Assembly (NCBI GenBank): GCA_947034885.2
Contig: OX344755.2
Span: 6,078,501-6,142,500 of the forward strand
Direction of reading: 5' to 3'
DNA: 64,000 bases
Source: Thuidium tamariscinum
Lineage: Eukaryota; Streptophyta; Bryopsida; Hypnales; Thuidiaceae
Part shown: one piece after another, positions 1 through 64,000 of the stretch
Position numbering within the stretch: position 1 is the stretch's first letter
Layout of the letters: the number at the start of each line of letters is the position of its first letter
Made by a program: the position numbers and the translations under genes
Notes under the pieces: model-generated
What the model saw: only the letters and a program-made list of their open reading frames with translations
What the model was told of the DNA's origin: nothing
Databases searched by the model: none

Positions 1-234
1 ATGATCGCCGTCTTGTTTCCTTTGCAGGACTGGGACTTTTCTACAGAGGTCCCCAGAAGAGAAGAGTTAGCAGTTGTAATAACACAGTGTATCATCTGTC
101 TGATACATGGAATAAACTGTCACCTCGGGGGTACTCACGCAAGCTCGCATTCAGAATGATGACAAGCACTTGCGGCCAGCATTCGGAGACTCAGATAAAT
201 GAATAGAAATCACATTGATGAACAGCAGTTCTAC

Positions 235-492
235 CTCTTCATCAGCTAATTTGGAAGCGGCAGCTTTGGCAGCTGCTTGCCCGCTCTCAAATTGCGTGGC
301 AAGGTCGCGAACTGACAGTCGCTTCTGCAGCTTTTCCAGCTCCACCGCTTCCTTGGCAACAGCGACTTTGGACGGAGAATCGGTCTCGCCATCTTGATCA
401 TGGAAACCGGTCCCATTCAACGTCACATCAGCTGTAACACCTTTCATCGCACTGGATCCGAAGCTGCCTAATAAATATTTCTTGTCAGCTAT
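235..492 (-). CDS. N-terminal exon of a SCAB1-like actin-binding protein
   Basis: Read on the minus strand this exon gives about 86 codons ending just before a GT (234-233). The stretch LEKLQKRLSVRDLATQFESG followed by QAAAKAAASKLADEE matches the N-terminal region of plant SCAB1 (stomatal closure-related actin-binding protein), which has QKRLSVRDLASKFEKG and KLSEEAKLREA at the same place. In that family this N-terminal part precedes coiled coils and binds and bundles F-actin in the cytoplasm. The preceding residues GVTADVTLNGTGF resemble the SCAB1 segment before it. The frame is open from an AG acceptor at 493 (phase 0), so the true start may lie in an upstream exon; the first in-frame Met is at 447. 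The rest of the gene lies beyond the left edge. No further exon was found in bases 1-234, although this could be intron. The match is from memory of the family, not an alignment. Confidence 0.7.
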
Positions 493-2050
493 CTGCCTTC
501 ATCATAAGCGTTTCTCCTCGGCAAAGTAAAGAAGCCGGTTTCGCACCACATATAGCGGCAGTTCTATGAGCTCACATGCCCTGCCAAACAGGGAAGAAAC
601 GATTACAAACCATTGACAAAGTGGGATTACAACTACAAGTCTCCAAAAAACTGAAGTTCCATGTCTGAGAAGGATGTGGCGCTGCCTCTCTAGACTTCCA
701 AAACCATTGTGCTCACTTGAAGCGCTACATGAAGCACTCCTAAAATGCAAATGAGAAATGAGCGATCGCTAATCCAGACAAACTTAATGAGAGACAACGA
801 ACACGATCCTGAAATGCTGAACAGAACAGGGGAAATTTCGACAGAACAGCTCAGTGTTCATGGTTAGACAGCGATAACAACCGTCTTTCTATCAAGCGAC
901 AATACGGTGCGCGTCAAGGACGCGCTGAGAGAAATTAAATCCTTTTAAATGACTAAAAGCAATGTTCTAGCTAGACACTGACGACGAACGTCGACTATTT
1001 GATAAGACATCTTTTTCAACCACCTCCCCAAACCCCTAGTACAGCAGAGTTCCGTGTCTCCCACCAGCTTTCCGGACTGATTATGTCTTCTCCTCTGTAG
1101 ACACTCTCGCCAGAAACAAACAATAAATTGCGTAAGCTTCAACGAGCTTTAATTGCCATATCACTAAGAAATACAGCCTGTACACCATGGCCGAACAACC
1201 TGCTCTACCTGTTCCCGTACACTACCCGCCACAAGGGCCATGACGACCGCAGTCTAGCCGAGCAGGCCTAATCCTCCAAGCTCACACGGAGCAATTCCCT
1301 CTTATCACAGATGGACACCGATTAACCACAAACATACAACCGCGCACGACTTTCTCACTTCATGCGAAATCCTGGACCAAAAAAACAACAAGAACTAGGC
1401 TACCTGCGACGAAACTTTGACTCCGTCTCATCCCCGCCTCCGCAAGAAGAACTCAAACATCGCAACAATTACACTACTGTAATGGAACAACTAAACAACT
1501 CCCCCTTCCCCCCGACTCCTATCAGACCTGATTATTCTCACTTGAGCGTGTTTCGAAGAACTCCTTCGTCTCACCAATACGGCTCACCGCCGGTCGGGAC
1601 GAAACGACCAACCCCACGATTTCCGCCGCGTCTAGTATTCCTCGAAGCAGGGCAAGCGCAAACAACAGCTAGGCAGAAACGACCGCTGACAGGGTATTAT
1701 TAGCATGTGGAATCTGACGGAGATGCAGGGCCTGCTGTGGCTCTGGCCGGAGGAGATGAGGTTCCCGTCAAGCTCCCGTCTGATCACGCAATGGCAAGCC
1801 CAAGCTCCGTCGCTGCAACTGTCGTAGCGACAGGCCTGGCTCCCTGCTGCGCCAGGCAGTCCCCCCAGACCTGGCTCGAGAGTGACGCCGTGCGGATGAA
1901 TGATGCTCATCAGTACTCCATCGGGGGTTTAGGGGGCGGGGGACGACATCACGACATTGATTCCAGGATGAAAAACATTCATCCTCTACCCGTGACAGAG
2001 ACGCAAGGATAGATGATATTCGTCGTCCACCCGACCTCGTTTGTTCGGTA
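493..2050 (-). other. Upstream region of the SCAB-like gene
   Basis: This stretch is clearly richer in GC than the following 55 kb and carries no convincing coding sequence in either direction. Given the orientation of the exon at 235-492 it probably holds the 5' untranslated region, an intron and the promoter of that gene. Open frames at 1362-1703 and 1707-2012 have unremarkable composition and no recognisable motif. The compositional edge near 2.05 kb is where repeat-type DNA begins. Confidence 0.45.
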
Positions 2051-3427
2051 CCGGTCAGAGTAACTGCCCTACTGTAGACATTACGGCTAATTGATGGATT
2101 AGCTTACTGTTGTGGGCCTTTCAAGGCTCCATTTGGTGATTATGTGATTAATATGTTTGCTGCGCCCCCGACCTCTATAATATCACCCTCCTTGAAATCA
2201 CAATAGCAGTACATGTATGCCACATTCTGCAGTGAATTGCAGTGGTAATAAACGTAAGATATCTAAATTACTTTTAGAACCAAGCAACCTTGTTTGACAA
2301 TCAGTACTGTCCCGTTCATTGCTCTCATACTTATTTTGAGCATAAGAAGACAAATCACACCAAATGTTGTGTGAAGTCCCGAAATAACATTAAAAAAGAA
2401 TGAGGTGTGTAAGAGTCATAAGAAGAGAAAGTTAACCCTGTAAGGATTCATTGGAGACCAAACTACTATTCATGATCTCCCTTTTTTGCACAAAATTTCA
2501 AGGATGAACAGTTGCTCTTCTATCTTACATACAAGACTTCTCTGTCATCCATCAGACCATTCATCCGTCAGACCATTCATCCGTCAGACCATTCATTCTA
2601 GGCTCAAGTGTATTCCAAGGTTAAATCAGTCCATTTTCTAAGTCCGGGCCCTAATTTCGATTTCCACATTCTGAACATTGTAGAACAAGCATCCACTAAG
2701 GTAATACTCAGTATCTCTTTTAAGGTTTGCATTTGGAACATGCCCAATTTTCAGTAATCCCACAGAAAATGTAAAACTCCAAATTGTTGCAAATTTTGCA
2801 TTTCAAGTACAGTCAACATTTTATGGACCCAGGTGAAGAATGTCTTCAAACATAATGCAAACTACTGTTCAACAGTGCTGGCCCAGAATTGTGTGGTGCT
2901 AAGTTACAGTACAGAATGAGGAGGCGGATGCACAATGACAATGACATGGTAATGTTTGTAATGTACTAGAAGCAATAATTCAGTACTTTGAGCTTTGGAA
3001 GGATAGAACCGACTTTTCCTGAGGTCTACTGTATGAATTTGTGACCACTACCTTACCTTAGAAATAATAATAACTTAGGTTCATCACCCAATATTTGATA
3101 CAGTAACTTAGGGTAGTCTGGAACTGAGATTTGGGGATGTCCGTCCCTTTCAAGAAATTCTAATGAGCTACAGCCGCTGCAGAGTTGGCAGGTACTGTGT
3201 GCTGTGGCAGGAAAATATAAGTTTAACTCACAGTCATTTAAGTAGTCCGTTTGAATAACTTGGGAAAAACACTCTTTGGCAGGCCAACTAACTCATAAGT
3301 TCAACGCAGTCAGCTACTCCCTGGAATTCTCAATAATTTTTTTCTTAGGGTAGGGGGGCAGCTGACACACTTCGCTTGGAGGATTGCACTGATTGTGTCT
3401 TTCTGGAACCTCGTCAGCTAAGTTAAG
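2051..3427. other. Intergenic stretch without recognised genes
   Basis: AT-rich DNA with no coding signature on either strand. Apart from the short 16-bp tandem repeat at 2546-2593 I see no bounded element here. Confidence 0.5.
2546..2593. repeat. 16-bp tandem repeat, three units
   Basis: Three adjacent copies of CATCCRTCAGACCATT are directly visible, with one A/G difference in the first unit. It is a small local duplication with no coding context. Confidence 0.9.
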
Positions 3428-3656
3428 TTAACCCTGAAGCGTCTCAATCCTTTTTAGAATTTTTGCACATTTTTGCTTATAGCTTTGTACAGATATATTA
3501 TTTACCAGAATTTAATGAATTTGGTCATTAAGGAAGGTTGTCTTTTCTAGATTCAAGTGTTACATTTGATAAATGAGAAGTTAATTGGATGAAATAATGC
3601 CTTGAAGCCCTCTGTTTATCATCTAGAATATGGACGTCGGCACGCTTCAGGGTTAA
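3428..3656. mobile_element. TTAA-flanked MITE, copy 1 (piggyBac-like)
   Basis: The element runs from TTAACCCTGAAGCGTC to GCACGCTTCAGGGTTAA, so the ends are inverted repeats beginning CCCTGAAGCGT and both sides carry TTAA. A TTAA duplication with termini starting CCC is the signature of piggyBac-type transposition. The interior (221 bp) has no coding capacity, so it would depend on a transposase elsewhere. A second copy of the same length lies in the opposite orientation at 48937-49165. Confidence 0.75.
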
Positions 3657-3664
3657 GCTTTAGA

Positions 3665-3915
3665 TTAACCCTAAGCGCTCAGCTCATGTTTACCAAAATC
3701 CAAACCCTCTTGCACTCATTCCAATCAAACTAGCGTCAAAAACAAGATTCACAAAAACTAATCATACCAATTGGTAGTGGAGGCAACCTTAAAGCAACAA
3801 GGAAATGGACAAATGATTTGACCATACTATAAAAAAGATTATAAGAGTCAATACAGAATAACCTTTCAAATTGGAGAGCATTGGGATTTAAGGCATTGGG
3901 GTGCTCAAGGGTTAA
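3665..3915. mobile_element. TTAA-flanked MITE, copy 2
   Basis: It starts TTAACCCTAAGCGCTCAG and ends GGGGTGCTCAAGGGTTAA. The termini are imperfect inverted repeats (CCCTWAGCGC against CCCTTGAGCAC) bounded by TTAA. It lies 8 bp downstream of copy 1 and shares its right TTAA with the next element. Non-coding. Confidence 0.65.
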
Positions 3916-4177
3916 TCCCTAAGCGTCACAAATCAAACAGCTCTAAAGATTGGACCGTTCTAAAAAAAAGCAACATAACTTGAATTTGAATTGATTATTG
4001 CATTCCTCACTATATAGATTTATAGCCAACAACCTCATCAACCTAGACTCATTTCTTTGGGGAAAATCCATTGTACAGATGCAAACATTATAAGGTTTGA
4101 TGAACCTAGTCTCCCAAAATCAAAGGTCCGAAAAACATCCCTTACGCAAAACATCCTCTATGACGTTCAAGGGTTAA
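3912..4177. mobile_element. TTAA-flanked MITE, copy 3
   Basis: It starts TTAATCCCTAAGCGTCACA and ends TATGACGTTCAAGGGTTAA. The left TTAA is also the right TTAA of copy 2, so the two are directly abutting. The terminal inverted repeat is imperfect but of the same type (CCCTNAACGTCA). Non-coding, about 260 bp. Confidence 0.6.
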
Positions 4178-4424
4178 GAAGTTACACTGGATTAGAGTTG
4201 TGAAAGTAGCATTCCATATCTGTTTTTTGTTTTGTTTTTTTGTTTTTTGGAAACAAATTCATTCCATATCAGATCTAGGTACGTGACAGTTACTGATGAC
4301 TTCACAGTTAACTTAGCGGCTGGGCCTGTACTCCCTGGAAGTACAAACACTCCACCTTCTCTGTTAGAGCACAGTCAGCTGAAATAGTGGCACTAAGTTA
4401 AGTTAGAACTAAGTTAAGCCTAAG

Positions 4425-4615
4425 GGAGGAGGCTCAGAAACCGCTCATTTAAGAGCTGATCGCCCTTTTTCATGTATTTCTTTTGATGCAAATATTTTGA
4501 ACTTATTTTTCAGTCAAAGAAAAATATTCTAGAAATCTAACACAAGTTGTTTCATATTTTTTGAAGCATTACTAAATTAGATATGAATTTTCAAATACAA
4601 TCTAGCATAGTGTTC
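4425..4615 (+). repeat. Dispersed repeat R6, copy 1
   Basis: This segment (from GGCTCAGAAACCGCTCATTT onward) is related, with considerable divergence, to 5115-5310 and, reversed, to 48395-48575. Shared blocks include CATTTAAGAG, a stretch near CTTGAAGTATTT, CTAACNCAA.TTGTTTCATA and TTTTTTGAGC. Three dispersed copies indicate a mobile or formerly mobile repeat. I could not define ends or a target duplication. Confidence 0.55.
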
Positions 4616-5114
4616 TATTTGTGATCAGTAGGCCATGAAAACTCATACATGCACAGTATGAAAATAAATCTGACTTTGTTCAAGAACTAGCATTGCAACA
4701 TGTAAAAAGTAATCAAGGTGATTTCTAAATGCGTTCCTTCCTAAAGCTAAAGTAAATACTTGAATTAATCATTATTTCAGATTTTGTAACACTTGTAAGA
4801 AGAGAGTTCAACAACCAAGTCTTATTTTACTCACTTACTTAAAAATGAAGCCACTGTGGCTCTGAAACCATCCACTGAAGAAGGAAAAACTAAAGTCTTA
4901 TCATGCTCCAATGTAATTGGAAGTTCATTGACTTACAATCAAGTTCCATTTCATAGCCTCCTACTAGATGGTTGCAAAAGCCTGGGTGATTTCAGAGCCT
5001 TCTCCTATATCTTTGGCCAGGGGGGCCAAATGGGTTTGCAAGGGCACTCTAACATTTGGGCACAACTAGACATGAGGAAGGACCTCAATTGGGTGTAGGC
5101 ACATGGGATCCAAA
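4616..5114 (+). other. Spacer between two R6 repeat copies
   Basis: AT-rich DNA containing a short open frame at 4856-5098 with no recognisable motif. Nothing else is supported. Confidence 0.4.
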
Positions 5115-5310
5115 TTAATGGTAGAAGGTCCATAAACCGACCATTTAAGAGTTGGAACTGAATTTTGGAGAGGTAAAACATCTTGAAGTATTTTTCACTA
5201 ATTTTCCTTGAAAGACAAGTAGAATTGGTATCTAACCCAAATTGTTTCATACTTTTTTGAGCTTTGTATAATTAGTTACAAATTTTTGAAGTTGAAAACA
5301 AGTGGTCACA
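5115..5310 (+). repeat. Dispersed repeat R6, copy 2
   Basis: Second direct copy of the repeat at 4425-4615. It keeps ACCATTTAAGAGTTGGAACT, GAGAGGTAAAACATCTTGAA and TTGAAAGACAAGTAGAATTG. The reverse-strand copy at 48395-48575 is closer to this one than to copy 1. Confidence 0.6.
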
Positions 5311-5652
5311 TGTAGTCATCAAAAGCAACCACCTCTTGAAATGTGCAAATTTAGGTACCTTGAAGAAAGTAAAATGTACCTTTGAATTATGTTCACTTTT
5401 TAATGCATGCCCAATTGGAGTTTGAGCTTCCTACCTTATACACATAAAAATGTCAATTGTAAAGTGAGATGTTATTGAGAGGGGTTTTTATTTGGGATTT
5501 TTTAATTTGGGTTCTTATAAACAAATGGAACTGAATTTCATTGCAAAGGGCAAGGTGTAACTAAGAGGGTTGAATGAAACATTCTTTAGACTGAGGTTAG
5601 ATTTAAACTAAGGTCCAAAATTGAGGCAAATAAATTATACAACCAATACGAT

Positions 5653-6856
5653 TCCCAGGGAGATTACTCGTAATTTTTAGAATACTACGTGAGTTAAAAG
5701 ATAGGGTCTATTTAATTCAAAGGGGATAAATTTTATATATATATATATAGGACTACTATAGGGTTCTTGAAATGTCATATATCCTATTATATATAAATTA
5801 GGCTATGTATAAACACCATTTAGTAGGAATTTTTATTAATAAATTAGCCTTTACAAATAGGGTTCATATAAAAAGTTTGTAGTACAATGAATATAGATGT
5901 AAACAAACTTTTTTAATTGAATGATAAAACTTACACAATTTAGTAAATCTAAGGATGTTTTTTATGAGATTTGTTGTTATCATCAAATAATTGTAGCCTG
6001 TACATACAAATCTTTCCTTAAGTATACCAATTACGTAACAACATGTAAGAATCTACTGTTCAAAGACAAAAAAATTGAGCTGTAAATTTACAATGAGGTT
6101 GTACTATAGAAATTTGTGTTCACACAAAGTATCCATTAAGAAATTGGTGTTGAGTGTGCAACATTTGCATGGAATCTTTTCTATACTTTGACACTGCAAA
6201 CTCTAGATTTGCTTCAACTACTTGAACATATACTTGTAAATGCTTAAAATCATCTTCTTTTTACTAGTGTTTAATAAACATTCTTTTACTTTTTGATTCT
6301 AAATTCAAAACCATTGTAAATGCATATGTAAAAATAAAATATATAGTCTCTATATTACAGTAGAGGTTATATTCTTGGGTTGATCTACAATGTTTTTAAG
6401 AGTGTTAATTTCTCATGTTGTTCATGTTATATTGCTAGTATTGGTGTTTTTCTTAGTTTTAGTATCATAACTATATTTAATGTTTCTATGATGTTTATTA
6501 TTCACGATATTAGGTTGTTTGGAATACATGGCATAGAATTTAGAATATTTAAAACTATTGTTGCATTTTACATTTCTATTTATCATTTGAAATTGTACTA
6601 CAATACAAGTAGTGCATATATTAAAAAATAGTGTATATGTAAGACACTACTTTTATAGTGTGTTGTAAATGGATACAAAAAAATTAGACATGTAAATTTT
6701 GTATATAAGATAGCCTAACTATAAAAACCAAAGGATTAAATTTATATGTAAAAATACGGTCATTTTAATTACTAAAATGAAGGTAAATAGCCCTATGTTA
6801 AATACCCTCTTAACTCAGGTGTATGCTTAAAATTACAAGGAGTGATCTCTCCGGGA
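5653..6856. mobile_element. Foldback element F1, long copy
   Basis: The left end TCCCAGGGAGATTACTCGTA pairs with the right end AAGGAGTGATCTCTCCGGGA as a terminal inverted repeat. The right arm (about 6600-6856) closely resembles the right arm of the foldback at 16495-17056, sharing TTGAAATTGTACTACAATAC, ATTAGACATGTAA and ATGAAGGTAAATAGCCC. The interior (5.8-6.6 kb) has no recognisable coding sequence. An 83-codon open frame at 6380-6631 is hydrophobic, AT-driven and overlaps the right arm, so it is not called a gene. The flanks TACGAT and TAGGAT could be a decayed target duplication. Confidence 0.55.
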
Positions 6857-7567
6857 TAGGATTGCTCTCAACTATTAGGATTACTCAAAATCTAAAGATT
6901 CTTGGTATTGGATAATAGTCTAAATCTAGTTTGAGATCCAATGCATCTTAACCCGTAAATGTTAAATGTCAGGCCTACGACCACTATTTTCATTCCTTGT
7001 GCTGTACACTAAGTTTATTGCCATTTTGGGACTAAATATAGATGAAAAATTTTAGATTTATTTTTCAAAGATGAAGTTACATGTCTTCTATACTTCCTTA
7101 AAAATTTAGATTTTTTTTGAAGAAAATTGATTTTTTTGATAATTTTTGAAGTAAAAGTGAAGAAAAATCACATCAAATGGAAAAATATCACAACAAATCT
7201 GAAATTTTCACCATGTGGTGTACATAACAGTGGCAAACATCATGGTGATAACACAATTTCCGTGTCACCTTATAAGTACAATCCAAAAGACATCAAAAAT
7301 ATATTCATAGTTCAAATTGCAATAAAATATTCAGTATTATGAATTTTTTTCAAAATTCCAATCAGAGCTTAAACTAGAGAAGATGACCTTCATTTCATAA
7401 GTTGGACTCATATTCAAAAAATATCATTTGTGTGGAGAAATTTCATATTTAGAGCAAGAAGCAAGAGCTTCCCAAAATATACTAAAAATAGCATATATTG
7501 GAATTCCTTTTTATAATAATTCCTTAATCACATGAATAAAAACACTTATAAGACTCAAAGTGAATTA
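6857..7567. other. AT-rich spacer
   Basis: No recognised gene or bounded element. A 71-codon open frame at 7127-7342 has no motif and an AT-driven composition. Confidence 0.4.
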
Positions 7568-7834
7568 AGGGAGAAACACCCAAAACCGTCCCTATACCCT
7601 ATATTGGACCGTAGGCTCATCCAAAACTTTCTTTAGACTGTAGTTAATGTGTTTGCCAAATATTGCACTCTAATTTACTAATGCATATTAAGGACAAATA
7701 CCATAATGCGATTGGCTCACTGTTGATTTTAGCAGTGTTCAGATTTAGGGGCATCTATTGAATAATTTCACTAGTCTAGGGAGCCAACACTTTAGAAAAT
7801 CATCAAAATTACATACGACATCCGAATTTATTTT

Positions 7835-8770
7835 TTAACCCCTAAAGGACCACAACCGTAACCGTTTTTCAACCCAAAACCACTTAAAACTGCCATTTCT
7901 GCCCCATTCATCCATGAAAAACAAAAAAAACTAAATTTTTAGAATCTAACCATAGGATCTTGTACTTTACTTAACTGAGATCATGTGGTGAAAATTTCAT
8001 GAAGCTTGACCGTATAGATAGGAAGATATGAGCATTCAAAGTTGGAAAACAAAGTTTTCTTAAACTCTAGTTTGCAACTTCAAATGACTTTGTCCTCCAT
8101 TTATGTAATTTTTTGCACTATAGGCCTTGAATTTAAATTTTTTTCTATTGAGAAATTGAGCTAAGAGCTTAGGAAAAAAAATCACAAAATAAAGACTTTT
8201 TTTTCATTCTTTAAAAAATTGTCAAGTAGATGTAGGTCCAAGATTGAAAGAAAAACTAAATTGCAAATATCTCATAGATGGAATTGAAACACAATAATTC
8301 CAATGGTGAGATTGTTCTAGCAAACAAAATCAACCTTATCTAACAATTTTTTTTGAAAAATTGTAAAAATTGCATTTACAAATGAATCCTATAAGTTATT
8401 TTTTCAAGAAGATGCTTAGCCATTGCCCGAAAAACAAGATGGTTCATAACTTTCACACTACTAATCCAAATGGAATGAATCAAAGCTTCACTTGTAGACA
8501 AAAATAAAATCTATAAGAGAAAAAAACTAATTTTTTAATTTTTAATTTTTTGTAGATTTTTTTTTGCCCGGCAACATGAAAATTAAATTTAAGATGGTGT
8601 AACTTTTGCTCCCGGTCACCAATTGAAAAAATAATAATATTTCCAAAGAGCTAATCAGTTTTTCTATCTTATGTGAAAATTTCAAGAAAATTCATTAAAA
8701 ATTGAAGTCACAAGTACCTGCCCAAATTCTTAAAGTCCCTCGAGGGGACTCTTGGTTCTTTAGGGGTTAA
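7835..8770. mobile_element. 936-bp TTAA-flanked non-autonomous element
   Basis: The ends are TTAACCCCTAAAGGACCAC and TTGGTTCTTTAGGGGTTAA, which form a near-perfect inverted repeat of about 15 bp with TTAA on each side. It splits copy a of the TA-flanked family. The interior has long A/T runs and no coding capacity. The CCCC start and TTAA duplication suggest piggyBac-type mobilisation, although the termini differ from the smaller TTAA elements at 3.4-4.2 kb. Confidence 0.75.
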
Positions 8771-8834
8771 TATTCATGATTTTCACTTGCTAATACTAAA
8801 AAAATATTATTTTTAGAAAAAATGCCTCCAACTA

Positions 8835-9220
8835 AGGGAGAAACACCCATTCCCGTCCCTGTACCTTGTAGTGGAGTGTAGAGTCACTCAAATATGTCCC
8901 TAGAGTGTAGTTAATGTGTTTGACACATGTATGAAAATAATTTGTTGACACAGGTGAAGGACACTTAAGAAAATCTGGTTGGCTCAGGGCTGATTTTCGC
9001 AGGGTTCAGTTTTGGGTGCATCTACTGGACACTTTCAGTGGTCTAGGCACCCATCACTTCAAAAAAACATAGAAATTACATACAATGCCCAAAAAATTTA
9101 TTTCTTTTTTTGAGTATTCATAATTTTCACTCGCTAATACTAGAAAAATATCAATTTTAGGAAAATCTCCCTCCAACTATGCTGAATTCCTTAAATGGAC
9201 GGTTTTGGGTGTTTCCACTG
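8835..9220. mobile_element. TA-flanked Tc1/mariner-like MITE, copy b
   Basis: It runs from AGGGAGAAACACCCATTCCC to TTTTGGGTGTTTCCACTG with TA on both sides (8833-8834 and 9221-9222). The flanks rejoin as CTCCAACTATGCTGAATTCC, the very sequence found inside this family, so copy b inserted into copy a. Length 386 bp, non-coding. Confidence 0.85.
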
Positions 9221-9251
9221 TATGCTGAATTCCTTATTAAGATGATTTTGG

Positions 9252-9549
9252 CTAGGGGAGGATACTTCCCGTTTTTTAATAACCTACCTGCGGCGGAATA
9301 TAGGGTACATTTAAATAATCTTGGGTAAAATTTATAAAATATTTACATATAAAATAGGGGACATTAAAAAGGCAAAGTGTTTTAAAAATAAAATAGGAAT
9401 GATAATATGGTTGATTTTTCCGCTTTATGATAAAATAGGGGCTCTTTTAATGCTGCCAAGTAATGATTACAAGTAATTGATAGCCCCCCTAAAAATACCC
9501 CACCGCCGCACGTGGGTCCCCCAAATACACAAGAAGTGTCCTCCCCGGG
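9252..9549. mobile_element. 298-bp hAT-like MITE
   Basis: The element has inverted ends CTAGGGGAGGATACTT and AAGTGTCCTCCCCGGG, and is flanked by a perfect 8-bp duplication GATTTTGG (9244-9251 and 9550-9557). An 8-bp duplication is typical of hAT transposition. It also shares AAATAGGGGACNTT, CACGTGNGGC and AGCCCCCCNAAAAATACC blocks with the larger element at 43861-44848. Non-coding. Confidence 0.8.
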
Positions 9550-9571
9550 GATTTTGGGTGTTTCCACCGTA

Positions 9572-10091
9572 GGTACTCTTCATAATCCTTAGTTTGTGAA
9601 AGATCAAGAAAAGTAAAACAGATGAAAAATTGCTTTCATCCTCCCTCATCACTGTTTCTAAGTCATCCTAGCACCATGAAATGGCGTCGCCGACATTTCA
9701 GGGTTAACTAGAAAATATGAATTCATAAAGATAAAGGGGTGTGTTCTGACTAGAGCATCAAGAACTATGATACATGGCAAAATATGGTGCATTGAAATGC
9801 CTTGGTGCCAACCAACCCTTTTTTTTTTGGCAAAATGGTGCCAAATAGCACTATTGGAAAAATCCTAACAAAAAAGCCTTTAATGATTTTTTTAAATGAA
9901 AAAATGAAAAGTCAGAAACCAACCAAAGGTTCCCTAGCCATGGACTAAAGGTCATTGCCTCCTTTGTTGTCATCGCCTATTTCCTTGCCCATCTGTGAGC
10001 CCTCGAGATGGCACTCAGGACTCTGGGTCCATTTTTCACGATTAAATAGCGAAAATTAGCTAAAATATACAAGAAAAGAACATAAAAATAG
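9572..10091. other. Spacer with one isolated TTAA-type terminus
   Basis: No gene seen. The sequence GCCGACATTTCAGGGTTAA at 9687-9705 matches the right terminus of the TTAA-flanked MITEs, but no partner end was found upstream. It may be a truncated copy. Confidence 0.4.
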
Positions 10092-11738
10092 TGTTGAAGG
10101 AATTTTGGTGTTAGTCTATGCCAAAATGGTGGAAAACCAACTTAGAAGGTGGAAAATTCCTAATTCTAGGAATTTGAATCATTCTAAGTCTCCAAAGTAA
10201 GTTTGTGTGAAGATTTAGTAGTTCTGAGAGAAATGAGGAATCGAGAGTTAGTCATACCTAGTGTCTGTCTATGCAAAATCAACCTTTTAAGGATGCACAT
10301 GACATACTGACTAAGACAAAAGAGTCTACTACGAGCCTAGAAGGTTTACCAAGGCTCAAATTCAATTTTGGAACAAATTGAATTTAAAAGTAAAACAATT
10401 ACAAATGACTTGGAAGATGGGAGTTTCACAAGATGAAAGATGGGGGATTGGAGATTGAAGACTACAGAAAGGTGTTCCAAGGGTAGGAGCATGCCAAGAG
10501 CGAACAAGATTTAAACAATTGACTAAGATTCCCGGGCATCAGAAATTAAATTATCCAATTGGGCAAAATAATTTTGACTTATTAAAATTAAACTAGTGCA
10601 AAGTTGCGTGGAACTTACACTAAAAATCTAGGAGTGCCCTAAATATTACCCAATTTATTTCGGATTTTTCTGAAATTCCACGTTGAGTCCATGTGAAGTC
10701 AACCGCACATAGAAATGTTCGTAAATTCCTAGAAATTACGTATGATGCGATAAAATCTCACTAAAAATTAGGATAGGTTTTTGTGTGCTTAATAAGCGCC
10801 TTGTCAAATTTAAAGACATTCCAACATTCCTAACTACCAGAACCGGCATCGACATCGAATTTCAATGGAATTTACAAGTTGGCGGCGGGTTGACCGGCGT
10901 ATCAGGAGCGAATGATGTCTGATTGTCGCAAATAAGGAGTTATTCCTTACTCTCACAGACATTCCTAACAACCCTAGCCTGACAGATTCATCAAAATGCG
11001 CAAATCCTAAAAGTTAAATTTTTGACTTTTAGTTGGAGTTACCGTAATTCCAATTTGGGCGCGCAAACGACCTAGGAGTGAGGGGTAAGGGGTCCCTTTG
11101 GCTAATTGGGGTCTTCTGAAGACAATGGTGCAGACGGTTTTCCGTTTTGAGTTGTTCCCTAAAAGATAGAGAGGGTCAGCTCTTAGTTTGACTTTTTAAT
11201 CGTTAATTGCGGTTAATTAAGAGTGATTTTGGAAATATCTCTTGGAAAATCAAAGATTGGATTTGGTCAAGATCTCTTCCTTACGTAAAAAGCCATCTTT
11301 GGGCTAAAGAAAGACAATTTTCAAAATGACTTTTGGTTAATTTGCAAAATATCTACGTAAATTAGGATTAATTCCAAAATATCTTGGGTTAAGATCTTGG
11401 AATTCATTTGGCCAAGATTTTATTAGCCAAATGGGGATGTTTTTAAAAATTTCCACCATTAAACAAGTATTATTTTAGAATTACATTAGGGTAGTTTAGG
11501 GTAAGAAGTAACAAAGTGTTTTCATTGGCAATTACCGAGAGGGGCCCAGCCACGGGTATATAAGGGCCCCCCTCGAGGTTGCCAGTACCCTTATTTCTCG
11601 CACCGACACTTTATTCTTCCCATGTACTACCGACGTAGTTGGAGCACCACTTGGACCAAAAGACTTTGGCCAAGTTTTGTTTATGTTTTGAAATTTTGAA
11701 GGCTTAGGGCCCCTTCAATTAGTTTTTATTTTCTACTA
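10092..11738 (+). mobile_element. Probable long terminal repeat of an LTR retrotransposon (fossil)
   Basis: This block begins with TGTTGAAGGAATTTTGG and stops just before a TGGCATTAGAG motif (11740-11750). That motif resembles the initiator-tRNA-Met primer-binding site TGGTATCAGAG found downstream of plant 5' LTRs. It contains a well-formed TATA box near its 3' end. Length (about 1.65 kb) fits long plant LTRs, perhaps Ty3/gypsy. No matching second LTR or coding region was found, because the following sequence is replaced by the inverted repeat at 11820. The start point is the least certain boundary. Confidence 0.45.
11557..11563 (+). promoter_or_regulatory. TATA box inside the probable LTR
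   Basis: TATATAA lies in a GC-rich context (GGGTATATAAGGGCCC), followed about 30-40 bp downstream by a pyrimidine-rich start-like region. This is the usual arrangement of an LTR promoter. Confidence 0.5.
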
Positions 11739-11739
11739 T

Positions 11740-11750
11740 TGGCATTAGAG
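11740..11750 (+). other. Primer-binding-site-like motif
   Basis: TGGCATTAGAG differs in two positions from the plant initiator-Met primer-binding site TGGTATCAGAG and follows immediately on the putative LTR end. It supports the LTR reading of 10092-11738. Confidence 0.4.
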
Positions 11751-11819
11751 ATCCAGTCTCAACATATTGCTTGAATAACACTCGTGACATTTCAAACATT
11801 AAGCACAAAAGTTCGGTTC

Positions 11820-14810
11820 AAACACTGTCATGTGTACCTCCTTTTGCGAATAAAATTCCCAAAATACCATTGGAGAGTTCTGTACCGCGGAACCAACCAT
11901 ATCAAACGGCAAAGCTTTGAACCTCTTAAAGGGGAACCTCACTTGAACATCCGGATGACATTTGGAAATCAAACAAAAGTATTCAATCCAACCACTTATA
12001 TTTTCCATCATTCCATGCAAAATTCCGTTATTTAATTTTTGTGTGTTTAGATAAAAATTAGACCAAAATAATTTGAATTTTAGATTCCAAATTTTGGTCA
12101 AAAACCAAAAAACGAGCCAGCCAACCAGTCTTCCGACTGACCGGCCAACCAAGGGAGGGCCAGAGTCGGCTGAGGAGCGGGAAGCCGGGGGTTCTATCCG
12201 TCGGGGGCTATCCGTTGGGGTGTCGGAGCAAGGCAGGGAGCCAAGGAGTCCAGAGAGTCTAAACTCAAGTCAAGTAAGAGTCTAACACTCCTTTATTAAT
12301 TGGTCTTGCAAAGGATAGATTTTGGGCATAATTAAATAGAGGTTATCAAAGGAACTTCCAACCTTTAAATTCAATTTTATGCCAATAATCTAACAATTGC
12401 AACACCAACGCGTCTTCACTAAAATTCTTCCACCTCAAACTCCATAGCCGCTCTCTCCCTCGAAAAACATTACAAAACACAACCAAGTAAGAATGGGGGT
12501 AGAGACAACGAATTAGGAGAATTAAGGTGGCCAAATCGACCTACGTGAGAACATTAACATTAAAAAATTAATTTAAAGGAATAACACTACAGAGTTAGAT
12601 TATTTATTCTCAGCCTTTGGCCTTTGGGAATAAAATACTAATTTCTTTAGAATATTACTATTGAATTATTCTCGTTCTTTAGGAATGTTCTACATTCTTT
12701 GGTAGTTAGTCATTAATTAGATTCTTAGAATTGTTTTATTGGGCCTAATAAGCCAAAAAGGAAACAAACAAATTGAAAACTAATTTCTTTACAAATTAAC
12801 GCAAATTCAAAATTTATTAGATTTGAAAAGATTTGGTGATAGTTTTTGATTTAGAATATTTTAATAAGACAAAAGGGAAAGGACAAATTGACAACCAATT
12901 TTTTTAGGGAATTAACGCAAATTCAAAAATTAATTAGATTTGAAAAGATTTGATGATAATTTCCGATTCAAAATAATTAATTTCAACTTAAATAAACTTG
13001 AATTTAGAATATTAATTTAGAACCAAAAGAAAAACTAAAACTAACTAACCATTCAATTCTATTTGATTTCTTAGAATAAAGTATTTGTTAAGGATTTGAC
13101 CAAAACAAGACAACACTAATAATTATGTAGGTTTAAATTAATGGTGTATTTCTTTTAATCCCTAATTTCCCGGTGATTAGAAAATACCACGAGTTAATTT
13201 AACCTAGCTAAATTCCTAACAAATAAATCTATTTTAATTTGAAAATCAATTGAAAATTCTAGCCAATTGGCTAATTTTTTTTATTGTTTTTTTCTTCTTT
13301 CAAATTCTTATTCTAATCCTAAAAATCTAACCAAATCCTTTTGAATCTAATTAATTTTTAAAATTCCTTTTAATTGTTGAAGAAATTGGTTGTCAATTTT
13401 GTCCTTTTTCATTTGGCTTATTAACAAAAATTTAATTCAACAATCAAATCTTTCCAAATCTAATTAATTTTTAAATTTCCCTTAATTCTTGAAGAAATTG
13501 GTTGTCGATTTGTTGTTTTCTTTTTGCTTATTAGGCCTAATAAAACAAAACCAACAAAATCCAAACTTCCTAAGAATCTAATTAATAACTAACTACCAAA
13601 GAATGTAGAACATTCCTAAAGAACAAGAACAAAGTCAATAGTAGGATTCTTTAGGAAATAATTCTTTAATACCAAGGTTCAAAGCCAAGGAATAAAGAAC
13701 CTTATTCAATAGTGATATTTTTTTAAATATTAATATTTTAATCCTAATTCCTTCACGTGTGTATATTCCGTGACTTTAATTCCTCTAATTCCTTCCCTAC
13801 CTCTTCATTTTGCTTTCGAGATGTTTTGCAATTTTTATTGAGAGGGATGTTGGCTATGGAGTTTTAGTGGGTAGGAATCGGACCAAGACCTCTTGACGTT
13901 GCAATTGTCAAATTTTTGCCAAAAATTAAAATTAGGAGTTGTAAGTTTTCTTTGCAACTCTTGTTTAATTTGCCCCAAAAGTCAAATGGTTGTAATGTCA
14001 ATGGTGACTATAAAGCTTTAGTGGTAGTATACTTACTTGTGAGTTTGTTGAGATTTTTGGTGTAGTCTTTTGTGTGGGTATATGGGTGTGTGGATGTCCG
14101 TGAGTGTGGGTGCCCACCCCCTTGGACTCCATCCCCAATCCGCAATTGCTCCACGCTGGTACCCTAATTCAGTCATAGCGCGCTGGTACCCACCCACGTG
14201 GCCGCTTCTGGTTGGCCGGACCCCTCATGGGGGCGTGTCAACGCTCGCCACATGGCACAACGTGACTGGTCGGGCAGGGGTTCAGGTTCCTAACTGAAGG
14301 CTGGTTCGACTAAGCTAGTCCGAATGTCCGATGTGATTGGAGGTCGGTCGACTAAGCCAGTCCGATGTGAACTGGTTCCTTAGTAAACTCGGGTTTCTTA
14401 GTCTAAAAATTGGTTAACAAGTAAAAGGTTATTTTGTGGATTTTTGAAATTAATACTAATTAATAACTAACTCTAATTTAACTAATTTCTATCTAATGAG
14501 CATAACAAACAGAACGAATGGTAAATGAGTACTAAGGGATGATTTAATGGTCGTCGATTTAAGACAACATTTAAACTTCCATAACTTCCAAACTTTTGGA
14601 AATTATAGAATGTCGAAGATGGTTAGGTAGATTTTGCCATAAAACCTCTACTCAAATTGGCTTAGTTCCCAAGTAGTTGGTTGGGGTTTTAAAGCTTTGC
14701 CGTCAAATTGAAACCTTAAATGGAAAGATCTATAGTTTTGTTGTATAGAGCTTTTCCCAACGATACTCTAAGAATTTTAATCGCAAAAGGAGGTACACAT
14801 GACACTGTTT
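11820..14810. mobile_element. 3-kb inverted repeat (giant foldback element or head-to-head pair)
   Basis: The outer ends are near-perfect inverted copies: AAACACTGTCATGTGTACCT at the left and AGGTACACATGACACTGTTT at the right. Inside, the arms stay alignable in inverted orientation for about 1.4 kb: AGCTTTGCCG near 11910 and 14695, CTATGG and GTTGCAATTG blocks, TTGGTAGTTAG near 12700 and CTAACTACCAA near 13588, TAGGCCNAATAA. The centre is near 13.1-13.2 kb. GC-rich segments at 12.12-12.26 and 14.08-14.36 kb do not pair and look like separate insertions. No coding region was recognised. Confidence 0.75.
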
Positions 14811-15306
14811 AACCTAACCATCAAAATCAACAATCAAAACAACCCACTTGAAATTCAAAAAACTACAAATTAATACCCAAAGAACCCAAAAATACTCTCC
14901 AATTAGCTCAAAAATTCACAAAAATCCCATCCTAATTGGTGATCTACAGACCAGTTGAAATGTCTCTTTATTGATGTTAGCATTTCCAACCTATACCTTG
15001 GTGATCCATCTTGTTGTAGTAATTAATGGCACTTAGAAGAATAAAATTGAAGATTTTGTATCTGTAAGTGAAGTTGCAGTGAGTTGTTCATAGAAATATC
15101 TACGAATTAATATAAAAACCTTCAGTTTTAGCTTGTAGTTTTAGGGTGCATTAATTTAAAACAGAAGTTGCTACCAAATCAAACTGAATTTATAAATTGT
15201 GGATAATTATAATTGTTCATTGATTATTATTGTAGACTTGTTTTCTTGTTGATTTGAACTTGTAGTTTTGTTGCATCAAACTAATTAGGAAATTATGTTG
15301 GTGTGA
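14811..15306. other. AT-rich spacer before the hAT relic
   Basis: No gene or bounded repeat is recognised here. It may include decayed upstream parts of the hAT element that follows. Confidence 0.35.
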
Positions 15307-17514
15307 CAGAAATACTTCGACCTCCTCCTAGATCCCTATGCCCTTTTGGGAATGATAACTTTGATGCCTTTGCTTGAAATCCTAGATCTACTAGTGACCT
15401 TTGCACAAAAACAAGATGTTTACATTTGTAATTTTGTAGCTGCATTGAAAATTGCTGAAGGGCAGCTATACACTCTATATGTAGACAATGCTATAGCTTG
15501 TGTTGTTGATGAATTTGGGGCATTCAAGAACATCCTTGAATGTTCACATAGCCAAATCCACATGAAGTGGCTCTATGACATGAACAATGACTCAGGCGAA
15601 TTGATATTTGTGGCTAATGGATAGAAGATTGTTGCTATGCATGAAGGATCCCTTGTAGATAGGCATGTGTTTGCATCTATAGTTACTTCCGTGAAGACTC
15701 AATGCACAAGTATTTCATTTTTTTTTCTACCATGTTTCTTTAGCATTATTAAAATGTATTATCATTTGAACGTGTAATTAATTAGGAGGCTTCAAAGGTT
15801 ACTTATTTCATTCCATTCAATTATAAATTACAATGATGGAATTTACTCTTACTTTTTTAGGATATACCTAGGCTGAATAGTCCCTCTAATGTTGTCTTTA
15901 GGCTATGTGACAACTTGTTAAAATCATTTATATTATTGATTTATATATGTTTACTTTCTACTTCTCTTACTTTTGTTCATGATTGCACTTACACTTTCAA
16001 CTTAGTAATATTGATTAGTTAGCCCAATTTCTTATATTAAAAATGGGCTAGTTTAGGTTTATTCAGTTTTGTTATGGATTCAAGTGTATTTAGTTTTGTA
16101 ATGGATGATGGAAAGCCCTATCCCTTGGGATGTCATTGGGATATGGATCAATTAAATAGAACTTTTTATGAGGATTTTCTACTTATTGTTTTGAGTTCAT
16201 TTAGTTACTAATGTAAGTGAAATATTGCATTTCAATTTTTAGGTGAGTATGGAAATGTGCTATTGTTGACTTTTTCAATGTGAAAATTTGCTTTGAGACT
16301 TGATTCATAACTACTGTATTTTCTTACCTACACTATTGATAACATAAGTCTTCTTGTCTTCTATAGGGGCAGCTAGGAGGTTGTTGTAAGAGCTGAACAA
16401 TCATTTTCCTTCTTATGCAGTGATGGATGCCCTTGGAATAGTGTACCTTCAATATTGGCTTTAAAGTGAAGTAGAAGATTTCTTTCCCAAGTACCTCGGG
16501 GAGATGACTCCTTGTAATTTTAAGTATACACGTGCATGAACAAGATATTTAACATGGTACTATTTACCTTCATTATAGTAATTAAGATGATTGTATTTTT
16601 AATATCCTATGATTTTTTATAAATTCATTCATATTGTTTTTATAGTTGGGCTATCTTGTATACAAAATTTACATGTAATTTTTTCATAGGTATATACAAT
16701 AGATACTATAATACATGTTGCATTTTATACTTTTATTTTTCATTTGAAATTGTACTACAATACAAGTAGTATATATATTTAAAAAAATGTACATGTATGA
16801 CACTAGTTTTATAGTATCTATTGTATATACCTATGAAAAAATTAGACATGTAAGTTTTGTATACAAGATAGTCCAACTATAAAAACAATATGAATGTTTT
16901 TATAAAAAATCATAGGATATTAAAAATATGCCTTTGGTATCTTAATATGTAAAATTATGATCATTTTAATTACTATAATGAAGGTAAATAGCCCCATGTT
17001 AAATATCTTGTTCACGCACATGTACAATTAAAATTACAAGGAATCATCTCCCCGAGATCTCCTTAGGCCAAGCACCTATCAGTTTTCATGTCCTATTATT
17101 GTGAGCCTAAGCTCATTGAGGTTGAGAAGGTAAAACAGTTGATCCCACATGTCCTTGACCATCACAAATTGGAGACCCAACAAGGTTTATTCAAGTTATC
17201 CATGATAAACAATTGCCGACAATACATAGAGCCTCCATTTGAGTTGAACCATCTCACACGTTTGTGGCGTCATTTGGATTCTTGCACTGTTCTAAGGGTG
17301 AAAGCTTTCCCTGAATACTTTAAATTGTTTGAGCTTGCAATTGTCCAAGTTTTGGGATCTATAAAAGATGAGAGATGTTTCAACTCTCTAGCTTTTTTGA
17401 AGAATAAGCTACGGAATTCGTTGGACACACATCTAGAATGTGTTGTAGGGATGTATTCACAAAAAATGTTTGCCTTGGAGACCTTTCCATATACTGATGC
17501 CTACAATCAGTAGG
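15307..17514 (+). pseudogene. Decayed hAT-superfamily transposase, split by a foldback element
   Basis: Two main blocks remain. The first (about 15307-15690) reads LLLDPYALLGMITLMPLLEI and continues LLVTFAQKQDVYICNFVAAL, ending near HMKWLYDMNNDSGELIFVANG, which is then interrupted by a stop. A shorter block near 16370-16490 reads ELNNHFPSYAVMDALGIVY. The second (17077-17514) contains FPEYFKLFELAIVQVLGS and DERCFNSLAFLKNKLRN, the C-terminal dimerisation region of hAT transposases, which in the family lies close to the last catalytic Glu. Long AT-rich gaps (15.7-16.35 kb) may be introns or insertions. A foldback element (16495-17056) separates the blocks, and several stops lie in frame. The dimerisation block itself is open for 141 codons, then ends at TAG where related proteins have Trp. 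Confidence 0.7.
16495..17056. mobile_element. Foldback element F1, short copy
   Basis: A near-perfect hairpin: the left end CTCGGGGAGATGACTCCTTG is the reverse complement, with one change, of the right end CAAGGAATCATCTCCCCGAG. The arms (about 240 bp each) pair through TGGTANNATTTACC-type blocks, ATCCTATGATTTTTTATAAA, TATTGTTTTTATAGTTGG and GGTATATACAATAGATACTA. The loop is about 80 bp. It interrupts the hAT relic. A longer relative lies at 5653-6856. Confidence 0.8.
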
Positions 17515-17634
17515 TAGAAGGAACAAAACGTAGGTATGGTCTTTTAAGTTGAGTTTTGAGGATTGTAGGCTTGGAAAGGTCTGAGAAACTTGCTTGATCT
17601 TAGACCTATTCTTCATGGATGGACCCTAGCTTGG

Positions 17635-17917
17635 CATTAAGGGAGATTTGAAGACTCTAAGAGCCTGCAAATTCCCACAGTCCAAAAATGCAGAAACTAC
17701 TATAGGAGCACAATTTTGCAAGAATCCTTCGTGGTCGAGAAAATGCCACATCATTAAAAAAAAATTGATAGTTTTTTTTTTCATATTTCAAGACCCCCTA
17801 ATTTTATTTATTATTTATTTTTGGGAAATGCTCACCAAACAGTGGCCAACTGTTTCCAGACTAGTTGCGGGAACAGTTCTGAAACGGCCCTTTGGAGCCC
17901 TTAAATCTCCTCTAATG
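17635..17917. mobile_element. Small terminal-inverted-repeat element
   Basis: CATTAAGGGAGATTTGAAGA at the left pairs imperfectly with TTAAATCTCCTCTAATG at the right, and the similarity continues inward as GACTCTAAGAGCC against GGGCTCCAAAGGGCC. No clear target duplication. Non-coding; the 96-codon open frame across it is an artefact. Confidence 0.4.
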
Positions 17918-18404
17918 TTGTTTGTGTCTATGAAGTGATTTGATCAAAGACTATTTATTTTTCATCATTTCCTCCGATGCTTGTTTTTTTAGAATGAAAT
18001 TTTAAAGTTTTCATTATACAAAGTGGTGCCAAAATCCATCTTTAAAAATCTATAATTTTGCCATATTACTTTTGAATCAATTGTTTATAGAGCCACATTA
18101 CAATTGTAATTTAGAATTTAGTTTTGCCATTTCGGCTTGAAAGTTTTAGAATTGAAGGCCAAAATTTGTCACCATTTGTAAATAAAAGTTGCCAAATAAA
18201 TCATCTAGAAATTAGACCACCGCTAGGATAATTCAATGTGAAACTGCAAACTATTGCCATATGAGCAGCCTCCAAAAGGACCCTTGTAACCAATTTGGCT
18301 TTTAGTAAAAAAATTAAAAAAAAAGGGCTGGTACCAACTTCCATGCCTACTCAATATGAAATATGGCACTGAAATGGCATCTCTTGTCAAGAAGGCATTG
18401 AAAT
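17918..18404. other. Spacer before the copia nest
   Basis: AT-rich DNA, no gene recognised. The last five bases (GAAAT, 18400-18404) resemble AAAAT after the LTR at 45146-45350 and could be one side of an old target duplication. Confidence 0.35.
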
Positions 18405-18620
18405 TGTTGAGAACCGGTTGAGAATTGTAGTCTGAATGCTCCCCATAAGGTATGGCAGATTAGTCAACAAAGTATTTTTTAGTCAATGGGGAGAAAGTAC
18501 TATTGATCGTCTCTCTCCCTTTGTATATACTTTTATTTTTCAATGTTAACATGTATATTTTTCCCTTGCATTCTTTGGTGTTTGTGTTTTGAGCTTTTGT
18601 TTCATTTATTATATTCAATA
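18405..18620 (+). mobile_element. Ty1/copia LTR, copy 1 (fossil)
   Basis: About 216 bp starting TGTTGAGAACC and ending TATATTCAATA, followed by CGTTATTAGCAC. It aligns throughout with the LTRs at 19689-19903 and 45146-45350, sharing TTAGTCAACAAAGTATTT, GGGAGARAGTACTATTGA, TTCAATGTTAACA and TTTGAGCTTTTGTTTCATTT. The differences among the three are numerous, so the insertions are old. Confidence 0.8.
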
Positions 18621-19688
18621 CGTTATTAGCACACTTTGTTTGTTCTTTCATTTTGTAGTTTTCTTAAGTTTTTTTTACATGCAGTTTAATTTTTATTCTT
18701 GAGAGGAGGTTTTGCAACCCCCCCTCTGTGTACCACTCTCCGTGCACTTTTCACTCTCAGGACCTCCCCCTCTCCACTCTCTGGCCTTAAGTTCCCTCTC
18801 CTAGCCCTCCCAACTTCTTTCAACTTGTTTTTTCTCCAGGCCACCTCCTATCTGACCTCCCCTCCTCTCCCTTTATTTGGCCTCCTAGTACCTCCCAAAT
18901 TCCAGACCCCTCTAAGGCTTCAACCCCGCTTAGGACCTTCCACCCTACTCCATCCCACCCTCTCGCTCAGTCCTCCCAACTTACCCACCTTTCTACTCCC
19001 CTCATGTTGACTCCTCTAGGCTTTATTCCCCCCATCTTTTACCCCATCTAGACTCCCCATCTGCCTCCTTCTGGCTTTCCCTTCCGGCCTCTCCTTCTGG
19101 GCATCCTTCCCAACCTTTGTTTGGAAGCTTACACTAATTTTTATTTTATTTTATTTTTATTAATTTTTTATTATAATTATTTTTTCTAAGGTATAAATAC
19201 TATCATTATCTTTATCTTTATTTCTATCCTTGTTTTTATCCTAACCTATATTTTATTTTTATCTTATTATTATTTTTTAAATTAAAAAAATTATCTTATT
19301 TTTATCTTTACCTTATCTTGATCTTGATCTTTATTTCATTTTTACCTTTATCCTCTATTGAAAATCCTAATTTTTCCTTAGTCATTTTTCTACACTATTA
19401 TCTTGACTACTTTGATTTTTTTTGTTGCTACTTCTACGACTATTTTGGTGGCTACTACTATTATTGAGCCACCATGACTTCAGCCTCTTTTTTTTCCACA
19501 ATTTGCAGTGGATGGAAGCAATTATTTAATATCAGTGCGGACTTTCAAAGCACATATATTTGTAGAGCAATTATCAAACGCTATTGTTTTTGACACTATC
19601 CCCACTGTAAGTACCAATGCTCTTGCTACCACAAGCTCTACTGAAAATGTCGTTGCTCTTGCAACCATTTTTTGAAAAGCATTATTTT
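18621..19688 (+). mobile_element. Copia leader and start of gag, truncated (fossil)
   Basis: It follows LTR copy 1 with a CT-rich leader (18.7-19.1 kb), then T-rich DNA, then a segment at about 19473-19680 related to the start of the gag region at 21022-21300 (shared TTTCAAAG/GCACATATTTG and GTAAGT blocks). It is cut off by the next LTR at 19689. The open frame at 18699-19010 reflects the pyrimidine-rich leader and is not called a gene. Confidence 0.6.
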
Positions 19689-19903
19689 TGTTGAGAACTA
19701 GTTCTAACCATAGTGTAAACGCTCTTCATAAGGTGTGACGTATTAGTCAACAAAGTATTTCTTAGCCAATAGGGAGAGAGTACTATTGACTGTCTCTCTC
19801 CCTATGTATATACTTCTATTCTTCAATGTTAACAGGTGTATTTTTCTCTTACAACTTTGGTGTTTGTGTTTTTGAGCTTTTGTTTCATTTATTATACTCA
19901 ACA
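19689..19903 (+). mobile_element. Ty1/copia LTR, copy 2 (fossil)
   Basis: 215 bp from TGTTGAGAACTAG to TATACTCAACA, giving the canonical TG...CA ends with a 7-bp inverted terminal repeat TGTTGAG/CTCAACA. It is followed by CGTTATTAGTACGC, like the sequence after LTR copy 1. It acts as the 5' LTR of the internal region that follows. Confidence 0.85.
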
Positions 19904-22900
19904 CGTTATTAGTACGCTCTGCGTACTTTAGTTTTCAATTTCTAAACTTTTATTTTCCAATTTAGTTTTTAATTTGGGTTTTAGGGTTTAGGGTTGTTTT
20001 TGCAAACCCCCACTTTTTCACTCACTGCAATAGCTTTGTTTTGGTTTAACTTTGTCACTCCTAGCCTTAGTTCCTGTCTCCCAATCTTCTCTGGACTTCA
20101 ATGTTTTTCGTTCTTCCAAAACTTCCCCCATCTGCCAGATCCTCTAGCTTTTCCTCTTCAGCAACACCCTCTGTCTTCCCTCTATCAACTTTTTATTTTT
20201 TCCTTCTGCCCCCTCTGGCCTCCCGACTCCCTTCCCCTCTCCACTCAGTCTCTCCTCCCCTAGGTTCTTTCCCCCCCATTTCTAGTTCACCCCCTCTTTT
20301 GGCCTCTCTTCCAGACCAAACGCTCCTTCAAAATCCTCCTTACTCTTCTCTTCTAAACTCACATTCTACACTCATACAAATTTTATTTTTATTTTTATTT
20401 TTATTTTTATTAATCTCTTATTTATAATTATTTTTCTAAAATATAAATACTATCATTATCTTTATCTTTATTTCTATTCTTGTCTTTATTCTTATATATA
20501 ATCACTAGAAGAAAACCGCAGAAAAACAGGTTTCAGCAAATAGATCGCGTCAAGTAGATTGTGTTGAAACTGCGTTGCTGAAAACGCAGGAAAATGCTGA
20601 AAACACTGAAAAAACGCAGAAAAAACGCAGAAAAACACTGAAAACGCGTTTTTTTGTGTTTTTTTGTGTTTTTTCCGCGTTTTCAGAAACGCAGTTTCAA
20701 CACAATCTACCTGACGCGATCTGTTTGCTGAAACTTGTTTTTCTGCGGTTTTCTTCTAGTGAATTTATTTTTACCTTAATTTATTTTTAAATTTTACTTT
20801 ATTTTTATTTTTATTTTTATTTTATCTTTATCTTCAATTTATCTTTACCTTTATTTTCATTTAATATTTTTATTTATTTATTATTATTATTATTTTGTAT
20901 ATCTTTATCTTTTTCTTCTACTTCATTTTTTTCTTTTTCTTCATCTTCTATTGCAAACCCTAATTTCTCCCAAACCCTAATTTTCTTCAACAAACATTTT
21001 TTTTAACCTTTTTTTTCTATCATGACTACATCCACTTCCTCAGTTGTTACTTCCACCACTGTTCCGGTATCTGCTACCGCTATTGAGGCACCACAACTTC
21101 AACCACTTTTATTTTCACAGTTGGCAACGGATGGCAACAATTATTTATTATGGGCAAAAATAGCAAAAGTGCACGTATTTGCAGAGAATTTATCAGACTC
21201 TATATCATTTGACACAAACACTGTTGTAAGTGCTTCCGTTTCTCCCACTACTTCCTGGAACATTTTACTATTGCTCTGTCATCACATTGTCTCATCTTTG
21301 CAGCATCAATATTTCGAAATTGATAAACCTAATGAGCTTTGGAAAAAGTTCATAACTCGTTTTAATCACCAGAAAACCATCTTTTTATCTAGAGAGTTGC
21401 ACGGTTGGACTCATTTACAAGTGTTGAATTTTCCAACATTCGTAGCTTTTAATAATGAATTGTAGCGCATTATTTTACAATTGCGGTTGTGTGGTCAAAC
21501 TATAACCGAGGCAGAAATGATTGAGAAAACTCTCTCAACATTTCCACTTATTTCTGTTGTACTTGCCTAGCAATATAGAAACATGAAGTTTGATTCTCAT
21601 TGAGACCTCATGTCTCTATTACTACTTGCTGAAAAGCAAAACAAGACCCTCTTGTGTAATGCAAAGGCCCGTTCTATTAAAACTTCACTTCCAGAGTCTA
21701 ATGCTGTTAAGTTTTCTTTTATGAAACATAAAACATAAAAACATCGCTTTAAAAATCATCATAGGCAATCGGATAGTTATAGCCACGACAACCAGCATGC
21801 TCAGAGGAAGAATACATCTTCTTCTACTAACAACCACGGCAAGCATCCATTAGAAACACGTTTTTGTTACAAATGTCGTAGAATGAGACATTTGGCAAAT
21901 GTCTGCCGGACATTAGATTATTTTGTGAAAATGTTTTAAGAAAATAAGAAGCTTCGAACCCAAGGTCGTGACGCTCATACCATAGATACGTCCATCGATC
22001 CATATAGAGATGTCGACCCAGAATCACATGTTGCTGAGGATTCCTCTACTGGCGAGTCTTGTGATGCGCTCTTAGACTCTGTAACTACTTATACAATTAT
22101 GTAGATAGGCAATTTTCTGATGTTTATAATCTTTCAACTTAGCAAACCAGAAATTTAATGACTATGGCTGGATCAAATGTATTTCGTTTCCAGGAGGATT
22201 CAGCAAAGATGACTTTGCTTGAGGGCACCATCAATACACACATACGTGTTATGTATTCTCCCTTTGTGCCTCAGAGCCTGATCAGCTATTGAGATGTGTG
22301 CACTAATGGTTTTTACTTCTAAACTAAAACTATAGATAGGCGAAAAGCTTTGGTTTTTGTACAAAACAATAAAATTGTGGAAAAAACCTTTGATGCGGCA
22401 AATGGCTTGTATCGGATTCTAATTCGTTCAGATATTGTTTTTAGTTTTGTTGTATCTTTTAAAGATAATAAAACTTCCCTTTAGCATGGAAGATTGGGCC
22501 ATCTTAGCTCAACTTTATTTCGCAAAATTATTCTTGTGTTGTTCATCATTTGTAACCAGTTGATGTCAATTTAATAACATTATGTCATGCATGTGTACAA
22601 GACAAGTTCATTGCCTGACCATTTTCATGGAACCTTCTCCATGAATTACCACCGATGCTATCTACACTACAAGGTGATATTTGTGGTTCAATATCTCATA
22701 TGTCTGAACCATTATGATATTTTTTAGTTTTGGTAGATGCATCAGGCAGACAATTACATGTATCTTTATTATCATCTAGAAATTTGGCTTTTGCCAATTT
22801 ACTTTCTGTATTGATTCGTTTCAAGGCTCATTTCCCTGATTATCCAATCAAAACATTACGAATGAATAATGCTTAAGAGTTTCGATCTAAATCTTTTGAA

Positions 22901-24257
22901 GATTATTATACTGCTACAAGGATAGACTTAATTTATTCTGTTCCATACGATCATGCTCAAAATGATTTAGCAGAATCTTTTATTAAACGGATTCAACTCA
23001 TCACGAGGCCCTTGCTTTTTTATGCAAATTTGCCTTCGTCTATGTAGAGACATGCAGTATTACATGCTACAAATTTAATTCACCTTTGGCTTTCAAGTCT
23101 AGAGATTGTTTTTTCACAAGAACTTCTCTCGGGTCACGTTCACAATGTATCTCATTTACGAGTTTTTAGTTGTCGTGTATGGGTTCCAATTCCGGAATTG
23201 CAATGGCATACTATTGGCATTCATCACCAAAAAAATATTTATGTTGGATTTGATTCTTCAAGTATTATTTGTTATGTTATTCCATCAACCGGTACATTAC
23301 TCCGTGTCCGTTTTACTAATTGTCGGTTTAAAGAAGACGTATTTTCATCTTTAAAAGGAGGAGCATTTACTCCAGAAACTTCTATTGACTTTATATTTCA
23401 AGCATCTCAGATGTTTACATCAAATCCTAACTCAAGAACCTCTATGGCTGAAATTAAAGTTTCAAAGATTTTGCATTTACAAAATATTGCAATTAGACAC
23501 CTGATGGCTTTTATGATGCACCACGGATTATTAAAAATTCATTGAATGAAGCTCATAATCTTCCTGCTTGAATTTCTATACCTGACACTACAATAACACC
23601 AACTTTTCAATCGGTAGGCAAACGAACTCACGGACCAAATAAACAGCCACGCAAACGAAAAGCAATTATAGATGCTATCAACCCTTCTCTACCTACAGCA
23701 TCCACTTCCGATTTTACCAAGTCTCTTACAAATGACTGTCCATTTATTTCTCAAGGCAATATATTCTTGTTCATGAACAAGAGAAATGTAAGTTGAATAT
23801 AGAATTGTCTGTGATGTATTGCGGTACAGGAGATGTATAGGATAGAACAAAAATTGATATTAATGATTTATTCATTTGTATGATTGTTGAAAATTTTTCT
23901 TACGATAAACATGATCTTGAGTCACGTACAATTGAAGAAGCGATGCGTCGCTTAGATTGGCCAAAATGAAAATCTGCAATTGAGGATTAATATGTTTCTT
24001 TGAACAAAAGACAAGTGATGGTCTTATCGTGAATAATCTCACTACTCGACTTCTTGGATACAAATTGATATTTGCACGCAAAGGCAATGACAAAGGTTAC
24101 ATTATTCATTACTAAGTTTGTTTGGTTGCTCAAGGCTTCACACAAAAATTTGGTATTGATTACGATATCACTTATTTTCCAGTTATGAACTCCATTACTT
24201 TTCGATATTTACTTGAAATGACGGTTCATACCAACCTTGAGATGTGTCTTATGGATG
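19904..24257 (+). mobile_element. Ty1/copia internal region: leader, gag, integrase and start of reverse transcriptase (fossil)
   Basis: Order on the plus strand: CT-rich leader (20.0-20.35 kb), a hairpin MITE insertion (20503-20761), and a gag-like region from 21022. Near 21865-21910 is a CCHC zinc knuckle (CYKCRRMRHLANVC). An integrase region follows at about 22490-23100, and then a region leading into the start of the reverse transcriptase at about 23930-24257. This is the copia order (integrase before reverse transcriptase). The element is broken, with many interruptions, and ends abruptly inside the reverse transcriptase, with no LTR following. Divergence suggests an old insertion. Confidence 0.85.
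20503..20761. mobile_element. 259-bp hairpin MITE, CACTA-like
   Basis: Left end CACTAGAAGAAAACCGCAGA and right end TCTGCGGTTTTCTTCTAGTG are exact inverted repeats. Pairing continues with few changes through TTTCAGCAAA, GATCGCGTCA, TAGATTGTGTTGAAACTGCG and GAAAACGCG. It is flanked by AAT on both sides (20500-20502 and 20762-20764). CACTA termini with a 3-bp duplication are the signature of CACTA (En/Spm) elements. The loop carries short repeats of GAAAACAC and AAAAACGCAG. It sits in the copia leader, so it is younger than that insertion. Confidence 0.85.
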
Positions 24258-24822
24258 TAAGACCTTATTCGTTAAAATGAGACAAATGGTAATTTCATTT
24301 TAATGACTTTCTATTTTAGGGCAAATTTTTTTTACTAAATTGAGACTTCTCATTAAATTGAGACTCGAAAATGCCAAGAATTATACTTTAATATTATTTT
24401 TTTTATTTATACAATTTGCAAATATGCACTATCAACATCCAAATTTCTTCTTTCAATTATTTTATAAGTAAACAAAATACCTCAAAACGTTTTGAAGTAA
24501 ATGGATACTTCTACTTATAATATATATGTAAAGTTTGATGATTTCACACTTTGACTTTACAAACTTGTCACTCTTTCTTTTATGCAAGAAAATACTTCTT
24601 ACTATCAATTTTTGAGATGAAATCATGAAAAATATATATTTATTATTAATAGAAATCTATATCTACTACATAATTACAATGTTGTGATGAATGATATATC
24701 CATATCTTGTCCTATATATATATATACATCCAAATATCAATATCATTACTTGTAACTACATAAGAAAAAAAAATCTAGTACTTGAAATACAACCAAAATC
24801 TACTAGTAGAATTCTAAAATAC
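24258..24822. other. AT-rich spacer
   Basis: Separates the truncated copia region from the downstream end of the minus-strand transposase relic. A short TA run lies at 24716-24726. No coding sequence or inverted ends recognised. Confidence 0.4.
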
Positions 24823-27668
24823 TCATTCTTCTTCCATAGACTGATTTCCTTCATCGTTGTATTCATCGATTGAAAAGGCCACCAATGATGCCTTGATGAT
24901 GCCAATTTGTAAATTTAGGATTGACACTTTCGATTTTTTAGTGTTTTCTCGAAAACGAGGCTTTTGAGCCGTTAGGATACATCCTGTACTTGACCATGCT
25001 GGCTTAATTGCAATGTCTTCATGCCACACATTCCCTTGTTTTCGTGTCCCATCCCTCATACGTATCCATATTAATATGTCGATTCGAGGTAGGTATTCAA
25101 TACTGAATTCTAATCATATGCATATGCCTTGGATGTGGATTTGGAGCTGTAATGGCCCTAGCAAGCCAAAATGGTTTAGGGTCACCATTAGCGGGGCGCA
25201 CTACTATAAAAAAACCTACGTGTGTATCAACATTAACTCGGAATGAAGGACGTGGTCGATCACGTCTACTTCCAACGAATGGTGCATCTTCTGCGTCTTC
25301 TTCATGTAATGTACCACCTCTTTGCATTCGATTTGTCTCATCAGGGGCAATCCTAGAAGCCAACCAAAATCCATCAAGTAATGCTTCACGGACTTGAAGA
25401 TGTGCATTCAGAGCTACTCAAATGCCTTTCCAATAATCTTCTAAACCACCATTCTTTCGTCTAAACTCTCTTGTGTAATCATCATTTGCCATTTTCTTCT
25501 AATATTCAACAAAACCGCTCAAACCCTTCTTTATGTCCAGAAGAGCCTTCATTGGTTCAGGAACTAGAGGTGGAGGACTACTGGTTGGTACTTTAGGGAG
25601 CCCGTCAGCAGTCTCGAACCACAATCTAATTTTCTTGCCACCCTCAGACAACCACTTATCATCTGTACACAAATGTTTATATTCTATTAGAGTCCACCCA
25701 TTAAAATCTTTGAAAAACTTAAATTGTTGAGATCTAGAATGACCCTCTAAAAAGTCTCCACCTGTACCGAGGTATCCTTGTACAAATGCCTTGAAGTTAG
25801 AAACTTCCTCAATGAAATGAAGAATGACTGGGTATTCTTTACAATCCATAAAGGATTTTAGAAGCCTTGGAAGTGTTGGATAGTTATTTGTCTTCAATCT
25901 AGAACTCCATCGACCAAAAAGAGCATCTATATCTTCATGAGTGTGTCCCACAATGAGGAAGTTGATGTACACCTCACAAAAAATGCCTTTGCATACAAGC
26001 ATAGAGCAAAAACCAAAAATATAACGGTTCTTGTTGTCCTTTGAACAATTGTTCTGCTGTAATATTAATATAGAAGGAAGAGGAAGTGATTCATCCGGAG
26101 GTGGAAGAAGGGAGTCCAAACAAGTTTAAGTTCCATTTAAAAGTGCCTTTGTCAAGGTGGATTGGTTATTTTCTATTGAAAATAACGTATGTGATGAATT
26201 CTTTGGCACTCCCTCCAAATCACGCAACAACCTTGCAATCGACCCAATGGTATGATTTGAATCTGTTGAATAAATGCCCAAACCATAATGTGTATATCGC
26301 ACATCACCATGCCCATAAGCAATCATACCTGTAACAGCAACATGCATTTTCATGAAGGATTCGGTCACTTTAGTCTTGTGGGAAAAGTGAGGAGAAGCAG
26401 TCTTTGAATGATCCATCTTGTCATGAATAATGCACAACATCTTATCTGGAATTTTTATTAATTCGTCCCGATTGCAATAATAGTACTGTCTATGAGCCAA
26501 TTGTCCTTTATTATGGGTTTTCTTCAATTCTTCCCACTTTGATCTTGCTTCTTCACCCACACAAGCGCTTTTCAATTGGTTGTACTTGTCACACAAGCCA
26601 CATCTAGCAAATGTCTCTCCGCGCGCCTTTGCAGCAAACTCAAGAAAAGGATCACGACAAATATTGCTCAAACCACTAGAAGAAATGGATGACAAATTGA
26701 AGCTAGCATTGGTTTCATTGATTGTTTTCAATTGATCACTCCAATGAAACAAGGATGGAAGAACCATGGCAGTGACCTTCTCCCTAGATTCCAAGTTCTC
26801 GTCTTATGCAGCATCTTATCAGCATCTGACTCAATTAACTTCCGGAGTGTGGAAGTAGCTTGAAGAGTTTGGATACGAGGCTTCTTACTTCCCAAATTTT
26901 CATGGACATCCGTTTGCTTCCAGTTTTAGTTTTTTCTTTGTACCTATAAAATATACATTTTGCAATTCTATAAATGATCCACCATGCACTAGGACAGACT
27001 TCCTTCTTTTTTAAGGTGATCCATTCTTTGCCATTAATATCTTTAAGGATCTGCCTATGTACCTCCAAAAGTGTCTTATTGCAAGCGTTGTAGTGATGTC
27101 CTCCATACAAATCAGTTCGAATGGCCTGAATTTGTGCGTGCAAAAAAGGCTGCATACAATTCCTTTCACAATATTTTTTTGTGGAAACTGCTATGATTGA
27201 TTCCATAGTCAGGAAAAAATCTTTCTTGGGAAGAACCTCCGAATCAACTCTTATGCAACTTGATTCATACGATCGAATCCCCTTTTGAATTCTCTAGGGG
27301 CTCATGGCCATGTTGTATTTATGTATTTTGTCATGGTCATACAAAGAGGCACCATCGTGAAGAAACACTCTCCTAATGGGCCAAGAATGTAATGACCACA
27401 TATTTGCAGAGGAAAATAAATCCTCATTCAAAGACTCCGCAATATGAATGGCAACACGATCTTCACCAAGCGACCTTCTATTATGGTCAATGACCAGCTC
27501 AAGATCAATGTTTTGAATGACTCCTCTTTCTACCTCCATTCCATTTTCATTTTGAAGAGTAACGGGTTGCGTGAACCACTTCATATGAGGCGATCCATTT
27601 CATAAATGAACATCAAGTGGAAGTGTAGGAACACGGATGACAAAGTCCCCAAATTCATGATAATCCAT
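24823..27668 (-). pseudogene. Relic DUF7869-type transposase-like gene with C-terminal BAH-like segment
   Basis: Read on the minus strand. It begins MDYHEFGDFVIRVPTLPLDV at 27668, then hits a stop and resumes through MKWFTQPV. The block 27206-26835 follows. The block 26794-26126 has Cys residues CGLC, then KMLCIIHDKMDHSKTASPHF and GHGDVRYTHYGLGIYSTDSN with SIARLLRDLEGVP. The next block (26119-25499) has LQQNNCSKDNKNRYIFGF, then VGHTHEDIDALFGRWSSRL. A final block (about 25400-24895) has VVRPANGDPKPFWLARA, like the BAH-type region at the end of this family. Acidic residues in MDHSK and GHTHEDID could form a DDE-type site (inference). The family usually has LDNC where this copy has QNNC. At least two stops and shifts between the blocks make it non-functional. 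No terminal inverted repeat was found. Confidence 0.7.
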
Positions 27669-27789
27669 TCTGCAAGTAATAACACACAAATATTAAAACA
27701 TTTCACAAACTCAAAGATAAAAAGTACATCTGCATAGTATTTCATAAAACACTTAAGTATTTTCTCACTTTTAGAGTTATATTTTAGAG

Positions 27790-28480
27790 CCCAAGATACT
27801 GGACTATGACATCTTCAAGTCGTTATATAGAATCAGTATCTTTGAATCGAAGATACTTGTCCTTGAAAACTTTGACCAAGATAGTATTTTGTAATACATA
27901 CATTGAGGATAGATGACAACGACATCAACGACTCAAAGATATAGGGCCTTCATTTCTCACAATCGAAGATCCTTTGCCTTGATTTCATAGAATTGAAAAC
28001 ACATAGCTTCAATATGTTTGAGTCAAACATACTTGGCCTTGATATCTTGGAGTCTAAGATAATTTATTTTGGTATCTTAGAGTCGAAGATACTTGTTTTT
28101 GGTATCTTAGACTCGAAGATATTTGATTTTGGTATCTTAGAGTCGAAGATACATGGCCTTGGTGTCTTAGAATCAAAGATATTTTATTTTGGTATCTTAG
28201 AGTCAAAGATATATGGCCTTGGTATCTTGGGATCAAAGATATCGAAGCCAAATATCTACTATTCAAAGATACTTAGTGTCAACGTCGTTCACGAAGACAA
28301 TTCTGTTTATAACTAAGTTCAAGAGAGATGACATCTTCGAGTCAAAGATAGTTGCCTATTAAAAAGCCATGTCATCTCAGTCTTGGTATGGTAGACTCGA
28401 AGACAGAAGTCGTTGAATTTCTCAGAATTAGATTATGAATATTAGACATCTACTTTGGTTATCTTCAACTCAAAGATAAT
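27790..28480. repeat. Tandem and scattered palindromic repeat, core unit about 30 bp
   Basis: The core (28035-28255) is a tandem array of about seven units of the form TTGGTATCTTAGAGTCGAAG plus about 10 bp. Each unit holds an imperfect palindrome TATCTTNGANTCNAAGATA. Looser copies of the palindrome lie at 27830-27860, 28330-28350, 28390-28405 and 28460-28475. Because the unit is palindromic and a multiple of three, open frames appear on both strands (27993-28316 plus, 28054-28266 minus) with a 10-residue periodicity; these are by-products. The array lies about 120 bp upstream of the DUF7869-type relic. Confidence 0.85.
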
Positions 28481-29275
28481 GTATAAATCAATATTGCATA
28501 GCAGTGTATGTTCAATTCCGTAATTTACGGAGCAAATTTCGGGATACCACAGACTCTCACTTCATAACATCATCTCTACAGACTTCCTTTACTTGGAGGA
28601 CAAGCTGTCAAGATGCTATTGATCATCTCTGCACACATCAAAAAACATACATGCATGAAAAGAAAAGTGTCCAATATCACCTAGAAGTACCACTTTCTGC
28701 ACTAACCAAAAAGAAGCGTACATTCCATGGATTATAGCAAGTGAACTTACTACGTCCACTTAGCAAGTTTGTGACAATCCTCTATACAAATTTAAAAACA
28801 ATGAACCAAATGTTCATTCAAAAGAACACAGAGGAGCGGTTAGCGCTACAATGATTGCAAAGAAATGAAATGACTTTCCTTTGCTGCAAAGGTGTCATTC
28901 GCCGCAGGCAAGTGTGAAGCAAGAGGCAAGAAATTTTTCCGCCAAAATTTGCAATTCAAATCCCGCAAATAGCTGTATAAATGCATTTACCTTTGTATCT
29001 GTATTCCTTCAAAACTTCAAAGTTTGGAGTTGCTTTCAAAAGCTACGAAGATGCCACTTTTCAAGTTCATTAAATGTCGGCCAAGCTTTTGTTGGCCAAC
29101 TATAGTACCATTCTAATGTTGCTTTTATTGACTTTTTGCCAACTACCCATTACTATTTTAGCATGCCTTGAATTTTCAGTGTCCTTTCTCCGCTGTGGTA
29201 GACGTATTTTTATTGGTCGCGACTTAGGGCAAGGTCTACTTTTAGGATTTAGGGATTGGAATCAGGTTTTGGGAG
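28481..29275. other. Spacer, no gene recognised
   Basis: Slightly less AT-rich than its surroundings, with short open frames at 28504-28737 and 28881-29105 lacking recognisable motifs. Confidence 0.4.
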
Positions 29276-29299
29276 TAGGGTTTAGGGTTTAGGGTTTGG
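29276..29299 (+). repeat. Short interstitial telomere-like repeat
   Basis: Three consecutive plant-type TTTAGGG units (TAGGGTTTAGGGTTTAGGG), with further degenerate TTTAGG motifs at 29225-29260 and 29300-29345. Plant telomere-like arrays of this size are common inside chromosomes and near promoters. Confidence 0.8.
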
Positions 29300-29749
29300 A
29301 CTCTGGTTTTAGAAGTAATTTTTAGGGTTAAGCACTCAAATTTGGGGGTTTAGGACTTATACATTTTTTCCCCTAACTTACATGTCATTTTAAAAATATA
29401 GCAATCTTTGCAACCTTCCTTTAAATATCACAGGGTTTATTATTTCTTCTTTAGAAAGTAGGGTTTAGGGTGTTAATGAGCATTTCATTAGAAACGAGCA
29501 TGGAACAAGAATGTTCGATTGTTCTAAAACATTTTTTCCTTAACATGCACATAATTTCAAGAATCTATTAAATGACTTAAGATTTTTTTTTTAATAACAA
29601 AGTTAATAGTGCTCTACTTAGAAACTAGGTATCAAACATATAACAAGCATGTTATTGGAAAAGAGCTAGAAGAAGAATGTTTCATGATTTTAAAGTTTAT
29701 ACTTTTTTTTGTCTCTAACATCCATGAACATCATTTTTGAAACAGAAGA

Positions 29750-32320
29750 CGTTTTTGCACATTGTAAAGAAAATTTAGAAGGGTTTGGGTTAAGTGGAAA
29801 AAAAACCCTTATGTTTATGATTATTAAATATTCACAAGGCCCAAAAAGTGTTTATTCCATAGACATGGTTCTCTAACATACAAAGTAATTTATATAATTC
29901 TCATGATTTTCGAAATTGTCCTAAACACATTGACTACTTAAAAGAAATTTTAAACGTGTTCATGACAAAAAAACTACAAATTCTACAAATGAATTCTAGA
30001 TATACATAATGCCATCAAGTATAAAATCCATGGACATGGTTCTCTAATCTAGAACAAAAAATTGGACAATAGGTAAGAATTTTCTACATCAATACAAACA
30101 CTTAGACGCGTTTTAAAAAAAATTCAAACGGGTTTGTGTAAAAAGAATTGCAACTTTTGTGTATGATTACTTGGGTGCACATGAGGCCAAAAAAGTGTTT
30201 AATCCATGGACATGGTTATAAAACATACAACATAAAATACTTAAATATAATTTCAATGATTATGTAAATTGTTTGAGACACATAGATAACTTATACATAA
30301 ATTTCCTATGGGTTGATGACCAAAAGGAAAAACTTCTGTGTATGATTTTGAGATACACATAATCCCTAATAATAGTGAAGTAGTGAATATGATTCTCAAA
30401 CAATTTTTTCAAATATCTCATGATTTAGAGAGAATGTGTGTCGAAGTGTATATGAGTTATTTTAAAACTTCATGAGAATGTAATCTCCATTCTCAATGTA
30501 CCAAATAACACTAAATAAAGGATCGCATTACTAGTACTAAAACTCTAGATGCATAAGTTTTATCTTTTTCTGGAAAGGTTATACTTCAAATTTATGCAAA
30601 TGCCTTGTAAATATTATTTACAATGTTATATATTCTTGATTTTTTTTTGAAAGTGACATTATTATTTGAAACTGGCTTGATAGTTTTTATGATTAAAAAC
30701 TATTATTTACACCAATTTCCTTGTACGAGAGAACTATACAAAGTAAAATTCATAATTGTATAGAATATTCACATATGTGTTGTATGATCCTTAATTGTAA
30801 TGCATAGGTTTCAAGGTTCATTGAAAGGTCTTAAAGTAGTTTATCTCAATTAGTCGTAGTGAATATGTGGAAAATATAATTCACAATCATTTGAATGAGG
30901 CGTGAACAAGTGAAACTCATGATTGTACAAGTATGTTGTCAATCATGATGAATTAATTGAACTTCCAGTAATGAGCTTAAGTTTATTTATTTATAATTAG
31001 TGTGTGATGCATTATGTGGTTCACGGAAAGGACTTCATATTCTGTAGTGAATCTTTCAAAACAATCATAACTAAATATAGAAAATGTAATTGCAAAGCCC
31101 TAAAAAAAATGAACATCTTTTATGAGCAATTGACAAAATATGAATCAAAATTATTTTCTTATAACATCCTACATGTTTAGGTAAGATTTAAAAAAAGATA
31201 TGAAACCAAAGAAATTTGCATTCATAACTTTAGATATACAAAATGCCTACAAGTATTCAATCCATGGACATAGATATGTAACATAGAACACATACTACGA
31301 CAGAATTGTTAACATGATTTCCTAAATTGCCTCAAATTCTTTGACAAATTGTTAAAAAAATCAAATGAATTGGATAGAATAATATATTTCACTGTATTAT
31401 TTTTAAATACATATAATACCTACAGTTCAGTGTTTAGTCAATCAATGTGGTTTTTAACAAACAACAAATACATAATTACCAAAACTCTTGTGACTTGTAA
31501 ATATTTTAAACTTTTTAGAGCAATTCAAATTATATTCAAATGACTAAACAAATAGATCATGGAACTTAGGGGGACTAATTTTTGACAAAAATAATTTCTA
31601 CAAGTACTTAATCTATGGTAATGGTTCTATACCATACAACAAATACTTCAACACAATAATCATAAATACTAAATTTTCAAAAAAATTTAGAATATTCAAA
31701 ATATATTTAATGAAATAGGTGAAAAAATAATTGAAATTAAGTGTATTTGTTTTTTGTACAAGCAATGTACATGATAAATATTAAATCCAAAGTAATGGTT
31801 TTATAATATACAACATTGTAAAATGTAAACATCTCAAGAGGTTTAGAAGATGAAATTTTACCATTGGAAAAACTTTGAAACACTTCAATTTAAAATGTAA
31901 CCAATATGATCTTGTAATCACTATGGTTTCTTATTTTGAAATTGTTTGGAGGCTATACTTTAATATTTTACTAAACTGATATTCCAACCATCATAGTTCT
32001 CATGATTTTATAAATATTGTAAAATTTCTAGACAAATTACAAATACATTGAAATTAATTGGTGAAAAAGGAAATGAAACTTGCGGGTACTATTTTAAAAT
32101 ACAATTTATGCCCACAAGTATTGAAGTCAGGGACATAAATCTCTATGAAGTAGGTAATACTTAAACACAATTCTCACGATTCAATGAAGAGTTCATAAAT
32201 TTCAAACAAATAAAAAAATGATGTGAAGGGGTTTGTGCCACTAAAAATGAGAAATCACTGTATGATATTTAGATATAGGAATCCTCATAAGTATTTAGTT
32301 TATAAATTTACATAAAAAAA
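29750..32320 (+). repeat. Highly diverged tandem array, period near 175 bp
   Basis: The block ATCCATGGACATGGTTCTNTAACA and neighbours recur at about 29858, 30028, 30204, 30383, 31262, 31438, 31612, 31786, 32128 and 32300. The spacings are 170, 176, 179, 879 (five times 176), 176, 174, 174, 342 (twice 171) and 172. Around each lie CACAAGTNTT, CATACAACAAATACTT, TTCTCATGATT and AAACGGGTTTGTG-like blocks. About fifteen units are implied, some nearly unrecognisable. No coding content. It looks like an old satellite or a long-decayed internal tandem duplication. Confidence 0.65.
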
Positions 32321-35300
32321 AGGTCGGCAATTTTTTGGAAACAAGTTAGGTTTTAGCACTAATACTAAGAGTTGAAAGAAGACGTTAAATCATGAATTAG
32401 AGGTCAGCCGAATAGGTAAAACTAGTTTAGAATCAGAAATGATAGGATTATAGGGTTAATGTTTGTGTTTGGTTTTACAACTCAGGGTTTTATCTCTTCT
32501 TGAGACAAGCCCTACTAACAATAAATAGGATACCCTACTGCAAACAAGATTGAAACAAATTTTTGTTTCTTTTTTGGAATTTTGATCTTTTTCAGGGTCC
32601 CTTTGGGGGACGCGGATGCTCCTAATGAGGGGAATGTGGGGAACGACGGGGGGCGGGAAACTTGGGGAACATCGTTGTGGGATGGCGAAGCGGGGCATCG
32701 AAGACCATGATGCGGGTCTTGTATTTAGGGTTTAGGATTCAGTAAAATTCTCATATTTAGGTGCTTAGATTATAAATACCTATATTTTACATGTTCATGA
32801 CTTAGGTATCTTCAATAGTTGAAGATTAATTACTTAAACAAAGGCCCAAGGCTCATACAATTGCATTTTTATCCTTATAAAGCTAGCATTGTTGGTAGTC
32901 AATGTGCTAGACTAATGACTTTGAGACTACTCAAAATTATAATTGGAACAAAAATGCCACTATTTTTTTACTATTCTTTATATATAATAATAGGAAAACT
33001 TGTTAAATGTAGACTAGAATAATGGCCCAATCATTTGGGTGTTGGAGACAACCATTTTACATGTGCCAAAAACCTTGAACTGAACTAAGGTAATTGATGA
33101 ATAATTTGTACCAACAATATGCATATCCAATTTGTAGTATACAAAGGATGATCCTACGTTATCACAAAATATTGTCTTCTGACGAAAGTACTGCCCCTTT
33201 TAAACCAATGTCAATTATGAAATTGAAAAAGAGATGAAAGATGATAAAGTTGAATAGATAATTTTGGGATGTTTGATATTGATGCAACACATGTGTAGAA
33301 GGCTTATACTTTCTTTTTTTAAATACATTGCTTTGTACTATCAGTGCATGCTACAATAAAAACTTATGTATGCTTATTATATTTTTTACAAATTCAAGGG
33401 TGGCATTTTTATCAATGATTATCTGAAGATACTTCAATAAATATGAATGGTACAAGTGAATTTGTTTGATATGAATAATGTTCCCTAATAAGGGGTAATA
33501 GTATGTGTAAGTTCATTTCCCAACATGCACTATTACGAGAAATTAGTTTTGTAAATTAATGACAAACACATTACTAACAAATGCAAATGGAATTCCTAGA
33601 CCAAAACATGCAGATTCATCCTGGTGATTGGTCGTCCAGATAAGGCATCTGGCACATCATTATGAAGAATCACATTTCATTGATCCCTTCCCCGAACTTT
33701 TTGAAACCTAAATGTGCCAAAGTGCAGAAAGTGGATGATAAACAAATTGAAAATCAATTTCTTTCTCATTATAGATTGGATAGAAGTTACTCTAATTTTC
33801 AGAGATACTTTATGAAATTGTTGTCCTATTCAAAGATTTAATTTGATAATACTATGATACATATTTCTCTAAGATTACAAGTGTAGAAGATTGTCAAGTG
33901 GTCGATGAAGTCAAAATTGCATTGACTTTGATTCAAACTTGGAATTTTGAAATTGAGGTTATAGAATCAAAGAAGACAAAAATTCTAGAAAATCACCTTG
34001 TTTAGAGCACCTCTTTTCAAATCCATTCCAACAAAATTTACTCAAAACATTACAATATTTTGCTTGTAGTTGAAATCAAAAAGAATTTTGAATTTATCCT
34101 TTTAAAATTTATAGAAAAAAATTGGTCATAGCATTGATGTGTCTAACCATATACATAGGATCTAAAACTCAAATTCTGTAGCTCCTATTTAGGTCTCAAT
34201 TCCAATACATTCTTTCAAATGGTACCGGATGATGATTTTTCCATATTTTGATTGACCTTTTGAAGCTTGGCTTCCCATTTTGAAAGTTCATTTGATTTCC
34301 GACTTCAATGGCATTGTAGTCATATAAATTTTCCTAAAAACTCTTATATTTACTTGCATTCAATTCTATGGAATATGCAATTTACATAATGACGATTGGG
34401 AGGATCTATCTTTCAAACACATAAACATTTTCATTCAAGCAATGTAGAATTTCTAAATGAAACTTTCACTAGAGATGACAAAATATTTGCAATTTACATA
34501 GTTTTTATTCTCAATGTCTTAAGGTAAAAATTCTTAATAAAAAAACTATTCTTTTAAGAAAATACAAATTTTTTTATGCATGGCTTTGTAGGTGATACTT
34601 AGGGGCCTACACTTCTTGTTCACTTTTTGAAGGCTTGGATCAATAAGTTAAAGACTCGTAAGTCAGTAATACAGTAGGAATTATTTAGTGGAAGAGTATT
34701 TTTGAATGATGGAAATTTGGTTATTCTAATTCTTGGCTATAGATCAAGTACATAGGAAATTCTGTATTTTAAAATTCTTAGTAATTTCAATTGAAGAGAG
34801 GAAATTACCAATTTTTGGGTAGTCCACATTATTTTTAGCAATGCATCTCTGAAATATTTGCTTTCCCTTATTTTGCCTTGGATTATATGCAAATGTTCTT
34901 ATTCTATAGGTTTTGGGTACATCTACCTTGTGGCACAGTTCGTCCTAAATAATTCGGGGTCTAGAAATCCAAGTATGAATTCAGAGTTTGCCCAAATTTC
35001 TTTTTAGAAGTTATTTTATTATGTCATAATACTTTAACTGTATACCGGAGTCTTCTAAATGTATGCATTTTCTTTAGTAGAATTCAATGTCCAAGATGAT
35101 GTCCTAGAAAATACATACATTGACATTTTAATTTGTAAAAAATAGGAAAAAATAATTTTGAACAAAACTAAAAATTGGCCATTTGAGAAGACTTTATGGT
35201 GATGAGGTTTGACTAAGAAAATGAGTTCAAAATCATTTCTAATGCTTTGAAGTGTGCGTGCAAGGGAGGTCTGTTTGCACTAATGTAGAGGTCCTAAAAT

Positions 35301-35729
35301 AATGTTTTTTTAGATGCCCTTTAATAGGGACATGTATACCTACTACAAAATCATACCACAAAAATTTCAACAAAAAAATCATTAATTTAAACTAATCAAT
35401 TGTATAAAAAACCTCTAATCTTGAAAGTGTGACAAATTAACAAAAATAATTTTTAAATAGAAGATGATTTTTTTTAATTCTCAAAAATATAAAATATGAT
35501 TGCAATCAAAAACTCTTGAAATAGATTTTTGGTTTGGGCATTGGATTCATCAATCAAAAGTTATAGCATTGGACAAGAACAAATTTTGCAAAATGCTACA
35601 AAAGTGGTTGGTGTTTCTTGCAATGACCCATGAACGAAAAAGTGACTATCATATAAGACTACCACAAGAATTATGTTGTGATAGTGCTGCGAGAAGTAAA
35701 TGACCAAGGAAAACACGGTGCGCACAATC
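32321..35729. other. AT-rich intergenic DNA
   Basis: About 3.4 kb with no recognised gene. A small GC-rich island at 32.6-32.7 kb (with GGGGACGCGGATG) stands out but has no coding motif. The remainder shows no clear inverted or tandem structure. Confidence 0.4.
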
Positions 35730-38084
35730 ACTCAATTGTAATTGATGTCAATGCTTATCACGGAAAGTTCGACCTCCACAATCTCATGACTTTCCTCGAG
35801 GGTTCGCTCATGCAATCCCTTAATGACGAGTTTGATAAAGTTAGACATCTTTCTTAGAAGAATGTTTCTGCAAAGTCTACTACCAATCGATTTCGACATA
35901 TTTAGCAAGCTCTCGATCACTATGCTGTTCGAAATGTGAAAATATTTCAGCAATTGGAGGTTCCTTACAAACACTTAAGCCTGATGATATGACAAAGTGA
36001 GCAGTTTCAGTTGAGGCCGCAGTGAGCAACTAGGAAAAGAGACCCGTCAAGACACGGTCTGAACTTCAAAAGCCTGCATTAGAAGGAGCTGCAGTTGGAG
36101 AAACTAGTTGGAAAAGGCACAAGTCAACACACCCTTCTTCATTAGCTACGATAGGAAGCTATGGCTCAAAACTTATAACAGTTGAGGTGAGTAGATTGGA
36201 AAAAGACGCACCTATGGAGCATGAGAAATTTGAGCTAATCCTAAGAAGTTTTTGGGTAGAACATGAGTCCTGTTTCTTCTTTAAGATGGATCCAAAGAAG
36301 GTTTCCATCACGCAGTGTGAAGTAGCTCGAGATGAGTTTATCATTCGAACTTTGCAAATGGACATTATAGACACCGTCAAAAAAGAGCTTGTCCAAATTA
36401 TTGATGTCAAGTAGCGTCAGAAGGTTTGTCTCATACCTATTCACGAAGACAAGAGTTTATTGAGAAAGAAGCCCCAAACATAGGACGAGATTAAGGGCAA
36501 TAATTTTATGATTATTAATGGCCAACACTCCATAATGGCATCAAAAGAGCTTCAAAAAACAAGATACGGAGAAGACAGAAAATTACTGCTTCAAATATGG
36601 GACGCTTACATTGTCAGAACTCATGATGCAACAAAGCTCATAAACATATCCAGATTCTACGTACAATTGCACAAACTACTTGGATCACACTCAACCCACA
36701 TGGTGGAATCAAATTATCAATTATAGAAACATATGGATCTCCTGCAAACGGTCAACAAATGATGAGAATGAAGCCGTTGCCCAAAAAAATAAATCCATAT
36801 ACAACCTCATCGATTATCAGGTTACTATATTGAATCCATTGATTAACATTGAATTCCTTATTTGCATCTTAAATAAATTTTATTAGTAGTTTAGAAGCAT
36901 TCATATTCTCATCTTCGACTCGAAGATAAAAGAGTCGTTTAGTTCTTTGAACCCCATTGTTAAAACAATATTTTTTCTTTAAAACAGAAATTTGCAAGGC
37001 TTATCGTGAAGCGATTTCAAAATATAAATCCAGAAAGGGATGGGGTCTCAATTAGAGGTCCATCGGACTTGAAGAATGAAGTCCAGATCATTATCCTATC
37101 AGATGATATCTTTGTCTACTGGGAGTGATTTTTAACAATGCACGCTGATGGTGAGTTAGTCGATCCATATACCTTGAAACAATACAGGAAGTTGAAGACC
37201 TTCAACAGAGCCAAATCCGTGTTGAAGAGGGAATTCTTTCGGCATTTCGGACACTTCACAGATCATGACTTCAAAATATTCATCGTTCATTTGCTTGCGA
37301 AGACTTCAAATCGAAAAATGGTGTATCCAAAAGTCTTGGTTGGTTGTCTAAAAATGTTAATCATGGACAATATGACAAGTACTAACTGGCTAGATCGTCA
37401 CAAATGGAAGAAAATTATCCTTGAGGATATAATGAACATCAAGCTCGACTTATCCTTCTTTGTTGATGGTGGAGATGTTGACCAAGACGCATGGTCGGAC
37501 TCGAAGTTGCGACACTGATTCACATCAAGCACTTGGGATTTCCTGTTATCGCATCCAAAAACAAAGTACTTCAAGCGCCAACTACAGAATGAAGCGTGGA
37601 GTAAGCAGGATAAGGATTTATCTGAAAAATTTCCTGAAGTTCTACACATGTTCATTCAATTTGTGAAGAAGAAATATCAGCTCTCTCTTCCTCCATGAAG
37701 AGAAGTTCAAGTTTGTGGAATTGACGTTGCAATGAGTGCTTCTGTGATGAGCACTCAGTACCGTTACTACAATCGTGAGGTCAATCTAACAACGTTGGAC
37801 ACTATGCAAATTTCAAGGTTAAGGCCAATCGAGACTAAAGCAGCAATAAATTCTTTTTTGAACTTCTTGGCTAGCAAGTTGTAGCTTAAATTGACCGTTT
37901 CAAATGTATGAGTCTTCATTCTTAGTGGGAGGACAAACGTTAAAGCCATTAAAAAATTTGTGACTTTAAAGATGAAAGAGTTTGATTTCGTGCTATCGAG
38001 ATATGTGCATTTTAAGTCTGAGAGATTAAATAATGTGACGAACCGATCAACAGCCATCACAATTGATGTTCCACTTCTAATGTG
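35730..38084 (+). pseudogene. Unrecognised decayed coding relic with a ParB/DGQHR-like motif
   Basis: Codon-like composition (less AT-rich than its flanks) runs through several plus-strand frames. One block (36187-36414) reads MSRLEKDAPMEHEKFELILR and continues with acidic and basic residues. The next (36508-36726) reads MIINGQHSIMASKELQKTRY with LLQIWDAYIVRTHDATKLI. A third (37138-37518) reads MHADGELVDPYTLKQYRKLK and ends near DLSFFVDGGDVDQDAW. The motif NGQHSIMASKEL resembles the GQHR-x-x-A helix of ParB and DGQHR-type domains (inference). Similar long open frames are, to my memory, repeated in non-seed plant genomes, so this is probably a mobile-element protein. It is broken in several places. 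No ends were found. It abuts copia sequence at 38085. Confidence 0.5.
36911..36927. repeat. Perfect 17-bp palindrome ATCTTCGACTCGAAGAT
   Basis: A perfect palindrome around a single central base. It matches the core of the 30-bp palindromic array at 27.8-28.5 kb, about 8.5 kb away, so the motif is dispersed. Confidence 0.75.
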
Positions 38085-38305
38085 CCACATACTATCAATT
38101 GAAGAAGCGATGTGTTGCTCTGATTGGCTCAAATAGAAAATTGCTATTGAGAAGAAGTATACTTTTTTCAAAAAACAACAAATCTTTGGTCATACCACGA
38201 ATAATCTCAATTCACGACCTCTTGAATATAAATTGATCTTTGTATGCAAACAAAATGATGAAGGTGAAATTATTTGCTACAAAGTTCATCTTGTTGCTCA
38301 AGAAT
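38085..38305 (+). mobile_element. Ty1/copia reverse transcriptase start, second copy (fossil)
   Basis: Aligns with 23925-24130 of the first copia region, sharing CAATTGAAGAAGCGATG, GAATAATCTCA, TATAAATTGAT and GTTGCTCAAG. It stops where similarity resumes at 42148, implying a 3.8-kb insertion within the reverse transcriptase. It is a different copy from the one at 19.9-24.3 kb because both contain the same segment. Confidence 0.75.
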
Positions 38306-39589
38306 ACTATGAGCAAACACAATCAGGTTTTCATTTTTAAGCTCTTGGATTGTGTATTTATGCGTTAATCCATTGTGCCTTTCAAGCATTAAATCTTTAA
38401 ATGATTTGTAAATGTTTAAGAGGTAAAATAACCTTACTTTATCCTAAATTAGATTTTAATGGCTTTTTTAGGGTTCCAATTAGGTCGTTGTGATTATTTA
38501 GTTAAATATTGTTCAGACTAAAGCTCAATGAATATTCTTATAGATCATTTTTTACTCATTCCAAAATAGTAAGACTCAAGTTATTTGAACTATCCGAGCA
38601 AAAGTTATAAGTGGATGAAGTTTGATCGCTAATCGGTATTTCAAACTTCATCCATAGTTTTCTACCACTTAATACACTAAATTTATGATTTTTTTTCACT
38701 TAAAAGTATTTTTTTTCTTTATCAACTTTACTCTACTTTTTGTACTTTTACTTTTACTTTTCCTAACTATTTTTCATTCATTCTAATGCCTAAACTTCAT
38801 CCAGACCTATCTTACTCGTTTTAAATTCGAACTTTAAGTTTAATATGTTTTAGAAAAGATAAAAGAGAGTTTTACATTATTATTATTTTATATTTAAGAA
38901 AAGATTTTATCTTTAACTATTGAATCACACTTCTAATTTGGTTTCATTAATATAATTGTTCTACTTTGAAATTGCTTAAGTTACAAACAAATTGAACTTT
39001 TATCTCGATAAGTAAAGCATTTTGAAGGTTATTGTAGATTTACTCTTATACTTTCTCGTTTGTCATAATTAAAAGTTGTTTAGTAATTTTTACTCAACGC
39101 TTGAAAGTAGGATTTATTTACAGTTTATAGTTCCAATTTTCCATTTTGTTTTCATTATCGAGTTTGTTTGTTGTTGTTGTTTTACAATATTAAAACTAAT
39201 TTTTTTTAAACTTCGCACATAGATTAGAAAGGTCTTATCCTAATCTATCCTATTCTCAAATATCTATTGTATGATTAAGAAAAAATCTCAAAGACTTCTT
39301 CCTTTCCCTTCTTTCTCAACCAATTTTTACACTTTCTTTAAACTACCAACCACAATTTCATCACTCTTCGACTTGAGTTTTGAATTCAATTGTCTCTTCT
39401 ATTATAGTGTAGGCTAACGAGAGAAAAAGTGGTGAGATAGGAGTTAGTAATTTATATACTTTGAATTGCTAATCTTTTATATCTAACTTCTAATTTTCTA
39501 TTTTTTTTTCTTAAATACTTTAGATCACGATTGACTTTTGAAAAATTACTATTTTTAAATTTTTAAGAATTTTTTCTTATAGAAGCTAA

Positions 39590-40235
39590 AACTAGTTTTC
39601 TAAATTGATGCGAAACTTGAAAATCAGACATTCTTAATTGAAATTATGTATGGATGAAGTTTTTATCACTAATTAATGATTGAAACTTCATCCACTTATA
39701 ACTTTTTCAATTCAACTCATTTTTCCTTGAACTTTATATTGTTGAAAAGCTTTCAACATTTATTATCACATTCTTAACTCAAATTTATACCATTGACCTC
39801 TTCTAATGATCTAACTTTGCTTTTAGCTTCAGCTCTATCTACATTTTAACTCTCAATAGACCTTTAATAAATTACTATTTTAAAACTTTGAGTGATTTTT
39901 CTTTGTAGAGATTAAGACTAACTTTATAAATTGATATAGAACATGCAATTTGAATCTTTTTAGTAAAAGTTATGCATGAATGAAGTTCTATTGGCTAATT
40001 GACGTTTAAAACTTCATCCGCTCATATCTTACTCAATTTAGTTCAGATTTCTTTGTATTTTATGTTCTTGGAAAGCTCTTGACTTTTTCTACGAGATTAT
40101 AAACTCAAACTTGTACTAACACCTCTTTTTAGCAATTTGATTACACTCTTAGTCTTGGCACTAAAAATAACTAATAAAAATTAACACATGTAACCAAATA
40201 TGATCAAATTTGATCAAACTAAGGCCAAAAAGGCC
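39590..40235. repeat. Tandem repeat of about 325 bp with an internal hairpin
   Basis: Two units are aligned by AAATTGATNNNGAAC, TATGNATGNATGAAGTT, AAACTTCATCC and TTGAACTT-type blocks. The hairpin is GGATGAAGTTT near 39655 paired with GAAACTTCATCC about 45 bp later. A more diverged third copy of the hairpin segment lies at 38618-38660. Confidence 0.6.
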
Positions 40236-40519
40236 TAATGAAAATGACTAAAGGAAATAAGGAGGTTCAAAGATTTGCTGTCAAAATTTCAAAATCCATG
40301 AACTCAAAGCTTCGTCATAATTTTGCAAACAAGAAAAAACACTTAATAAATCAAGTTTCTATAAAGTTAAAGCTTCGCCATCCCAAATGAGACAAGAAAA
40401 ATAATTAATACAAAAACAACAAAACAATTGTTAGTATAATCATGAATGTTAATACAACCACTAAACAAATACTTTAAACAAATTAAAGTTGAAAATACAC
40501 AAGAAATTAGTAGCTAAAG

Positions 40520-40680
40520 ACTCTTCTAAGCAGAATTGCTAGTCACAAGGGAAAGGGCTCAAGGATTAGTACAAAAACACTTCAAGAATAGCATTAAAAA
40601 AAAATTCTAAGTGGCATTGCTAATCACAGGGGGAGAGGCGCTAGGATAAGTGCAAGAAATACTTCAAAACACAAGAAAAC
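40520..40680. repeat. Tandem duplication of about 95 bp
   Basis: TTGCTAGTCACAAGGGAAAG with AGGATTAGTACAAAA is repeated as TTGCTAATCACAGGGGGAGA with AGGATAAGTGCAAGAAA. The left part of each unit shares CTAAGNNGNATTGCTA. Confidence 0.6.
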
Positions 40681-42147
40681 TTTACCAAAACTTTTCAACA
40701 CATACAAAGAACGTTAACAAACTTTGAAGGGATCTCAATATCCTTCAAAGTTCAAAAATACACACTAAGAGGGAGCTTCAAATGCTCTGAAATACACATG
40801 TTTGCAACTTTGGTTCAAACTTGGCAAAAAAATGCAAATTATTGAACCAATGTGTATTGTGTCAAAATTTTGGCTACAAAATAGTTGAGAGGAGAAAGAA
40901 ATACCCATTTATACTCTTTCAAGGGCATTCACCTCTTCTCAATTTCGTATAGTAAACTTATCATTTAGGATTTTCATCTTAATTCAACCATTCTTTATTT
41001 TCTACGTTGGACCTATTTGTAACTTTTGAAGTTTGACTCCAAATCACAAATTAATTGCGTCATTAGCTTCAGAAGGTCATTTTTAATCTAGTTGAATCCC
41101 CCAATTTCATCCGCTAAAAACTCAACAAAATCCAATGCTAAAGTAATGACTAAATAGGATAAAAATTGAAGTTTTGGAGATTGACTTTTTTATAAAAAGT
41201 AACTAGCCGAGGGTCTCTAGTAGGTCTAAGGCAATAAAAAACACCTAACTTGGGCCTCATTTTGATGTCGAATGCACCTGTAACACTAGTCAATTCCTCC
41301 GTAATATTTTAAAATTATCAATTTGGAAATGAATTCTTTAATTTGGATACTTTTCGCTATCAAAATGTCCTAAAACTTTTTAGGACTTTTTATTAATATA
41401 AAACAAGATATCCTAACTCTTAATGGAATTTTATCACAATTATGGTAATTTCTATGAATTTTTCATTGAAGGTTGAAACGGTTGACTGTCCGGAAAGGCA
41501 TCTTCTGAGTATCAAAAAAAATTTAAACCTTTTGTTGAACCTCCTATGAAATTCCACAAAATATGTGTAAGCCTACATTTGGATTTTATACAATTGCTGA
41601 AAGAGAAATAAATCCCACTCCCTCTTTTAATTACCGGGCTTTGGAGAATCTTCCACAAAAAGAAAAATCTTGACAAAGCAACTTTTTCATAAATCTCCTA
41701 CCATGATTTTAACTCAAAAACATCATCTATCAGCCATAGATTCCCTTCATAGAGTCATCGTGACAAAATCCATCCCGTAAGCTAAAAATTGGATTTCTAC
41801 CAAATGTAGGAAATAATTGTAAACATGAAATCTATCCAAGGAAATAGGCTTTAGGACTTGCCTATATTCAGAGGACCTAATTTTAGCCAATAATTGTCAC
41901 ATGCAAGGTAGATGAGGCTATTTTGGGGATTTTACACAAAAAATAGGTATTATTGGGGTTTTAACCTATTCATAGTTGGGACTTAGACCTAAATGAATAA
42001 AATCACAAAAAATATGATCAAATATTATATTGGCACGTCACATGCTTATTTTGATTTTACACTCCTTTGGGGATTTTTTGCACTATTTTACACACTATAT
42101 TTTACAAAAAAAAATTTTAATCGTAAGTTTAAAGTGATAAATTTGGG

Positions 42148-42317
42148 GTTCACAGATATACACAAAAATTTGACATTGACTGTGATAACACATATTCATC
42201 AGTTATGGATATTATTACTTTTCGATATCTCCTCGAAATGGCAGTACACATCATTCTTGAAATAATTCTTATGGATATAGTTACCATTTATTTATATCGC
42301 TCACTTCATAGTTCATA

Positions 42318-42371
<54 letters not shown>

Positions 42372-43600
42372 TCCTACCTGGCCTTAAATCTACAACTCCA
42401 AGTTCCACTATTTCAAACAAACATCGTGGTGTTAAATTACAGTGTGCATTATATGGTCTTAAACAATTTGAACATATATGATACCAACGATTACAACAAT
42501 TCCTTATTGCAAATCACTTTATTAACAATCCATTATTTCCGTGTCTCTTTATTAAAAGAGAAAAAAATGATTTTGTCATTATTGCAGTCTATGTTGATGG
42601 CTTAAACCTTGTAGGTACCAAATTTGCATTAACTGCAACTATTCGATTACTCATTTGAGAGTCTGAAATGAAGTTACTTAGCAATACAACTTTTTGTATT
42701 GGTTTACAAATTCGTCACTTGAAAAATGGTAGTATTTTTCTTTCTCAAACAACATACATCAACCGAATCTCAAAAAAATTCAACATACTTGATGCACATC
42801 TTTTGTCAACACCTATGATAGGCCCGATGATAGGTCGTAGTTTTAAAGGTGAAGATCTTTACTATCCTTGTGAGGAGGAGTAGAAAACATTAAATAAAAA
42901 CTTTCCATACCTCACTGCAATCGAAGCACTTTTATACTTAGCTATATATACAAGATCTGATATTTGATTTGTACTTAGTATTCTTGTAAAGCATAGTTTT
43001 CAACCTACACTTCGACATTGGAATGACATCAAACACATTTTCTGTTATTTGAAAGGAACTGAAGATTTAAAACTACACTATACTCGATCACTTGATCCAA
43101 CATTAGTTGGATATGTTGATGCAAGATATAGATCTGATCTTGCAACATTTAAACCTCAAACAGGCTATGTTTTCTTGCAATATGGAACTACAATATTTTG
43201 GGAATCAGTAAAGTAAACTATCATTACAACAAGCTATCATGCGAAATTATTGTTTTACATGAAGCATCTCGTGAATGTATTTGGTTGAGATCGATTAACA
43301 AGTTCATTCGAATAAATTGTGGATTATTTTATGATAACTCTCCAATTGTTTTATACAAAGACAATAATTCTTGTGTTACTCAAATGCAAGCAAGTTTTCT
43401 TAAAAGTGATCACACAAAATATATTCATCCAAAGTATTTCACCTTTACGAATGATTTGATTATGGACAAAGCACTTGAAATTAAGAAAATTGCATTAGTT
43501 GATAACCTTATTGATCTTTTTATTAAGGCTCTTCCATCAACTACCCATCATCGACTTGTCCATGGCATTGGAATGCGGCGATTTAGTAGTTTGAAATAAG
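42148..43600 (+). mobile_element. Ty1/copia reverse transcriptase and RNase H region (fossil)
   Basis: Plus-strand blocks read CALYGLKQFEHIWYQRLQQF, then VIIAVYVD, then FCIGLQIRHLKNGSIFLSQ, and near the end an RNase H-like region around LHYTRSLDPTLVGYVDARY with SILVKHSFQPTLRHWNDIK upstream. This is the 3' half of a copia polyprotein. An (AT)n microsatellite (42321-42369) lies within it. It is broken, with several interruptions. It belongs to the same copy as 38085-38305 and probably to the LTR at 45146-45350. Confidence 0.85.
42321..42369. repeat. (AT)n microsatellite, about 24 units
   Basis: An uninterrupted AT dinucleotide run is visible. It lies within the copia region and is expected to be length-variable. 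Confidence 0.95.
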
Positions 43601-43860
43601 AAACTCAATAGATTTTATTTATAAAATTTATTGACCCTTTTAATTTTCTTCCATAGATTTTTTTCACTGGTTTTTACTATGAAATTGGATTGATAAAGGA
43701 GTTGTACTCTTTATCCTTCCTCTATGGTTTTGTCCTTAAATATATTAAGATTTTTCCATATAAGATTTTAATGAGGCAACAATTATAACTTTTACAAACA
43801 TTTCATGTAGAAAAAAGTGGGGTCGTGGTCAGAACTACAGTTTGGGCTTCAATGTTGGAG

Positions 43861-44848
43861 CTCGGGTGGGTCACTTCTCGCATTTTAAAAACCACGTGCG
43901 GCATAATATAGCATGGATTTTATTGTTTCAAGGTAAAATTTATAAATAATTTACAAATAAAGTAGGGGACTTTCAAAGTCAAAAATGCATTATAAGTAAA
44001 ATAGGTAGCTAATAATTTTCAAGTATTAAAAAAATTTATATATAATTTAAGGACTAAAGATTAGGATCTTGAAAATTGTATTTAGTAGGGTCAGTTTTAT
44101 TCAGAGTTGGTTGTACAAAGGAGTTAGAGTATAAAAGTGGTACATGATGTTTGCATAGCTGGTTGTACAAAGTAGTTAGAGTATAAAGGTGTTAAACGAT
44201 GTTTGCATAGCTAGTTGTTGTGTTGAACTGAGTAATAGTCTTTGGATGGATGAAAATAGGGGTGATAGAGATGTAGTTGAAGCTATGTGGATGAACTTTG
44301 AGCTTCAAGTCAAGGTTATGTGAACTTTCCAATGCAATCTGTATCTCACTTTTCAAAGCATTACAATTTCTATAAACCATGATTTTATTGTTTTCCTTTC
44401 ATGTATTATCAAACTATATTTTTTATACACTGTAAGAGTTCTTGTACATTCAATTTCTGGATTTTTGTGTATTGCAAGTGGTAAAATTGTCATACTAGTT
44501 CACTTGACTAAATTCTATATACAAAAAGGGTGTGACAACAAAAAATAATATTGAGCAAAGTAAACATCTCAACTTTTTATGCAAATTTCCTTTATCTTCT
44601 CTCTAATCTTTTTACTTTTAACTTTTTCTTCAATTCATTTTTTTTCCTTATAAAGAAAATATCCTACAAAAAAATACTTTCACCTACGTAATATAAGTAA
44701 GTAGAGGGTGCCATAATATAGGACATTTTCACAAATTATGTAATTATAGGGGACCATTTATTTGAGCCTTCAAGGTAAATAGCCCCCCAAAAAATACCTT
44801 CTTGCTGCACAGGGGAGTATGAAACATACAAAGAGTGACCCACCCGAT
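43861..44848. mobile_element. 988-bp hAT-like non-autonomous element
   Basis: The inverted ends are CTCGGGTGGGTCACTT and AGAGTGACCCACCCGAT. Flanking octamers TGTTGGAG (43853-43860) and TGCTGGAG (44849-44856) match in 7 of 8 positions, fitting the 8-bp duplication of hAT elements. It shares subterminal blocks with the 298-bp element at 9252-9549: CACGTGCGGC, AGTAGGGGACTTTCAAAG and AGCCCCCCAAAAAATACC. Non-coding. It lies between the copia RNase H end and the 3' LTR. Confidence 0.75.
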
Positions 44849-45145
44849 TGCTGGAGTTTGTTTCCATCTTGAGGGGTCCTATATCTTGTCACATCACAGC
44901 TCAAGGGTGGGATAGCGGGTCGACTGTTATTTTTGCTTGACTAGTGTGCCAAGCTACGGGTTCCCGAACCAATTAACACAACTGACGAAGATCGAACTAC
45001 GGACCAGTCGGTTGACCACCGACTAATGAAAACAAAGGACCAAGTCCACAACTTGGCAACTATGTTTCAAATTTAATTGATGTTATACCCTTAATCGACT
45101 AGCTTGTATTATTTTTATTTTATCCTTATGTCAAGCGAGGAGGAG

Positions 45146-45350
45146 TGTTGAGAACCATAGTGTAAACGCTCTCCATAAAGCATGGCAAATTAGTCAACAA
45201 AATATTTTTTCGCCAACAGGGAGAGAGTACTATTGATCGTCTCTCTCCCTTTGTACATACATCTATTCTTCAATGTTAACATGTGTAATTTTTCCTTGCA
45301 TTCTTTGGTGTTTGTATTTTGAGCTTTTGTTTTGTTTATTATACTCAACA
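45146..45350 (+). mobile_element. Ty1/copia LTR, copy 3, with polypurine tract (fossil)
   Basis: 205 bp from TGTTGAGAACCATAG to TATACTCAACA. It is immediately preceded by AAGCGAGGAGGAG, a polypurine tract, which identifies it as a 3' LTR. It pairs with LTR copies 1 and 2. The five bases after it (AAAAT) resemble GAAAT before LTR copy 1, so copy 1 and this LTR may be the outer pair of one old insertion. Confidence 0.85.
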
Positions 45351-48300
45351 AAAATAACCATGCCCAACTTTTGTGATGAGTGATTTTATTTCTAAGAAGT
45401 TGTGGATTAGGTATCATGTCTTCATATTGCCCTTCTTTTCAAAATTACAATCCAACATGGTGACTGATATAACTATGAATAATAACTACCTTATACTAAA
45501 TATACTAAATATTGCAATGAAGTTGCCTCTTACTAATTTCTCAACATTTGACACTACATAAAAGATTTATTTTATTGTACAAGAATGTACAATATTTGAC
45601 TGAATAGGTCTTGTTGGAAGTAGGACTCATGAACCATCATGCATATGAATAGAAAATATTTGTAGAAATATCTATTGACCTTGATAGCATGTAAAATACT
45701 TACCGTGTGCCTCAAAAAACCTCCAAAAAATTTCTCTTTAAGGGATCAACTATATTTTTAGTCTTTGTACTATTGATACTTGTATTCAAGAACTAATAAC
45801 CCATCCCCTAGGCATACACAAAATCTCCAACTTAGACACCGTCTTTCAAGTACGAAAAGTCCATGCAAAAAGTATAATGTTAGAACATTGTTTGAGAATG
45901 CTACTAGTTCATGATTTAAAGGTTAGCAGCAATAATGGGTTTTTAGAAATATCTACTTTCAACCTATATATCCACTACAAAGAAATGTGGACCACTTCAT
46001 GAAATCATCTTCATATCACCAAAGTTTGCATTGAATCCATTGTTAACACAACTATCTAAAGAAGCAACAAATAACAAAGGTGCTTAATACAAACAAAGCC
46101 AAGCTTGTTATGAGAAGAATGCTCTTTGTTTACTTGCCACTTCCACCTATAATATAATCATTTAGGATGGCTTATGCCTATTCAACGGCTATAATCAATA
46201 AATGGAGCATTTTAGTAGAACATTAATTATACATGATTTGGAGGTTTTTAGAGGGAGAAGAGAGTACTTTCTTGGGATAAGGCAATTTGATTACTCAAGC
46301 AATGTAATTTCACTATGACTATGATCCCAAAAGAAGTGTCACAATCTTGTCTCTTCCTTCAACATGGAAAAAAGACAACCATTGATTAATTATGGAAAAA
46401 TTAAAGAACCCCCTTACCTAATAGTTGATCAAAATACAATATGCACATACAAACATATGGATGTGTACATATGGATGCAGTCATAGTCACAATCATGGAA
46501 ACATGTATATATATATATATAAATACACTATTGATAAGAAAATACAAAAGCATTAACACATTTTATTTGCTCTTGAGATTAGTTTTAGAAAATACAAACC
46601 TTTCAAATTCACAATGTGCCATAAAAAAACTCACCTTTTGTCACTATGCACTTAATAATTTGACTATTTAGTATAGGCATCAAGGTAAAATCTTTGAACT
46701 TGCAATTTTTGTCATCAAAATCACATGAACATTTAAAAACCACAAATCCTCCCAAGCCATTCATTTCATAGAGAAATGGGTGGCACTTACTTTAATCCCT
46801 AATAATAATTTTCTAACTATGTTTACACCCCAAAACCTTTAGAACTACAATTTCTACTACAAGCTCTACATTTGTGAATACATATATTTGTAGGGTTTGT
46901 AGTATATTGGATGAAAAAGTTGTAAATTTTTTTTCATGAATTCCCATCTTATAGATTGCAAGATATTGGCATTTAAATTGACAAAAATCATTTTTGGGCC
47001 CTTTCAAAAAAAGAATGCAATTGTACTTCAGAAGATTATATTTATATGAAAAAATGTCTATGTTATTTGTTGATATTTCTTTTGAATTAGTTTTTTAAAA
47101 CAAGTTCATTATAAGTTCGAAAAAGTTTAGATTATGTGGGTTTATATTATAATATAGGAAAAAATATTAAGAAGAAAAAAGTATCAAATTATTTAAAATA
47201 TTAAATTGTTAAGACTCTAGTTATAAAATCCAAAATTGCCAATCTGAGTGGTCGTATTGTTGTATAGAATAATAAATAATCTACATCCTTTGGTTTTATT
47301 TTTTCCAAAGTGTATTGAAAATTGAATTAAATAAAAGACTTCAAAGTTTATTTTAGAGTAGAAAATCAATAAGCATCTACAAACTAAAACTCTTTGTAAC
47401 TCTCATCCCATTAATCAAAATGGAATAATTTATAGCTTTTCATGTATATATAAATTTAAAAACTAATTCCAAACTTTTGTTTACAAAAAAGTAATCTACA
47501 ATCGCTACCCCAATTGAGAAATAAACTATATATCATACAATAGCTTTTTAATTATATAATCAAAAGTTATGAAAACTATTGGGCCTTAAAGAAAAAACTT
47601 GTCTACATGTTGAATGTATGAAAATTTTAAAGAACAAAAATGAAAATAGAAATTGTAAGGTAGACTAGACCATCTTTATTTGCAACCCAATTCCATCAAT
47701 TAGACCTAGCCCATTTCCATCATTTTAATTTTGGCCCTATTTTCACCTCCCTCTCCTTTCCTTCATTCTATAATAAATTCAAGGGTTTCTATAACAAAAT
47801 CAAGGATTTGATGACAGGTTGGGGTAACATGTCACTCCTTGATTAGAGAATATCTAATACTTGATTAGGTGACTATAGCATGTTTATGAGTTGTTTGACC
47901 CTAGTCTAGAGGCGGTTTTGTAATCTATGGCTAACCATTTAAAAATTCATAAAAACTACAATTTTGATCAGAAAATTATAATTCCACTTACAATAGGTTT
48001 GATTTGTGAAACATGCACACTTATGAAAAATATGTGCCCTTCTTGAAATTGGATCAGATTATTCCTTTGTGTCATGTGACTACTTGTGCTACTTTGTAGT
48101 GATTGCAAGCAAATAGAGTAAGTTTACATTCATAAATCTAAAATGTACATTACCGGTATTGACTAATGATGGCATAAATAATATTTCTTACCTTAGTTAC
48201 TATGGTACCTATAATTTTTTAGGGGGGGATTTAGCCCAAGGAGGACCACTAAAATAGAGGACCACTAGAAGGTTTTTAAATGGAGCAGGTTCTAGAATGG

Positions 48301-48394
48301 TGCCCTATCTGAAATGTATAGTATTTGTACATGTTGCTTTTTTATACCCTTCATTAGTGTATAGTGTACATTTTAGGTAGGGCACCATTTAAAG
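45351..48394. other. AT-rich intergenic DNA
   Basis: About 3 kb without recognised genes. Short AT-driven open frames (45373-45561, 46441-46671, 46813-47007) have no motifs. A small TA run lies near 46507-46520. Confidence 0.4.
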
Positions 48395-48575
48395 TCCTAT
48401 GCCCTTTCAACTTCAAAATTTGATAACTAATTCCACAAAGCTCCAAAAAATATGAAACGGCTCGGGTTAGATGTCAATTCCACTTGTCTTTCAAGGAAAA
48501 TATACTGAAAAATATTTCAAGATGTTTCACCTCCCTAAAATTCAGTTTCAGCCCTTAGATGGGCGATTACTGAGC
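48395..48575 (-). repeat. Dispersed repeat R6, copy 3 (reverse)
   Basis: The reverse complement matches 5115-5310: GAGGTGAAACATCTTGAAAT, TTGAAAGACAAGTGGAATTG, GTTTCATATTTTTTGGAGCT and AATTTTGAAGTTGAAAA. It is a third copy of the same repeat in opposite orientation. Confidence 0.65.
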
Positions 48576-48936
48576 CCTCTACCTTACGTGCCACGCTCTC
48601 ACCAACATACAAATACATCATTGTCCTCCTTATTTTAGAAGATTTGCTAAAAATTAAAGATTTTAAAAATCTCCCTTGTGCTTCACATCTTGTGTACAAA
48701 ATGCTGGTACCCATGCATTCCATTTCGAGTGAAAGGAATTGATTTCATTCCAGTAGCCAGCTCTGCATAAGTCCAAATGGAGCACCAACCCAAACCTGCC
48801 ATCATCACTTGTTGTACATCTTCAAAATCAATATGTACCTTTGTGGAGGAAATGATTTTAAAACATCTACCAAAACAAAACTTTAATGGTGAGTAATTTT
48901 TGCAAATGGTATGTAAATGTTGCATTTTTTGGTGCA

Positions 48937-49165
48937 TTAACTCTGAAGCGCGCCGACGTCCATATTCAGGATGATGAACAGAAGGCTTCAAGGCCTGATT
49001 TCATCCAATTAACTTCTCATTTATCAAATGTAATACTTGAATCTAGAAAAGACAACCTTCTTTAATGATCAAATTCATTAAATTTTGGTAAATGATATAT
49101 CTGTACAAAGCTATAAACGAAAATGTGCAAAAACTCAAAAAAGGATTCAGACACCTAAGGGTTAA
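48937..49165. mobile_element. TTAA-flanked MITE, copy 4 (reverse of copy 1)
   Basis: It starts TTAACTCTGAAGCGCGCC and ends GACACCTAAGGGTTAA. The whole 229 bp is the reverse complement of 3428-3656 with scattered changes, including TTAACTTCTCATTTATCAAA, CTAGAAAAGACAACCTT and GATATATCTGTACAAAGCTA. Identical length in two distant places strongly supports the chosen boundaries. Confidence 0.85.
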
Positions 49166-49889
49166 AACCTCCTTTCAATTGTCAATAAGAAAATCAATGA
49201 AAATTTGATGAGTTTAAGAGTAGTAACTGATACAATAGCAAATAATGACAATTTTAATGTTGATTGGAAAAAATTACATGAGTATTTAGTCAAAAAGTGT
49301 GGTTTTAAACAAAATTAGAGAATCTTATTTGGGTAGTGGCATTGGACCACAATTAGACAACATGGCAAAGAACAATTATTTTCTTCAACAAGCATCCCAT
49401 TAAGACATAAAAGTTCTTCTAAAGGTTCAATAACACTTAGTTGCGCATCCCGTTCTTAAGTACTCGATGGGGCATGAGAATCACTTGGCACCTAAGTTAA
49501 AGAGTCTTGCTTGTGGATCTTTTGTGTAAACTAACATTTGAGGTTGTTTAATGTTTTGTAGATCTTCACATTCTTTCTCTACAGCTTTGCCCTTGGCTCC
49601 CGCCATTTGCTCTCAATGCTTTTCTTGGAATAAACCTTGTGTTTGAAAAATAAAATCAATACAAATGAACTCAAATCAATACAAATAAAATAAAATAAAG
49701 TCAAATAAACACAAGTAAATAGAAATAATTTCAAATAAACAAATAAATAAAGTGGCACTCTGAAGGTACCCACTCCCCTCAGTCCCTCACTGGAAAGTCT
49801 GCCAAGTTTAGTGATTGATAATGAGCATCACATCCCAGGGCAGGGTGGCAGTTGGCAATGTAAGCTTAAAAAGTTCAACCAGGCTGTAT
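49166..49889. other. Spacer between MITE clusters
   Basis: Contains a run of AAATAAA/ACAAATA-type repeats at 49650-49750 and no recognisable gene. Confidence 0.4.
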
Positions 49890-50136
49890 GCGCAGCGTTA
49901 AATCATATCATCGAAGGTGGACCCCACAGGCTGGATTTACCCAAGGGAAAACGTTGGTTTTAAAAAAAAAATTCAAATACAGAATTCAGAATCAGAGACC
50001 CCAAATTAGCTAGGAGCAACCCCGTAAAATACCAAAAAACCGAACGCAAATATAAATTCCAAACCCTTGTAAATCCGTAGTAAAATGAGATTTATCCCAC
50101 TAGGCCCACTTTCGATGGTATGATTTAACGTTCTGC
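49890..50136. mobile_element. Mutator-like MITE, copy 1
   Basis: The long inverted ends read CGTTAAATCATATCATCGAA with GGTGGACC inward, mirrored by GGCCCACTTTCGATGGTATG with ATTTAACG. The flanks AGGCTGTAT (49881-49889) and AGGCTGTAC (50137-50145) form a 9-bp duplication with one change. Long inverted ends plus a 9-bp duplication indicate Mutator-type mobilisation. Length 247 bp, non-coding. Confidence 0.8.
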
Positions 50137-50150
50137 AGGCTGTACTCTTT

Positions 50151-50604
50151 GAGGGACGTTAAATCCGTCGGTACAAAGTGGCTGGATTTACCCTAGGGAT
50201 AAACACTGAATTTTTTTATTTTTTGCAAATTCTGAATTCATATTTGCAATCACATTACATTCAATAGCAGACTGTCACACTGCCTCCTAGCGGATGAAAT
50301 GGTGTGGAATATCCCACACCATTCCATCCAGCACCAATGATATTCCACGCCATTCAGTAACTAAAGTTGCAACTCCAAGAAATGCCAGATGAGAATTAGG
50401 TGATGGGGACTTCACCAAGGGGAAGGCAGTCCTTCCATGGGCTACTGAATGTTATGTAGAGATCGCAAATTAATTGTGGAGGCTCTTGAACATACCCAAA
50501 AACACAGCACAAAGATAAGCGGCTTTTTTTACTTTTACCCATGGGTATCATGAGTTTTACCCTGCCGAGCCTACTTTGTGAGATGGATTTAACGTCAGCC
50601 CTAC
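50151..50604. mobile_element. Mutator-like MITE, copy 2, with a nested insertion
   Basis: The ends are GAGGGACGTTAAATCCG and GATTTAACGTCAGCCCTAC. The flanks GTACTCTTT (50142-50150) and GTACTCTTC (50605-50613) are a 9-bp duplication with one change. Its left duplication overlaps the right duplication of copy 1, so the two copies landed side by side. Compared with copy 1 and the copy at 53700-54400, about 200 bp at 50252-50458 are extra. Confidence 0.8.
50252..50458. mobile_element. Small inverted-repeat insertion within Mutator-like copy 2
   Basis: Extra sequence relative to sister copies. The ends ACATTACATTCAATAGC and GCTACTGAATGTTATGT are inverted. The interior has a local hairpin around TGGTGTGGAATATCCCACAC. 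Family not recognised. Confidence 0.5.
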
Positions 50605-50984
50605 GTACTCTTCACATTCTCAATTCGACCCAGTGAGTCACTCTTGGCATCAGATCAATGGAACAAACAAAACAAAACCAACAAAACCAACAACTGAAAG
50701 TAAATGTTTTGCAATGAGTATCAACCATCTGGAGGAGAGTTTCTATTCATAACTGAAGTTATAAATGGACGGATTGACAGACAGATATTCCGTATGCTTT
50801 GTATGGTAGCTACTTCCCAACAAAATCTTTTTTGATGTTGCTGCAACTTTCATGGCATGCAGTGATAATTTGAACACAACAAAATTCACCATCACTCACT
50901 CAGGCACAAGCTTTTATTTTCTTATTTTTTTTGGAAACAATTGAATGGGATCTGTTGACATCCCCTGCAAAAGCATTTGCTCTA

Positions 50985-51818
50985 AGGGAGAAACACCCAA
51001 TACCATCACTGCACCTTGCAGTGGACCCTATATTCATCCAAAATCGTCCGTAGAGTGCAGTTAATGTGTTTAGAGCATCCCCATGCCATACACGGCAAAG
51101 AGGGGCGCCAAAGCCTGATTTAGAGTGCTCAGTCAATTAGCCTGAGTCCTGTGGTTCTCCCTTGCCCCATTCCTAAAACTTTAATTGACACGTCAAGACA
51201 AGAATTCATCAATTTAGCACAAGTACCCAAAACAAGAAAAGCTTCATTCTGCTAATGTGGTGCATCTTATGAGTGACTTTGCACACAATACTCACCTTTT
51301 TGCATTTACAAGCCCAAGGACCGAGAACTGATCTGCAAACAGTACCTCGAAATCTGAATCAGATTATATAGTGTGCCATGCTTTGCACACACAATTTGGA
51401 TGTGCCCCCATCAAAATATGGAGTTGACATTTGTTTTTTTCCATTTAGTGAGTCTGGCATGGGTCTCTCCCATTGCCTTGGCCAGCCCAATGAGCATGTT
51501 TTGCATGTTTAGCGTGTTGGCATGGAGATGCTCTTACCAAATGCGTCACTTTACTTCAATGGTGTATATTAAGGACAAATACCCATAATGTGATTGGCTC
51601 ACTACTGAATTTAGTAGTGTTCAGATTTGAGGCCATCTATTGAATAGTTTCAATGGTCTAGGGAGCCAACACTTGAAAAAATTATAGAAATTATATATGA
51701 CATTCAATTTTTTAATATTCATGGTTTTTATTCATTAATATTAAAAAAATATCATTTAAAAAAATTGCCTCCAACTATGCTAGATTTCTTATTTGGATGG
51801 TTTTTGGTGTTTCTATTG
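50985..51818. mobile_element. TA-flanked Tc1/mariner-like MITE, copy c, with a Tourist-like insertion
   Basis: It starts TA then AGGGAGAAACACCCAATACC and ends GGTGTTTCTATTG then TA. Removing the insertion at 51073-51533 restores the family sequence AATGTGTTTACCAAAT. The interior blocks ATTAAGGACAAATACC, GTGATTGGCTCACT and CTAGGGAGCCAACACTT match copy a. Confidence 0.8.
51073..51533. mobile_element. 461-bp Tourist/PIF-Harbinger-like element
   Basis: The inverted ends are GAGCATCCCCATGCC and GGCATGGAGATGCTC, with a TTA duplication (51070-51072 and 51534-51536). A 3-bp TWA duplication is characteristic of PIF/Harbinger-type elements. It lies inside the TA-flanked copy c. The short open frame at 51373-51588 crosses its right end and is not a gene. 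Confidence 0.8.
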
Positions 51819-51835
51819 TAACTTGGGTGGGACAT

Positions 51836-52235
51836 TAAATCCTATCAATGAAGATGGGCCCCAACATGGTAGATTTACTACAAGAGAAAATGTACGATTT
51901 TTTTAATTTTTTGCAAATAGTTTTTTCTACAAATTTTGAATTCATATTTTGAATTAGGTGAGATCCTCAATGTACCTTAGACTTGGCACAAAAAAATGGG
52001 CTTTTTTTTCACTTTTACCTTGGAAAACCCAAAATCCACCCTAGATTTAACATTCAGCCTTATCTTACTGATATTGGGTGGATTTTGGGTTCTCCAAGGA
52101 AAAAGTGAAAAAAAAGCCCACTATTTCGTGCCGAATCTTGGGTACATTGAAGATCTCACCTAGTTCAAAATATGAATTCAAAATTTGTAGAAAAAATTAT
52201 TTTCAAAATTATTTTAAAATCCTGCGTTTTGTTTT
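51836..52235. mobile_element. Mutator-like MITE, copy 3, followed by an inverted partial duplication
   Basis: The segment GGACATTAAATCCTATCAAT (51838) to AGATTTAACATTCAGCC (near 52053) is a third copy of the GTTAAATCC family. Immediately after it, 52070-52235 repeats its second half in inverted orientation: GGGTGGATTTTGGGTTCTCC, GTGAAAAAAAAGCCCA, GAAGATCTCACCTAGTTCAA and GAATTCAAAATTTGTAGAAA. The result is a hairpin with arms of about 150 bp. No clean target duplication was found. Confidence 0.6.
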
Positions 52236-52554
52236 TGAGTAAAATTTTGCTCAGCCTGACAGATTGTGGCCTCTCTGACACTCTCCCTCCAAATTTCAGC
52301 CTATACCCCAAAGCCAACAAACTGACACACGGCCCAAGAAAAACCTGACTTGCACCTACCTTAATGGTGGTAGGAACTCATCACGAAGCACTGCATGACA
52401 GTCACCATTTTGCATTTACAAAATCATATCCTTCTTTTTTCTTCGGAATAAGTTACTGTCCATCACTGCAAACTAAAGTACAGTAATTTACTGGAGTCTC
52501 TTTCAACTCATTGTTCCACAAGTTGCAGTTCTCTCCATTTTCTTTGGGAGAACT

Positions 52555-52602
52555 GGGGGGGGGTGGGGGGTGGGGGGTGGGGGTGGGGGTGGGGGGGAGG
52601 GG
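52555..52602 (+). other. G-run tract able to form a G-quadruplex
   Basis: At least seven runs of four to nine G separated by single T or A bases, all on the plus strand. The overlapping minus-strand open frames rich in Pro and His come from this tract and are not genes. Confidence 0.8.
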
Positions 52603-52633
52603 AACCGCATAGGGTGAGTTTACTGAGAATAAG

Positions 52634-52667
52634 CGCCCAAAGGCAAAACACGCCCAAAGGCAAAACA
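52634..52667 (+). repeat. 17-bp tandem duplication
   Basis: CGCCCAAAGGCAAAACA occurs twice in a row, followed by a related CGTGAAGGCAAACATG. It lies directly downstream of the G-run tract. Confidence 0.85.
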
Positions 52668-52701
52668 CGCGTGAAGGCAAACATGCCCGTGGGAGGACTA
52701 A

Positions 52702-52887
52702 GAGCATCCCCGTGCCTGCTCTTCAAATGTCACACTTCAAACATTCTGGACCATTGATCTTCCTCTTACAAGGAAGATCAAAGCAACACTTCAAACATTT
52801 TGGACCATTGATCTTCCTTGTAAGAGGAAGATTAGTGGTCTAGAATGTTTGAAGTGTGGCATTTGAAGAGCAGGCATGGAGATGCTC
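52702..52887. mobile_element. 186-bp Tourist-like hairpin MITE
   Basis: The ends are GAGCATCCCCGTGCCTGCTC and GAGCAGGCATGGAGATGCTC with TAA on both sides (52699-52701 and 52888-52890). The arms pair through TTCAAATG, CACACTTCAAACATTCT and ATCTTCCTCTTACAAGGAAG with few changes, giving a nearly perfect stem. The interior also repeats ACACTTCAAACATTNTGGAC. If transcribed it would make a long double-stranded stem. Confidence 0.9.
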
Positions 52888-52902
52888 TAAGTTAACAGCG
52901 TG

Positions 52903-53166
52903 ACGTTAAATCAGCCCTACGAAGTCCCTAATTTTATCACAAGGTAAATGCTGAAATTTTTTATTTTTTGCATAAATTTCTATTTTCAAATTCTGAGTTC
53001 ATAATTGGCATCAAAGACCCCTAATTAATCTTTAGTTACCTAAACACAACCAAAAAAACCAACGAAAACATAAACCCCAAACCTCAATCAAACCCTAGTA
53101 AAATGAGTTTTACCTTACTAGAGCCACGTTCTACCCCATTGTCGTGCCTTTGTAGGACTGATTTAA
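52903..53166. mobile_element. Mutator-like MITE, decayed copy
   Basis: It starts ACGTTAAATCAGCCCTACGA and ends CTTTGTAGGACTGATTTAA. The interior shares TTTTTATTTTTTGCA, AACCCTAGTAAAATGAG and AACCAAAA blocks with copies 1 and 2. The duplication is not visible. Confidence 0.55.
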
Positions 53167-53174
53167 AATGGGTA

Positions 53175-53429
53175 CACCCAAAAGCGCCCCGTTCCTAAAA
53201 ACGCCATCTACAGTGCACATACATTTTCAAAATCAGTCATGTTCATAGGTTGTAGATGACGCTTTCAGAAACAGACTTTAACTATTAATAACTTTTGCAT
53301 ATGGTATCCAAATCCTGCGTTCTTTGGTGTATTGGAACATGCTTTCACTTGCCAACAAGACTACATAAAAATCTGAACTAGCTAATAATAGGAACTAGGC
53401 ACAGTTTGAATAAGTGGCGCTTTTGGGTG
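53175..53429. mobile_element. 255-bp TA-flanked MITE, CACCCAAAAGCGCC type
   Basis: CACCCAAAAGCGCC at the left is the exact reverse complement of GGCGCTTTTGGGTG at the right. TA lies on each side (53173-53174 and 53430-53431). It is a separate family from the AGGGAGAAACACCC elements. Non-coding. Confidence 0.75.
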
Positions 53430-53699
53430 TACCTACCTTAACGTCTTGCAAGTTAACATATCTAATAACTTACCCCAAAATGTTCTCATCCTCACTGTCC
53501 CACACCCTATCTCTTCTCTTTTCTTTTAAAAAAAATCAGCGGGAATCATTTAAAAAAACAAGGAGAAACAATCAGGGTCCAGTTCACCCATGTCCTATCT
53601 CCTGTCCTGTCCTGTGTCGCAATACAGACATTAATACCTATGTCCTTGGTTATGGATATGGATATATGTGCACAAGCATATGTTTTCCCAAATCTTTTG

Positions 53700-54400
53700 G
53701 GATGATGTTAAATCCTACCATTGAAGGTGGGCGTAGCAGGCTGGATTTACCGTAGGGCTAAGGGAGAAACACTCATTCCCGTCCATGTACCTTGCAGTGA
53801 ACTGTAGAGTCACTCAAATATGTCCCTAGAGTGCAGTTAATGTAATTACCACATGTGTGATTGTCATTTGCTGACACAATTGAAAGACACACAGGAAAAT
53901 CTGGTTGACGGAGTGCTGATTTTCATAGGGTTTAGTTTTTTAGTTTTTAGTTTTTTTGAAACACAGGGTTCGGTTTTTGGTACACCTATTGCACACTTTC
54001 AGTGGTTTAAAGAGCCATCACTTCAAAAAAACATAGAAATTACATGCAATGTCTGAAAGTTCTATTTCTTTTTTTGAATATTCATGATTTTCACTTGCTA
54101 ATACTAAAAAAATATCAATTTCAGGAAAATCTCCCTCCAACTATGCTAAATTCCTTATTTGGACGGTTTTTGGTGCTTCCACTATAAATGCTGATTTTTT
54201 TTTAAAAAATTGCACAATTTTTATTGTTTGCAAATTCAGAATTCATATTTGCAATCAGAGACTCCAAATTAGCCAAGGGAGGTCTGAAATATATCCAAAA
54301 ACATGGCACTAAATAGGGGGCTTTTTAAAAATTTTACCTCCCCGTAATTCAAGGTTTACCTTGTTGGGTCTACCTTTGACGGTAGGATTTAACGTCCTGC
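53700..54400. mobile_element. Mutator-like MITE, copy 4, split by a TA-flanked MITE
   Basis: The ends are GGATGATGTTAAATCCTACC and GGTAGGATTTAACGTCCTGC. The flanks AATCTTTTG (53691-53699) and AATCTTTCG (54401-54409) are a 9-bp duplication with one change. The centre holds a TA-flanked element at 53761-54184; without it the element is about 275 bp, close to copy 1. Confidence 0.85.
53761..54184. mobile_element. TA-flanked Tc1/mariner-like MITE, copy d
   Basis: Starts TA then AGGGAGAAACACTCATTCCC and ends TTTTTGGTGCTTCCACTA then TA. It is collinear with copy b (GTCACTCAAATATGTCCCTA, ATCTGGTTG, ACTTTCAGTGG, TCCCTCCAACTATGCT), with an extra short T-rich stretch near 53935. It lies inside Mutator-like copy 4. 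Confidence 0.85.
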
Positions 54401-54409
54401 AATCTTTCG

Positions 54410-57400
54410 ACCCTCTCAATTTGTTCACTTGTATATATTTGATCATTACATTATTTTTCAGCCTTCTAAGAGTCTGTATTGGGGTTCACTTGTTCCTCAA
54501 AATTGTTCTTTGCACAATGAATCAACCTTTGCTAGTTTGATTTTTTGGATTCAAAGATAAAACAAAATCTTGTTGTTTTTGTCAAAAATATTCAAAATGT
54601 ATTAATAAAAACTAAAAATTGATTTGAAAAACTTATTTTCTTAGAATTTTATTTTCAGAAAAATATTTTCAATAATCAATCAAAAAATAATTAATTAATT
54701 AGTATTATTTGATGTGGCAATGTCTTGACCATGTCATCTTGCTTATGTGGTAGAATTCTTAGAGTTCCCCACAACATTCCCGAGATTCCTATAGCACTCT
54801 CAAAGTTTACACTACATGAGAATCCACAATCTTCTAAATGCCTCAAAAATCATGTAATGTCTCTAAGAATTTTAGAAAACCAAATCCTAATAGGATATTG
54901 GACACATGTGTATGTTAATCCTGAAGGACAAGCTAGGCCCCTTGGACTTGGTTATGAGACAATTGTTGTCAAGCAATTTTTTAAATATTTTTCTTAAATG
55001 TTTCAACTTATTAGACCTTCTTCAATAGTAAGTATGACTTATCAAGGTTCTAAAGTCAAAACACTATTTCTTCATTATTTACTTTTGCATATCTTAATGG
55101 TACAACTTTGAACAAACAACAAGATCTATAGCCTAGTTCAATGAGATTTTTATTCCCCTTTAGACTCTTTTTTAGATAAGTGAAGGTCATTAAAGGATTA
55201 TTACTACCATTTCTATTATGAAAGAAAATTTGGAAAAAATAATTTCTTCATAATGTACATATTTTATGTTTGGCAATGTACTAATATCAACACTTATATA
55301 TAGGCAATTATAAGATGATAAAAATAAATTATTTCTCTAATTATATACTCCCTCTACTCCAAAACTAGGGTTGCTATTTTGTGAGGATGAACTTGTAAGC
55401 TTGTGAACATACAATTTTTTAAAGATTCTTCAAGACAAAAGTGTAGGTACCCACATTGGCCTTTGTTAGGATCCATGCTACTACAAGATAATCATCAATA
55501 AAATGAAATTAGTACATCTAAGCTTTTTCTACACATAATAAGATCCTATAAAAGAATCTTTTTTCCAAAATCTAAACAACTTCGTTGACCTACAATTCAA
55601 GAGGAAATAATTGATACATACCTTCTTATTAACCTTAAGAAGACTTACAATGTTGTAAAACAATGATCAACCAAAATAAAATTTAGTATAGCAAAGATCC
55701 TTATAAACAATACAAAATCTAAACAACTTCAATAACAATACATTAATAAAAAATTATTAATAACTTACCATAGGCCCCAAGAAGATCTACATTATTATTG
55801 GACAATGATCAATAAATATTTTGAACAAATTTATTTCCACCTCCATTCACCTTTCATATCAATTGAGTTCTTCATCTTAATAATGTATACTTCTAAGTAA
55901 ATTTTCATTTGAATTCTATGTAACTACGGTAATAGGTTCATGGTAGTAAGTACTAAAGTTCATTAAAAATAATAAATTTTGGTCCAAATTTTAAGACATA
56001 ATCTATCTCTACAATTACTATTAAGTTCTCTAAGGCTTCTTCAAATTTTTAAGTTCTACTCTAACAAGATCTTTGCTCTATGCTCACAAAATAGCTCCAC
56101 TCTACTTTAAGTACATGTTGTGTAAAAATTTCAAAGAAGAGAAAACAAAAATTCCATTTGTAATGAGTTTTTTCAAATCTCCATGTTGCCAAAAAAAATG
56201 CAATTTGGGCATGAAGGGGTTAGTAATGAAAATACATTTTTGAGTTGCTATAAATTATTGAAAACTTCCCAACTAGAATGTGCATATATACATACAAAAG
56301 CATTGTATTTGAATAAGTATATAGTGAATTAACATATCTATTACATAATTTTTTGTTCTAAAGAAATGATTTTAAGAATTTCTATTATTATTGAAGTATT
56401 AAAAATTTACTATTAGAAAAAATTAATGATGTTTTTATAATAAAATAATTTGACTACATTATACTAATCAATATATCATGTAGTTTTAGTCAATTATTAT
56501 AATATTCATTTACTAATAGAATTTAAAAAAAAATTGGCAATATAGATAATAGATTCATTCTTGATAAAATCTTCAAAACATAATATAATATTCAACGTCC
56601 TATAGCATTAACAATTAAATTCTTGAATTTTTAAAATTCTAGTTCAAAAATACTATATAAATTAATTACAATAATGCATCTCATATCAATTGAATTTACT
56701 CAAGTAATATTGATCTTCTAAATGAATCTTTATTGTCTCTATACATAAGACTTCATATTTTGTCTATAGAGATAGTGCTACAACTTGAATAATTTAAACA
56801 TTCTTTGCTAACTTAGGATTAGGGATACCCTAAGTTTCTACATTTGTGGATATGTTTTACAAAATACAATACAAAATAGTGTTTGAATGGTGACCTTTTA
56901 ACAAAGTTGTAAAATATGGTCTATAGATTGTATTCATATAGTTAGATCAATTGCTACATTTAATGATATTTACCAATAAAATTTGAACCCCCAAATGGAT
57001 ACTTGTTTTTAAAATTGACTATTCATCAAGTTTTTATTATTTTATAGTTCAAAATGTTAAATTCTAATTAATGAAATTATTTGAGATTATTATTTTTGCT
57101 TATTTATTGGAGCCTTTTTTAAAGAGTCATTTTTGGAATTGAAAAAATTATGTTTTGAGGTTAGACATACTTAAATTTCTTTAACTATAGAAGATTTGCA
57201 TTCACTCTTGTTTAAAATTAAACTTTTGGTTATTTAGGAATTAATACTTGAACATTGGTGGGGATCACACTGATTCCTAGAGCAAAAAGAATGTACAAAA
57301 TATATCAAAACATATGCCATTGAATTGACAAATCAACCATAAGCATTTTTCCTATGGATGTCATTTTAACAACTTAAACTTATTATGCTCAATTATAACA

Positions 57401-58270
57401 CCATACAATATATGCAAATTTTGCAACTTCTCAAACATTTAAGAGGTGAAATAATGATTTACTTAGGTTGGTTTGTTTTATGTAGTGAATGAAGTTTTAG
57501 TAAATTTTTAGTGAAAAAAGACCAAAATTTGCAATGAATATGAGAAGTTATAATTTTTTTGAAATGCTAAGCATTTGTTAAAGTGGATTGCTATTTTAGT
57601 TCATAGGTGTTATAATAACCACATGACCTAGTTTTGTAAATGGGATATGATTTATCCCCAAAACAATTCTCTTGTATGTAATTGGCATGGGTTTAAAAAT
57701 TGTCCCTCTCTAATTGAAAATGGAACATTCATTACCATATTTCTACTACTTAAAAACTATACATTTATGTTTTATAATTTTTCTTTTGTACATACATTGC
57801 CTTTTTTTTCCCCAGCCTTTTTCTCTTTTCATCCATTTGAAGGTTGAATTTCATCTCAATTGCTTCCCATTTTGTATAGACACTTGTATAGGGTAAATTG
57901 GCCATTAACCGGACGCATTCAAAATCTAGACACTGTCATCGTACACACTATACTGTACATCATGGTGTACAAATGGAATGAGAAATCAAACAACTGTACA
58001 GTTGCCGCACTTCGTGTGGTGAAGGGCTATGTTATTTTTTTCAAAAGATTTCATTCACGCTGCTTTCAAGTTGCAACAAAATTTGCAAGAAAGAACCTTT
58101 TTTTGTATATTTTTTTGGAGTCAAGGTCAATGTGGCATTGAACAATTGTGTCAAATTTGAGAGCTTGCAAGTACCTATTGAGTATTGAGTTATAGAGAAG
58201 GATTTGAATTTGCTTTGTGTGGTAATTGGTAAGGTTACTCTAGACCAAGTACTGGTATTGAACTTTCGCA
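54410..58270. other. AT-rich intergenic DNA before the right-hand gene
   Basis: About 3.9 kb, very AT-rich, with no recognised coding sequence. TACTCCCTCTACTCCAAAA at 55347 resembles a Stowaway terminus, but no partner end was found. Composition becomes richer in GC from about 58.3 kb. Confidence 0.4.
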
Positions 58271-58288
58271 TATCAATTCTTCAGTTTA

Positions 58289-58307
58289 CACCCTAAACCC
58301 TAAACCC
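58289..58307. promoter_or_regulatory. Telo-box-like motif upstream of the right-hand locus
   Basis: ACCCTAAACCCTAAACCC gives two and a half telomere-type units. Such telo-boxes (AAACCCTAA) occur in plant promoters. It lies at the compositional switch to genic DNA but about 2 kb from the first coding exon, so a role is uncertain. Confidence 0.4.
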
Positions 58308-58770
58308 AAACTAGATCCTTTTGTAGGGGCGATCTGAAGAGCCTGGTCACTCACTTTGTTTCCTTCGCTGCAAGTGAAAGTGAAGTCCGCACACAAGACA
58401 TCTGCAAGATCTTCCTACGGATTCAAGAATGTGATTCCACTGCAAAAGTGCACACCAGATGCTGTTGGAAACAAATTGGGGTTGCAGATATAAACTTGTG
58501 AACGATCGCAAGGAAAGAGGTGCCGCTAGGCCGGGAAAGATCGAGGCGCAGGGGAACTGGAAATTCCATAGAAGACACAGGTAGAGATGTCAGAGAGTCA
58601 GGGGACTTTGGAATTAACTGACATCCCGTTGAAGAGTTCGACGCAATTGACGACACTGCTGTAGTAAGTTCATGATGCTTTTCTGCCATAGCATTTGAGT
58701 TTCGCACGATTGATCAATGCCCTCGTCATGGCTCAGACTGTGAACTCAATCATCATGTCGAGGAGGTACG

Positions 58771-59390
58771 GTAATTGATGTGAACATCAATTGCGGAACG
58801 TTTAGTTACTCGTGTTGCAAAGCTGGCCATGGAAATAATGAATTAGGTTATTTACGCCGAATTAATTACTGCCAGAGCTCACGGGGTGCAGGAATCAAGC
58901 AGCAGCGAAGCTTGTGTGCTGAATCCATTGAGAGAATAGTAAGCGAGCTCCGTGAGTAGATTATGATAACTTAGTCTGTTTGTCCAGGTAATTGTCGTGA
59001 ATGGATAAGTGGACTCAATGCGGGACGTGCATTTATCAAACTGGCTAGGGAATGATGAATTAGGTTACTTACACCAAATTAACTAATACCGCAGCTCACG
59101 AGTGTTGGAATCGAGTAGTGTAGGTTCTGCTGAATCCATTCGAGAGGATATTAAGCTAGATCAATGTGAGTACTAATCAGTTTGTGGAAGTAATTGTTGT
59201 GAAAAGAGAAGTCGACTCAATGCGGAAATGTTCATGTGTGAAGCTGGCGATGGGGAATGATGAATTAGGTTTGTTCCTCCGAATTACTCAATGCCGCCAC
59301 TCCCGCAGTCTTGGAATTAAGTACTGGAGTGTAGCTTGTGCTGAATCCATGGAGGGAACATTACGCCCAATGTACAGTTTGTTGACTCCT
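58771..59390 (+). repeat. Three-copy diverged tandem repeat of about 205 bp
   Basis: Units begin at about 58771, 58988 and 59190 with GTAATTGNNGTGAA. Each continues with CTCAATGCGG, AAGCTGGC, AATGATGAATTAGGTTA, CCGAATTA, CAGNCTCNCG, a GGAATNAAGTA block, GCTGAATCCAT and GAGNGAAT. Units differ widely, so the duplication is old. They lie upstream of the membrane-protein gene in GC-richer DNA. The open frame at 59166-59444 runs over unit 3 but is not conserved in units 1 and 2, so I do not call it coding. Confidence 0.8.
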
Positions 59391-59444
59391 GCCGCATTCG
59401 ATTGCAATGTTGACCGGTATGAAGATGATTGTAACGATGTTTAA

Positions 59445-60275
59445 ATCCATTCCATTCATATGATTGCGGTAGTTCGCCGAAGTGTATGTAGCGGAGTATA
59501 TGCTAAAGCGGACAAGAAGATTCTACCCTAGCAAACCCTATCTCCGTGGCCTGGAGCCTCTAGCTTGTCTTTTGGAGGTATTTTAATGGAATCTCTCTCA
59601 ACAATCGCAAACTCATGAAACAACTTCCTTACCACCGACGTTGCGGAGTGGATCTATTATGCGCAGTGACGAAAGTCAGCGCGGTCAAGATTGGTGCAAG
59701 CGTACTTAGTAAAGGTAGTCACAGCTTCTTCAGTGCGGCAAATTTCTCCGAAGAATGAACAGTTCGTAAGGAAGAACGGCGTTCGAGACTTCGAGAACGT
59801 TCTTGCTTCCTAGCTCAGCTTGAGTTTGCCAACTAACTTAAATCTGAGAGATTGGGCTGTGATTCGAGTTCAAAGACTATAACGACAGATTAAACCGGTT
59901 AATTAGTTCGAAATCGAAGTCCGAAAGTGTCGAATTGGAATATTCGACATAGCTTCGAAACAATGGTTGGCAGTGATGTAAAGTCCAATATCCGGGGTTC
60001 CCACTGTATGGAATTTCTATTTTCATTTGCGTTCGGAAGACGGTGAGCTCCGTCGAATTCGCATCCTCCAGGTGTGCGGGGGTTATTATTATTTTCTTTC
60101 GCTCGTAGACACGTACCACAAAGTATTTCAGTAGTGCCATCATGTTAGTTAGAGAACTCGAGGTGTGCGCGGCAACTTTTTGATTGTTCCGTCCTTTTCA
60201 CGGAGTTCTTGTGAAGAGATTCGGGGAGCAGTATGTTGGATGTTGGATGTTGGAGCACTGGGTTTGGGGTTGAAG
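59445..60275 (+). promoter_or_regulatory. Probable promoter and 5' untranslated region of the membrane-protein gene
   Basis: GC-richer, non-repetitive DNA leading to the first coding exon. No TATA box in a convincing position was identified. Short open frames on both strands (59877-60143 minus and others) have no recognisable features. The transcription start cannot be fixed. Confidence 0.35.
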
Positions 60276-63200
60276 ATGCCGGATAAGCCGGAGCAGGTGT
60301 TGTCAACTGCGATGGGGCTGGACGTAGAAGTAGGAAGGAGTAGGGAAGATGAAGATGGTGAGGAGAGCGATGATCAAACCGATGACGAATCGACGAGTAC
60401 ACCGCCTTCGATGGACCGCGGAGGCCAGTCCCCCTGTCTTTGTCAGCAATTCGAGCACCAGACTTTCTTACGGAGACTTGAACAGGAGGCTCATGTGGAA
60501 TGTCAATGGTAAGATTGGTTTGAGCTCAATTCAAGGCTTGTTGCAAATTGCGTCTCTCTCTGTAGAGCCTCTACTGGAAGTTTTTCAAATACTTGCGAGG
60601 TGGCGTGTCGAAGAATTAACAATCTTCGGCGGAGAGCGCTTGAACTAGCGTTTGCCTTAACTTTTGCAGATGAAAGTTTCCTGTGCACTTTCTTTTGCGA
60701 AATTCTTTTGAATCTTGAATTCTGACGTAGCGCTTCTAAGGGTAGTACCAGGGCAGCCTGAGGTCGTCGTGTTCGTGGCTCGACGTTGTAAATTATCGAG
60801 TTGATGAGAGTGTCGTGGATTGCAGGATGACATTTTTTAAGGAGCTTGTATACCATTTAATTTTCCCTCTATCGTTGCCTCTGCTCTACTGGTTTGAAGG
60901 CGGGGTGAATGGCATCGTAAATCGGCAATTTTGGGGTTCACGAGTTGCAATCAGACAATGGATTTTTGCCATCGCTTGTAAGTTACACAGCTATTGCTAT
61001 AAACCCTAGTTTTGACAGTTTTAGTTTTGCAACATTATGTCGAGCGCTACCTTGACGGGCATGTTCTAACTGAAGCGGGGGCTTGAATGTTGTGCAGTTT
61101 ATTCGATGAACGTAATCTCGAGGTTTTTTGTTGTTCCTGACATTGTCATCGCAAACATGTTGATCATTATGACGTATTTGGTAAGCTTTTCTAAGCTCCT
61201 TGAATTTTTTTTTGCCGTTCCGTCAATCTGCTCGCTCAAAGTTTCAATGTCGTTGTTTGGTTTGAATAATTGAGTATCTCACTGCCTGCAATCAGACGCT
61301 CTGAAAGGTGTACCAGGGTTAAATAGATTCAGTCTGCATGTGGATGTTATTGACACGATAATGTCATCTGTTAAGTTTTTGCTGCTCAAGTGAACCTGCA
61401 GTTCTTGTGGTTCTGAAACTGTTTGGGGTTGTGTGCTTGAGGAAGATTTTGGCAACCAAGTACGGATTCTACACGAAGTCTGACATGAAAGAAATGCGAG
61501 AGAAAGTATTGCCGCAGGAGGCATTGGACGACCGCACTGTAAGTTCCTCGGATGTGATGCGCCTGATTCCATTTCTTGGAATTGGAACGTATGCTTTATA
61601 CACATTTTTTCAATTTAGTTCCGCTCCTTTTCCGGAGATGCAATCCGTTGCATGGTTCTTCTGCTCGGTTTTAGGGGTGTACTTTGCGAGTCTCGAAAGT
61701 CCAGGTTTACTTTCTGGTTATTCCACTTAATTTTAATGATCTGATTTTGTTGAGCAGCGAAGATCGTCAACTTTACCTGATGAATTAATGTAGTGATTAT
61801 TAAACTCATCCAACCATACTTTGACATTGCCAGCTTTTTCTAGCATGGACGAATCCGATCCCTCTACGAATTTTGAAGCGACAGCTGCTGCTAGCTGCCT
61901 CCCGTAACAACATGTTGAAGTGTTCCCAAACACTACGTGTGGTGCCGGGCGCCTCTAGAAACACTGTTAAGGAGATCATGCACCAGCTATCTCATGAGAA
62001 AGTGAGTCGCTTCTTCCTGATGATTCATTATCGAGACTTGGGGTGGACTCGCAGTCCGAATCTGGACAGGCATTAACGTTTCTGATACCAAACCGGTGAT
62101 GCATTTAGATATGACTACCATGAACAATCTACAGAAGGGTTTACATTTTTGCTTGTTTTTGTGCAGCAGGGATCGTCTACTTTCATGCGAACTGGCAGGG
62201 TAAGGGTCTGCAAAAGCCGAAAACCATCGAAAGTCGAAGCGGTCAATTGTGCATATTGCGTGAAAAATTCTTGCACGGACAGGGAAATGGAAGATCGATG
62301 GGTACAATTGATCATGAGCCGACTTCACCATGATCCAAAATGTCAACTGCCAGAGAGCGCTGAAATGTCTTCAGAAGAGGATAGTAGATTTGAAAGTAGT
62401 AAAGCGGCAGGTGATGTGGACAATGACGACGCTCCATTCAAGAAAGATAAGACTACGAATGACCTAGTCGACCTTCCAGCAATTTTGTTGGCCGCTCATC
62501 TTCTCCAGCAGTCAGGTTACCTCCTTTCGTATGTTCCATCACCCCTCGCTCAAGTTTATAGCATTTTATTACCGTCGACAATTTTATTCATTTTAAGGAT
62601 TATGTTACATTGGATTAAGTAGCCTTCACGAAGTATTTCTATTGAAAACGTCGACATGATCCTACTTTCCAGATCTGAACAAACAACAAAGTAGTCAATG
62701 ACTGTTTCTACTGTAAACAAATGTTTGAAGGTGGACTAAACTGATTATCCAATTGCGTTTTACATGTTACTAGAGTTTTAGGCATCTTATGAGCTGCTAA
62801 TTGTCCAGGAAGAAGAAGCTCGGGCACCAGTTACTGAAGAATCCGATGCGTGTGGTGTTTGCTTCCGGAGTTGTTGGCTTTATACATACTGCCATCCCAT
62901 ATATCATTCGTGGTATCACAGGTATGCTATGCGACATTTGTATCTTTCCAGTGTCAAAGAACTTGATGCAAATAAAATGTTCATTAGTAAATTTTGTCAT
63001 GGTTGAGTGAAATCAAGCTTACTTGCAAGAAACTGGAGCCAATCCCCATGGTAGCCTCATAAGTGTAAGCGGACAGTCTACATTATTCGGGTTATAAATC
63101 ACAGGCATATATATTATCATGAATTTCGATTGAGAGTTAAGTGTCCAGGTGGTCTACGTCCGAAGGACTTTGATACGAATTTTGATCATGAATGCTTGAA

Positions 63201-63800
63201 TTGGTTATGATGGCTTCCAGGAAAACCATATATTTGGGGAGGCAATGCTTGGTATGTGCATGTTGCAAATTTGTGCAGCATCGTTATCAACTCTCAATGC
63301 ATGTAAGCACTGCCTACGCCTCAATGTTGTTGTTATTGGATTTTATGATACGTGTGGAGAACATATTCATGTGCTGTCTTCTTGGACTGCGATCTTACCC
63401 TGTTAGGTGACACTCATTCAGGTCCGCAAGTGTGACATTCATGATAGCTGGAGTTGCAGACTTCCGTAGACGATATTTCGCGGCCCGGCTATTAAACACC
63501 TTACTGAAGGATGGATGCATTGGGACGGAATCTGTTTGCCCTGTAAAAATCGAGTCTGTTGAAACTGACGCATGTTTTCGGGAGGTGAGAAAGCAAGAAG
63601 AGCGGCGGAAATCGGAGTATCACACTGGAGTGGCTGTCGACTATGGTCGCGCCTCTTCCATTGTAGGATGGTGGGCAATGAGAGTATTGGTTCTAGATTT
63701 TGGTCTCGTATTTTCGAAGCGTGTGAAGGTTACCTCTGATCCCTTTATCCTTGCGTCCTTACACCATAATGTTGGCACACCCCGCCTAATAGGATCTTTT
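60276..63800 (+). CDS. Multi-exon gene for a predicted multi-pass membrane protein, family unrecognised
   Basis: Eight coding exons can be chained with GT-AG introns and matching phases: 60276-60508, 60826-60977, 61402-61538, 61834-62001, 62167-62528, 62809-62921, 63221-63302 and 63422 onward. Exon 1 encodes an acidic, disordered N-terminus (SREDEDGEESDDQTDDES). Exon 2 starts a hydrophobic segment (LVYHLIFPLSLPLLYWF), continued across the next junction by IFAIA and LVVLKLFGVVCL. Exon 5 holds a Cys-containing stretch (CAYCVKNSC), an acidic linker and then LPAILLAAHLLQQSGYLL. Exon 6 has VVFASGVVGFIHTAIPYIIR, exon 7 GKPYIWGGNAWYVHV, exon 8 VTFMIAGVADFRRRYFAARL. About five to seven membrane segments are likely. 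The 3' end of exon 8 is uncertain, and the gene may continue past the window. The start was chosen as the first sensible Met in frame; Met at 60240 is an alternative. I do not recognise the family and propose no function. Confidence 0.65.
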
Positions 63801-64000
63801 CACATTTTATGATGTCTCTCTGGGATCGTGTGGATGACTATCGATTGTTTTGTGAGTATTTCATATTTGTTCATTTTTCTAGACCTATTCTATGTGCTCC
63901 GCCATTTGGCTGAACTGCAGTGCTTTGGTGGTTCACAGTATTACGCCAGCTACTTCTGTATTTACTGCGGAGTGTTGATGGCTTTCCTCCTAATAGTGCT

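What the first reader, a model, noticed from the sequence alone, without database searches (positions are those of the whole stretch)
7568..9569. Four mobile elements nested in one 2-kb site, ordered by target duplications
A TA-flanked element contains a 936-bp TTAA element, a second copy of its own family (TA duplication) and a hAT-like element (8-bp duplication GATTTTGG). Each insertion breaks the outer element at a point where the sister copies at 51.0 and 53.8 kb are continuous. The order is therefore fixed as outer copy first, the other three later. Three different transposase types hit the same small target. The sequence facts are direct; the superfamily names are inference from duplication length and termini.
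Basis: partly seen in the sequence, partly recalled or inferred. Interest (0 to 1): 0.7.

Follow-up and report, generated by a model that had tools for sequence, protein, structure and literature searches.

The report
Five-element nest of DNA transposons
A 2.8-kb stretch of a land-plant genome holds five small DNA transposons stacked inside one another in three layers, an ordinary kind of genomic pile-up whose order can be read from intact copies elsewhere in the same genome.

Summary
Taking out the three inserts leaves a 376-bp element that aligns straight through all three junctions with its relatives. The inserts (928-bp TTAA, 386-bp TA, 298-bp with an 8-bp duplication) are dispersed families with constant duplications.

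Three corrections. The 'outer' TA element itself sits in an older, roughly 748-bp TTAA-flanked repeat (6948-9707); five other copies of that repeat show the exact single-TA empty site, so the nest is five elements in three tiers. The 51.0-kb sister has its own 461-bp insert. And another outer-family copy, on C1 near 38.47 Mb, carries a TA-family element at exactly the same point. That inner element is more diverged, so I read it as a second hit on a preferred target, but a shared composite is not excluded.

Nesting is common here: 32 of 52 fetched insertions lie in DNA repeated within a 352-kb sample.

The least ordinary part is the TTAA class, with piggyBac-like ends, in a land-plant genome with 116 scored piggyBac-type transposase matches. 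The link between the two was not shown.

The parts
6948..9707 (.). Outermost host repeat 'Z': TTAA-flanked element, own length about 748 bp (halves 6952-7567 and 9572-9703), TTAA at 6948-6951 and 9704-9707, ends CCCGTAAATGT / CCCTGAAATGT (9 of 14 terminal bases agree)
   Evidence: searches (left half: 39 listed non-self matches at 80-87%; right half: 29 of 39 listed non-self matches end at query 137-141, i.e. at the TTAA), for the ends
7568..9569 (+). 'Outer' TA element of the finding (own sequence 376 bp), TA duplication 7566-7567 / 9570-9571
   Evidence: exact empty sites in other Z copies (and L003, L055)
7839..8766 (+). 928-bp TTAA element, ends CCCCTAAAGGACCA, TTAA at 7835-7838 and 8767-8770
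   Evidence: 39 listed non-self copies, 93-95%; TTAA on both sides in 9 of 10 fetched copies; 214 exact 5' ends genome-wide, 0 in control; uninterrupted relatives
8835..9220 (+). Second TA element (386 bp), young subfamily, TA at 8833-8834 and 9221-9222
   Evidence: 39 listed non-self copies at 98-99%; TA on both sides in 30 of 30; 69 exact 5' ends, 0 in control; uninterrupted relatives, single TA; a TA-family element at the same point in one other copy
9252..9549 (+). 298-bp element with 8-bp target duplication GATTTTGG (9244-9251 / 9550-9557), ends CTAGGGGAGG / CCCGGGGAGG
   Evidence: 39 listed non-self copies at 96-97%, one further partial at 73%; perfect 8-bp duplication in 27 of 30; 461 exact 5' ends, 0 in control
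50985..51818 (+). Sister copy 1 of the outer family, itself interrupted by a 461-bp insert at 51073-51533 with TTA duplication (51070-51072 / 51534-51536)
53761..54184 (+). Sister copy 2, uninterrupted at the three points, closer to the young subfamily (85.5% to 8835-9220)

Best explanation
This is a stack of five non-autonomous cut-and-paste DNA transposons (MITE-like; no transposase found in them). A TTAA element (Z) inserted first. A TA element then landed in Z. Later a second TTAA element, a young copy of a related TA subfamily and an 8-bp-duplicating element each landed in that TA element. Each was most likely moved in trans by a transposase of its own superfamily: piggyBac type for TTAA, Tc1/mariner type for TA, hAT or another 8-bp type for the third. 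The TA-in-TA insertion used a target that fits the subfamily's own preference. Shown: boundaries, duplications, nesting, empty sites, family copies. Inferred: which transposase moved which element, the relative order of the three inner inserts (from divergence only), and that the same-point insertion on C1 is independent.
For: Remainder aligns through all three junctions. Sequence-level empty sites for all four nested insertions in held relatives: outer in L003 and L055; TTAA in L062 and L074; TA in L083, L076 and L005; 8-bp in L024 and L005. Five exact single-TA empty sites of the outer element by coordinates. Constant duplications in the families. Differences from the column majority of sampled copies: outer 36 of 374, 8-bp element 9 of 298, young TA copy 4 of 386; the TTAA copy is 95% identical to its nearest listed copy. 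Young TA insertions favour C before the TA (16 of 30) and A at -3 (15 of 30); the site in the outer element, CCAACTATG, has both. piggyBac-type transposase domains: 116 scored of 659 candidates, all 116 over cut-off. DDE_3 (Tc1/mariner type): 48 matches of 67 candidates, 46 over cut-off.
Against: The C1 copy with a TA-family element at exactly the same point could mean a shared older composite instead of two hits. No transposase was tied to any of the five elements by shared ends: the 100 listed TTAA ends (C1-C4 only, of 214) lie no nearer than about 9 kb to the 54 piggyBac domains that one search lists on those contigs, the next nearest being 132 kb. The 8-bp family's target bias does not match the hAT consensus that I recall. 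Z's two ends agree at only 9 of 14 bases.
Confidence: 0.88

Rival explanations
1. Outer plus inner TA element is an older composite that was duplicated or moved as a unit, so that the TA-in-TA insertion is not an event of its own at this site.
For: A copy on C1 (38472680-38474363) has a TA-family element at exactly the same point, with the right-hand junction reading CTGTATGCTGAATTCC as in the window; the left TA reads GA there.
Against: The window's inner copy is 98-99% identical to 39 other copies while the C1 inner one is about 76% identical to it over 342 bases, so they look like two different insertions. The C1 copy has no TTAA insert at the window's point (its matches run 7570-7826 and then 8768 on), but a TTAA element elsewhere, inside its inner TA copy. 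28 sampled relatives lack the insert. The whole 2,002-bp stretch matches full length only at its own place among the listed matches.
Confidence: 0.08
2. The second TA copy arose by local tandem or internal duplication of the outer element, not by transposition.
For: Same family, same orientation.
Against: It is only 76% identical to the outer element but 98-99% identical to 39 other genomic copies. It has complete ends and a TA duplication, and relatives have a single TA at that point.
Confidence: 0.01
3. TA-family elements are true insertion hot spots, hit by several transposase types at fixed points inside them beyond what base composition explains.
For: Three inserts in 376 bp here. A second TA-in-TA insertion at the same point on C1. 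By coordinates, TTAA elements inserted at about the same place (window 8891-8910, where a TTAA lies) in two other TA-family copies, on C1 near 38.473 Mb and C10 near 6.219 Mb. One of two sister copies carries an insert.
Against: Counts of exact family ends in the flanks of sampled loci are 0, 0 and 1 against 0.15, 0.05 and 0.33 expected, too few to decide. The family is large, and simple target motifs (TA after C, TTAA) may explain the repeats.
Confidence: 0.2

Closest known systems
Nested insertions in plant DNA transposons (e.g. MULEs of maize and rice, PMC3903597; abstract and passages seen)
   Same: DNA elements of several superfamilies inserted in one another; the paper reports that over a third of candidate coding MULEs carry nested insertions
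   Different: Here all five are short elements without a transposase, within 2.8 kb, three tiers deep
piggyBac superfamily (PMC12732532 and PMC9587614, passages seen)
   Same: TTAA duplication; ends beginning CCC
   Different: No transposase within these elements; ends CCCCTAAAGG, CCCGTAAATG and CCCTGAAATG not matched to an autonomous copy; host is a land plant, and PMC12732532 calls the superfamily only occasional in plants (its example is red algae)
Tc1/mariner MITEs (Stowaway)
   Same: TA duplication, short AT-rich element with terminal inverted repeats
   Different: Ends AGGGAGAAACACCC / CAGTGGAAACACCC differ from the Stowaway consensus that I recall (CTCCCTCCG)
hAT-type MITEs
   Same: 8-bp duplication, 298 bp, short inverted ends
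   Different: Ends CTAGGGG / CCCGGGG and target bias nnTnnAnn are not the usual hAT signature (recalled)

Membership tests
piggyBac-type non-autonomous element (7839-8766 and Z) | TTAA target duplication, single TTAA at empty sites | tested here: met
piggyBac-type non-autonomous element (7839-8766 and Z) | Ends begin CCC (piggyBac) rather than RR (Kolobok) | tested here: met
   CCCCTAAAGGACCA, CCCGTAAATGT / CCCTGAAATGT; criteria from passages of PMC12732532 and PMC9587614
piggyBac-type non-autonomous element (7839-8766 and Z) | Shares ends with an autonomous element encoding a piggyBac transposase | tested here: inconclusive
Tc1/mariner-type MITE (outer and 8835-9220) | TA target duplication | tested here: met
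   30 of 30 young copies TA on both sides; single-TA empty sites
Tc1/mariner-type MITE (outer and 8835-9220) | Shares ends with an autonomous mariner-type element | not tested
   Only presence of DDE_3 domains was checked: 48 matches of 67 candidates, 46 over cut-off
hAT-type MITE (9252-9549) | 8-bp target duplication | tested here: met
   27 of 30 perfect, 29 of 30 with at most one mismatch
hAT-type MITE (9252-9549) | hAT-type target consensus (recalled: nTnnnnAn or nnnTAnnn) | tested here: not met
   Bias is T at position 3 (22 of 29, p about 3e-6) and A at position 6 (15 of 29, p about 0.03); T at 2 and A at 7 not significant. So not filed as hAT, only as an 8-bp-duplicating element
PIF/Harbinger (Tourist)-type insert in sister copy 51073-51533 | 3-bp TTA/TAA duplication with inverted ends | tested here: met
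   TTA on both sides, ends GAGCATC[C/T]CCATGCC; one copy only

The most novel reading that the evidence does not exclude
A land-plant genome, probably a moss, carries a large, recently active piggyBac population (116 scored transposase domains, ten of them with the same score and the same open frame of 1,023 codons). That population has spread many TTAA miniature elements, one of which hosts this nest and one of which is an inner layer. A paper seen here calls piggyBac only occasional in plants.
Probability: 0.55. Interest if true: 0.5.

Novelty: new member of a known kind. Interest (0 to 1): 0.3.

Why it matters
The nest itself is a clean teaching case: four insertions, each with an empty site, give an order of events without any clock, and one target seems to have been hit twice by the same family. 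The wider point, if borne out, is that TTAA elements with piggyBac-like ends, and many apparently intact piggyBac transposases, are abundant in a land plant. That would give a native plant system for a superfamily known mainly from animals.

Tried and rejected
Tandem duplication for the second TA copy: rejected, wrong subfamily. Composite movement: lowered but kept as a rival because of the C1 copy. Kolobok for the TTAA class: disfavoured, ends CC not RR (criterion from PMC9587614). A first trial with the wrong right edge of the 8-bp element was corrected. A first pattern for its duplications found nothing (pattern one G short) and was replaced. Transposase genes in the held sample: 126 reading frames from the loci gave RVT_1, zf-RVT, Plant_tran, DDE_Tnp_4, cyclophilin and UPF0253 and no piggyBac; 44 from the window gave DUF7869, SCAB-ABD and SH3_retrovirus. 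End-density test for clustering: too small to decide. A search of the held sample for further TA-in-TA insertions at the same point used a loose pattern; apart from the window's own, none of its junctions shows both sides of the outer element. PDB search for the window's first gene: nothing. Literature: searches for piggyBac with moss, bryophyte, Physcomitrella or mosses listed no paper that I could see reporting piggyBac in a moss; I looked into three of the listed papers. In the moss genome paper both occurrences are the word 'piggybacking'; a fern genome table lists PiggyBac repeats; a review lists PiggyBac among angiosperm MITE superfamilies. A search for Hypnales genomes and DNA transposons found none.

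Full report
Setting. The window is C7:6078501-6142500 of a 363-Mb genome in 19 contigs, with matches on C1 to C11. A plant-specific SCAB actin-binding domain is encoded at 154-498 on the minus strand (E 1.2e-10), so the host is a land plant. Three moss assemblies of 275-413 Mb with 11 chromosomes appear in the listing (abstract starts only), so a moss is likely.

Observation. The junctions in the finding are present. The outer TA element is 7568-9569. Inside it are a TTAA element (core 7839-8766), a TA element (8835-9220) and an element with the 8-bp duplication GATTTTGG (core 9252-9549). With these taken out and one copy of each duplication kept, 376 bp remain. They align continuously with the second TA copy (76%), with the 51.0-kb sister once its own insert is set aside (80.5%) and with the 53.8-kb sister (73%).

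Independent copies. Each insert is a dispersed repeat. The TTAA element has 39 listed non-self copies at 93-95% and 214 exact 5' ends. The TA young subfamily has 39 listed at 98-99% and 69 exact ends. The 8-bp family has 39 listed at 96-97%, one further partial match at 73%, and 461 exact ends. The backward-read control gave 0 for each pattern. The lists are capped at the best 40 candidates. Duplications are constant: TTAA on both sides in 9 of 10 fetched copies plus the window copy, the exception having TACA on one side; TA in 30 of 30, window included; 8 bp perfect in 27 of 30, window included, and at most one mismatch in 29 of 30, the exception being L040.

Empty sites. Relatives in the held sample run uninterrupted through each of the four insertion points: L003 and L055 for the outer element (L067 with a changed TA); L062 and L074 for the TTAA element (L066 and L087 with a changed TTAA); L083, L076 and L005 for the second TA copy; L024 and L005 for the 8-bp element (which prints up to four hits per query). 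Among 28 non-window relatives of the outer element with a recognised left end, 26 have both ends 348-394 bp apart; L072 has a diverged right end without an insert, and L074 has lost its right end. L089 was dropped because its left end was not recognised. These relatives were chosen by their match to the left 267 bases, which favours copies uninterrupted there.

A result against simple independence. In one search the pieces at C1:38472678-38474363 are those of an outer-family element that has a TA-family element at the same point as the window's second copy. Two short stretches confirm it: one side reads CTTCAACGAAGGGAGAAACACCC (the TA is GA there), the other CCACTGTATGCTGAATTCC. The inner element there is about 76% identical to the window's over 342 bases, while the window's is 98-99% identical to 39 others, so two separate insertions at one target are more likely than one shared composite. 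The target fits the subfamily's preference: of 30 young insertions 16 have C before the TA and 15 have A at -3, and the site in the outer element has both. By coordinates, the inner TA copy on C1 and a TA-family copy on C10 near 6.219 Mb each carry a TTAA element at about the position of window 8891-8910, where a TTAA lies.

A deeper layer. The left flank of the outer element (7250-7566) has 39 listed non-self matches at 80-87%, and the right flank (9570 on) has others, 29 of 39 ending at 9706-9710. At five places the two matches abut and share exactly one base, as expected for a single TA: C4:14109890, C6:6825099, C4:30241840, C1:32300278 and C5:4522248. At a sixth, C8:15599005-15599014, they are consistent with it. 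The outer element therefore sits in an older repeat. In the window that repeat begins TTAACCCGTAAATGT at 6948 and ends in the complement of TTAACCCTGAAATGT at 9707, so it looks like another TTAA element of about 748 bp, although the two ends agree at only 9 of 14 bases. The nest is five elements in three tiers.

Order and age. Nesting fixes the older repeat before the outer TA element, and the outer before the three inner ones. Among the inner three only divergence speaks. The young TA copy differs from the column majority of sampled copies at 4 of 386 sites and the 8-bp element at 9 of 298. The outer element differs from its relatives at 36 of 374. The TTAA copy is 95% identical to its nearest listed copy. 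The samples are best matches, so these figures are rough and are not dates.

How ordinary is it? Of 52 fetched insertions with clean duplications (27 TA, 25 of the 8-bp family), 32 lie in DNA that recurs in the held sample of 352 kb, none of them counted through the elements by which the loci were chosen (sample size). 11 of the 52 have a match crossing the empty junction, some of them (L022, L057) poorly aligned there. One (L050) is an 8-bp element inside a relative of the TTAA element. The 51.0-kb sister carries a 461-bp insert with a TTA duplication. A test for clustering by exact end counts was too small to decide. Nested insertions are well documented in plants (PMC3903597, abstract and passages seen).

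Names. TTAA with CCC ends fits piggyBac and not Kolobok, whose ends are RR (PMC9587614, passages; PMC12732532, passages). In the held sample, TTAA-flanked pairs of inverted ends number 23, against 13 for AATT, 12 for ATAT and 6 for TATA, and 7 of the 23 begin CC (two further words tried there, TAAT and ATTA, are not palindromes and are no control). Of 659 candidates for piggyBac-type transposase, 116 were scored and all 116 were over the cut-off; ten share one score and one open-frame length of 1,023 codons. A link by shared ends was not shown: the 100 listed TTAA ends lie no nearer than about 9 kb to the 54 listed domains on the same contigs. For the TA class only the presence of DDE_3 domains was shown (48 matches, 46 over cut-off). 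The 8-bp family shows T at position 3 of its target in 22 of 29, which is not the hAT consensus that I recall, so I leave its superfamily open.

Verdict. A real and mostly well-read nest of small DNA transposons, one layer deeper than described, and ordinary in kind. The repeated use of one TA target, and the abundance of TTAA elements and piggyBac-type transposases in a land plant, are the parts worth a second look.

Noticed in passing
window 6948-9707: The outer element of the finding is itself nested in an older TTAA-flanked repeat with many copies and exact single-TA empty sites.
   Followed up: yes
C1:38472680-38474363 of the genome; L111, L112: Another outer-family copy with a TA-family element at exactly the same point as the window's second copy, and a TTAA element inside that inner copy.
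   Followed up: partly
C10:6218658-6220360 of the genome: By coordinates, a TA-family copy split by a TTAA element, with a second TA-family copy next to it.
   Followed up: no
window 51073-51533: A 461-bp element with TTA duplication and ends GAGCATC[C/T]CCATGCC inside the sister TA copy at 50985-51818; PIF/Harbinger-like by duplication length.
   Followed up: partly
whole genome: 116 scored piggyBac-type transposase domains, many in long open frames, ten with identical score and frame length, in what appears to be a land plant.
   Followed up: partly
window 25499-26803 (-): Two adjacent reading frames with DUF7869 (5.1e-37 and 7.8e-4, the latter under the curated cut-off), broken between frames; possibly a decayed mobile-element protein.
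   Followed up: no
window 3428-3656: Another TTAA-flanked short element (221 bp, ends CCCTGAAGCGT).
   Followed up: no
window 49898-50128 and 52906-53166; L010: Short stretches with inverted ends of the type ATCATACCATCGAA next to TTAA; a further family, possibly with a TAA duplication.
   Followed up: no
L050, 1326-2527: An 8-bp-duplicating element of the same family inserted in a relative of the TTAA element: an independent nest of two of the same families.
   Followed up: partly
window 154-498 (-): Reading frame with the SCAB-ABD domain of plant-specific actin-binding proteins, which places the host among land plants.
   Followed up: partly
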